Shown in pieces: positions 1 to 37,523 of a stretch of 37,523 bases of DNA. This DNA comes from a virus. The notes below the pieces were generated by a model. It was not told the DNA's origin. It saw only the letters and a program-made list of their open reading frames with translations, and did no database searches. A program made the translations under genes and the position numbers. Position 1 is the first letter of the stretch; every line of letters begins with the position of its first letter. Location of the stretch: IMG/VR virus record IMGVR_UViG_3300046009_001639, positions 1 through 37,523 of that record. The stretch is one strand, 5' to 3'.

Positions 1-345
1 TGTAACCCCTTGCTCAACAGTATTAGTCATCCTCTTGTACGCTGCCGCTTGAGCAGGATCAACATTAGGTTTCTGGGGTATTTCTTCGGTTTGAAGACCA
101 AACACATCTGCGTTTGCTTCTAACCATTTTGATACAGACTCCTCAGTTGGGTCTATATCCTGCGGAATAAAAGAAGAAATCTTCTGATTTACCCCGCGAC
201 TTGCGAGGGCTTCTTTGATTGCTCGTTCTCTTTGCGCTTTATTTAAAGATTCAAAGTTAGCTTTAAGATCTGCCAACTCTTTATCTTTCTGCTTATTAGC
301 CTTGCGTAGTTGTTTAACGTCATCCTCGTAGTCATAGTTGGACAT
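1..345 (-). CDS. Phage capsid scaffolding protein, partial (C-terminus beyond the left edge)
   Basis: The reading frame starts at ATG 345 after a GGGAG ribosome-binding site and runs off the window after 115 codons. The N-terminus is acidic (MSNYDYEDD), followed by a charged helical segment likely to form a coiled coil (residues 8-45). Then comes the block SRGVNQKISSFIPQDIDPTE and a Trp-Leu-Glu segment, a pattern typical of actinophage scaffold proteins that guide procapsid assembly. It follows the portal and virion genes in the leftward late operon, so the major capsid gene should lie next, outside the window. An in-frame upstream ATG at 384 would add 13 Thr-rich residues but has a poorer ribosome-binding site. 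Confidence 0.72.
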   Translation of the reverse strand, partial: MSNYDYEDDVKQLRKANKQKDKELADLKANFESLNKAQRERAIKEALASRGVNQKISSFIPQDIDPTEESVSKWLEANADVFGLQTEEIPQKPNVDPAQAAAYKRMTNTVEQGVT

Positions 346-466
346 AGTCCATCTCCCATTCGTTGTAGTTGTCGTAGACCTCATACAATTTGGGGATTCC
401 TGTATGGCTTCTACTACCGGTTTTGTTATCACTCCATCAGACCGGTGGTCCTGATGGCAGGCTTAG

Positions 467-1684
467 TTAGTAAGAGCCAGCTCTACCTTGGCTCAGTGCT
501 CCACTTGTAACTCCAGTTTGTCCACCGAAAGTGGCTTTTTCAAGTCCAGTTAAACGTTTACGTTGTCTTCTGGATTCCTCATATGAAGGTAGTCCAAATG
601 CTTCAACCTCTGCCATCTCTTGTGTGTATGGTGTCTGGTATATATCACCAAGTGTCTTACCACGAGATAGTAGGCTAGAAACTGTTGAGAATCCTTGTTC
701 TGCCTTTTCTTTGGTTACACCGTATCTAGCTAAATACTCAGCATCAATATCAGATGTAGTTAGACCATACTTAGATGCAGTTCCTGCAATCTCTGCTGCA
801 GTTACCTTACGCTTAATATCACTTAGCGCCCTTGTCGGATCAAGAGTATAAGCAAGAATATCGCCATTAGTAATATCAGGATAAAATGCTTTAAAAGCTG
901 CACTAATCTCAGGCGCTGCTTTAATTACTCTATCTTGTGCTAGGAGTATGCGATCTTCTAACTCTGTAGCAGATACATCATTAGCGATTAGTTTTTCAAA
1001 ACCTTCTTGACGGCCCAGATCACCTTTAGCATAGTAGGATGCTGGTAATCCATAGTTACGCATAAGAGATTGATACTTATCCTCAAGAGCAATATAAGTT
1101 CCTTCATCTAATGCTTTTAAACCTTTAGCAATTCTTGCTGTATTTCCAGCAAACCGTTGTTTATATTGCTCTGATTGACGTAGGCGTAGTGCAAATTCTG
1201 ATGGTGATACGGAGGTTGTAATTAAATCTCTTAATGGAGTAACTAAAGATTCCATTCCATATTGAGAAAATTGTTCTAATAATACATCGTAGGCAGATTG
1301 TCTCTTAGCCTGCTCTTGTCCACCAGTTGCTAACTTAGCCTTAGACCCATCGCTAAATACACTGAATACATCCCCTGTTTGTGGATCTGTATAAGTACTT
1401 ACTACAGTTTTAGTAACAGCAGCAGGTTGTGCTGTTGCCTCAGGTGCTGCAGTTTGTCTTGTAGTACCATCTGAATAAACATCTACCTTTACTCTATTAG
1501 ATCCTACACCAGTATAAAAAGTATTAGTAATGGTTGGTCCAGTAGCTAATGTTGGAGTTGTAGAAACAATAATACCTGCATCTTTTTGTTCTTGTTCTAA
1601 AGCAGAACCAGGTGTTGCTCTTGGTCTAATCTTTTCAGGTGAGTCAACATATTCACCCGTATAGTAATTAAAATAACTAGCCAT
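467..1684 (-). CDS. Probable virion-associated protein, 405 aa, unknown function
   Basis: Not matched to a named family. The N-terminal ~110 residues are low in complexity (Thr, Pro, Ala, Gln). Residues ~130-350 are predicted helical, with repeated Glu/Lys/Arg-rich segments, and the C-terminus is Gly/Ser-rich (GALSQGRAGSY). It starts at ATG 1684, one base after the stop of the 579-aa gene, so it is co-transcribed with the portal-proximal virion genes and ends 121 bases before the scaffold gene. The position between the portal and the scaffold suggests an internal or head-associated structural protein. This is inference from context. Confidence 0.6.
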   Translation of the reverse strand: MASYFNYYTGEYVDSPEKIRPRATPGSALEQEQKDAGIIVSTTPTLATGPTITNTFYTGVGSNRVKVDVYSDGTTRQTAAPEATAQPAAVTKTVVSTYTDPQTGDVFSVFSDGSKAKLATGGQEQAKRQSAYDVLLEQFSQYGMESLVTPLRDLITTSVSPSEFALRLRQSEQYKQRFAGNTARIAKGLKALDEGTYIALEDKYQSLMRNYGLPASYYAKGDLGRQEGFEKLIANDVSATELEDRILLAQDRVIKAAPEISAAFKAFYPDITNGDILAYTLDPTRALSDIKRKVTAAEIAGTASKYGLTTSDIDAEYLARYGVTKEKAEQGFSTVSSLLSRGKTLGDIYQTPYTQEMAEVEAFGLPSYEESRRQRKRLTGLEKATFGGQTGVTSGALSQGRAGSY

Positions 1685-1685
1685 A

Positions 1686-3425
1686 TTAACCCACCATCCC
1701 GAAGTCTTTTAAGACAGTTCTTGCAGCATCGTATGCTGACTCTCTAGCATTATTTGTATATTGCCAACGAGGGTCTTTCTTTAAAAAGTCTTGCCACTCG
1801 TAAAGGCTCATCTCTTTATCTGGACCTATAGCCTTGCGTAAAGTTGCATCATTAACATTAATAGTCTCAGGATTTACTTCTAGAACCTGATACATAATAT
1901 TCTTATATGGTTGATAGACGGTATCTAAATCAACACCTAGATCTAATAGACTACCAACTTTATCAGGTAGACCTAGTTTAGCTGCTCCCCTAATAATCTG
2001 TTTATAGGTTTCAACAGACTCTCCTTGATTTATATTCTGTAGCCAAGTCTGCAATTGTGTACCAAAGTTTTTATCTAAGTCTAAACCATTGGCTGCGGCA
2101 GTTGCCTTTAGATCCTGTAGGCTTACACCAGCAGCGCCACCAAGTACTTGACCAGGTGCATATCTAAGTCTTGCTCTAATCTGTTGTTGAATAATTGCTG
2201 GAGTATTCTCATACCCAAGATCATAAATATCTCTTGATACCAAATCTAAAGTATCAGCATCTAGAGAAATACCTGCAGTCTTAGCAGCATCTGAAACCCT
2301 TTGCTTAGTTGCTGTTAACCCACGACCATACTCACTGGTTCTATCTAGGGATGCTAGGTCATCTGTAGTTTTGCGTAGTTCGTCATATTGACGTTTATAA
2401 AATCCTCTTTGACGAATAGCACTGGCATTAGATTTAAACCAAGAAGTATTCTCAAGCATCTTAGTAAATTGATCTGCTGTATAGTCATCACCAGTACCAG
2501 GTACTTGATCTTTACCTATTGATTTAAGTAATAATTCTTTTAACTCTGGATTACTCTTAAATATTAGATCAATAGGTCCGTAATTTTGTGCTACTAAACT
2601 ATAAATTTCATCAATATTGTAAGGAGTTTTTCTACCCTTTGGTATGGTAGTTCCACCACCAATACCTGCAGTGCCACCAGTTCCTGCATTAGATCCACCA
2701 GTTGCTTTACCACCAGTAGCGCCACCAACTAATACATTATTTGCTGGCTTACCAGCCTGGCTAATAGGTCCTTGGTATGTAAAGTAATTACCAGGTGTGT
2801 AACGTGGTGTAGCACCTTCTTGACCACCACTTGAACTAGGTTTAAGACCACTAACTGATTCTACTTTTGCAGTCTCTCTAGGAGCATTACTTAAATCTGG
2901 ATAAGGTAAAGCGTTACCTGTTTTTTGAGCAGCAGTATTAGCATCTTTTTTCTTTTGAAAATCTTTGTTTACGGCTTCTTGTCTTTGTTGATTAATACGA
3001 GCAGCCTCTGCATCAATCTGAGCTTGGGTAACATTTATTCTTCCAAATTCTTTGGCGCTTGCCATAGTCTTTGGCTTACCATTCATATCCCAAATACCGA
3101 CAGATTGTAACTGTATAATTCTTTCGGCAGCATCAGCTAATATTGGATTATCACTTGTTAAATAATCTTTAACAAACTTTATATTAATACCACCATCAGG
3201 CAAACTCTTATTTAGTTCATCAATATCAAATCCTGTTTCAATTTTTTTGGCTGCAGCTTTCGCTGGTTTTGAACCAAGTTCATAAAATTTACCATCAGTT
3301 ACAAAGCCAAGTATTCCACCATCTCTAGAAAATACAGCATTAACTACACCTAACGGTATTCTTTTATCAATACCAAAGTTAATAACTTGAGATACATATG
3401 AATTATCTGGAAGTTTTGCAGCCAC
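1686..3425 (-). CDS. Probable virion-associated protein, 579 aa, with Gly-rich linker
   Basis: It uses a GTG start at 3425, sharing its first base with the stop of the preceding gene. Three regions can be seen: an N-terminal ~130 residues that include a small beta-rich part; a Pro/Gly/Thr-rich linker (residues ~175-265) with GGATGG/GTGG repeats; and a long helical C-terminal half. The C-terminal half contains SNASAIRQRGFYKRQYDELR and regularly spaced helices. The linker plus helical domain recalls other phage internal virion or tail-assembly proteins, but no catalytic motif was recognised. It sits between a 218-aa and a 405-aa partner with overlapping ends, implying coordinated synthesis. Confidence 0.6.
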   Translation of the reverse strand: MAAKLPDNSYVSQVINFGIDKRIPLGVVNAVFSRDGGILGFVTDGKFYELGSKPAKAAAKKIETGFDIDELNKSLPDGGINIKFVKDYLTSDNPILADAAERIIQLQSVGIWDMNGKPKTMASAKEFGRINVTQAQIDAEAARINQQRQEAVNKDFQKKKDANTAAQKTGNALPYPDLSNAPRETAKVESVSGLKPSSSGGQEGATPRYTPGNYFTYQGPISQAGKPANNVLVGGATGGKATGGSNAGTGGTAGIGGGTTIPKGRKTPYNIDEIYSLVAQNYGPIDLIFKSNPELKELLLKSIGKDQVPGTGDDYTADQFTKMLENTSWFKSNASAIRQRGFYKRQYDELRKTTDDLASLDRTSEYGRGLTATKQRVSDAAKTAGISLDADTLDLVSRDIYDLGYENTPAIIQQQIRARLRYAPGQVLGGAAGVSLQDLKATAAANGLDLDKNFGTQLQTWLQNINQGESVETYKQIIRGAAKLGLPDKVGSLLDLGVDLDTVYQPYKNIMYQVLEVNPETINVNDATLRKAIGPDKEMSLYEWQDFLKKDPRWQYTNNARESAYDAARTVLKDFGMVG

Positions 3426-4081
3426 TAGACAACCCCTATCGCATTTTTAAAGGCATCATAAAATCCAAGAACCTTGTTAGCCTTTACTTCATCTGTTTGT
3501 GAGATTTGTTCAATTAAAAATTGTTCTTCATTTATACCACCAGTAGTTGTAGTGTCTCCATATACAACTGGGTTTGCTGCTTGTGCTCTACGAAGTGCTG
3601 GTAGGTACATAGAAAGTTCTTCTTCTGTAGCGCCACGACCAGCAAGGTTCTGACTCACTGCATTAATTAATGCAGTTGCAGTAGTAGGATCCGAAATAGT
3701 AGCTTTAACATTTGCCGCCCCACCACCTTGTACTTCAGGTACAGTCTTTATCAAATAATCTGTAGTTACTTTTATTAGATCTTTAGGATCAACTGTTTGA
3801 CCTAATGCCTGTTTTTCAAACTGTGCTGCAAGTTTAGCTTGGGTAAATCCAGCAACAAGTAGCATTGAGAAATTACCAGTTTTAGGAACTTTAATTCCAG
3901 CATTATTTAATAAAACAGCAAGGGCTTTACGCTTTTCATTACTAAGATTATTAATGTAGATAGCATCTGCATTGCCAGCTCCAGTCCCAGAGGCTGTTCC
4001 ACCAGACATAGTAGAACCAGGTTGTATTACCTGACCTTGCCAATTTGTTTGTTGTGGTAACTGATTTGTCGTTGATACCAT
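3425..4081 (-). CDS. Probable structural protein, 218 aa, unknown function
   Basis: ATG 4081 overlaps the stop of the 1559-aa gene (TAATG), so translation is probably coupled. The N-terminal 45 residues are Gly/Thr/Gln-rich and likely disordered. The rest is Ala-rich and helical, with no membrane segment, signal peptide or catalytic motif. It is short compared with its neighbours and, like them, lies between portal and scaffold. A role in assembling or accompanying the large virion protein is plausible only from context. Confidence 0.6.
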   Translation of the reverse strand: MVSTTNQLPQQTNWQGQVIQPGSTMSGGTASGTGAGNADAIYINNLSNEKRKALAVLLNNAGIKVPKTGNFSMLLVAGFTQAKLAAQFEKQALGQTVDPKDLIKVTTDYLIKTVPEVQGGGAANVKATISDPTTATALINAVSQNLAGRGATEEELSMYLPALRRAQAANPVVYGDTTTTGGINEEQFLIEQISQTDEVKANKVLGFYDAFKNAIGVV

Positions 4082-7000
4082 TAGTCTCCTATTAACCTAG
4101 AGAATAGAACATCGTATGCTGCTTGAGCATTTGAATTTGTTGATGCTATTCTTTCTAACTCTGTTTTGATATTAGATTTCAACATATCGTTAAACTCTTG
4201 AGCCTGACCTCCACCAAATGTAAGGGAGTCACGTTGAGATGTGTAACTATCATAAGCCAAAACCATTTGACTTAATGCAAACTTAGATGACTTTTGAGTA
4301 GTAACCTCTGGATCATTCACTAATCTACGTAGATCTTCTAATGCCCTAACTCTTTCAATTTGACGTTGACCGCCTGCACCAAGTTTATCCTGTAGTAATG
4401 GTCTAGCGCCCTTATATTGCTCTGACCAAATTTGCCACTGGTTGCGAAGTTGAGACTTCATTGGAGATGAAGGCAGCATAGTTATCTGTTGTTCAAAACT
4501 ATCCTTTTGTTGATAGTAATATTGAATATCTTTAGCCGAACTTACATCTGTTAAGAAATCACTTAGTGTTTTGTTTCGTTTAATACCAGACTTTGATAGC
4601 AACTTATAGGCATTAAAATCAAATTCACCGACTCTTGGTATTAAGAAAGCAGCACCCTGTGGGTATTGTTTTAATAAACTACCATTTTGATCAATCCAGT
4701 TTCCAGCATCTTCAACTGCTCGCACCCAAGCAACAGTATTGCGATCTGACTCAGATACTGTGTAAGGCATTTGGTCTGGATATAATCTAATCCATTCTTC
4801 GGTAGCCTTATCAATGCTGTCGTATTTTTCTATTAATTGATTAAATACCTGTTTAAAGTTAGTGGCACCGTTATCTCTTACCCACTTAGCCATATCTGAT
4901 TTAAGAGTTACTTGTGGCGATGCTGGTGCTACGAATCCAAATAGGAATCGCATAGCCAAAACTGTAATTGTAGATGCCTGTAACTTGTCTTGATATGCTG
5001 CTATTTCACCAGCAGATGGTGCTTCAAACTGACCAGTAGCTTCATTAAATACTGGTTTTAACCCGTGACCTGTAGCTTCAAGATAGGTTGCACCTTTACG
5101 GAAAGCAGAAGCATATTGAGAATTGCGCTCATCTCTATTAAGAGTGGCTAATGCTCTATTAAGATGAGATGGTAGTACAGCAGAAATCATAGGTTGATCT
5201 TCACCGTAAGGACCGAGCAAGTACTGCTCAAGATCCTTGATTTGCGGTACTATATTTCCTAACATCTTTAATGGGAAGGATGCAATAGGTCCAGCAAAAG
5301 TTGGGAACAAAGAATCTGGATTTAAAGATGGCGTAATCATCTTCAACTTTGCGCCAAACTCTACGGGCATTGGAATCTGAAAGGCATCTTTAACACCAAA
5401 CAGATTGGCAACCCCACCCATTACCTTATAGACAGGTGTTAACCCTGGATAGAAAAAGTACTGATCTCCATTATCGTCTGTCTGAACAAAACCAGAATGA
5501 GTTATACCTTCATAAGTTAATGATGCTTTTGCTAATGATTCTGGGTTGTATCTAACGGTACGATATATACGGCGATAAAAGTCTTCAGTTGCACGATAGA
5601 ATCTAGCAAAGTTACGAACAGACATAGCTAACTGACTGCGAACTGCAGGATTATCTACGTAAGATAAAACTCTATTCTTTGCTAAATCTTCAGCAAGTGT
5701 AACTATATGTTTCTCAGCTTCTAACTTAGCATCTTCTAATGCTTTACCTGATTTATTAGCAGTAAATCTAGCGGTGATATTATCCTCAAAGCCAGATGCT
5801 TTCATATCTTTACGAGTTCTAATAATTGCTTCTAGTACTAAAGGCTCTCTTGAGAAACGGGCATTTGCCTCACCCATATAATCCCAAGATTTATCCATAA
5901 AAGATATAGCAAAATTATCAGAATCAGATAGAGGTATAATAGTAGGTCCAGAAATAAACTCTGGTGCTAGTTCTGCGTTCATTTTATCTGGTAAATCTTC
6001 TAGTCCAAGACCTCTTGGATTAATGTTTACCACGCCATCTTCATCTACTTGACGTATTTTAGATAGTAGATCTTTATTAATTTTACCATCTCGTTTAGAT
6101 ACATATGCTTTAGTAGCATCATACGTTCTCTCGGCAAGACCTTTAGTAGTTACCTTACCTGTTGCAATAGCTTCAAATCTATTTCTAGCCTTTTCAGGTA
6201 GGTTATCAAGATACTTTGTAATTTCTTTTACTGCTTGTTCTTTAGCCTGTGGAGTATCACCCATATATCGCATAGCGATACCGCCTAATTCATCATTAGC
6301 TAATACATTTAATTGTACAAACCAAGAGATACGGGCTTGTTGATTCATCACTGGATTAAACTCAGTAAAGTCTGAACCAAAATCTTTTTTATATTTAATT
6401 TTATCAAACTCTAAAGCACCAGCATTAGCACCAAATTTAGATACATCATCTGTAACGTTTAAATATTGATCAGCACCTAATACACCATACTTACCACCTT
6501 CAGATACTGTGGCGAGAGTATCTGGTAGATACCCTAATCTAGCGTGTTGTGCAAGGATCTCTGATCCCACTTTATCAAACTTGTGGCCTAGTCCATCTTC
6601 TAGCAATGCTCTAGCCATAACTGTCTGAACACCTCGTGTGTCACCTGCAGCAATAAGTGGTGCTAGTTCATCTTGGTATTTTTTAAGATCTGACTGACGA
6701 ATTAATCTATTAATGAATCCAAGTTTTTGATCTTTACTAGCAAGACGTAAGCGAGTTGAAAGAATACGACCTTTTACCAATCCCCAAGTAGAGTCACCTG
6801 CAGCAACGTGAACCATAAGATCCTCTGCTGCGTTACGAACTGGGAAACGAGGTCCTGCAATAGTACCAAATGACCAGAATGAGGTCATACGATCTGCCCA
6901 CTTAGAATGGGATACACCAAACATTCTATCTATTAAACCTGAACGAGCAGATAATCTATCTAAGTCTACAATTGATGGAACTGCAATACCAGAGGATAGT

Positions 7001-8760
7001 TGATATCCAAAGATTGCCATTTGTTCACCATCAAAATTGGCAGGGTTTGATCTTTCAATTACCTCATCACCAAATTCATTAACTGATTTTTTAGTAATTA
7101 TAGTAGGTGCATATTGTTTAGCCCTAGCAGTTCCTGCTTGTTCAGCTAAATTATCAATACCAATTTTGGTTTTACTTACACCGCGAACTTCAGCAATAGT
7201 ATTCCAAACGCCTTTAAAAATTTGTTTCTTTTGGCCTTCATCACCTGCAGCAAATGCTTCTGCAATAATTTTAGAATGATATCTACTGTTAGATAAACGA
7301 GCTAAACGATATACCTGTGTTGCTCCATCTGGAGAATTAACATCAAACCAGCCATCTCTAAAAAATGGAATAATTGAAAACTTGCGAGCAAACCTATCAA
7401 TCTTACCTTGAATAGTATCCATAGTTAGACGGACAGATCCATCTTGGCGGATCTTGCCAACCTTTTTTTCTTGAAGAGCAATATCATCAGCCCTAGCTGT
7501 AAGGCCGGTAATGATATCTTCAGTTTGAATTTGATCAGTTCCATAAAGAGAACTAACTATTCTTTGACCTACTTTATCCAAATCAAATACTCTATTGGCG
7601 GTAGTGTAAAAATTAATTCTTGTCTTACGAGCAACATCTAACCTAGGAATTAATGGAGTTTTACGAGCAGCTTGTCCACCTAGGATAGCTCTCATATCTT
7701 CACCATTTGCTAAGAATGATTTAGCAGTAACAGCATCTTTAACGCCACCGCGAATAAACTCGTCAATTGCTGCTGGGCCGAACTCAGGTGCAAGTCTACG
7801 TAATTCAGTACTGGCCTGAGTCATAGCTCTGGCATCATCTACTTTACGAGCTTTTGATAAATCATCTAATTTAGTGCCATAGCGATCAAAGAACGCTACA
7901 ACATTTTGGTTCCTAAATACATCATCTACTTTACCAGCATTACCAACGATCTTAAATAAAGCATAGTTTGTAGCATCATATGCTTTTTTGGCTTTACCTA
8001 ATATAAGTGTTGGATCTGTACGTATACGGTATGCGGCATCTACAAAACCTGATATACCCTTATAAAGGATTCCTGATCCCTCTAATTCTTCTGGAAGAAG
8101 TGTGTTTGCTATAAAACGACCAGGAGAGTATTTAGCTGCTTGTACTGCATCTAATGAATCCTGTAATAGAAAATCCACTTCACCAGTTTCTCTTAACTGG
8201 GATGCCTTAGCTGCTATCTGTTTTTCTGCTTCTGTACCAGTAGATGCAATTTCAGATAAAGGAGTACCTGCAGCAATTTTCATTGCAACTGATACATAAT
8301 CATTTCCATATTTATCTTGTGCTTTTTTAATACGACTTGGGCTAAATACTTTATCGCCCTTATCATTTGCAATATCAAATGCTTTGCCTAAATTTACACC
8401 TTGATCTATGGCAATAGCACCAGTACGATACAAACGAGTCATAAAGTCTGAAGCCTCAGTAAAGGCACTGAACGTACGACCAATTACCTGCTTAATAGGT
8501 TGAGTTGCATAATGAAATGCACTACCTAAAACACTTCGTTTTTCTGGTATGGCAGGATCTTCTCCACCAAACATAGCGATATGAGCTTCTTGCTGATCCT
8601 TAGTCATTTGAGAAAATGATTGCTCAGCCTGTGCTTGGGGTAAGCGACTTAAATTTTGGTGAGAAGTTACTAACTTGCCTAGACCTTCAATTTGTTTGTA
8701 TTGCTCAGGAGTGAGACCAGCCTGTTGTGCAGCAACTTTTAATTTTGCATTTATATCCAC
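4081..8760 (-). CDS. Very large virion protein, 1559 aa (internal virion / ejection protein candidate)
   Basis: The largest gene in the window. It has a GTG start at 8760 overlapping the upstream TAG, with a GAGG ribosome-binding site. The protein is helical and rich in Lys, Asp and Ala. A weakly hydrophobic stretch lies around residues 85-115 (IGRTFSAFTEASDFMTRLYR) and another near residue 1270 (MRFLFGFVAPASPQ). No transglycosylase or peptidase motif was recognised. Its size, its position between portal and scaffold, and the lack of a separate tape-measure gene fit an internal virion protein of a short-tailed phage that enters the host with the DNA. A minor head-tail protein is an alternative. 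Confidence 0.6.
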   Translation of the reverse strand: MDINAKLKVAAQQAGLTPEQYKQIEGLGKLVTSHQNLSRLPQAQAEQSFSQMTKDQQEAHIAMFGGEDPAIPEKRSVLGSAFHYATQPIKQVIGRTFSAFTEASDFMTRLYRTGAIAIDQGVNLGKAFDIANDKGDKVFSPSRIKKAQDKYGNDYVSVAMKIAAGTPLSEIASTGTEAEKQIAAKASQLRETGEVDFLLQDSLDAVQAAKYSPGRFIANTLLPEELEGSGILYKGISGFVDAAYRIRTDPTLILGKAKKAYDATNYALFKIVGNAGKVDDVFRNQNVVAFFDRYGTKLDDLSKARKVDDARAMTQASTELRRLAPEFGPAAIDEFIRGGVKDAVTAKSFLANGEDMRAILGGQAARKTPLIPRLDVARKTRINFYTTANRVFDLDKVGQRIVSSLYGTDQIQTEDIITGLTARADDIALQEKKVGKIRQDGSVRLTMDTIQGKIDRFARKFSIIPFFRDGWFDVNSPDGATQVYRLARLSNSRYHSKIIAEAFAAGDEGQKKQIFKGVWNTIAEVRGVSKTKIGIDNLAEQAGTARAKQYAPTIITKKSVNEFGDEVIERSNPANFDGEQMAIFGYQLSSGIAVPSIVDLDRLSARSGLIDRMFGVSHSKWADRMTSFWSFGTIAGPRFPVRNAAEDLMVHVAAGDSTWGLVKGRILSTRLRLASKDQKLGFINRLIRQSDLKKYQDELAPLIAAGDTRGVQTVMARALLEDGLGHKFDKVGSEILAQHARLGYLPDTLATVSEGGKYGVLGADQYLNVTDDVSKFGANAGALEFDKIKYKKDFGSDFTEFNPVMNQQARISWFVQLNVLANDELGGIAMRYMGDTPQAKEQAVKEITKYLDNLPEKARNRFEAIATGKVTTKGLAERTYDATKAYVSKRDGKINKDLLSKIRQVDEDGVVNINPRGLGLEDLPDKMNAELAPEFISGPTIIPLSDSDNFAISFMDKSWDYMGEANARFSREPLVLEAIIRTRKDMKASGFEDNITARFTANKSGKALEDAKLEAEKHIVTLAEDLAKNRVLSYVDNPAVRSQLAMSVRNFARFYRATEDFYRRIYRTVRYNPESLAKASLTYEGITHSGFVQTDDNGDQYFFYPGLTPVYKVMGGVANLFGVKDAFQIPMPVEFGAKLKMITPSLNPDSLFPTFAGPIASFPLKMLGNIVPQIKDLEQYLLGPYGEDQPMISAVLPSHLNRALATLNRDERNSQYASAFRKGATYLEATGHGLKPVFNEATGQFEAPSAGEIAAYQDKLQASTITVLAMRFLFGFVAPASPQVTLKSDMAKWVRDNGATNFKQVFNQLIEKYDSIDKATEEWIRLYPDQMPYTVSESDRNTVAWVRAVEDAGNWIDQNGSLLKQYPQGAAFLIPRVGEFDFNAYKLLSKSGIKRNKTLSDFLTDVSSAKDIQYYYQQKDSFEQQITMLPSSPMKSQLRNQWQIWSEQYKGARPLLQDKLGAGGQRQIERVRALEDLRRLVNDPEVTTQKSSKFALSQMVLAYDSYTSQRDSLTFGGGQAQEFNDMLKSNIKTELERIASTNSNAQAAYDVLFSRLIGD

Positions 8761-9146
8761 TACATACCTCTAGCAACAGCTTGTTGGTAAAGAATACCTA
8801 TCTCTCCAGTAGTGTCGTAGGGAAGCATTGCAGCAAGAGCATCTGAAACTTTTTGTTCTGCAAATTTAGATTGCATTAACAAAGTGTTATCGTATAAACC
8901 TCTTTTAATATCTTCATCTTTACGTTCTGTATCTGCAAATAATGGAGTAATTGCTGCTGATGACTTAGCTACTGGCTGTTGCTTAATTGCAGTATCTGCA
9001 ATTCCTGGAGTTGTAGCAGTATTTGCTCCACCTAAAATTTCAGCAGTTTGTTTTCTATCACCATATTCTTTTGATGGTGGTAGGTCTGTTCTTGTTGAGA
9101 ACTTTGATGGACCTGATGGGCCAGCTAATGGGTTCATCATTGACAT
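8760..9146 (-). CDS. Small protein upstream of the large virion gene, 128 aa
   Basis: It starts at ATG 9146 behind a perfect AAAGGAGG ribosome-binding site. The first ~65 residues are Pro/Ala/Thr-rich and probably unstructured, beginning MSMMNPLAGPSGPSKFSTR. The last ~55 form a likely helix containing DNTLLMQSKFAEQKVSDALA. The stop overlaps the GTG of the 1559-aa gene, so the two are probably translated together. Possibly an assembly partner or head protein; the family was not recognised. Confidence 0.55.
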   Translation of the reverse strand: MSMMNPLAGPSGPSKFSTRTDLPPSKEYGDRKQTAEILGGANTATTPGIADTAIKQQPVAKSSAAITPLFADTERKDEDIKRGLYDNTLLMQSKFAEQKVSDALAAMLPYDTTGEIGILYQQAVARGM

Positions 9147-9147
9147 A

Positions 9148-9357
9148 TTAGTCCTCCTTTAAAGTTTCTAAGTCTTGCGAAAATTGTTGCCAGATTTTTT
9201 CTTCTTGGCTTTTCTGAGTTGAATTATAGATAGCTAATTGGTGCAGATCATCTGCAAGTGCTTCTATTACTGATGTTAAATTTAAAAAGAATCCTGATAC
9301 TATTACTAGATAATCAGACAGTCGCACTGGGCGATTAAGATTGTTATCGTTATTCAC
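9148..9357 (-). CDS. Small helical protein, 69 aa, unknown function
   Basis: Starts at GTG 9357 (no ATG available) with GGGAG upstream. It has one moderately hydrophobic stretch (YLVIVSGFFLNLTSVIEALA, residues ~16-35) that could be a membrane segment or a buried helix, then a charged amphipathic helix ending KED. It lies one base upstream of the 128-aa gene in the structural operon. No function is assigned. Confidence 0.5.
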   Translation of the reverse strand: MNNDNNLNRPVRLSDYLVIVSGFFLNLTSVIEALADDLHQLAIYNSTQKSQEEKIWQQFSQDLETLKED

Positions 9358-9381
9358 CCAGTACTCCCGTCTTTAAAATAA

Positions 9382-9513
9382 TTACGCCTTTGTTCCTTTG
9401 CGACCTGCTGGTGTGTAGCCGAACTTAACTTCTCCACCTGCTGGCTTGGCTGTATCCATCTTACCTTGTACAGGCTTGACCTCTACAGACTTTTGAAATG
9501 TTCCCTTTTTCAT
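9382..9513 (-). CDS. Short basic protein directly downstream of the portal, 43 aa
   Basis: A short frame from ATG 9513 to TAA 9382. It has one of the best ribosome-binding sites in the window (TAAGGAGGTG, five bases from the ATG), which suggests strong translation. The protein is Lys/Gly-rich: MKKGTFQKSVEVKPVQGK, then a GEVKFGYTPAGRKG segment. It is too small for a recognisable fold. The position right after the portal and the basic charge would suit a DNA- or capsid-contacting accessory protein, but that is a guess. Confidence 0.6.
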   Translation of the reverse strand: MKKGTFQKSVEVKPVQGKMDTAKPAGGEVKFGYTPAGRKGTKA

Positions 9514-9528
9514 TTTCACCTCCTTATT

Positions 9529-11265
9529 TTATGCTGCTCCGCCAATGGAGGCGAGTAGTTGTGCGATGTCAGGTCTTGGTCCAGCAGCAGGGGCCTCTCC
9601 GCTTTGTTGTTGTTCAGTTGGCTGCGAGGCAGGAACGGGGGCCGTTCCTACTGCTGGAATACCAGGTTGTTCAGCAGTTGCTGGTGGTGGTTCTGGTGCA
9701 AATGCTTTTTCTATAATAGTTTCTAATTGGAAACCTTTTTGTCTGCCTTGGATTACTTCGGCAATTCTCGTAATGATTTGAGATGGGTCTTGACCTTGGG
9801 CAGCAAGTGCGGGAATAGCTTGTGCATACTGAGCAACAGCAACCCTAAGAGAATCACGCATTTCTTCAATGTCAACTCTTTGTTCTTCTTGCGTAACATT
9901 TAACTCCATTGGGATTTCTCGGCGAACATAATCACGGGACACTAACTTATCGCTACGCATTTGTAGTAATGCAATGATGGCTCGGTTAGGATCCATACCA
10001 GACATAATACCGTAACGTACATCTACGCCATACTCGCCTTTAATATCACGAGATGGTGTGTACTTCATTGTATAAGGTGTACCGTCATCGGTTCCCTTAA
10101 TAGTCTTAGTCATACTACCAAAGACAACTTCATCTACTTCAAAGCAAAGTGCAACTAACTCTTGGAACAATCTAGCAAACTGCGCTTGTGCTGCTTTAAC
10201 CTGTGTATCAAAGCCTGCTTGTAATGCTTGAACTCCACGACCTGTAACAACAGAGGCATCAATATTACCTGAACGAGATTCAGGGTAGCGAGAACCTAAT
10301 CTTAACTCACGCTCTAGTACACCTGACTCTGTAAATACTCCTGCTGGTAGTTCTAGTGGAACTCTACGAATACCTTGTGGATTAGCAGAACGCATAATTG
10401 CATCAGGTCCTAGTGCTAACTCCTGAACATCTTGTGGAATAGCGATAGGTGCTTGAATAGATTTTTCTGCTGCTTGAATCTGCAACACTGCAAAGCGAGC
10501 ACGGGCTAACTGAACGGATAGAACATCATCAAATTGTCCACGAGCTTCACCATCCAAGGATGAACGAAGTGCAACTCTTGCTAAACACTTACCGACTGGG
10601 TTAGGTGTATTAGATAGAACTAAGTTATTACGTTCTGGTATAAAAATTAAGTCTTGATCTTTATCGTGGTATCTAACGATAGATAGGTAAGGGGAAGCGT
10701 AAGAATAAACTGTCTTTCCAACTATTTGATCGTAGAACTCAGGATATTGGGAAGCGATAGTTTCAGCATCGGATGCAATGATCTGTGATATAGATAAGCA
10801 ACGACCAAAGCGGTCTACCTCAGGGTATACACCAAAAGGATTTAGTAAACGGATACGAGGATTGTTTGTCTCATAATCCATTTCAATCATTGCTGGCAAT
10901 AGACCGTAGGTATTAAAGTAATCAGCACCGGTATACATTTGGATCTGTAGATCAGAAGATGCTACATAGTAATTAGCAATACGAGTTCTAGTATCAGCAG
11001 CACGGCGTTGGGTATCAGATACCATATTGGTTGCTGCACAGTTAAAGGATGGCAGTGGTGCCATTACCTCTGCTAGATCACGGGCAGCTACATCTACAAA
11101 GTTTGCAACTAAAGGCTTTGGGTAATCCTCTGAGAACATCGCTGGATATACTTTTGATATATCACCTTGGCGCACAGAAAGAACATCGCGCATACGCTGG
11201 TCTCTAGCTGCATAGCGGTTCTTCAACCGATCTATCTTTGAGACTACCTCTTTAGTTGATAACAA
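9529..11265 (-). CDS. Phage portal protein, 578 aa
   Basis: Portal proteins form the dodecameric ring through which DNA enters and leaves the head. The evidence is the position directly downstream of the terminase large subunit, the typical length, and the sequence layout. An N-terminal helical clip region carries DYPKPLVANFVDVAARDLAE. A mid region has ARARFAVLQIQAAEKSIQAP. A Gln-rich helical stem (ALQAGFDTQVKAAQAQFARL) precedes a C-terminal Pro/Ala/Gln-rich tail (residues ~515-560) of low complexity. The start is TTG 11265 with AAGGAG six bases upstream, formed partly by the terminase stop region. SPP1-like portal family by overall pattern. Confidence 0.8.
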   Translation of the reverse strand: MLSTKEVVSKIDRLKNRYAARDQRMRDVLSVRQGDISKVYPAMFSEDYPKPLVANFVDVAARDLAEVMAPLPSFNCAATNMVSDTQRRAADTRTRIANYYVASSDLQIQMYTGADYFNTYGLLPAMIEMDYETNNPRIRLLNPFGVYPEVDRFGRCLSISQIIASDAETIASQYPEFYDQIVGKTVYSYASPYLSIVRYHDKDQDLIFIPERNNLVLSNTPNPVGKCLARVALRSSLDGEARGQFDDVLSVQLARARFAVLQIQAAEKSIQAPIAIPQDVQELALGPDAIMRSANPQGIRRVPLELPAGVFTESGVLERELRLGSRYPESRSGNIDASVVTGRGVQALQAGFDTQVKAAQAQFARLFQELVALCFEVDEVVFGSMTKTIKGTDDGTPYTMKYTPSRDIKGEYGVDVRYGIMSGMDPNRAIIALLQMRSDKLVSRDYVRREIPMELNVTQEEQRVDIEEMRDSLRVAVAQYAQAIPALAAQGQDPSQIITRIAEVIQGRQKGFQLETIIEKAFAPEPPPATAEQPGIPAVGTAPVPASQPTEQQQSGEAPAAGPRPDIAQLLASIGGAA

Positions 11266-11274
11266 TATTGCTCC

Positions 11275-13137
11275 TTAAATAAACGTGCGTTCCTTCTCAG
11301 CAAAGAGTTCATCAAGATTGACAACCACTCTTTTGTTCTGTTCGTACTTTGATAGGAATGGATTTTTAAGATGGTGTGTCTGGTACTTACCATAGTTGAG
11401 CATCTCTCTTGCTCTGATCTCACAGAACCAAAGAGCCATTACCATATCTGTCTTACCCTTAGTCGTAGGAGACCAAGTAATTAACTGCTCTATTAGAGCC
11501 TTAATGTTTTCAGTTTGATCTGAAGGCAAATGTATTAGGTTATCCCTATGGTGCTTACCATCAAATTGCTTAGTACCAAATAAGGTAGCCATAGATGCAA
11601 CACCGAAACCTGCATCCCATTTATTATTACCAGTATGGTGTTCTTTAAACTGTACACCTTTAGATGCTAAGTGCATCTTGATACCTTCATCTTGTGTTAA
11701 GAAAGATTGAAATGCGTTCTTCTCTACTATCCACTCACTAGGACCATACAGGGATGTCCAGTCAAATATTAAATTTCTAATAGCAGCAGGGCTAGGCCGC
11801 GTAATCTTGATAGCATCTACGATGTAGCGTTTGTTACTAGCTCTATCTATTGCATAACAGATAGCTGCGGTATCTCCTACCATCGCAGGATCAAGTCCAC
11901 AGATAAAAGTAAAGCCATTTAAATCTCTTGGGTGTCCAGGATGACCTGCGGTTAATCTACCCGACTTACGCATACCATCAATAGATCCACGAACACAGAC
12001 TGGGTCAAAGGCTGCATCATCTGATATATCTTGTTGCTGGTAAATCAAAGCCCAGGTTGAAGCATCCATAGATTGGCGTTCGTTATATAGGTTACGCCCA
12101 TTCCATCTAGGGTAAAGATTAGTTACTGGATCCTTCTCAGTCTCTTCCTGACCATCAAAGGGTTGATCGGATGCGGGCCATAAGGTTTCCCATTTATCGG
12201 GATCATCATCTACTGTAAGTAGAGCTGGCATTGCTAGGTAGGACCAAGGTACTAGGCCACCAGGATATCTATCGTTGTTGCGTAGTTCTTTATATAAATC
12301 AACTGAGGCAACACGGGTACCTATGATAATAAGTTTACCTGTGGGGTTAAGACGAGATCTAACATCTTGGGTTAACCACTTGATCTGTCGTTCAAAGTCA
12401 TTAGCATTGGATAGAGTTACAGCATCGTCTACTATAATCATATCTGCTCGTTTACCGTAGATCTGACCGCCAATACCAACTGCTTCTATATTGGGATCCT
12501 TCTCACCAGATTCACGCAATTCATCACCGAAGGTAACGCGAGTTGCTTGCCAGGAGGCCGACTTAGATTTAAAACCAATACCGGCAGCGTAAGCTGACTG
12601 GAGGGCCTCATACTGCGGATGGGTAAGTCTTTGCTTTATAGCGTATAAAAAGTCTGCGGCTAATCTTTGAGTTTGGGAAACTATTAAGACTCTAAAGTTT
12701 GGGTTCTTACAGACCTGCCAGGTGACGTAGTCAATTGTAATAGTCATTGACTTGGCGTGGTTGGGTGGAATGTTTAGAAGTATGCGGTTATTAGCTAATC
12801 CTTTTTCATACTTCATAGAGGGGTGCAACCAAGAAGGTTGCCCGACCTCAATCATATCTACTAAATTTTGTTGATGGGGAAAGGTCTTATTATGTAAGAA
12901 GCGATCCCTGAACTGGGCGAAGGTAATCTCATTTACATCACCTAGTGCAAAGTTCTTATCTCTAAGACCTAGGCGGGTTCTATCTACCTTGTCTGAGAAT
13001 ATCTTGTCTGTCCTGCGGTAGTACTCATAAGTCTTAATGGATTTACCGGCGGAGGCACAGGCTTGCTCTATCGTCATACCTTCTGCTACGGAATTTAAAA
13101 TAATCCGCTTGCCGATATCTGCTGAGTTCTCAGCCAT
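11275..13137 (-). CDS. terL: Terminase large subunit (packaging ATPase-nuclease), 620 aa
   Basis: It drives DNA into the procapsid and cuts the concatemer. The ATPase domain has a variant Walker A, PPNHAKSM (residues 124-131), and Walker B ADMIIVDDA (231-239). The RNase H-like nuclease domain begins near FICGLDPAMVGDTAAICYA and continues to ADMVMALWF. Residues ~1-60 form an extra N-terminal helix-turn-helix-like unit (GMTIEQACASAGKSIKTYEY), which resembles a small-terminase DNA-binding domain; no separate small subunit was seen. It is the first gene of the leftward structural operon and reads away from the non-coding hub at 13138-13795. Confidence 0.92.
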   Translation of the reverse strand: MAENSADIGKRIILNSVAEGMTIEQACASAGKSIKTYEYYRRTDKIFSDKVDRTRLGLRDKNFALGDVNEITFAQFRDRFLHNKTFPHQQNLVDMIEVGQPSWLHPSMKYEKGLANNRILLNIPPNHAKSMTITIDYVTWQVCKNPNFRVLIVSQTQRLAADFLYAIKQRLTHPQYEALQSAYAAGIGFKSKSASWQATRVTFGDELRESGEKDPNIEAVGIGGQIYGKRADMIIVDDAVTLSNANDFERQIKWLTQDVRSRLNPTGKLIIIGTRVASVDLYKELRNNDRYPGGLVPWSYLAMPALLTVDDDPDKWETLWPASDQPFDGQEETEKDPVTNLYPRWNGRNLYNERQSMDASTWALIYQQQDISDDAAFDPVCVRGSIDGMRKSGRLTAGHPGHPRDLNGFTFICGLDPAMVGDTAAICYAIDRASNKRYIVDAIKITRPSPAAIRNLIFDWTSLYGPSEWIVEKNAFQSFLTQDEGIKMHLASKGVQFKEHHTGNNKWDAGFGVASMATLFGTKQFDGKHHRDNLIHLPSDQTENIKALIEQLITWSPTTKGKTDMVMALWFCEIRAREMLNYGKYQTHHLKNPFLSKYEQNKRVVVNLDELFAEKERTFI

Positions 13138-13147
13138 TTAACTCCCC

Positions 13148-13168
13148 TGTGGATAAACCTGTGGATAA
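13148..13168. other. Two tandem DnaA-box-like sites (possible replication start)
   Basis: Positions 13148-13156 and 13160-13168 both read TGTGGATAA, the complement of the classic DnaA box TTATCCACA, repeated with a 12-base period. They lie 11 bases upstream of the terminase start and next to an AT-rich stretch (13178-13230), the arrangement expected of an origin with an unwinding element. One more copy occurs at 19471-19479 inside a gene, probably by chance. Actinobacterial boxes are often TTGTCCACA, so use by the host DnaA is unproven. Confidence 0.45.
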
Positions 13169-13206
13169 GCGCCGAGAGTAAATTCTTTTAATTTTACTAG
13201 GCCCAG

Positions 13207-13229
13207 AATATTATACTGGAGATAATATT
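13207..13229. promoter_or_regulatory. AT-rich perfect inverted repeat with divergent -10-like boxes
   Basis: Eight-base arms AATATTAT (13207-13214) and ATAATATT (13222-13229) flank seven bases. On the minus strand the repeat contains a perfect TATAAT, suitably placed to serve the terminase operon. On the plus strand TATTAT or TATACT could serve a rightward transcript. No good -35 hexamer was seen for either. It could be a promoter-operator, part of an origin, or both. Confidence 0.4.
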
Positions 13230-13230
13230 A

Positions 13231-13424
13231 CACTACACCTGCCGCTTTGCGTATGTTGTCTGGTAACTCCCGAAGGAGCTACAGCGACTGAGGGGTAAAA
13301 CCTTCGCTCGCCCTTAGGGGGCATCGCGTAGGTTTACCGAAGCGATGTGGTCGTAAAACTTAAAGCGGTTCGTTTTACTCCCCTACTATATATAAGGCGG
13401 GAAATTAACTCCATTTCCCGTTTT
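13231..13424 (+). ncRNA. Candidate structured small RNA (unknown class) ending in a terminator-like hairpin
   Basis: No convincing coding frame. Helices found by eye on the plus strand: P1 closes the element by pairing CCGCTTT (13242-13248) with AAAGCGG (13362-13368). Inside lie hairpins 13263-13282, 13283-13308 (AGCGA/TCGCT plus AGG/CCT), 13310-13322 and 13322-13347 (ATCGC/GCGAT plus GTA/TAC). A further hairpin, 13353-13359 with 13372-13378 (GTAAAAC/GTTTTAC), holds the P1 3' strand in its loop, which would make a pseudoknot. The loop GGTAAA (13294-13299) can pair with TTTACC (13333-13338). A terminator-like hairpin follows at 13398. Orientation is inferred from that hairpin. It could instead be a packaging or origin DNA structure. 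Confidence 0.4.
13398..13424 (+). terminator. Terminator-like hairpin after the folded segment
   Basis: CGGGAAAT (13398-13405) and ATTTCCCG (13413-13420) form a perfect 8-bp stem with a seven-base loop, followed by TTTTCT. The U-tract is short, so termination may be partial. It would end a rightward transcript that begins near 13220. Confidence 0.5.
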
Positions 13425-13795
13425 CTGGTAATAAATCTTTATAAATGTGATACACCTCACTTACAAAGTATATCAAAACGGACATATCGGGCTATATCCA
13501 GCCAGCTTCACTTTAGCAAATATTTTTATATAGAGTACATAATACTAACTCATCTCTATATTTAACACCTGGGGTCGCTCGGCTGGCTTGTGTGGTGTTT
13601 GCTGAGTGTGTATGCCTGTCCGATTTGCTATGGTTAGCGGTTAGCAGATTGTTAGATAAAATCCCCGGGCGGCCTACCCCTAGGCGCCCTCCCGTTAACA
13701 ATAACCCGGCCTTAGATCCGGGCAGCTCTTACAATTTAAATGCCTAGCAAGAGTAATTAGATTAAGGCCACCTACTAACTAAGGAGATCTATCTA
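13425..13795. other. Non-coding leader region before the rightward cassette
   Basis: About 370 bases with no convincing gene; short frames here lack ribosome-binding sites and resemble no protein. The first half is AT-rich. The second half has a hairpin at 13667-13689 (GGGCG/CGCCC and CCTA/TAGG with one bulged G) and another at 13705-13722 (CCCGG/CCGGG). A direct repeat GGTTAGC lies near 13632-13645, just before a TAAAAT -10-like box at about 13656. This probably holds the promoter and leader of the first cassette gene, which has AAGGAG upstream of its ATG. Confidence 0.45.
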
Positions 13796-14005
13796 ATGAA
13801 CGCTAACACCTACCCGCTAACCGCTCACCTATCGCCCGGCTCTATTAGCCGGCTAGTTTATTGGTCAATAGCTTACGCACTAAGCCACCCCGGCGAATTA
13901 AACCGGGCAAGGTTAGCCGCCGGCCTAGCCGGTGATAAGTATCAGCAAGCTGCCGCCGGCGCTCTAATAGCTGCCGCCATAATCAACGCCACGCCGGGGC
14001 AATAA
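13796..14005 (+). CDS. First gene of the rightward cassette, 69 aa, Ala-rich
   Basis: ATG 13796 follows an AAGGAG site nine bases upstream. The protein is helical and Ala/Leu-rich, with PGSISRLVYWSIAYALSHPG in the middle and AAAGALIAAAIINATPGQ at the end, which may be a weak membrane segment or a packed helix. The coding sequence is crowded with CCGG/GCCGGC, unlike the structural genes. Family not recognised. Its place at the head of the block suggests early expression. Confidence 0.55.
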   Translation: MNANTYPLTAHLSPGSISRLVYWSIAYALSHPGELNRARLAAGLAGDKYQQAAAGALIAAAIINATPGQ

Positions 14006-14020
14006 GTAACCGGCGGATAG

Positions 14021-14050
14021 TTGACATACGGTAGACACCCGCACTATTCT
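14021..14050 (+). promoter_or_regulatory. Sigma-70-type promoter for the 14100 gene cluster
   Basis: A perfect -35 TTGACA (14021-14026) and a -10 TATTCT (14045-14050) are separated by 18 bases. The predicted start, near 14057, coincides with the first base of a 6-bp hairpin. The spacer contains ATACGGTAG, a motif that recurs at 14582 and 16029. Confidence 0.55.
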
Positions 14051-14056
14051 TAGACG

Positions 14057-14073
14057 GTGAGCAGATGGCTCAC
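14057..14073 (+). other. 5' leader hairpin
   Basis: GTGAGC (14057-14062) and GCTCAC (14068-14073) form a 6-bp stem with a five-base loop, then TTATT. It would cap the 5' end of a transcript starting at the promoter above. It could stabilise the messenger RNA or act as a weak attenuator. Confidence 0.4.
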
Positions 14074-14099
14074 TTATTGATAATAGATAGGATCAGATT

Positions 14100-14264
14100 A
14101 TGAAAGCTTTATTTATTTTAGCAGCTATTACCCCGCCGCTATTATTTATAGTTAGCGGCCAAATAGTTTTAACCGTTGCCAATATCGGCGCTTTACTATT
14201 GATCGCCGGCCTTGCAACTAGTGTGACCGTAATGATCGCCGCTCTTAATAGTGGGGTAAAGTAA
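14100..14264 (+). CDS. Small membrane protein with two hydrophobic segments, 54 aa
   Basis: ATG 14100 to TAA 14264. Two hydrophobic stretches (ALFILAAITPPLLFIVSG, residues 3-20, and TVANIGALLLIAGLATSVTV, 25-44) suggest a two-helix inner-membrane protein. The stop overlaps the next ATG (TAATG). The ribosome-binding site is weak (TAGGATCAG). Small membrane proteins in early phage regions often act on the host envelope or on superinfection, but nothing specific is visible here. Confidence 0.6.
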   Translation: MKALFILAAITPPLLFIVSGQIVLTVANIGALLLIAGLATSVTVMIAALNSGVK

Positions 14265-14407
14265 TGAATAGATCAAAACAATACGTAAGACTAACCGACA
14301 CCATCACCGGTGAGCTTATAGTTAGCGCTGATCTAACACCGGCGGCAGCTAGGCGGATCATTAAAGAGTACGCCCGATTTGGTTATGAATTGGCGGTGGC
14401 TATCTAA
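14264..14407 (+). CDS. Small protein, 47 aa, unknown function
   Basis: Starts at the ATG overlapping the previous stop and ends in TAA overlapping the next ATG. The protein begins MNRSKQYVRLTDTITGELIV, likely a beta-hairpin, followed by a basic helix (TPAAARRIIKEYARFG). The compact strand-strand-helix layout and coupled translation argue that it is real. No family recognised. Confidence 0.55.
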   Translation: MNRSKQYVRLTDTITGELIVSADLTPAAARRIIKEYARFGYELAVAI

Positions 14408-14556
14408 TGACCAATAAATGCGATAGTTGCAACAATAAGGCCGCTTATACCGTCGCCGGCTATTACCTGGCGCACTACCTATGCGCCCCCTGCGCTGCTA
14501 GCTTATGCTTAAAGCAAGGCGACACCGTCGGCGCTGCTAAGCTTATCAATCAATAG
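14407..14556 (+). CDS. Zinc-ribbon micro-protein, 49 aa
   Basis: Two CxxC knuckles, C5-D-S-C8 and C26-A-P-C29, separated by an aromatic strand (YTVAGYYLAHYL), form a likely zinc ribbon. It starts at the ATG overlapping the previous stop. Similar Cys-pair proteins recur in this cassette (16278, 17057, 17361). The target is unknown; a role in binding host proteins or nucleic acid is a common guess for such ribbons. Confidence 0.6.
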   Translation: MTNKCDSCNNKAAYTVAGYYLAHYLCAPCAASLCLKQGDTVGAAKLINQ

Positions 14557-14558
14557 TG

Positions 14559-14593
14559 TTGACCTATCGCCTACCGGTGAGATACGGTAGGCG
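14559..14593 (+). promoter_or_regulatory. Possible promoter-operator: TTGACC plus 9-bp inverted repeat
   Basis: TTGACC (14559-14564) lies upstream of CGCCTACCG (14568-14576), which pairs perfectly with CGGTAGGCG (14585-14593) across eight bases. A -10 with normal spacing would fall within the right arm, but the sequence there (TACGGT) is a poor match. The repeat could be an operator or a leader hairpin for the 14636 gene. Confidence 0.4.
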
Positions 14594-14635
14594 GTGGGAT
14601 TCCACTAACGGGATCACTAACGGGAGGATATACCT

Positions 14636-15097
14636 ATGAATAAAGATCACCTAATCGCAGCGCTTGAAGAGATAAACGCTGCCAATGCTATCGGCGACAA
14701 TATGTCGGCCTTATGGGATAAGCTGCCGGATTATGTTGCCGGCCCTAATTGGATAGGCGAGATTATAGACGCAGCTAGCCAATGGCAAGGATACTTATAT
14801 GAGGATAAAGACTACTCACTAGACGATCTAACCGATTACGTGCACGAGCTAGCTAATAGTGAGTGTGAAACCTATTATTCACATATAAATAAGCGTGTCC
14901 AGGATCTAGCCTTATGGGCTTATCCGGCGATAGATAGCGACGTGGAGGAGCTAACCGGCGGGCAGATAGTAGATCTAACCCTAACCGGCCTTAATTCTCT
15001 TTACTTATTCGCAGCGATGAGATCTTTATTCGCTGCGGTAATAGAGTACGCATATGAGCGGGCAGCAGAATTAGAGAGTGAGCTTACTAGTGCATAA
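14636..15097 (+). CDS. Acidic helical protein, 153 aa, unknown function
   Basis: A good ribosome-binding site (GGGAGG, nine bases upstream) and ATG 14636. The protein is strongly acidic and predicted all-helical, with many aromatic residues (YLYEDKDYSLDDLTDYVHEL), and ends in a helix (EYAYERAAELESELTSA). The negative charge is typical of DNA-mimic or protein-binding early phage proteins, but no mimic family is recognised. The largest of the cassette proteins, it has its own upstream inverted repeat. Confidence 0.6.
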   Translation: MNKDHLIAALEEINAANAIGDNMSALWDKLPDYVAGPNWIGEIIDAASQWQGYLYEDKDYSLDDLTDYVHELANSECETYYSHINKRVQDLALWAYPAIDSDVEELTGGQIVDLTLTGLNSLYLFAAMRSLFAAVIEYAYERAAELESELTSA

Positions 15098-15236
15098 GCC
15101 TATCTATTACCGGATCCGGTTAGGTGTGAGGATCTTATTCTGGCTAAGTGTTGCCGGTTTATTCTGGCTAGTTAGTAGCCGTCTATGGTGGACACCGGGC
15201 GGCTATTGTATCGGCGATCTAGTTAGCTGCGGGTAA
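15090..15236 (+). CDS. Small single-pass membrane protein, 48 aa
   Basis: A GTG start at 15090 overlaps the last eight bases of the preceding gene; no ATG exists in frame. The N-terminus is basic (HKPIYYRIRLGVR). It is followed by one clear membrane helix (ILFWLSVAGLFWLVSS, residues 15-30), then Trp-Trp and two cysteines (C40, C47) that could form a disulfide outside the membrane. A perfect 12-bp palindrome ACCGGATCCGGT lies inside the gene (15109-15120). Confidence 0.5.
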   Translation: MHKPIYYRIRLGVRILFWLSVAGLFWLVSSRLWWTPGGYCIGDLVSCG

Positions 15237-15237
15237 T

Positions 15238-15282
15238 TGGTGGCGTATTATCGCCGCCGGCCTAATATCCGGCGGCGGTAAT
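15238..15282 (+). other. Strong intergenic hairpin with TTGGTGGC leader (copy 1)
   Basis: A TTGGTGGC leader runs into a hairpin whose arms are 15247-15260 and 15269-15282 (14 bp, core CGCCGCCGG/CCGGCGGCG, loop CCTAATAT). The single non-Watson-Crick pair is U·G on the plus strand. No U-tract follows, so it is not a standard terminator. It resembles the element at 16001. Confidence 0.5.
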
Positions 15283-15299
15283 CTCCTACCAATAAAGGG

Positions 15300-15343
15300 T
15301 TAGCCGGTAAAGCGCCGGCTAATGGTAAGAGAGAGAGAGAGAG
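15300..15343 (+). promoter_or_regulatory. Inverted repeat followed by a (GA)n ribosome-binding tract
   Basis: TTAGCCGG (15300-15307) and CCGGCTAA (15315-15322) form a perfect 8-bp stem with a seven-base loop. A pure GA run follows (15329-15343), ending eight bases before ATG 15351. No other Shine-Dalgarno sequence is present, so the GA run probably serves as one, and the hairpin may tune access to it. Confidence 0.45.
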
Positions 15344-15350
15344 TACGCAT

Positions 15351-15710
15351 ATGATAGATCTATTAGGCGTAAACACTTACGCTCAGATAGCAGCGAATAA
15401 ATTGGCGGGAGAGAGTGATCTTACCGATCAATTTACCCAACTAGTCAGCACCTTAGACACCAAATTAGCGGATAGGGGAGAGATCCTAGCCAAATTAGAG
15501 AGTAAAGCTGAGGAGATAGGCAGCGATAATCTATGGAATAGATACGAGAGTGCCGATCAAGCCTACGCTTATGGGCTAGACCTTAGATCCTTATTGGAGG
15601 ATTACTTAGCCGGATATGAGGATCGGGAGGGGTTAGAGTGGCAGCTTGCCGATCTAGTTAAGTCTACCGGTAGCGAATTATGGTACCGGTTAGAACGTGC
15701 TCAATGGTAA
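15351..15710 (+). CDS. Acidic helical protein, 119 aa, unknown function
   Basis: ATG 15351 follows the GA run. The protein is acidic and helical, with likely coiled-coil stretches (DTKLADRGEILAKLESKAEE) and repeated Asp-Leu/Glu-Trp pairs toward the end. The stop overlaps the start of the next gene. Composition resembles the 153-aa protein upstream, suggesting both belong to a set of acidic takeover proteins; this is inference. Confidence 0.55.
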   Translation: MIDLLGVNTYAQIAANKLAGESDLTDQFTQLVSTLDTKLADRGEILAKLESKAEEIGSDNLWNRYESADQAYAYGLDLRSLLEDYLAGYEDREGLEWQLADLVKSTGSELWYRLERAQW

Positions 15711-15892
15711 AGCTATTAGTTAGCCGGGAGAGTAACGGCGTATTAGGCAACTATTACAGCGTAAGCGCCTATGATGGCGATACTTACTTAGGGCAAGAGA
15801 TCTACGCCGGATACACTAAGAGAGAGAGTGAGCGCCGGGCAAGAGAGAGCGTAAGAGAGAGAGGAGGGCTAGGATTATGGGCCAGAAAATAG
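15704..15892 (+). CDS. Small basic protein, 62 aa, unknown function
   Basis: The start is placed at ATG 15704, overlapping the previous stop, instead of the in-frame ATG 15680, which would give an unlikely N-terminus and a longer overlap. The first half looks beta-rich (NYYSVSAYDGDTYLGQEIY). The second half is an Arg/Glu-rich helix (KRESERRARESVRERGG) encoded by GA-repeat DNA that also supplies the ribosome-binding site of the next gene. The strand-then-helix pattern resembles small phage proteins of unknown role. Confidence 0.5.
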   Translation: MVKLLVSRESNGVLGNYYSVSAYDGDTYLGQEIYAGYTKRESERRARESVRERGGLGLWARK

Positions 15893-15999
15893 AGCAAGAG
15901 ATCGCCGACGGTATTATCGCAGCAGCGCCGGATAAGGAAAGCGCAGCGATAGCTAAGTCTATGATAGATAGCGGTAAAATTATAATTATGGGATTTTAG
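15877..15999 (+). CDS. Micro-protein, 40 aa
   Basis: ATG 15877 has a strong GAGGAGGG site inside the end of the previous gene and overlaps it by 16 bases. The protein is a short amphipathic helix (EQEIADGIIAAAPDKESAA) with a hydrophobic end (KIIIMGF). Its length makes the call less certain, but the ribosome-binding site is good. Confidence 0.42.
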   Translation: MGQKIEQEIADGIIAAAPDKESAAIAKSMIDSGKIIIMGF

Positions 16000-16000
16000 T

Positions 16001-16049
16001 TGGTGGCTTACTATGCGAGCCTATCGGTATACGGTAGGCTTGCGTAGTA
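16001..16049 (+). other. Long intergenic hairpin with TTGGTGGC leader (copy 2)
   Basis: The leader TTGGTGGC (16000-16007) matches copy 1 at 15238. The arms 16009-16026 and 16032-16049 form an 18-bp stem with a five-base loop (GTATA). The three non-Watson-Crick pairs are all G·U when read as plus-strand RNA. The inner part contains the CGGTAGGC half-site shared with 14585. A competing short stem, GTAG/CTAC, can form at 16044-16055. No U-tract is present. Confidence 0.5.
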
Positions 16050-16119
16050 TCCTACTAGTGATAGCGGGAGAGAGTAAGCGAACGCTTACTTAATTACGGA
16101 TAAGAGAGAGGGAGAGAGT

Positions 16120-16278
16120 ATGACTATAGCTTGCGAGTTGCAAGACTTAGAAGTGCTTATGAATAAAGCCGGTGTGCAATTAACCGGTAATGCTTACGAT
16201 ATAGCGCAAGATTATCTACAAGATAATTGTGCGTGTGCTACCTATCAATATCTATTAGGTTATAAGGCGGCTATCTAA
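16120..16278 (+). CDS. Small protein, 52 aa, unknown function
   Basis: ATG 16120 follows a GA-rich tract (GAGAGAGGGAGAGAGT) as ribosome-binding site. Helical, with three cysteines (C5, C37, C39), and ends YQYLLGYKAAI. The stop overlaps the next ATG (TAATG). No family recognised. Confidence 0.5.
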   Translation: MTIACELQDLEVLMNKAGVQLTGNAYDIAQDYLQDNCACATYQYLLGYKAAI

Positions 16279-16382
16279 TGGATTTCGTAATTGTATGCAC
16301 TAATTGTTGGCAGAAAACTAAGTATGATGCACTAAGTGTAGTAAGTGGCGAGCCTTGCAATAAATGCGGTGAGCTATTATGA
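16278..16382 (+). CDS. Zinc-ribbon micro-protein, 34 aa
   Basis: C7-T-N-C10 and C27-N-K-C30 form a minimal two-knuckle zinc ribbon in a 34-residue protein. The start overlaps the previous stop and the end overlaps the next ATG (ATGA). It is short, but the paired CxxC spacing and the coupled arrangement support it. Confidence 0.5.
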   Translation: MDFVIVCTNCWQKTKYDALSVVSGEPCNKCGELL

Positions 16383-16507
16383 ATAAACATAATCACAATT
16401 TCTTAGCTACCGATATCCCCGGCGTATGCCTATGCAAGTGCGGGGTAGAGAGATACTACTCACGAGAGCTGCAAGATTATGTAATAGTAGAGGGAGCGGG
16501 CGTATGA
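16379..16507 (+). CDS. Cys-rich micro-protein, 42 aa
   Basis: ATG 16379 overlaps the previous TGA. It contains CLCKC (residues 17-21) and several His residues at the N-terminus (MNKHNHNFLATDIPG), so metal binding is possible. The end overlaps ATG 16504. No family recognised. Confidence 0.45.
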   Translation: MNKHNHNFLATDIPGVCLCKCGVERYYSRELQDYVIVEGAGV

Positions 16508-16653
16508 ATACTATGCAAGATCTAATCAACGCTATTAAGCCAATACTACCTAATGCGTTAATCATAGATACCGATAGCGGTATCTTAATAGAAACCGGGC
16601 TAGAACTAGGCCTAGGTGGATTACTACAAACAATAGAGAGAGAGGGAGAGTGA
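16504..16653 (+). CDS. Small protein, 49 aa, ending in an Arg-Glu tail
   Basis: ATG 16504 overlaps the previous stop; a longer in-frame start at 16426 would run through the neighbour and is not favoured. The sequence MNTMQDLINAIKPILPNALI, then IDTDSGILIETGLELG, suggests a helix plus beta-hairpin. The last residues IEREGE are encoded by the GA tract that serves as ribosome-binding site for the next gene. Confidence 0.5.
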   Translation: MNTMQDLINAIKPILPNALIIDTDSGILIETGLELGLGGLLQTIEREGE

Positions 16654-17060
16654 TGGATACTAAGCAATATCAACTACCAAAGGGCGTTGAGTTAGAGGTG
16701 GTTGACTACGATATAGAGAGAGAGGATAGGCAAGATAGTGCCTTCTATACTGATAACGATATAAGCCTGATAGCTCGCTTAACCTATGGTGGCAGAGAGT
16801 ATGGCATTTATTGTGTCGGTGAAATGCGTATTCACTACAAGGACAGAGTGATTAGATACAGCAGCGATCTTAAAGAGGTAGATATAGAAAACGATACCGA
16901 CCTAAAAAAGATAGAGGCAGAGGGCGGAGAGTGGATTAACAACTCCTGGTTTGAGGTGGAGGATTACACCACAGGAGAGTTCACTCAGGAGGTATATCAC
17001 GAGGTAAAGGAAGCGATAGAAACCGTAGCTAATTGGATAACAGAGGAGGTTAAAGTATGA
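16653..17060 (+). CDS. Acidic protein, 135 aa, unknown function
   Basis: ATG 16653 overlaps the previous TGA; a GTG one codon upstream is possible. Glu/Asp-rich. Predicted beta strands (ISLIARLTYGGREYGIYCVG) are followed by an acidic C-terminal helix (EVKEAIETVANWITEEVKV). It resembles no named family. It is one of three sizeable acidic proteins in this cassette. Confidence 0.55.
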   Translation: MDTKQYQLPKGVELEVVDYDIEREDRQDSAFYTDNDISLIARLTYGGREYGIYCVGEMRIHYKDRVIRYSSDLKEVDIENDTDLKKIEAEGGEWINNSWFEVEDYTTGEFTQEVYHEVKEAIETVANWITEEVKV

Positions 17061-17200
17061 AAGCTACCCCGGTTATTTGTGGTGAGTGCTTGATCCCGGT
17101 ATCAGAGTGCTGCCATAAATTATATATATTAGATGAGTTAGAGAGAGATGCTAACCGGCTAATACAACTAGCGAAAGAGAGAGAGGAGATGAGTAAATGA
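17057..17200 (+). CDS. Zinc-binding micro-protein, 47 aa
   Basis: C8-G-E-C11 and C18-C19-H20 at the N-terminus suggest a metal site, followed by a charged helix (LDELERDANRLIQLAKEREE). The start and stop both overlap neighbours by four bases (ATGA). The Lys-Glu-Arg end is encoded by the GA tract preceding the next ATG. Confidence 0.52.
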   Translation: MKATPVICGECLIPVSECCHKLYILDELERDANRLIQLAKEREEMSK

Positions 17201-17364
17201 AAACCTATGAGGTAAATATAACTATCACTTCCAATGGACAAGCAAGGGTGAAAGCCACCTCACTAGAGGAGGCGTGGAAGCAAGCAAACAACCTGACTAT
17301 CGGTGATTATGAAATGATAGATGGTAGTGAGGACAAGGTAGAGATAGTGGAGGTGAGCGTATGA
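17197..17364 (+). CDS. DpnD/PcfM-like small protein, 55 aa (tentative)
   Basis: The layout resembles the DpnD/PcfM-type fold found in mobile elements: a first strand (KTYEVNITITSNG), a second strand (ARVKATSLEEAWKQA) leading into a helix, and an acidic C-terminal strand (DKVEIVEVSV). Function of that family is unclear. Starts and ends overlap neighbours by four bases. Confidence 0.5.
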   Translation: MKTYEVNITITSNGQARVKATSLEEAWKQANNLTIGDYEMIDGSEDKVEIVEVSV

Positions 17365-17495
17365 AAGAATTATGCCAATTCTGCGGGTGGGAGATAGCAA
17401 GAGTGGACTGGTATCACCGATACAACGGCAAGCTAATCTGCGATAACTGCGTAATGGATACAATGAGCGAGAGAGAGAGGGAGAACGCAAGATGA
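17361..17495 (+). CDS. Zinc-ribbon micro-protein, 44 aa
   Basis: C5-Q-F-C8 and C27-D-N-C30 frame a Trp/Tyr-rich hairpin (ARVDWYHRYNGKLI), a clear small zinc ribbon. The C-terminus SERERENAR is encoded by the GA tract that leads to the next ATG (17492), so this tail may be shaped by signals for the following gene. Confidence 0.55.
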   Translation: MKELCQFCGWEIARVDWYHRYNGKLICDNCVMDTMSERERENAR

Positions 17496-17710
17496 AAGTT
17501 AAACAGGCACTAGAACTGTTAAATGATCTACCTTTGGAAGCTGACTTGGCTATTCAATGGTATACAAAAGAGGACATAGAGACCAACTTAGAGAGAAAGA
17601 TAACGAGAGAGGTTTGGGAAGATGTCTGCGAGTATGCTTGTGATGAACCGGATATGAGAGATTTCTCTATCCCATACCTACTAGAGAAGATGGAGAGGGA
17701 AGATGGGTAA
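17492..17710 (+). CDS. Small acidic protein, 72 aa, unknown function
   Basis: ATG 17492 overlaps the previous stop. It begins MKVKQALELLNDLPLEADLA, a helix-turn pattern seen in many small phage proteins, then IQWYTKEDIETNL, and ends in an acidic Met-Glu-Arg-Glu-Asp tail. No domain recognised. The last eight bases overlap the next gene. Confidence 0.5.
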   Translation: MKVKQALELLNDLPLEADLAIQWYTKEDIETNLERKITREVWEDVCEYACDEPDMRDFSIPYLLEKMEREDG

Positions 17711-17969
17711 TATAGTGGAGCTATTCAACGATCAAGAGAGGCGTATTACCTTCTATGAGGTATCAGATAGCCAGGACATAGCCATATGGGGCGGAGAAAA
17801 CCCCATAGAGGCCTTAAAGTGGTATCGTAATAGTCCTAAAGGAAGCAAGGTAAGGGTATCTGAGTGGCTAACCACCGAAGAAGATGCCAAACCAATCGTA
17901 GATGGCGTGGAGATAACCCCACTAGTCCTTGCTACAATAGCTGACTGTATAGAGAGATGGAGTAAATGA
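17703..17969 (+). CDS. Small protein, 88 aa, unknown function
   Basis: ATG 17703 lies inside the previous gene's end. The protein has alternating strands and helices: RRITFYEVSDSQDIAIWGG, then NPIEALKWYRNSPKGSKVRV, then VEITPLVLATIADCIERWSK. It may be a compact alpha/beta domain. Overlaps the next start by four bases. Confidence 0.5.
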   Translation: MGNIVELFNDQERRITFYEVSDSQDIAIWGGENPIEALKWYRNSPKGSKVRVSEWLTTEEDAKPIVDGVEITPLVLATIADCIERWSK

Positions 17970-18184
17970 AAAATACACACAGAGTTAAAGCTGCTGCCGA
18001 TCAAGCAGTTCGCCAACGTAATTACCGACGAGCGAGAGAGAGAGCGTTCACTAGGTTAGCTAACGCTTTCCCTGATATTTATCGTGCCTACTTGGAAGAG
18101 GAGAAACTATCTGATGAAAAGATGGGTAAGAAATGGCTTGATATTGATGGCAACACTAGCCTTACTGACACAAGGTCATCATAA
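17966..18184 (+). CDS. Basic helical protein, 72 aa, possible nucleic-acid binder
   Basis: ATG 17966 overlaps the previous stop. The N-terminal half is strongly basic and helical (RQRNYRRARERAFTRLANAF). The second half is acidic (YLEEEKLSDEKMGKKWLDID). A similar pattern, an Arg-rich helix ending in a Gly-Lys-x-Trp segment, recurs in small actinophage proteins as far as I recall. The last 71 bases overlap the transglycosylase-like gene in another frame. Confidence 0.5.
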   Translation: MKNTHRVKAAADQAVRQRNYRRARERAFTRLANAFPDIYRAYLEEEKLSDEKMGKKWLDIDGNTSLTDTRSS

Positions 18185-18539
18185 ATTATTTCCACCTACC
18201 ACAGTAGGTAGAATACCTGATGGCGTAATAGAGAATAGGAAGGCAACGCAAGATGAGAAGAACCACAATAGAAAGATCGCAAAGGCCTACGCTCAGGCTG
18301 GTTGGGGCTGGAGTGGGAGAGAGAGCGAGTGCTTACTCGCCCTTTGGACCAGTGAGAGCAGGTTTGATAACTACGCAAAGAACCAGCGAGGATCAAGTGC
18401 TTACGGAATTGCTCAACTCCTTGGAGAGAAAGATAGTAGAGCTGAGTATCAAATCTTGCGAGGTCTTAAATATATTTCTAAGCGATACGGAACACCTTGC
18501 AAGGCGCACAGGTTCTTCCTCACGCACAGATATTACTGA
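18114..18539 (+). CDS. Secreted lytic-transglycosylase-like protein, 141 aa
   Basis: The start at ATG 18114 gives a classic export signal: MKRWVR, then a hydrophobic core (GLILMATLALL, residues 8-18). It has a GGAAGAGGAG site upstream; the alternative ATG 18084 would bury it. Residues ~56-130 resemble the SLT/lysozyme-like fold: catalytic Glu81 in LWTSESRF, then SSAYGIAQ (94-101) and RGLKYISKRYGTPC. Such enzymes cleave the glycan strands of peptidoglycan. It closes the rightward cassette, far from the M15 endolysin, so it may serve wall remodelling, entry exclusion or virion entry rather than lysis. Confidence 0.7.
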   Translation: MKRWVRNGLILMATLALLTQGHHKLFPPTTVGRIPDGVIENRKATQDEKNHNRKIAKAYAQAGWGWSGRESECLLALWTSESRFDNYAKNQRGSSAYGIAQLLGEKDSRAEYQILRGLKYISKRYGTPCKAHRFFLTHRYY

Positions 18540-18580
18540 TAGTATCTAACTCTTAGGTCGGCTCTCTCCGATCTATCTAA

Positions 18581-18624
18581 AGATAGCCCTACCAACCCTT
18601 CCTGGTGGGGCTATCTACTTTTTT
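18581..18624 (+). terminator. Strong intrinsic terminator of the rightward cassette
   Basis: The arms 18581-18594 and 18603-18616 form a 14-bp stem (AGATAGCCC/GGGCTATCT core, one U·G pair on the plus strand), followed by ACTTTTTTCT. It overlaps the stop codon of the convergent methyltransferase gene and probably insulates the two converging operons. Toward the left strand the U-tract is poor. Confidence 0.85.
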
Positions 18625-19187
18625 CTAATCCAATACTGGTCGTTAATAACTAGTGTGTCCAGCTCAGCCTTGTGTCGCTCAGTAAATAAAAGTATGCCAG
18701 GGCGAGGTGTCTTAGATGGTGGAAGATTACGACCCCAAGTGTAATCATCAAAAGCCATAACACCGCCGGACTTTAGTAGAGGCCAGCTAAGTTCAGCATC
18801 CATCAGCACACTAACTGCTGTGTGGTCTGCATCAACATAGATAAAATCATATGCACCTATAAAGTTATCTCGTTGTCTAATTAGATACTCAACAGTATCA
18901 CTGACCACAGACACAACAGATAGCTTCTCAATCTTCTTCTTGTACTCTATCTCAACTGCGCTGAAGTCCATCTCGGCGTGGTCTATCTCATCACTTCCCC
19001 GCCAAGTATCAACATCAATTAGTATTGAACTCTTATCAGTTAGTATGTTGTTGCATAACCATACGCTGGCGTCCCCTGTGTATACACCAAGTTGTAAGAA
19101 CCTTAGGTTAGGTTTACCTGCATACGCTGATAGGTAGGTAGTAAAATTATTCTGTGCGGTTTGTGCAAACCAATTTGGATAGTTCAT
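18615..19187 (-). CDS. Class I SAM-dependent methyltransferase, 190 aa
   Basis: A Rossmann-type methyltransferase of the Methyltransf_24/TylF-like group. Motif I is FLQLGVYTGDAS (residues 30-41), the acidic end of strand 2 is ILIDVDTW, strand 4 is YDFIYVDADHT, and strand 5 is SGGVMAFDDYTWG. This group usually methylates small molecules or sugars, not DNA. It is the last gene of the central operon, with its ATG overlapping the FmdB-like stop (ATGA). A role in modifying surface glycans or nucleotides is speculative. Confidence 0.72.
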   Translation of the reverse strand: MNYPNWFAQTAQNNFTTYLSAYAGKPNLRFLQLGVYTGDASVWLCNNILTDKSSILIDVDTWRGSDEIDHAEMDFSAVEIEYKKKIEKLSVVSVVSDTVEYLIRQRDNFIGAYDFIYVDADHTAVSVLMDAELSWPLLKSGGVMAFDDYTWGRNLPPSKTPRPGILLFTERHKAELDTLVINDQYWIRKK

Positions 19188-19357
19188 TTGTCTGTAGTAT
19201 AAAAGCCACTACCTTTAAAAGCAATAGAGGGTGGAGAATAGATACGCCTGAGTGTAGCACCACAGGTTGAACACCTATAGTTTTCTTCAGGCGCATTAAC
19301 AGATCTTTCAATACTGATAGTCTCATCACCACCAGGACATTCATATTCGTATATCAA
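19184..19357 (-). CDS. FmdB-type zinc-ribbon protein, 57 aa, TTG start
   Basis: The frame begins with TTG at 19357, overlapping the upstream stop by three bases (TTGA), and ends in TGA overlapping the methyltransferase ATG. The product begins (M)IYEYECPGGDETISIE, followed by RCSTCGATLRRIYSPP. That is the pattern of FmdB/putative regulatory zinc-ribbon proteins: a YEYxC start, a central CxxC and an aromatic-Pro end. Only three Cys are present, so one canonical ligand is replaced. An ATG-started frame on the same strand covers this region (19147-19344) but looks like a shadow. Confidence 0.68.
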   Translation of the reverse strand: MIYEYECPGGDETISIERSVNAPEENYRCSTCGATLRRIYSPPSIAFKGSGFYTTDK

Positions 19358-19746
19358 AACAGTATCCCATCTTCTAGCTTTAAGAACCCCACTAGTTTAG
19401 TACGACTAGTCTTGTTAGCAAACTCAGTGGTAATAGGTAGCCACTTATCCTCCCACTTAGGCTGAGGTATTGTGGATAAGTTAAAGCCCCATATACCCTC
19501 AGGTGTGGCGTTGATATACCAAGGAGTGAGTGATCTAATTCCTGCTGCCATAATTAAACCCTGATACTTACTCTCTTCAATAAGTAGATCAGGGTAGTGG
19601 GTCTTGCGGGATTTTAATTCTATAAACATCTTATGTTCTAGTGATATGCAATCCCAATTGTCAAACTCTTCCGACTTCTCTAAGTCTGAGTAGTAAAACT
19701 CCTTGAGATAGTCTAAAAGTTCCGGTTCTTTTAACTCTATGCCCAA
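19354..19746 (-). CDS. PD-(D/E)XK nuclease-like protein, 130 aa (tentative)
   Basis: A TTG start at 19746 overlaps the sigma-factor stop. The core DNWDCISLEHKMFIELKSRK carries an Asp followed by a Glu-x-Lys strand (I-E-L-K), the signature of PD-(D/E)XK nucleases. HYPDLLIEESKYQGLI after it resembles the helix with Gln/Lys found in that fold. The protein ends in a strand-rich segment. Restriction-like or repair-type cleavage is possible; the substrate is unknown. Confidence 0.55.
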   Translation of the reverse strand: MGIELKEPELLDYLKEFYYSDLEKSEEFDNWDCISLEHKMFIELKSRKTHYPDLLIEESKYQGLIMAAGIRSLTPWYINATPEGIWGFNLSTIPQPKWEDKWLPITTEFANKTSRTKLVGFLKLEDGILF

Positions 19747-20372
19747 GGAGTTTCACCACCAAGTTTATTCTGCAACTTACGCAAAGCTGCGGTAGACCTG
19801 CGATCAGCAGTGGATGTAGCACACTCTAAGTACTGGCCTATTTGTTGAAGAGTAAAGTTATCGTGGTATCTCATCTGCAATATGGTCTTATCCTCTTGCC
19901 CTAACTTCAGATAACACTTCTTAATATCTATTAGGATAGCCAGCAGGTTGCCACCCTCAGCAGGAGTTGACTGCTTACGAGGTGTGCCATCGTTGATCAT
20001 CTCTTGTGCTTGTTCAAGGACTGTGCCATTAACAATGGAAGCAATAACAAATGGAATTAGTTGGGCAATAATTGTTGTATCGTAGAAGGCTTCATCACTT
20101 GTCTTGTACCCAGCCTTGCGAGCCTTCTCTTTACGAGCATATCTTTCTGCAACTCTACGCATTTGATAGGCAATACGTCTTTCATTCTGTTCACGCTTAT
20201 CAGGATTAGGTTCATTAAGTAGATCAGTAAACTGTTGACCACGACCAATAGCCCACAGATAACACTCTTGCCTTACATCTTCAGTGTCAACCCATCCTTT
20301 AAACTTACGAACAATAACGTAAGTAACTGAAGGTACTAACTCATAAAGAGTTGGGTGTAATTCAGGTGTCAT
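19737..20372 (-). CDS. Sigma-70-family-like transcription factor, 211 aa
   Basis: The N-terminal part (residues ~12-45) contains WVDTEDVRQECYLWAIGRGQ, which resembles sigma region 2. The C-terminal ~50 residues (LGQEDKTILQMRYHDNFTLQ, then IGQYLECATSTADRRSTAAL) form a sigma region 4-like helix-turn-helix. It could redirect host RNA polymerase to phage promoters, or act only as a DNA-binding regulator if it lacks a working region 2. Encoded between the DUF1599-like and nuclease-like genes, with overlapping ends. Confidence 0.68.
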   Translation of the reverse strand: MTPELHPTLYELVPSVTYVIVRKFKGWVDTEDVRQECYLWAIGRGQQFTDLLNEPNPDKREQNERRIAYQMRRVAERYARKEKARKAGYKTSDEAFYDTTIIAQLIPFVIASIVNGTVLEQAQEMINDGTPRKQSTPAEGGNLLAILIDIKKCYLKLGQEDKTILQMRYHDNFTLQQIGQYLECATSTADRRSTAALRKLQNKLGGETPWA

Positions 20373-20515
20373 TTCTTTACATACAATTCTTCAATCGTAA
20401 GTATCCAAGCCTCAAGTTTTTTATCAAGATAATCTAACTTGCGCTCTATCTTGCGAAACTTAGAACGTTTGGTGAATAGATCTTTAATCTTCCAGTAAAT
20501 TATTCGCAGTCTAAT
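20369..20515 (-). CDS. Possible small basic protein, 48 aa, non-standard start
   Basis: An open frame in an otherwise unfilled gap ends in TGA overlapping the sigma-factor ATG (ATGA), as most genes here do. The product is a Lys/Arg-rich helix (FTKRSKFRKIERKLDYLDKK, then LEAWILTIEELYVKK). No ATG, GTG or TTG is in frame; the candidates are ATT 20515 or CTG 20506. Coding composition and overlap support it, the lack of a start argues against it. Confidence 0.4.
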   Translation of the reverse strand: MRLRIIYWKIKDLFTKRSKFRKIERKLDYLDKKLEAWILTIEELYVKK

Positions 20516-20922
20516 GTTTGCACCTCAGGCCAGTTGCCATCTAATACCATCATTGCAATAGCTGAATAGTTAAGTAGATCCATAAAAGAATCTCGTAATG
20601 ATTCATTACTTGGCTTAACATTAGAGTCTACTAAATTATTTATACGAGCTATCTTGTCCCACATACGCACTCTTAGCCCATTGATAGGACCACCGGGTGA
20701 TCTTGCTATATTTAATGGACCGTAATCGTGGTGCTTACTGATAAGTAGATTACCTGCTGCATCCATAACAGCCCACATACTGGCGATGAACTCATCATCT
20801 ACTCTCTTACCTTCGGTGGTGCTATCTCTATTGTTCCTTTGACGTAATCTATCTTGATTATAGAGATCCCTGAGGTCGCCAACCATTCTGCTAGTACCAT
20901 CAGATCTGAGTTCTTCATACAT
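20500..20922 (-). CDS. DUF1599-like protein (nucleotide-modification associated), 140 aa
   Basis: The block NLLISKHHDYGPLNIARSPG, then GLRVRMWDKIARINNLVDSN and LRDSFMDLLNYSAIAMMVLD, matches the pattern of the DUF1599 family as I know it: a KHHDYG box, an RxxDKxxR box and a Leu-rich helix with Asp and Asn. The family is found in phages and is linked to modified nucleotides or nucleotide pools. ATG 20922 with GGAG seven bases upstream is preferred over TTG 20934. Confidence 0.65.
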   Translation of the reverse strand: MYEELRSDGTSRMVGDLRDLYNQDRLRQRNNRDSTTEGKRVDDEFIASMWAVMDAAGNLLISKHHDYGPLNIARSPGGPINGLRVRMWDKIARINNLVDSNVKPSNESLRDSFMDLLNYSAIAMMVLDGNWPEVQTLDCE

Positions 20923-21562
20923 TAGGTACTCCAATTGTCCGTTTTGTCTCTTCTATACCCTTTGCTAAGTATAAGTCATTGAGGTCTAGTCCAGCAGGTA
21001 GCGACACGATTGAAGAGTTCATTACCTCCTGAGCTACTCTCCTTGAGAACTCAGCCCCAGGATTAGTGCCATCATCTTTAATATCATTATCACCAATAAT
21101 ATAAATCTTGCCATAGCCAGTAAACATCTTAGTAAAGTGTGGCTTCCAAGCAGCAACACCAGGAACTCCAACTGCTGGTATACCTAGTACCGCAGAACAA
21201 ATGATCGTATCTAACTCACCCTCACAGACTGCTATGTACTCACTAGATACAATGATGTCGCTAACATTATAGAGATGACCCTTCTGACCAAGTGGTGCTC
21301 CATACTTAGGCTTGCCATCATCTAATCTTCTAAACTTAAATCCAACACAGTGTCCAAGCACAGTTATATAAGGTATGGATAGCCAGCCCTGATAGTTCTC
21401 GTGGGTTGCAAAAGGTTGCTTTATATAACCTAATAGGAACTTATCAGCTATCTCTTTAGAGATCCCACGACCTGCGAGAAACGCTACCGCTTCTTCGCTT
21501 AGATCCTTGTTGTACTGAACCGCCGCTTCCAGTGACGATTTCAATTGCACGGGCGAGAGCAT
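20915..21562 (-). CDS. DNA primase, TOPRIM half, 215 aa
   Basis: It contains LAGRGISKEIADKFLLGYI, typical of DnaG just before its catalytic core. A TOPRIM domain follows, with C-E114-G-E-L-D118 and IIGDND (D158 and D160). It synthesises RNA primers for replication together with the zinc-binding half encoded upstream. ATG 21562 has GGAG eight bases upstream, inside the zinc-half gene, so the two halves overlap by 107 bases in different frames and are made as separate chains. The DnaB-like ATPase is in the same operon. Confidence 0.78.
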   Translation of the reverse strand: MLSPVQLKSSLEAAVQYNKDLSEEAVAFLAGRGISKEIADKFLLGYIKQPFATHENYQGWLSIPYITVLGHCVGFKFRRLDDGKPKYGAPLGQKGHLYNVSDIIVSSEYIAVCEGELDTIICSAVLGIPAVGVPGVAAWKPHFTKMFTGYGKIYIIGDNDIKDDGTNPGAEFSRRVAQEVMNSSIVSLPAGLDLNDLYLAKGIEETKRTIGVPNV

Positions 21563-21833
21563 CTTTAAACTCCATATTCTCTTTGATACTAATAATGTTT
21601 ACTGCATTGCCACCCTTACCGCAGGTATGACAAAAGTATAGATTCTCCTGCGTATTTATTACTGCACTTCTTCTACTGTCGCTATGCAATACACACCTTA
21701 CAGAGCAAGCCCTACCTTCTCTTACCTCACCGCCATAGTGGGCAACTATTATTCCAATGGGTATTGTGTTCGCATCGGTTCTGCCATTGCGAAGGCTAGG
21801 CTTCCTACTCCTGGACCAGTCTGATGCTGACAT
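21456..21833 (-). CDS. DNA primase, CHC2 zinc-binding half, 125 aa
   Basis: Residues 43-80 hold the CHC2-type zinc site: C47-V-L-H50, then NTQENLYFCHTCGKGGNAVN with C68 and C71. A segment characteristic of phage primases, IIVAHYGGEV, precedes it. The start is set at ATG 21833, seven bases from a perfect AAGGAGG that lies inside the upstream zinc-ribbon gene. The last ~36 residues (from EFKDALARAIEIVTG on) overlap the TOPRIM gene in another frame and become basic and Ser-rich. Confidence 0.72.
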   Translation of the reverse strand: MSASDWSRSRKPSLRNGRTDANTIPIGIIVAHYGGEVREGRACSVRCVLHSDSRRSAVINTQENLYFCHTCGKGGNAVNIISIKENMEFKDALARAIEIVTGSGGSVQQGSKRRSGSVSRRSWDL

Positions 21834-21931
21834 CCACAATCCTCCTTACATTTCTTGTGCATAGTAACAGCACGCTTGAACTGACCATTCTTATTCAGCT
21901 CACCGCCTGACCTACATAGATCGCAGATCAT
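21749..21931 (-). CDS. Small zinc-ribbon protein, 60 aa
   Basis: ATG 21931 overlaps the upstream TGA (ATGA); a longer in-frame start at 22048 would produce an Asn/Arg/Gly-rich shadow of the neighbour. Knuckle C3-D-L-C6 pairs with MHKKCKEDCGCQH (C28, C32, C34). It likely binds zinc and nucleic acid or a replication protein. Overlaps the primase zinc-half by 85 bases. Confidence 0.6.
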   Translation of the reverse strand: MICDLCRSGGELNKNGQFKRAVTMHKKCKEDCGCQHQTGPGVGSLAFAMAEPMRTQYPLE

Positions 21932-22146
21932 TCCTCCTCCTTTACCTCTTCCTCTACTACCACCTCTTGTACTGGTTGTAGTATTTCTGTTGTAGTTATT
22001 ACGCCTTCTGGTGTTGGTGTCATTTTTGTTACCGTTATCTTTCCCCATCTCTTGTGAGATGGCATATAGGTTTTCTTACCTGCTCTTATTGGTCTTCGTT
22101 TCCAAGTTCCAATGCCGTCAAACAGATTAAGATTTGATTTTCTCAT
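21928..22146 (-). CDS. Small protein with acidic tail, 72 aa
   Basis: The start is ATG 22146, eight bases from AAAGGA and overlapping the upstream stop by 20 bases; the longer ATG 22206 frame would add a Met/Leu-rich shadow. The first half is basic (GTWKRRPIRAGKKTYMPSHK). The end is an acidic run (VVVEEEVKEEE), a tail type common in single-stranded-DNA-binding or DNA-mimic phage proteins. No family recognised. Confidence 0.55.
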   Translation of the reverse strand: MRKSNLNLFDGIGTWKRRPIRAGKKTYMPSHKRWGKITVTKMTPTPEGVITTTEILQPVQEVVVEEEVKEEE

Positions 22147-22402
22147 CTGTAATTCCTTTAGCGTATTCAATACCAGCTTTAAAGCCAGCATCATAACCCT
22201 CATCAAATGATGAGTTCTTTGCCTTCTCTACACCAGCACTTTGCAATCGCTTGCGGTTCTCTGGTAGTCCTATTTTAGTTCCAGTAAAAGTTTTATTATA
22301 CTTAGTAATCAAATCATAAATGTCCATAGCTATATCATAATCATCTTTATCTTTTTTCATAATAGATACTACTTCACTAGCTAAGCCTGCGTTCATTAAC
22401 AT
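22127..22402 (-). CDS. Small helical protein, 91 aa, unknown function
   Basis: ATG 22402 overlaps the upstream TAA (TAATG) and has GGGAG six bases upstream; an in-frame ATG at 22414 is also possible. Helical, with IAMDIYDLITKYNKTFTG and a C-terminal Gly/Tyr motif DEGYDAGFKAGIEYAKG. That motif also appears as EAYEKGYEDGIKA in the 25372 gene, a repeated phage signature of unknown role. Confidence 0.55.
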   Translation of the reverse strand: MLMNAGLASEVVSIMKKDKDDYDIAMDIYDLITKYNKTFTGTKIGLPENRKRLQSAGVEKAKNSSFDEGYDAGFKAGIEYAKGITDEKIKS

Positions 22403-22614
22403 TAATTCTCCCATACTACTGTAAAACTTTCTTCAAATTTCTTTTGATTTAATGAACCATTTTCATTCCAATAACTATTAATACCGTGCTCCTTTGCTAA
22501 GTAACAATCTTTACTGCAATAAAGAACTTTAGTTTCTTTACTTGTATACCATTCACTATTGGCTCTTGTGTAATGGCAATTACTACAAGTAAGCATTTGA
22601 GCATATAGTTTCAT
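22402..22614 (-). CDS. Small zinc-finger-like protein, 70 aa
   Basis: ATG 22614 overlaps the previous stop (TAATG) with GGAGGAG upstream; the in-frame ATG 22659 is not favoured. C10-S-N-C13 and C34-S-K-D-C38 form a metal site with aromatic strands between (EWYTSKETKVLYC), followed by a short charged tail. Probably a small nucleic-acid- or protein-binding zinc protein. Confidence 0.58.
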   Translation of the reverse strand: MKLYAQMLTCSNCHYTRANSEWYTSKETKVLYCSKDCYLAKEHGINSYWNENGSLNQKKFEESFTVVWEN

Positions 22615-22964
22615 TATTGTTTCTCCTCCAACCATTGTGTTAGGTCTTGGATTACCCAAGTCTTTTCTATTCCTGCGTTTCTTCTTTTGTATAGTACATA
22701 AGATAAAGGCTTATTAATGCCACGATGCTTAGCGTAATTAACAGCTTCTGTTTGCGCTTCATCCCAAAACTCCTTCAAGTTTAACTTCTTAGTATTCTTT
22801 AATTCAAAGATGTAGGTTTGACCGGCAACTATAACTACTAGATCTCCCTCATCCTCTGCTCCTGATAAGCGCAAGCGTTCAGCTACTGCGCCCATCTTCC
22901 TAAACCATTTCATTACATCTACTTCAAACTGAGAACCCTTTTGTTTATTGTACTTGGCTGTCAC
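22614..22964 (-). CDS. Hjc-like/PD-(D/E)XK nuclease, 116 aa
   Basis: The PD-(D/E)XK core is clear: E14 in KGSQFEVDV, then ERLRLSGAEDEGDLVV with D41, and FELKNTKKL with E54 and K56. The spacing and the Glu-Ala-x(2)-Glu-Ala helix (WDEAQTEAVNY) match archaeal-type Holliday junction resolvases and related phage nucleases. It would resolve recombination or replication intermediates before packaging. The start is GTG 22964, overlapping the ATPase end by 20 bases. Confidence 0.72.
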   Translation of the reverse strand: MTAKYNKQKGSQFEVDVMKWFRKMGAVAERLRLSGAEDEGDLVVIVAGQTYIFELKNTKKLNLKEFWDEAQTEAVNYAKHRGINKPLSYVLYKRRNAGIEKTWVIQDLTQWLEEKQ

Positions 22965-23787
22965 TTAGTAGGGCATCCCTTCTATACATACGACCATACT
23001 CATCTGCATCACTGATCTGACACACAGAGTAGTTTACAAATAAAGTAGCAAAGTCTGAGCCATCTGCTGTATGTGGTCCAAACCTATTCTTAACTGGTGC
23101 AACCTTTAAAGTTTTGTCTAAAGGATCAAAGCCAAGGGTAAGTATTAGTGCTGGTAGTTGTGAGACCTTACCGTGAATAGCCCTGCGGTGAGGTGGGAAG
23201 TTAGTCTTGCCATACTCAGTTTGTTCGCTGACGTGGTGTAAAACCATCACACAGGCTTCGGTCTTACGAGCCATATCGTGGAACTCCACCATAATAGCTC
23301 GCAGTCCTGCCCACTCATTATCAGTTTCAGCAGCCACATTCATCAGGTTATCAATCACAATCAACTCTGGTGGAATACCAAAGAGTTCAACATAAGCCTT
23401 GATCTCTAGCTCAATATCATCTAGTGATGGTGATGAGTCAAAGACAAACTGTATGTTGGACATATTATCTAGGTGCTTATCGTAGTAATGACGGTTACTA
23501 TTTAAGTTTGCTTCCACCAGTAGTTGACTGTGTCCTGATAGGTGAGAGGCTGCTCTCATCATCACTGTTGCTATGTCGGTATCAGCCGAGAAAAATAAAG
23601 TTGGAACCTTTGCTTTAACTGCATAGATAAGAGCAAACATACTCTTGCCAGCATTAGGCGCAGCAGCAACCATACATACCTGACCTCTACGAAACTTGAT
23701 CTGCTTTACAGCAAGATCTTTCCATACATCAGGTAGTGGTGTTGCATTGGTAGTACTACCACGCCACGCTCTATCTATGTTTAGCAA
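22945..23787 (-). CDS. DnaB/RecA-like ATPase (replicative helicase-like), 280 aa
   Basis: Walker A is APNAGKSM (residues 43-50) and Walker B LIVIDN (142-147). A later VMVLHHVSEQTEYGK matches motif H3 of DnaB-type and KaiC/RadA-type ATPases. No N-terminal DnaB domain is present, so the protein is only the motor, like several small phage helicases. The start is TTG 23787 inside the WhiB gene end; no better start is in frame. Neighbouring Hjc-like nuclease and primase genes support a replication role. Confidence 0.72.
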   Translation of the reverse strand: MLNIDRAWRGSTTNATPLPDVWKDLAVKQIKFRRGQVCMVAAAPNAGKSMFALIYAVKAKVPTLFFSADTDIATVMMRAASHLSGHSQLLVEANLNSNRHYYDKHLDNMSNIQFVFDSSPSLDDIELEIKAYVELFGIPPELIVIDNLMNVAAETDNEWAGLRAIMVEFHDMARKTEACVMVLHHVSEQTEYGKTNFPPHRRAIHGKVSQLPALILTLGFDPLDKTLKVAPVKNRFGPHTADGSDFATLFVNYSVCQISDADEYGRMYRRDALLSDSQVQ

Positions 23788-24043
23788 CGTAATCCTCTCT
23801 AGGAAGAGTTATCCCTCTTAGCTGTCTAATTCTTTTTCTTTTTGCCGCAGTTATGCCGCCCCAAGTACCGAAGCGTTCCTTGTTGATTCCCCATTCTGCA
23901 CACTCTGCAAGGTGGGGACATATCTTGCAGACGTTTATAGCCTGTTGAGTGTGGACTCTATCTCCATCCTCTACTTCAGGAAAGAAAAACTCCACACCCA
24001 CTTCGGCACAAGATGGGTTCTCATAATTCCAGGGAACCCGCAT
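23771..24043 (-). CDS. WhiB-like iron-sulfur transcription regulator, 90 aa
   Basis: The four cluster cysteines are C12, C39, C42 and C48 in the pattern C...CxxCxxxxxC, followed by FGTWGGITAAKRKRIRQL. The GxWGG turn and the basic C-terminal helix contact sigma factor and DNA in this family. WhiB proteins are confined to Actinobacteria and their phages. Phage versions are known to repress host whiB genes or affect septation and superinfection. This one may switch transcription between operons. Confidence 0.92.
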   Translation of the reverse strand: MRVPWNYENPSCAEVGVEFFFPEVEDGDRVHTQQAINVCKICPHLAECAEWGINKERFGTWGGITAAKRKRIRQLRGITLPREDYVAKHR

Positions 24044-24046
24044 CGC

Positions 24047-24418
24047 CTATCTAATCCAGACGGTTTCGCATTTGTCTACAGCACCTTTAGGTGCAGCACA
24101 CATCCAACCTTTCCAAGGACCTTTCTGTCCTACGCCTGAGCGAAATGCCATTGAGCCGTGCTTACAATCAGGTGCAGTTGCATCTGTTGCAGATACAGCA
24201 GTAGCGCCTAGTGCTTTCTTAGCATAGGCAATTGCTCCACCACTTGGTTGTGTAGTTGTACCAAGTGCGGTGCCAGTTGATGTTACTAATGTTGCTACAT
24301 CAGCAATTGAAGTTAGAGATGCCTCTAATTCAGCCTGACTTGTTGCATAAATATTTACTAGAGTTCCATCACTTAGTTTGTAGTTGATCTGGAACTTCGT
24401 GCTTTCCGGTGCAGCCAT
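24047..24418 (-). CDS. Protein with Cys/Trp-rich C-terminal domain, 123 aa
   Basis: ATG 24418 is adjacent to the nuclease stop. The N-terminal ~70 residues are Thr/Ala-rich with a strand-rich start (FQINYKLSDGTLVNIYATS). The C-terminal ~45 residues have CKHGSMAFRSGVGQKGPWKG, then WMCAAPKGAVDKCETVW. These three Cys plus His could bind zinc or iron. I recall this C-terminal motif next to RecB-like nucleases in actinophages, which fits the neighbour, but the function is unknown. Confidence 0.58.
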   Translation of the reverse strand: MAAPESTKFQINYKLSDGTLVNIYATSQAELEASLTSIADVATLVTSTGTALGTTTQPSGGAIAYAKKALGATAVSATDATAPDCKHGSMAFRSGVGQKGPWKGWMCAAPKGAVDKCETVWIR

Positions 24419-25387
24419 TTACTTACCTCCAGTATGTTTGACAGATAACCTTGTTGATTCCTGTCCTTGTTTCTTTGGTACGAAACCGAGAAGTTTCTCA
24501 ACCTCTTCGGTATCTACTGATTCTCTACCACTAACAGTGCTCCAAGTAATGGATACACCACTATTGGTAGAACCAGTAAATCCTTCTAACGCAGCTTTTA
24601 ATGACTCGCGTTCAGTAGTCAGTTCTTTAATCTTTGCATCTAATTGTAAGTACTTCAAGGCAGATGTGTCCACTTCAGGATTATCTATAAAGACTTCATC
24701 TTCCTTGATACGTTCTTTTTTTAGACCAGTACATCCCATCTCGCCCGACTCATCAAAGTACTTGCAATAGAATTTGCAGTAACTTTGATCGCGCTCTGGC
24801 CCTGGTGCATCTGCGCTCTCTTTAATAGCAGATAACCAATTCAAAGCATCTTCTGCTAACTTCGGATCATAAGGTTCTGAATGAACCTTGACATCTCTTT
24901 CATCACCATCTCTTGCTATGGCTACTAGATTAACAGTTCTGGGTGACCCCTTTCCAGACTTGTCAAGCAAGTAGCCATATACCTGAACTTGCCAACGCTG
25001 TTGTAGCGATGGGAAGTAAGATAGATTCTTGACCTTAACGGTTTTCCAATCTATCACATCTCCTGTTTCTGGTATATATAAATCTATATGAGCTTTCATT
25101 CCATTGTATTCAACAGATGTTTCAACCCAATACTTCTCACCCTTTGGATCAGCAGTTGATATTGCTTTCTCTATCTCAGCGTGGATAGCAGTACCCATAA
25201 TAGCTGAGAGTTTTAATTCGTTATCATTAGTTTCAGGTTGATCGTTAAGGCGATACCAAACCTTACGGCGACAACCACCTAACTCTGATGGACCTACCTG
25301 TGTCTGTTTAGATCTAGCCCTACCAGCATCCTTATCCCGTAAGACTTGTAGTAGTAATTCTTTTGGATCTGTCATATTGACATCCAT
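24419..25387 (-). CDS. Cas4/RecB-like exonuclease with probable iron-sulfur cluster, 322 aa
   Basis: The N-terminal VGPSELGGCRRKVWY holds C39; GTAIHAEIEKA (H69) and AHIDLYIP...VIDWKTVKV (D102, D113, K115) are the RecB-type nuclease motifs. Three further cysteines, C204, C208 and C219, near the C-terminus complete the one-plus-three arrangement of Cas4/AddB iron-sulfur clusters. Likely a recombination or DNA-end-processing exonuclease. The start may instead be ATG 25375, which gives an ATGA overlap with the upstream gene. Confidence 0.75.
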   Translation of the reverse strand: MDVNMTDPKELLLQVLRDKDAGRARSKQTQVGPSELGGCRRKVWYRLNDQPETNDNELKLSAIMGTAIHAEIEKAISTADPKGEKYWVETSVEYNGMKAHIDLYIPETGDVIDWKTVKVKNLSYFPSLQQRWQVQVYGYLLDKSGKGSPRTVNLVAIARDGDERDVKVHSEPYDPKLAEDALNWLSAIKESADAPGPERDQSYCKFYCKYFDESGEMGCTGLKKERIKEDEVFIDNPEVDTSALKYLQLDAKIKELTTERESLKAALEGFTGSTNSGVSITWSTVSGRESVDTEEVEKLLGFVPKKQGQESTRLSVKHTGGK

Positions 25388-25545
25388 CCTATATATCCTG
25401 CATCGGGATTATCCCGTAGCCACTGCTCTCTCATCTTGTTCTGTTCCTCCCAGTTAGTGTTGGTATCTCTGCAAGCCTTGATGCCATCCTCATAACCCTT
25501 TTCATAGGCTTCTTGGATAGCAAACTTCCTAGTCTTTATGATCAT
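25372..25545 (-). CDS. Small protein, 57 aa, unknown function
   Basis: The frame starts at ATG 25545 overlapping the Ntn hydrolase stop (ATGA) and ends inside the nuclease start. It contains EAYEKGYEDGIKACRD, a Gly-Tyr motif also seen in the 22127 gene, then a Trp/Asn/Gln-rich end (NPDAGYIGWMSI). Too short to assign, but the two-sided overlap supports it. Confidence 0.58.
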   Translation of the reverse strand: MIIKTRKFAIQEAYEKGYEDGIKACRDTNTNWEEQNKMREQWLRDNPDAGYIGWMSI

Positions 25546-26108
25546 TTACTTTTTCTTTTCTGCACCGCAATCTGAATGGGTGGACAGGTATTGATATCTA
25601 ATATGCTGGCTATCTCTACTGCCTTCTGTGCTATCTCAACTGCCTTATCTTGAGTCATAACTTGATAGTCAAGTGAGAATAGATATCCAGTAGCAAACTG
25701 ACCACCTGATCCAATACCATAAACCTTTAGTTCATTTTGAATGAATGACATATCACAGGCAATATGAAACAGATTAGAATCAAAAGCTATTAGATAATCA
25801 AAGCCACCATCTTTCTTATCAACATTAGCCCAGTCATAACTGTTCTTATTGAAGGCATTGATAATAGATGGAATCATTTTCTTACCCATAAACTGGACAG
25901 GATCTTCACCTCTGTACGTTGGTGGCTTCCAGTTGTAAGTTAAAATATCACCAGCTCTAGTATCACCGGTAATTCCAATAGCAACATAACCAACCTGAAC
26001 TATCTTTGGTGTGCCTAAACTAATTGTTCTTAGATTATCTTCAGTAATCTGTGAGTCAGCAGCGAGAACTACATAACCATTTCCTTGAATACCAACAACC
26101 GTAGTCAA
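25542..26108 (-). CDS. Proteasome beta/HslV-like Ntn hydrolase, 188 aa
   Basis: The protein begins MTTVVGIQGNGYVVLAADSQ, the proteasome/HslV start. Counting from the Thr exposed after Met removal: nucleophile Thr1, Asp17 (AADSQ) and Lys34 (TPKIV; Lys33 in the classical enzymes). GIGSGGQFATGY supplies the conserved Ser/Gly loop. Actinobacteria carry a 20S proteasome, but here there is no propeptide and no partner ATPase nearby. It could be a self-assembling peptidase or a modulator of host proteolysis. First gene of the central leftward operon, with an AAGGAGGGG site and extended -10 promoter. Confidence 0.75.
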   Translation of the reverse strand: MTTVVGIQGNGYVVLAADSQITEDNLRTISLGTPKIVQVGYVAIGITGDTRAGDILTYNWKPPTYRGEDPVQFMGKKMIPSIINAFNKNSYDWANVDKKDGGFDYLIAFDSNLFHIACDMSFIQNELKVYGIGSGGQFATGYLFSLDYQVMTQDKAVEIAQKAVEIASILDINTCPPIQIAVQKRKSK

Positions 26109-26113
26109 TATAG

Positions 26114-26144
26114 CCCCTCCTTTTATCTTAAATTAATTGTAGCA
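26114..26144 (-). promoter_or_regulatory. Extended -10 promoter and strong ribosome-binding site for the central operon
   Basis: TGCTACAAT (26144-26136 on the minus strand) is a TGn-extended -10 box without a clear -35. AAGGAGGGG (26122-26114) lies five bases before ATG 26108. Together they can drive the leftward operon that runs to the methyltransferase. They also lie in a divergent gap with the 26282 gene. Confidence 0.55.
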
Positions 26145-26256
26145 CTAGGCACAGACAATGGTGGGATGCGATAAGGACACGCCGTGAATACGACTTTCAT
26201 CGGTTACTAGTCCCAGAGTGTGTACCATATGAGCCGTGAGGCGAATTACGGTACGG

Positions 26257-26275
26257 GCGGCGCATTAAGCGCCGC
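26257..26275 (+). other. GC-rich hairpin just before the 26282 start
   Basis: GCGGCGC (26257-26263) and GCGCCGC (26269-26275) form a perfect 7-bp stem with loop ATTAA, ending six bases before ATG 26282. No ribosome-binding site is visible nearby, so translation may depend on this structure, be controlled by it, or start at ATG 26291. The 26161-26256 gap has no other recognised signal. Confidence 0.45.
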
Positions 26276-26281
26276 GACAGT

Positions 26282-26527
26282 ATGGTCAGTATGTTCCGTC
26301 TACCAACCCTGCGAAAAAATAAAGATAAGATACCTGATAAATTTGGTACAGATCTTAGATCCTTAGGACCATTACACGCTTGTCCTTGTGGCTCTAAAGT
26401 CTTCTCTATCCTAGCTACCTTTGATGACTTTGAGATCTCTTGGTATATGTTAGATGCAACCTGTGCTAATTGTGGCAACCTAATATGCGTACCTTGTCCA
26501 ATAGATGATCCAGCCAGGGAAATTTAG
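26282..26527 (+). CDS. Zinc-ribbon protein, 81 aa, single rightward gene
   Basis: Cysteines C34-P-C36 and C63-A-N-C66, with a further C73, make a likely zinc site. The middle contains DKFGTDLRSLGPLHACPCG and ATFDDFEISWYMLDATCANC. I recall small proteins of this pattern in actinophages, but not a function. It starts at ATG 26282 or, more likely, ATG 26291 (MFRLPTLRKN). It is the only rightward gene between two leftward operons and has its own hairpin upstream. Confidence 0.65.
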   Translation: MVSMFRLPTLRKNKDKIPDKFGTDLRSLGPLHACPCGSKVFSILATFDDFEISWYMLDATCANCGNLICVPCPIDDPAREI

Positions 26528-26531
26528 GCAT

Positions 26532-26566
26532 AAAAAAAGAAGGCCACCCCGTTTAAAAGGGTGGCC
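26532..26566 (-). terminator. Intrinsic terminator of the leftward late operon
   Basis: GGCCACCC (26542-26549) pairs with GGGTGGCC (26559-26566) across a nine-base loop. On the minus strand the stem is followed by TTCTTTTTTT (from 26541 down to 26532), a good U-tract. It ends the tail and lysis operon just after the 26592 gene. On the plus strand no U-tract follows, so the convergent 26282 gene is not clearly terminated here. Confidence 0.85.
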
Positions 26567-26591
26567 CTGTATAGCCTCGCAGTAAACTAGA

Positions 26592-26780
26592 TTACTCTGA
26601 GCCTCTACCAAATTCTGTAGCTGATGGATCTAGCCACTTCAATAATGGTCCTGCTAGACCTGCTAATGCTGCTGCGCCTAATTGCTTAGGATCGGTGATT
26701 CCACTTACATACAGTGCAACTGCTGCTGCGGCTGCTGCTCGGAACCAACTTAGTGCTGCTTGCTTGAACGCTGGGTTCAT
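26592..26780 (-). CDS. Small hydrophobic protein, 62 aa, holin-like candidate
   Basis: A hydrophobic, Ala-rich middle (AAAAAAVALYVSGITDPKQL, then GAAALAGLAGPLLKWLDP) could form one or two short membrane helices, with a charged C-terminus. It directly follows the M15 endolysin gene, and small membrane proteins of this kind are often holins or holin partners. It is the last gene before the terminator. Confidence 0.55.
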   Translation of the reverse strand: MNPAFKQAALSWFRAAAAAAVALYVSGITDPKQLGAAALAGLAGPLLKWLDPSATEFGRGSE

Positions 26781-26791
26781 TTTTTCTCCTT

Positions 26792-27295
26792 CTACTTTGT
26801 CTTACTATGCACCTTACAACAGGTACATACTGGGACTTTATATGCTTTCTTTGCTGGCGTAGTCATAACTGAGGCAATCAAAGTATTGATCGCTTTAGGT
26901 TGATTCATCCACCAGAACCAAGGTGATGTGTCATTTGCTGACCCATCATTAATAGAAATATGTAAATGTTTATTGTGTTGATTACTGCCGGTATAGGTAC
27001 GGTTACCCTCTTTAGCCTTTTCTTTAGACCAGATCTTGCCCTGAAATATTAGGTACTTAACTCTTGCATCTTCTTTTAACTTCTCAAATATCTCCACACA
27101 ATCAACACCATTCTTAGGATCGTGGGTTAGATCAACTGCTAGTCCAGTATTGTGATCTGAGTTAGGGCTTTGTTTAATGTGTGCCGATGAAGGCAATAAG
27201 CCGTCTGAGAGTTTGTTGCGCTTCGGATACAACGCTGTCGCTTGGCGTAATACAGCTATTGCAGCAGGTGTCGCTCTCTTTGCAATCAATTTCAC
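26792..27295 (-). CDS. Endolysin, M15-type D-Ala-D-Ala carboxypeptidase/L-Ala-D-Glu peptidase fold, 167 aa
   Basis: It carries the M15 metallopeptidase zinc motifs: SDHNTGLAVDL (H48 and D55) and NKHLHIS (H110 and H112). Such enzymes cleave peptide bonds in peptidoglycan stem peptides. No signal peptide, so release through a holin is expected. The C-terminus has a short Cys-rich tail (VPVCTCCKVH) that might bind metal or the wall. ATG 27295 overlaps the upstream membrane-protein stop (four bases). Confidence 0.82.
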   Translation of the reverse strand: MKLIAKRATPAAIAVLRQATALYPKRNKLSDGLLPSSAHIKQSPNSDHNTGLAVDLTHDPKNGVDCVEIFEKLKEDARVKYLIFQGKIWSKEKAKEGNRTYTGSNQHNKHLHISINDGSANDTSPWFWWMNQPKAINTLIASVMTTPAKKAYKVPVCTCCKVHSKTK

Positions 27296-27564
27296 TTGAC
27301 ATCCTCATCTCTTTTCTTACTCTTTAGTCCGTTAGCAGATACGATTCCTGCAAGGGTTCCAGTAAGGAACACACACAGGGTTGATACTAAATCAATAGCA
27401 GCTTTATCATTTGGTGCTTGCTCTCCTAAAGGTTGAGTAATAAATAAGAACGCATAGAGCAAAGAGAAGACTGATCCAGCAAATACAATAGCCAGAATAA
27501 TTCCGATGGCTACTATTAATCTAGCGTGTAGTTCTTCAGCGCTTAGTCGTTGACGTTTTTCCAT
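27292..27564 (-). CDS. Two-helix membrane protein, probable holin, 90 aa
   Basis: Two membrane helices (LIVAIGIILAIVFAGSVFSL, residues 16-35, and IDLVSTLCVFLTGTLAGIVS, ~57-76) and charged ends (MEKRQR... KSKKRDEDVK). Located directly upstream of the endolysin gene with coupled ends, so a holin role is likely. Confidence 0.65.
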   Translation of the reverse strand: MEKRQRLSAEELHARLIVAIGIILAIVFAGSVFSLLYAFLFITQPLGEQAPNDKAAIDLVSTLCVFLTGTLAGIVSANGLKSKKRDEDVK

Positions 27565-27805
27565 CAGTATCTCCTACAGAATCTGGTATTAGGTCTTTAG
27601 TACACTGTCCTACTGCTAAACATCGGGGCGGATTACATTCAGGCTTTTCCCAATTCTCAAACTCTTGACAGGGATAGCGCATCCAACCTTGATAACCACA
27701 ACCTGTTAATAGATTAAGGCTTGCTACGATTAATAAGGATGCTGTAAATTTCCTCAACCTGGCGTTCCAATCTATCAACGGAGTCTCGGAGGCTTGAGCC
27801 TCCAT
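27536..27805 (-). CDS. Exported lipoprotein-like Cys-rich protein, 89 aa
   Basis: A basic stretch then a hydrophobic core ending in a lipobox-like LLTGC (residues ~32-36), followed by a conserved-looking region: RYPCQEFENWEKPECNPPRC and GQCTKDLIP. Similar cysteine-rich proteins occur in other aquatic phages, as I recall, without known function. In the lysis cassette it might act as a spanin-like or envelope protein. A TTG start at 27757 would place the signal sequence at the very N-terminus and may be the true start. Confidence 0.58.
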   Translation of the reverse strand: MEAQASETPLIDWNARLRKFTASLLIVASLNLLTGCGYQGWMRYPCQEFENWEKPECNPPRCLAVGQCTKDLIPDSVGDTDGKTSTTKR

Positions 27806-27917
27806 TCGGGCGAAGTTCAGATAGGTAATATTTAACTAGGTGTCTTACGCCAACTGCAACTGCGCCAACTAATGTTGTTACCGCTACTGCTATCCCAGCC
27901 CATTCATTCGGTGTCAT
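27714..27917 (-). CDS. Membrane protein with C-terminal coiled coil, 67 aa
   Basis: One membrane helix (IAVAVTTLVGAVAVGVRHLV, residues 9-28), then a basic link and a coiled coil (LRDSVDRLERQVEEIYSILI). The design, a membrane anchor plus cytoplasmic or external coil, fits a lysis accessory protein or antiholin. It begins four bases after the preceding large tail gene and overlaps the lipoprotein-like gene. Confidence 0.58.
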   Translation of the reverse strand: MTPNEWAGIAVAVTTLVGAVAVGVRHLVKYYLSELRPNGGSSLRDSVDRLERQVEEIYSILINRSKP

Positions 27918-27921
27918 ATCA

Positions 27922-29829
27922 TCATATCAATCTAATAGTAGCGATTAACAATCCACCGTATCCGGAGAATCGTCTATCACTTGGGGTTCTGTTTATAAAG
28001 TCAAGCTCTTCAATTAATCCAATGTAGGACTCACCAGTTCTAAAGTCTTCTACTCTGATGGTATCTCCTACATTCTCTATCGCTTCTAGTTGACTCAACC
28101 GATCATATGCTGAGCCTTCATAGCCCACCTCAACGCCTAAGTTATCGCTCTCGTGGTCATAGCAGAACAAAGGGTATTGGATTATTCTTTGGCGAGGCAC
28201 AGCAGGTAAAGACTTTAATTGGTATCCAGTAAATAGTGGACCCTTGGTCGCATCAGTTGATGATCTAGACATAGTAAATTTAAAAGCAAGATACTCTTGT
28301 GCTGAGTTAGGATAAGGTACACCTAGTTCACTAGTTGCTGCACCTTGAGCAAAACCACCTATATTGTATTCAGTATCTGAATAGTCAATAGACTTAATAG
28401 TTATAGCACCATTTGTGGTATCTATTCTAGGATTAAGTAGTTTATATAATTTATTCTCTAATGTGTTGTATCGTATAAAACCTGTTTGTAGATAGCCACT
28501 TGTTACCTTATCGGTAGTGGACTCAGCGTAGATAACATTGCCAGAGCTAAAGGCTGCTCTATCTGTATTACCAAAGAAGGCTACCTGATTAGATGCAGCA
28601 GCGACACCACTTGCTACTAGATCCCAAGCCCAAGGAAATACTAGGCTGTTAGCTATTACAGTTGTAGATAGATCTACCTTTACTAGTCCTGCTTCACCAT
28701 CAATAGTGGTTGCAATATAAGCAAAACGATCTCTAAATGCTATTGAGTTACAACCAGCCTGATCAAATAGTAAAGGACCATACTGGATGTTACCAGTGGC
28801 ATCTGATACACCTATTCTAAATCCTTTATTAGTTGCAAGGACTGCATAGGTACCAAGGTATACATCAAAGTCATTGATGCGCTCACCCTCTGGTAGATCA
28901 ATAATAGCTGTAGGTGTCTCAAGGGTTGGGAAGCCTAATGAGTTGGAAGTTGTAACATCTAAGACAATTTTAAAGACAGATGAGGATGTTCCATTAGGAT
29001 CATATCCTGATATGTAGATAGCACTAGGTCCCTCTGATATAGATGACCATACCCAAGAAGTATTAGGATGAGTAAATAAAGCAGTAGGTAAAGCACCAGA
29101 GGCATTGTTGGCATCTAGTTCATAGATGGCATTGTTGATAGCGGCAATTACACGCTGTTTAACAAAACGAATAGTACCGCGAGTAGTACTAGTTGCATTA
29201 TAGATTTCAGTATCGCTAGTTGAACCAGCAAGGTTACCTCTGTGAACGTGGGTACCATTAATAAAGAAGTACTGCTTACCATTAGTTGTAATGCTAAAGA
29301 TAGTTGAAGGTGTACCTGCTTGAGAAAAAGTAGTAGATACAGCAGCAGATGTAATTTTCTTTATTGCTGTACCATCACTTACTACAATACAATCACTAGT
29401 GCCATCATTAACACCTATTAGTTGAGCAGGTGCTGCGCCTGAATAAAAACTAGCAGTGCTATTTAGTAGGGTAACTTGTCCTTTAGTAAAGACCTCTACA
29501 CCTTTAGACTCTGTATACTGGAAACGAAGTGACTCATCCTGTGCTGGTTCAAAGTATTTAATACCAGCGCCAAGATGGAATGTTGATTGGGATCTAAACC
29601 ACCAGCCAGTAAGTGATTGCTCACCAGCTTCTCTAGTCTGGTCATACTGCTCTTTACGATACTTTGCAGTTACTCTACGATAAGGGGAATCATCGGAGGC
29701 TGCAATAAAGAATGGCTGACCGGCAATAGCCATATCATAATTAACACCAGTAGCTGAATAGTTTGTAGCACCAGCAGGGTTGGATAAGACATACGGGATG
29801 CCTTCGGTAATATCATCGCCATATGCCAT
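27922..29829 (-). CDS. Large beta-rich tail-surface protein, 635 aa
   Basis: Repeated strand-rich blocks such as DCIVVSDGTAIKKITSA, GKQYFFINGTHVHRGNLAG, and AYIATTIDGEAGLVKVDLS look like blades of a beta-propeller. Length and position, after the fibre genes and before lysis, suit a tail, baseplate or receptor-contact protein. No enzyme motif is visible. Starts at ATG 29829 overlapping the stop of a tiny upstream membrane peptide gene (TAATG). Confidence 0.6.
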   Translation of the reverse strand: MAYGDDITEGIPYVLSNPAGATNYSATGVNYDMAIAGQPFFIAASDDSPYRRVTAKYRKEQYDQTREAGEQSLTGWWFRSQSTFHLGAGIKYFEPAQDESLRFQYTESKGVEVFTKGQVTLLNSTASFYSGAAPAQLIGVNDGTSDCIVVSDGTAIKKITSAAVSTTFSQAGTPSTIFSITTNGKQYFFINGTHVHRGNLAGSTSDTEIYNATSTTRGTIRFVKQRVIAAINNAIYELDANNASGALPTALFTHPNTSWVWSSISEGPSAIYISGYDPNGTSSSVFKIVLDVTTSNSLGFPTLETPTAIIDLPEGERINDFDVYLGTYAVLATNKGFRIGVSDATGNIQYGPLLFDQAGCNSIAFRDRFAYIATTIDGEAGLVKVDLSTTVIANSLVFPWAWDLVASGVAAASNQVAFFGNTDRAAFSSGNVIYAESTTDKVTSGYLQTGFIRYNTLENKLYKLLNPRIDTTNGAITIKSIDYSDTEYNIGGFAQGAATSELGVPYPNSAQEYLAFKFTMSRSSTDATKGPLFTGYQLKSLPAVPRQRIIQYPLFCYDHESDNLGVEVGYEGSAYDRLSQLEAIENVGDTIRVEDFRTGESYIGLIEELDFINRTPSDRRFSGYGGLLIATIRLI

Positions 29830-29903
29830 TACTTAGACCTCCCATAGATGTATCCAATTATTAGACCACAAAAGAATCCTAGATAAGCTAGGAAGTAAAT
29901 CAT
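29829..29903 (-). CDS. Tiny membrane peptide, 24 aa
   Basis: ATG 29903 to TAA 29829, whose last base is the first of the next gene's ATG. The product MIYFLAYLGFFCGLIIGYIY, then GRSK, is one continuous membrane helix with a positively charged end, as in minimal holin or leader peptides. The ribosome-binding site is weak. It may function, or only serve translational coupling. Confidence 0.42.
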   Translation of the reverse strand: MIYFLAYLGFFCGLIIGYIYGRSK

Positions 29904-29909
29904 TGTTTA

Positions 29910-30134
29910 TTAAAGCGCAGAAATTTCTTCAGCAGTTAAACCAAGGGCGGCTAACTTAGCCTCACCACTTGCTTTGGCGGCAGCCTTGGCTGCCTCTGCT
30001 GCTTCACGCTCTGCTTGCTCTGCTGCATATGCTGCTGCATCTGCTTCTCTCTGAGCAACCTCTTCATCGGTAAGTTCTACCTCAGTAGTTACTCCTGTGG
30101 AACAATCCACAATTACTTTAGTTGGGTTTGGCAT
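29910..30134 (-). CDS. Small helical virion-operon protein, 74 aa
   Basis: An N-terminal strand segment (KVIVDCSTGVTTEVELTDEE) is followed by an Ala/Glu/Lys-rich single helix (EREAAEAAKAAAKASGEAKL) and a LAALGLTAEEISAL end. I recall small proteins with this plan in tail-fibre regions of many phages; they may be assembly chaperones. Function not established. Confidence 0.6.
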   Translation of the reverse strand: MPNPTKVIVDCSTGVTTEVELTDEEVAQREADAAAYAAEQAEREAAEAAKAAAKASGEAKLAALGLTAEEISAL

Positions 30135-30142
30135 TTTTCTCC

Positions 30143-30649
30143 TTATGATTTAGATATTCCGTATAAATAAGCGGTTGAATACTGCACAAATGAACTTGCT
30201 GTTGAACTTGTTAATTTAATAGATGTAATTGCTGCTGTATCTGACCATAACAACGCGGTTAGTTGTAATCTACCATCAGTTCCATTATATTCAAACGCTG
30301 AATCAGTTGATACAGATTTATTTGTATTACCTGCATAGTTTGAAATATAAATCCAAGTATTATTAAAAGTGTTTGCAGTTGATGAAGAACCATTTATTAT
30401 CCCAATATTATTTGTGGATGTGCTACTTGATGCACTAACGCCATTTCCAGACAAAAGACGAGATGTAAAGTTTGCGGTAGAATTATTAAAAGCAATTTCT
30501 AGACCATCATTAATAGCACCTGAACGATTTGTTCTGCCTGACAATAAAATTTGTAAATCAGTATAAGTAGCAGGTATAGAAGTGAATTCAATATTTGCAA
30601 CTGTTCCAGTTGCAGCGTAACTCGCTATTAATTTATATGAATATGCCAT
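30143..30649 (-). CDS. Tail-surface protein, paralog 3 of a tandem trio, 168 aa
   Basis: Beta-rich and rich in Ser/Thr/Asn. Shared blocks with the two genes upstream: FTSIPATYTDLQI near the N-terminus, then GLEIAFNNSTANFTSRLLSG, then LLWSDTAAITSIKL and a YGI end. The fold is probably a small beta-sandwich displayed on the virion, perhaps a receptor-binding or decoration protein. The paralogs share order but differ in loops. Confidence 0.62.
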   Translation of the reverse strand: MAYSYKLIASYAATGTVANIEFTSIPATYTDLQILLSGRTNRSGAINDGLEIAFNNSTANFTSRLLSGNGVSASSSTSTNNIGIINGSSSTANTFNNTWIYISNYAGNTNKSVSTDSAFEYNGTDGRLQLTALLWSDTAAITSIKLTSSTASSFVQYSTAYLYGISKS

Positions 30650-31143
30650 TATGCGCTCGCTATTCCGTAGAGTGTGAAGGTTGAGCCTGTTGCGAAATTA
30701 ATCGCCCCATTGGTTATTATCTGTATTGATGTTATGGCTGCGGTATTTCTCCACAATGCAACATAAGCCCTTACCCTATTTGCTGAGTTATTTCCCCTAC
30801 TTATTGAAGTTTTGTAAGTTGTAGTGTTTGCGTAATTCATAACATTAATAATACTTGTTGAAATAGTGGCACTCATAGACCCTAAAATTGCTGAAGTTGC
30901 GTTGCTATCTCTAGCCGAGGATGCAGATGAGCCATCACCATCTATTAAAGTTTCTGAATAATTGCTACCAGTATCACTATTAAACCTAAGGCCTGGTGAA
31001 CCATCGTCAGAACTTGCATAAGCACCATTAATAACAATAACTAAATCGGTATAAGTTCCTGCAATACTAGAGAAGGTTACTGATGCTGCTGCGCTACCTA
31101 AAGTAGTTGTTGCTATTGGAAAATATGTCATTCCTGCTGCCAT
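30649..31143 (-). CDS. Tail-surface protein, paralog 2 of a tandem trio, 164 aa
   Basis: It has the same blocks as its neighbours: FSSIAGTYTDLVI, GLRFNSDTGSNYSETLIDG, VALWRNTAAITSIQI, and a final YGI. The loop between NVMNYANTTTYKTSISRGNN and the third block differs most. Its stop codon overlaps the next ATG, so the three copies are co-expressed. A decoration or receptor-binding role is inferred. Confidence 0.62.
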   Translation of the reverse strand: MAAGMTYFPIATTTLGSAAASVTFSSIAGTYTDLVIVINGAYASSDDGSPGLRFNSDTGSNYSETLIDGDGSSASSARDSNATSAILGSMSATISTSIINVMNYANTTTYKTSISRGNNSANRVRAYVALWRNTAAITSIQIITNGAINFATGSTFTLYGIASA

Positions 31144-31145
31144 TG

Positions 31146-31724
31146 TTATACTCCTTTAATTCCGTAAAGCGCAAAACTGCTATATTGTAAAAATGTATCC
31201 CCACGACCATCAATTAAAATTGTTGTAATTGCATTTGTATTCATCCATAAACCACTTGCAAACCTAATATTGCCGTCACCATTATTATCAACACCGCTTA
31301 ATGACCTAAGAGTTTTGTATTTTGAAGCGTTTGTATAATCTAAAATATCTATTACAAATGCGCCAAACACCGAAGCGGTTGCACCACCACCACCGCCTGT
31401 TGGTAGATACATATAACTATCAGTTCCAAATGATTGCGCACTTAGCGAACCTGACCCAGTTCCTGAAAGAAAATGGGAATTGTAGTTACTTGCAGTATCG
31501 CTATTTAATCTTATGCCAATAGAGTTATTTTGAACGGCGGCATTATTGCTTCGGCTAATTCCTCTTATTTGTAAATGCTTAAAGGTTGATGGAATAGAAC
31601 TAAATGTAATTGTTCCACTACCACCTGAACCTACTGAAACAGTAGCAATAGATTCAAACTCGCTATCAAATATAGGCCCAAGGTGTCCTGAAATTTGTGA
31701 TGCAATAATTCCTAATATTGGCAT
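31146..31724 (-). CDS. Tail-surface protein, paralog 1 of a tandem trio, 192 aa
   Basis: The longest member, with ~25 extra N-terminal residues (PILGIIASQISGHLGPIFDS) that may be an attachment peptide. Shared blocks: FSSIPSTFKHLQI, IGIRLNSDTASNYNSHFLSG, GLWMNTNAITTILI and the YGI end. A Gly-run (GGGGG) sits in a variable loop. Probably the first or anchoring copy of the trio. Confidence 0.62.
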   Translation of the reverse strand: MPILGIIASQISGHLGPIFDSEFESIATVSVGSGGSGTITFSSIPSTFKHLQIRGISRSNNAAVQNNSIGIRLNSDTASNYNSHFLSGTGSGSLSAQSFGTDSYMYLPTGGGGGATASVFGAFVIDILDYTNASKYKTLRSLSGVDNNGDGNIRFASGLWMNTNAITTILIDGRGDTFLQYSSFALYGIKGV

Positions 31725-32077
31725 TAGCTCAAATCACCCACAATCAAGAAAGTATTGCTTGCAGTACAGATTACTGTAGCTGCTGAGTACCTTGCTCTTA
31801 GAACTGGGGCTGTTGCGGTTGCACCAGTTGAGGTAATTGTAACACCAGCTCCTTGAGCAAAGGATGTTAGACCCACCCCAATAGATGCTACGTTAATTTG
31901 TTGCCCCGCAGTAAATACTGAAGGGGGAACTGTTACTGTTACAGCAGAAGCATTAGATGTGGTAACTAATTTATTCTCAGCATCTGCTGCTACTAAAGTA
32001 TATGTGGTACCAGTCTGGGCATTAAAACCTAGAGCAGCACTAGCTGATACAGTACCGCCTGTAATCTCTACTGACAT
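31724..32077 (-). CDS. Stand-alone copy of a fibre C-terminal domain, 117 aa
   Basis: Residues ~18-117 are close to the C-terminal ~98 residues of the 306-aa fibre protein at 32397: both contain NAQTGTTYTLVAAD, VPPSVF, SIGVGLTSFAQGAGVTITST and an ICTASNTF end. The first ~17 residues (MSVEITGGTVSASAALGF) are different. It is therefore either a duplicated tip domain or a trimming partner of the fibre. Its ATG lies next to the stop of the 106-aa gene. Confidence 0.65.
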   Translation of the reverse strand: MSVEITGGTVSASAALGFNAQTGTTYTLVAADAENKLVTTSNASAVTVTVPPSVFTAGQQINVASIGVGLTSFAQGAGVTITSTGATATAPVLRARYSAATVICTASNTFLIVGDLS

Positions 32078-32397
32078 TAGTTGCCTTCCGATCCGAACGC
32101 ACTAAATGATGACGTTCCAGTAGTTGAATAAACAGTAATAACATCTGTGTTAGCTAGAGTAATTCCACCAGTATAGGTAAAGATTGCACCAGATGGAACT
32201 TGAACTCCATAAACTAGATAATGGAGATTAGCAAGGGTTGCTCCTGCTGGTCTTACTGCAATACGGATAGTATCTGCTGCTCCTCCTGTATTTGATACAT
32301 TAAGAGTGGATACAATTACAGCATTAGTTGCTGTATATAACGTAGTCGCTGTAGTAGCACTAGGTGCTGACTGGGCTAGTACTTTATAGGTTGCCAT
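32077..32397 (-). CDS. Small beta-rich virion protein, 106 aa
   Basis: Immunoglobulin-like strand pattern: AVIVSTLNVSNTGGAADTIR, then LHYLVYGVQVPSGAIFTYTG. Pro/Thr-rich without enzyme motifs. Shares its ends with both neighbours (TAATG type). Likely a tail-fibre accessory or connector protein. Confidence 0.58.
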   Translation of the reverse strand: MATYKVLAQSAPSATTATTLYTATNAVIVSTLNVSNTGGAADTIRIAVRPAGATLANLHYLVYGVQVPSGAIFTYTGGITLANTDVITVYSTTGTSSFSAFGSEGN

Positions 32398-33317
32398 TAG
32401 GATAGATCCCCAATCACTGTGAAGGTATTAGATGCTGTACAAATGATTGTGCAAGCTGAATACTGTGCTCGTAATATAGGAGCAGTAGAGGTTGCACCAG
32501 TAGATGTGATAGTCACACCAGCACCCTGTGCAAAACTAGTCAAGCCAACACCTATTGATTGAACGTTTATCTGCTCACCTGCTGCAAATACTGAAGGTGG
32601 AACAGTTATAACCACTGCTGCTGCATTTGATGAGGTGACTAACTTACCTGAATCAGCAGCAACTAAAGTATAGGTGGTTCCTGTCTGAGCATTAAGAGTA
32701 AGGTTTATTTTTGGTGAGGTAAGTGTTTTATTAGTTAAGGTATCTGTTGTAGCACGACCAACAAGAGTATCTGTTGATGTGGGAAGGGTAAGTGTCCCAG
32801 TATTTGTAATACTAGAAATAACTGGAGCAGTTAAAGTCTTATTGGTTAAAGTCTGAGTTGCAGCAATTCCCGCCAAGGTATCACTTGTAGTTGGTGGTAG
32901 GCTTAAAGTATTAGTACCAGCAGTTGCTGTTGCTTGAAGTGTAGTTGTACCAGATGTTGAACCAGAAAATGCTAGGCTAGCCACTGGTGAGATACCAGCA
33001 GCAAAAGCATTTAAGTCATCTGAGGTTAGAACGTGTTTTACTGTTGCACCTGTTGAATGTGCTACAGCAGATGATCCTGCTTCAGCCCTATCTATTGTAA
33101 AGGTATCTCCTGATGGACCTGCTGTTATAAAAACAATCTCTTCATTTTGAGTATCTGGATCTATTGCTACAGTGAACTGACTACCTGCTACTACAGTAAC
33201 TCCACCAAGTAAGGTGGTTGCAGTTCCAGTTGCTACCGTCATTGATGTAACCGAACTATTGATACCAGATGCTAGTGTCGTCTCAACACTGATGGAGCTA
33301 TATAAACGAGTTGCCAT
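32397..33317 (-). CDS. Tail fibre protein with TLTNKTLT repeats, 306 aa
   Basis: N-terminal ~100 residues form an attachment domain with DPDTQNEEIVFITAGPSGD. The shaft (residues ~125-205) carries repeats TLTNKTLTAPVIS and TLTNKTLTSPKIN, common in phage fibres. The C-terminal ~98 residues are the domain also encoded alone at 31724. Probably a trimeric host-recognition fibre. Confidence 0.72.
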   Translation of the reverse strand: MATRLYSSISVETTLASGINSSVTSMTVATGTATTLLGGVTVVAGSQFTVAIDPDTQNEEIVFITAGPSGDTFTIDRAEAGSSAVAHSTGATVKHVLTSDDLNAFAAGISPVASLAFSGSTSGTTTLQATATAGTNTLSLPPTTSDTLAGIAATQTLTNKTLTAPVISSITNTGTLTLPTSTDTLVGRATTDTLTNKTLTSPKINLTLNAQTGTTYTLVAADSGKLVTSSNAAAVVITVPPSVFAAGEQINVQSIGVGLTSFAQGAGVTITSTGATSTAPILRAQYSACTIICTASNTFTVIGDLS

Positions 33318-33326
33318 TAACCTTCC

Positions 33327-34215
33327 TTACTTTAGATAGTGTATACGAATTGGGTATTTGTCTTTTAATTTCAACGCCTCTTCGTTTAGTCTCTGTTGGT
33401 ACAGAGCAAAGATATAGCGAGAAGCTGAAACACCGGCTGTTGATGGAGTCTTGCTATCGGCATTATCAGCCTCAGCAGATGTAAGGTTAATACGACCTGC
33501 ATCTAAGAATGATAGTAATTTATAGGAAGCACCAAGAGTTACTACATCCTGACAGGATTGTGGTAATCCAGTAACATCAGCAAAGTCATCAGTATTAGCA
33601 TCTAATGTATTAGCTGTAGTTGTGTAGTAAACTTGAACTGTTCTACCAGGTTGTACATTGTCATAAATATTTAAAGTAGCATTAGTATTGAATGTTGCAC
33701 TGTTAGCAAAGTTATCTAAGCGCCATCTTCTTAGTGGTAACCACTCTTGGCTTGATCCAGTAGTCTGCCAAGATATGTACAAGACATCCTCAACATCATC
33801 TGGTAGAGCATAGGTTGTTACGGATGCGTTAAAGGTAAAAGTGTATGAAGAGATAGCCCAAAGACTAGGATACAGAGAGTTGATAGTATCGTTGATGGCT
33901 CTCTTGATTGTAGTTCTTGGGAAGGTAGGAGCCAAAGTAACCTGAGCATTTACTGTATGTGGTGCGGGGGAAGTTCCCTGATAACCTCTACCAAATCCTG
34001 GTATTACGTTAAGTACGTTAGTTGTTTTATCAAAAGAATCAATAAAGATAAGTTCATCATCAATTTCAATAATACCTTTAGCAAGATTTGCGCTAGTACC
34101 GAGAGTGATAGCAGTACTGGTTGTGGTTAGACCAGCAGGGTTAGCTACATTGCTAATACGATCTTGGCGCAAGGTATAACCTTGCAGGTTAGACTTGATC
34201 TCATCTACCATATCG

Positions 34216-34229
<14 letters not shown>
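33327..34229 (-). CDS. Virion protein, adaptor- or tail-tube-like, 300 aa
   Basis: Begins MSTLNDMVDEIKSNLQGYTL and contains IEIDDELIFIDSFD and GRGYQGTSPAPHTVNAQVTL, then TFPRTTIKRAINDTINSLYP. Such a beta/helix mix with a GRG-turn is seen in head-tail adaptor or tail tubular proteins, but the family is not firmly recognised. Overlaps the glycosyltransferase end by 14 bases. Confidence 0.5.
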
Positions 34230-37035
<2,806 letters not shown>

Positions 37036-37039
<4 letters not shown>

Positions 37040-37323
37040 CTTGAGATCGCTCTCAGAGCTTGGGCAGCAGGTAGTCCAGTAGTGGATGCTAAAGCATTAC
37101 AGATACCACTGTAGTCAAGGAATTTATTAGAATCAGTACGGCTATCAATAGCGTTTAATACACCTACAGTATCTGTAAGGTTAGTAGTGATAGATCTTTG
37201 AACAGCCCACTGGCGAGCAGCAAGTGCTTCACCAACCATTTCTGAAGATGCTCGGTAGGTGCCACCATTTGCTAGGCGATTTAGTTCTGCTAATAATGTA
37301 GTGCCTGATACTCCTGTTGCCAC
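37036..37323 (-). CDS. Small helical virion-operon protein, 95 aa
   Basis: GTG start at 37323 with AGG upstream. Helical, with LLAELNRLANGGTYRASSEM, EALAARQWAVQRSI and an Ala/Leu-rich end (LASTTGLPAAQALRAISS). Precedes the anchor-like gene by an overlap of four bases. No family assignment; likely a structural or assembly protein. Confidence 0.55.
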
Positions 37324-37331
37324 CTGCTACC

Positions 37332-37499
37332 TCATTTCTTTTTAGATTTTTTAGCTACTGCTGCGTTATCTACTAGATTTGGATAAGGTCTACCAGCAGC
37401 CTTAGCCTTTGCTTTAGCAGCACTCTTTTGTGCTGGCGTTAATTTCTTAGAAGTTTTCTTAGGGTTCTTCTTATCCCAAAATGCTACTTTCTTTTTCAT
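37332..37499 (-). CDS. Small Lys/Ala-rich basic protein, 55 aa
   Basis: ATG 37499 to TGA 37332. The sequence MKKKVAFWDKKNPKKTSKKL, then TPAQKSAAKAKAKAAGRPYP, then NLVDN and a Lys-run end, is strongly basic. As I recall, short proteins with this KNPKK...LTPAQK...GRPYPNLVDN plan occur in late regions of actinophages. A DNA-condensing or head-filling role is possible. Upstream sequence is cut by the window edge, so the ribosome-binding site is only partly visible. Confidence 0.6.
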   Translation of the reverse strand: MKKKVAFWDKKNPKKTSKKLTPAQKSAAKAKAKAAGRPYPNLVDNAAVAKKSKKK

Positions 37500-37523
37500 T
37501 TGCAACTACAATCCCAAGCGCGA

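Follow-up and report, generated by a model that had tools for sequence, protein, structure and literature searches.

The window, as we call the whole stretch of 37,523 nucleotides of virus DNA analysed here (IMG/VR record IMGVR_UViG_3300046009_001639), carries on its minus strand the gene terL for the large terminase subunit, and ahead of this gene lies a series of promoter-like and folded features that together form the element under study. The TerL protein also matches the terminase RNase H-like domain, though weakly and at a score under the cut-off. ARAGORN found no tRNA or tmRNA genes in the window, which contains no second copy of the element. Further along, the minus strand encodes a sigma-factor-like protein at 19737-20372 (PHROG 354, E 6e-9) and a WhiB-like regulator at 23771-24043 (PHROG 472, E 7e-15), which together indicate an actinobacterial host. 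The features of the locus are as follows, from upstream to downstream.

13446-13461, minus strand: CRP/GlxR-like dyad AGTGA-N6-TCACA, centred about -70 from the putative transcription start
13398-13420, minus strand: inverted repeat CGGGAAAT-N7-ATTTCCCG, directly upstream of the -10 box; sequence and spacing kept in relatives
13380-13394, minus strand: promoter-like block TATATATAGTAGGGG, near-invariant among about 150 distinct relatives
13349-13384, minus strand: P1 hairpin AGGGG-A-GTAAAAC / GTTTTAC-GA-CC, with inner stem 13353-13378 and a hypervariable loop
13322-13347, minus strand: helix S1, CATCGC (13342-13347) with GCGATG (13322-13327); 0 of 500 arm swaps as stable
13294-13338, minus strand: helix S2, GGTAAACCTACGC (13326-13338) with GCGAAGGTTTTACC (13294-13307), crossing S1
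13310-13322, minus strand: P3, C-rich mini-hairpin GCCCCCTAAGGGC, of varying register
13275-13300, minus strand: most conserved block UUUUACCCCUCAGUCGCUGUAGCUCC, 94-96% mean identity in 30 diverged relatives
13263-13282, minus strand: hairpin GUAGCUCC-UUCG-GGAGUUAC, in the minus-strand minimum-energy fold
13234-13254, minus strand: 3' boundary of the conserved unit (ATACGCAAAGCGGCAGGTGTA), kept in close relatives
11275-13137, minus strand: terL, large terminase subunit of 620 aa (PHROG 38, E 7.7e-63), the gene behind the element

Promoter-like region and flanking sequences

The promoter-like block occupies a fixed place upstream of terL and follows the inverted repeat at rigid spacing; it contains a predicted -10 box, TATAGT, at 13385-13390, which would place the start of transcription at about 13383 on the minus strand, and no match to the -35 consensus was found there. 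Repeat and TATA block occur together only once in the window. An earlier note on this DNA had taken the hairpin at 13398-13424 for a terminator; its stem (13398-13420) is indeed present, but on the minus strand it is this same repeat, which by its position upstream of the -10-like box is part of a promoter and not the 3' end of a transcript. In 143 relatives the centre of the dyad falls almost exclusively at two distances from the first G of the RNA, about -70 and about -54, and elsewhere in the window such dyads are not enriched (7 found, 17.6 expected). The dyad itself suggests binding of a host CRP/GlxR protein. Upstream of the dyad, at 13511-13523, lies a block ATATTTGCTAAAG that recurs in the ct2KA10-like phages considered below.

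Conservation is high from the inverted repeat to the 3' boundary and drops ahead of the ribosome-binding site of terL. Between element and gene the window has another inverted repeat, AATATTAT-CTCCAGT-ATAATATT (13207-13229); relatives have different repeats in its place, which surround a CCAGTA/CCTAGTA core and remain self-complementary. Two exact TTATCCACA 9-mers, 12 nt apart (13148-13168), immediately precede the terL start codon. These are the DnaA-box-like sites to which attention had been drawn before; they are real, but confined to close relatives, and because such lineage-specific boxes are not conserved with the element, the idea of a replication origin finds no support in them.

Relatives and linkage to terL

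Relatives were collected as metagenomic fragments (IMG/VR contigs) by means of an exact 30-base piece and the TerL protein, and nhmmer placed the element upstream of terL in nearly all the contigs so gathered; a degenerate DNA pattern that is silent on terL added at least about 100 further loci. The element is present in 206 of the 216 related viral stretches examined. In all 197 loci that could be tested, the contig being long enough, terL lies downstream on the same strand at a distance of 0-609 nt, so that the element was never seen away from the gene, and many of these loci had been found by the DNA pattern rather than by TerL. In some relatives the element is separated from terL by small ORFs or by tRNA-like sequence, with the order of the two retained, and such tolerance of inserts marks the element as a discrete unit. 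The tRNA-like sequences occur in five loci (L108, L123, L171, L099, L130); two others (L068 and L196) share an additional insert in this position (ACACGGCGCTGTCAGTCGCTCGGTC..., flanked by hairpins).

Phages of this group are plentiful in the metagenome-derived virus collection that was searched, and no close cultured member of the group was found. BLAST of the element DNA against cultured phages returned chance pieces only, and one pattern scan of bacterial genomes gave five stretches, all of them devoid of the element and hence attributed to chance. The earlier note had recognised no known RNA family, and Rfam 15 agrees: among all its families, including phage pRNA, 6C, 6S and riboswitches, there was no match at the curated cut-off for the window or 14 relatives, and relaxed thresholds (E up to 10) yielded matches at chance level only. 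Literature searches found no description of such an RNA. The element upstream of terL is a genuine, previously undescribed RNA element.

Folding and covariation

Taken as RNA, the minus strand of 13225-13430 folds far better than expected (z -4.02, with none of 200 dinucleotide shuffles as good), whereas the plus strand is near chance (z -1.87, 7 of 200) and was rejected as the RNA for its weak folding. The folded strand is thus sense with terL, being the coding strand of the terminase gene; over 55 relatives the mean z is -1.83 for sense against -1.21 for antisense. The pairings drawn in the earlier note exist at the coordinates given, and the folding beyond chance that it supposed is found on the minus strand, not on the plus strand that it had used. 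Since RNAalifold was uninformative on a plain MAFFT alignment owing to indels, the helices were tested singly.

The best-supported part of the element is P1, the fifth hairpin of the earlier proposal (13353-13378), which emerges strongly supported. Relatives have other sequences in place of its stem GTAAAAC/GTTTTAC, among them GCAAAGC/GCTTTGC, GCAAATC/GATTTGC, GTAAAGT/ACTTTAC and GCAAATG/CATTTGC, and in nearly every case the arms are complementary; between this inner stem and the outer pairs there is a tandem G.A, with GA opposite GA often seen in relatives. P1 has 23 double-change cells compared with 7.1 in shuffles (0 of 500 as good; 18 distinct sequences) and none of 300 arm swaps is as good; such controls, here and for the other helices, ignore relatedness, which is partly corrected, for P1 only, by a count on the TerL tree, where the stem type has changed at least 25 times with pairing intact in 89 of 89 cases.

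S1 and S2 covary as well. For S1 none of 500 shuffles reaches the covariation score, which comes from only 3 double-change cells; in close relatives none of 500 arm swaps is as stable as S1, nor as S2 (GGTAAACC.../...GGTTTTACC), and S2 is not apparent in the more distant sub-group. The two helices cross and in the window overlap by two bases, which implies either a pseudoknot or two alternative folds. The match GGTAAA/TTTACC lies within S2: it is a real pairing, but part of a hairpin stem and not the kissing loop once envisaged. Another proposed pairing, a closing helix of AAAGCGG (13242-13248) with CCGCTTT (13362-13368), is present in the window but lost in close relatives; it is absent from L023, L022 and L027, in which the element is otherwise nearly identical, and also from L143, and shared descent can explain why it scores better than shuffles (1 of 500).

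P3 is favoured by arm swaps (0 of 300 as good), as is P4, CGGGC/GCCCG, which in distant relatives takes the place of the 13263-13282 hairpin (0 of 300); with fixed anchors neither P3 nor P4 reached significance, the support for both coming from these looser tests only. The window's own hairpin at 13263-13282 gained no support from arm swaps (234 of 300). The block UUACCCCUCAG..CGCUGURGCUC keeps its 94-96% identity across 30 diverged relatives, matching the conservation of the terL coding sequence. A small leader peptide was rejected as an explanation: 45 of 110 distinct cores have no sense ORF of 15 aa, and ORF positions are variable. Distant relatives end their conserved unit in TTTTAGTGGGGATAG, and in 20 of 85 of them a GC hairpin stands directly before this end, giving a hairpin followed directly by T's, a predicted intrinsic terminator, at the end of the leader; after the RNA no intrinsic terminator is predicted in the window or in any of its 25 close relatives. 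The earlier suggestion that the terminase is neighboured by a folded phage RNA belonging to no recognised class is supported by conservation, covariation and the lack of an Rfam match, but it was mistaken in strand, boundaries and two of its pairings.

The region upstream of terL in Beephvirinae and ct2KA10-like phages

Cultured phages with the best-covered TerL matches include the Streptomyces Beephvirinae (cluster BF podoviruses), 41-42% identical. Eight of these, aligned upstream of terL, have two CRP-like dyads, an inverted repeat analogous to that at 13398-13420 and in the same place, and TATATATA(A/C)TGGGG or a near variant, followed by a covarying C-rich hairpin similar to P3, a near-invariant block TCGGGATCAT..CTCC and a GC-rich hairpin. 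Their promoter-like block, TATATATAATGGGG or near variants with a TATAAT-like -10, stands where the window has its own promoter-like block. In Immanuel3, terL opens a rightward late operon, whose other genes include those for lysin, portal, tail, capsid and holin. According to the records, the terminal repeat measures 253 bp in FlowerPower, 275 bp in Immanuel3 and 276 bp in Manuel; in each of the three it terminates within GGAGTG|AGTCCCC, at a distance of 30 nt from where GTTGTTAA begins. Another 138-149 bp inward comes the putative +1, and the centre of the proximal dyad is at -55 to -57. Since about 140-150 bp separate the end of the repeat from the start of the promoter downstream of it, a packaging cut site at that end in Beephvirinae would be a feature separate from promoter and RNA.

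By analogy with this spacing, the terminal-repeat boundary of the window may lie near 13535, about 150 bp from the +1 near 13383, in which case the contig is probably permuted. The window also has a sequence, GACCCCAGGTGTTAAAT (13560-13576, minus strand), that matches the GACCC..GGGTTGTTAA found in Beephvirinae about 30 nt before the end of their repeat. The ct2KA10-like phages (L216-L295; TerL 46% identical) have before terL an extended region of their own that looks structured and contains an inverted repeat followed by TATCTTATATAG; it has no sequence match to the element and was rejected as a form of it.

A proposed structured leader for the late transcript

Comparison of relatives demonstrates the promoter-like layout, the strand, the covarying RNA structure and the linkage to terL. 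How is this combination to be understood? In the best-supported reading, the element is a folded RNA that is conserved, belongs to no known family and probably serves as regulatory leader to a late-gene transcript; more precisely, and with moderate confidence, we read it as the promoter and structured 5' leader RNA of a terL-first (late) transcript on the minus strand. RNA polymerase would start near 13383 from a promoter composed of the TATAGT box, an inverted repeat over the -35 region and a CRP/GlxR-type dyad at fixed distance, and since repeat and dyad are fixed features of this promoter, it is probably activated or repressed through them. The first 140 nt or so would fold into P1, the crossing helices around the C-rich mini-hairpin and the conserved C-rich strand, and this leader might then control whether polymerase or ribosomes proceed into terL and the genes behind it. 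It might do so by conditional elongation as at lambda PR'/6S/tR', by acting as an RNA antiterminator, by regulating the translation of terL or by being released as a small RNA; we infer transcription itself, action in cis and the mechanism of control from the sequence. The minus-strand fold, the terL linkage, the covariation of P1, S1 and S2, the fixed distances of promoter and dyad, the layout in Beephvirinae and the drop in conservation before terL all speak for such a leader, and we also count in its favour the sigma-factor-like and WhiB-like genes and the gene order kept despite inserts. Its designation as late is by analogy with the Streptomyces relatives, since most genes behind terL in the window have no match to a named family. 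The lack of a -35 consensus match and of a terminator in the window, and the fact that S2 is not apparent in the distant sub-group, weigh against the leader reading. A hairpin followed by T's is found in no more than 20 of 85 distant relatives and in none of the 25 close ones, so a simple terminator/antiterminator switch is not conserved, which argues against a strict copy of lambda 6S/tR'. It is an unlikely, bolder extension of the leader reading that the crossing folds or pseudoknot of S1 and S2 form a new class of RNA switch, gating a late packaging operon and coupled to metabolism via the host CRP/GlxR site, beside the terminal repeat.

A doubtful alternative is that the element makes a free small RNA of about 140-190 nt that acts in trans by means of its C-rich strand (UUACCCCUC) or P1 loop, either of which would pair with G-rich ribosome-binding sites in host or phage messages, so that terL would be a mere neighbour. 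This would account for its own promoter-like block and discrete boundaries, the C-rich segments and hypervariable loop, the hairpin with T-run at the 3' end in 20 relatives and the tolerance of inserted genes before terL; yet the element never parts from terL, the window and its close relatives have no terminator, and no target was identified. The proximity to the inferred terminal-repeat boundary, as in Beephvirinae, and the nature of the upstream blocks, which are dyads accompanied by a promoter repeat kept in sequence, could instead point to a region working as DNA, an operator or terminase recognition site with its repeats in double-stranded or cruciform form. We regard this as quite unlikely, because P1 stems vary freely with pairing kept and often contain tandem G.A, as expected of RNA, the sense strand folds better than antisense on average, and the repeat boundary of Beephvirinae lies some 140-150 bp upstream of the RNA.

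That only the DNA sites matter, the late promoter being an ordinary one and its 5' UTR folded by chance, would fit the promoter parts being the most fixed in spacing, but the transcribed part is as conserved as coding sequence and its helices covary, so we consider it very unlikely. Finally, a packaging RNA joining the motor of terminase and portal, after the fashion of phi29 pRNA, would explain the invariable linkage to terL, the restriction to phages and the multiple helices with a possible pseudoknot; it is nevertheless highly improbable, given that no pRNA family of Rfam matches, that TerL is a large terminase of PHROG 38, unlike the phi29 ATPase, and that nothing was found linking the RNA to the TerL protein.

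The leader reading has wider implications, as late-gene control in actinophages is poorly understood. An arrangement of promoter, leader RNA and CRP-type site that is kept while the RNA sequence changes would offer an entry to the timing of packaging and lysis, and its layout raises the question of whether the phage reads host cAMP signalling, which cultured Streptomyces Beephvirinae with the same layout make testable in laboratory strains.

Comparison with known systems

The pRNA of phi29 is a multi-helix phage RNA with its gene near one genome end beside packaging functions; the element resembles it in size, in its several helices and in its presumed placement near a genome end beside packaging genes, but differs in matching no Rfam family and in its motor protein. 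With the actinobacterial 6C small RNA it has in common C-rich loop or strand segments, whereas the overall fold is different and neither the window nor its relatives match 6C in Rfam. The put RNA of HK022 consists of two adjacent stem-loops that bind RNA polymerase and suppress termination. By analogy, the element may also provide the 5' end of a phage transcript with a folded RNA capable of cis action on polymerase, although its fold, comprising P1, S1 and S2, is longer and has more helices than the two hairpins of put. In the late region of lambda, the PR' promoter with an embedded regulatory site is followed by the 6S RNA leader and tR', under the Q antiterminator. A promoter with an embedded site and a short leader ahead of a late operon may recur in the element, and some relatives have at the leader's end a hairpin and T-run like tR'; the window differs in having no terminator and in its conserved, covarying leader, and no Q homologue was found among the ORFs scanned. 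A further parallel, in layout, is the terL leader of Beephvirinae: there is no detectable sequence match to the RNA and none is annotated in these phages, so that the apparent homology rests on layout, but both have the same succession of repeat end, CRP-like dyad, inverted repeat, TATA(A/G/C)T before GGG, C-rich hairpin, GC hairpin and terL.
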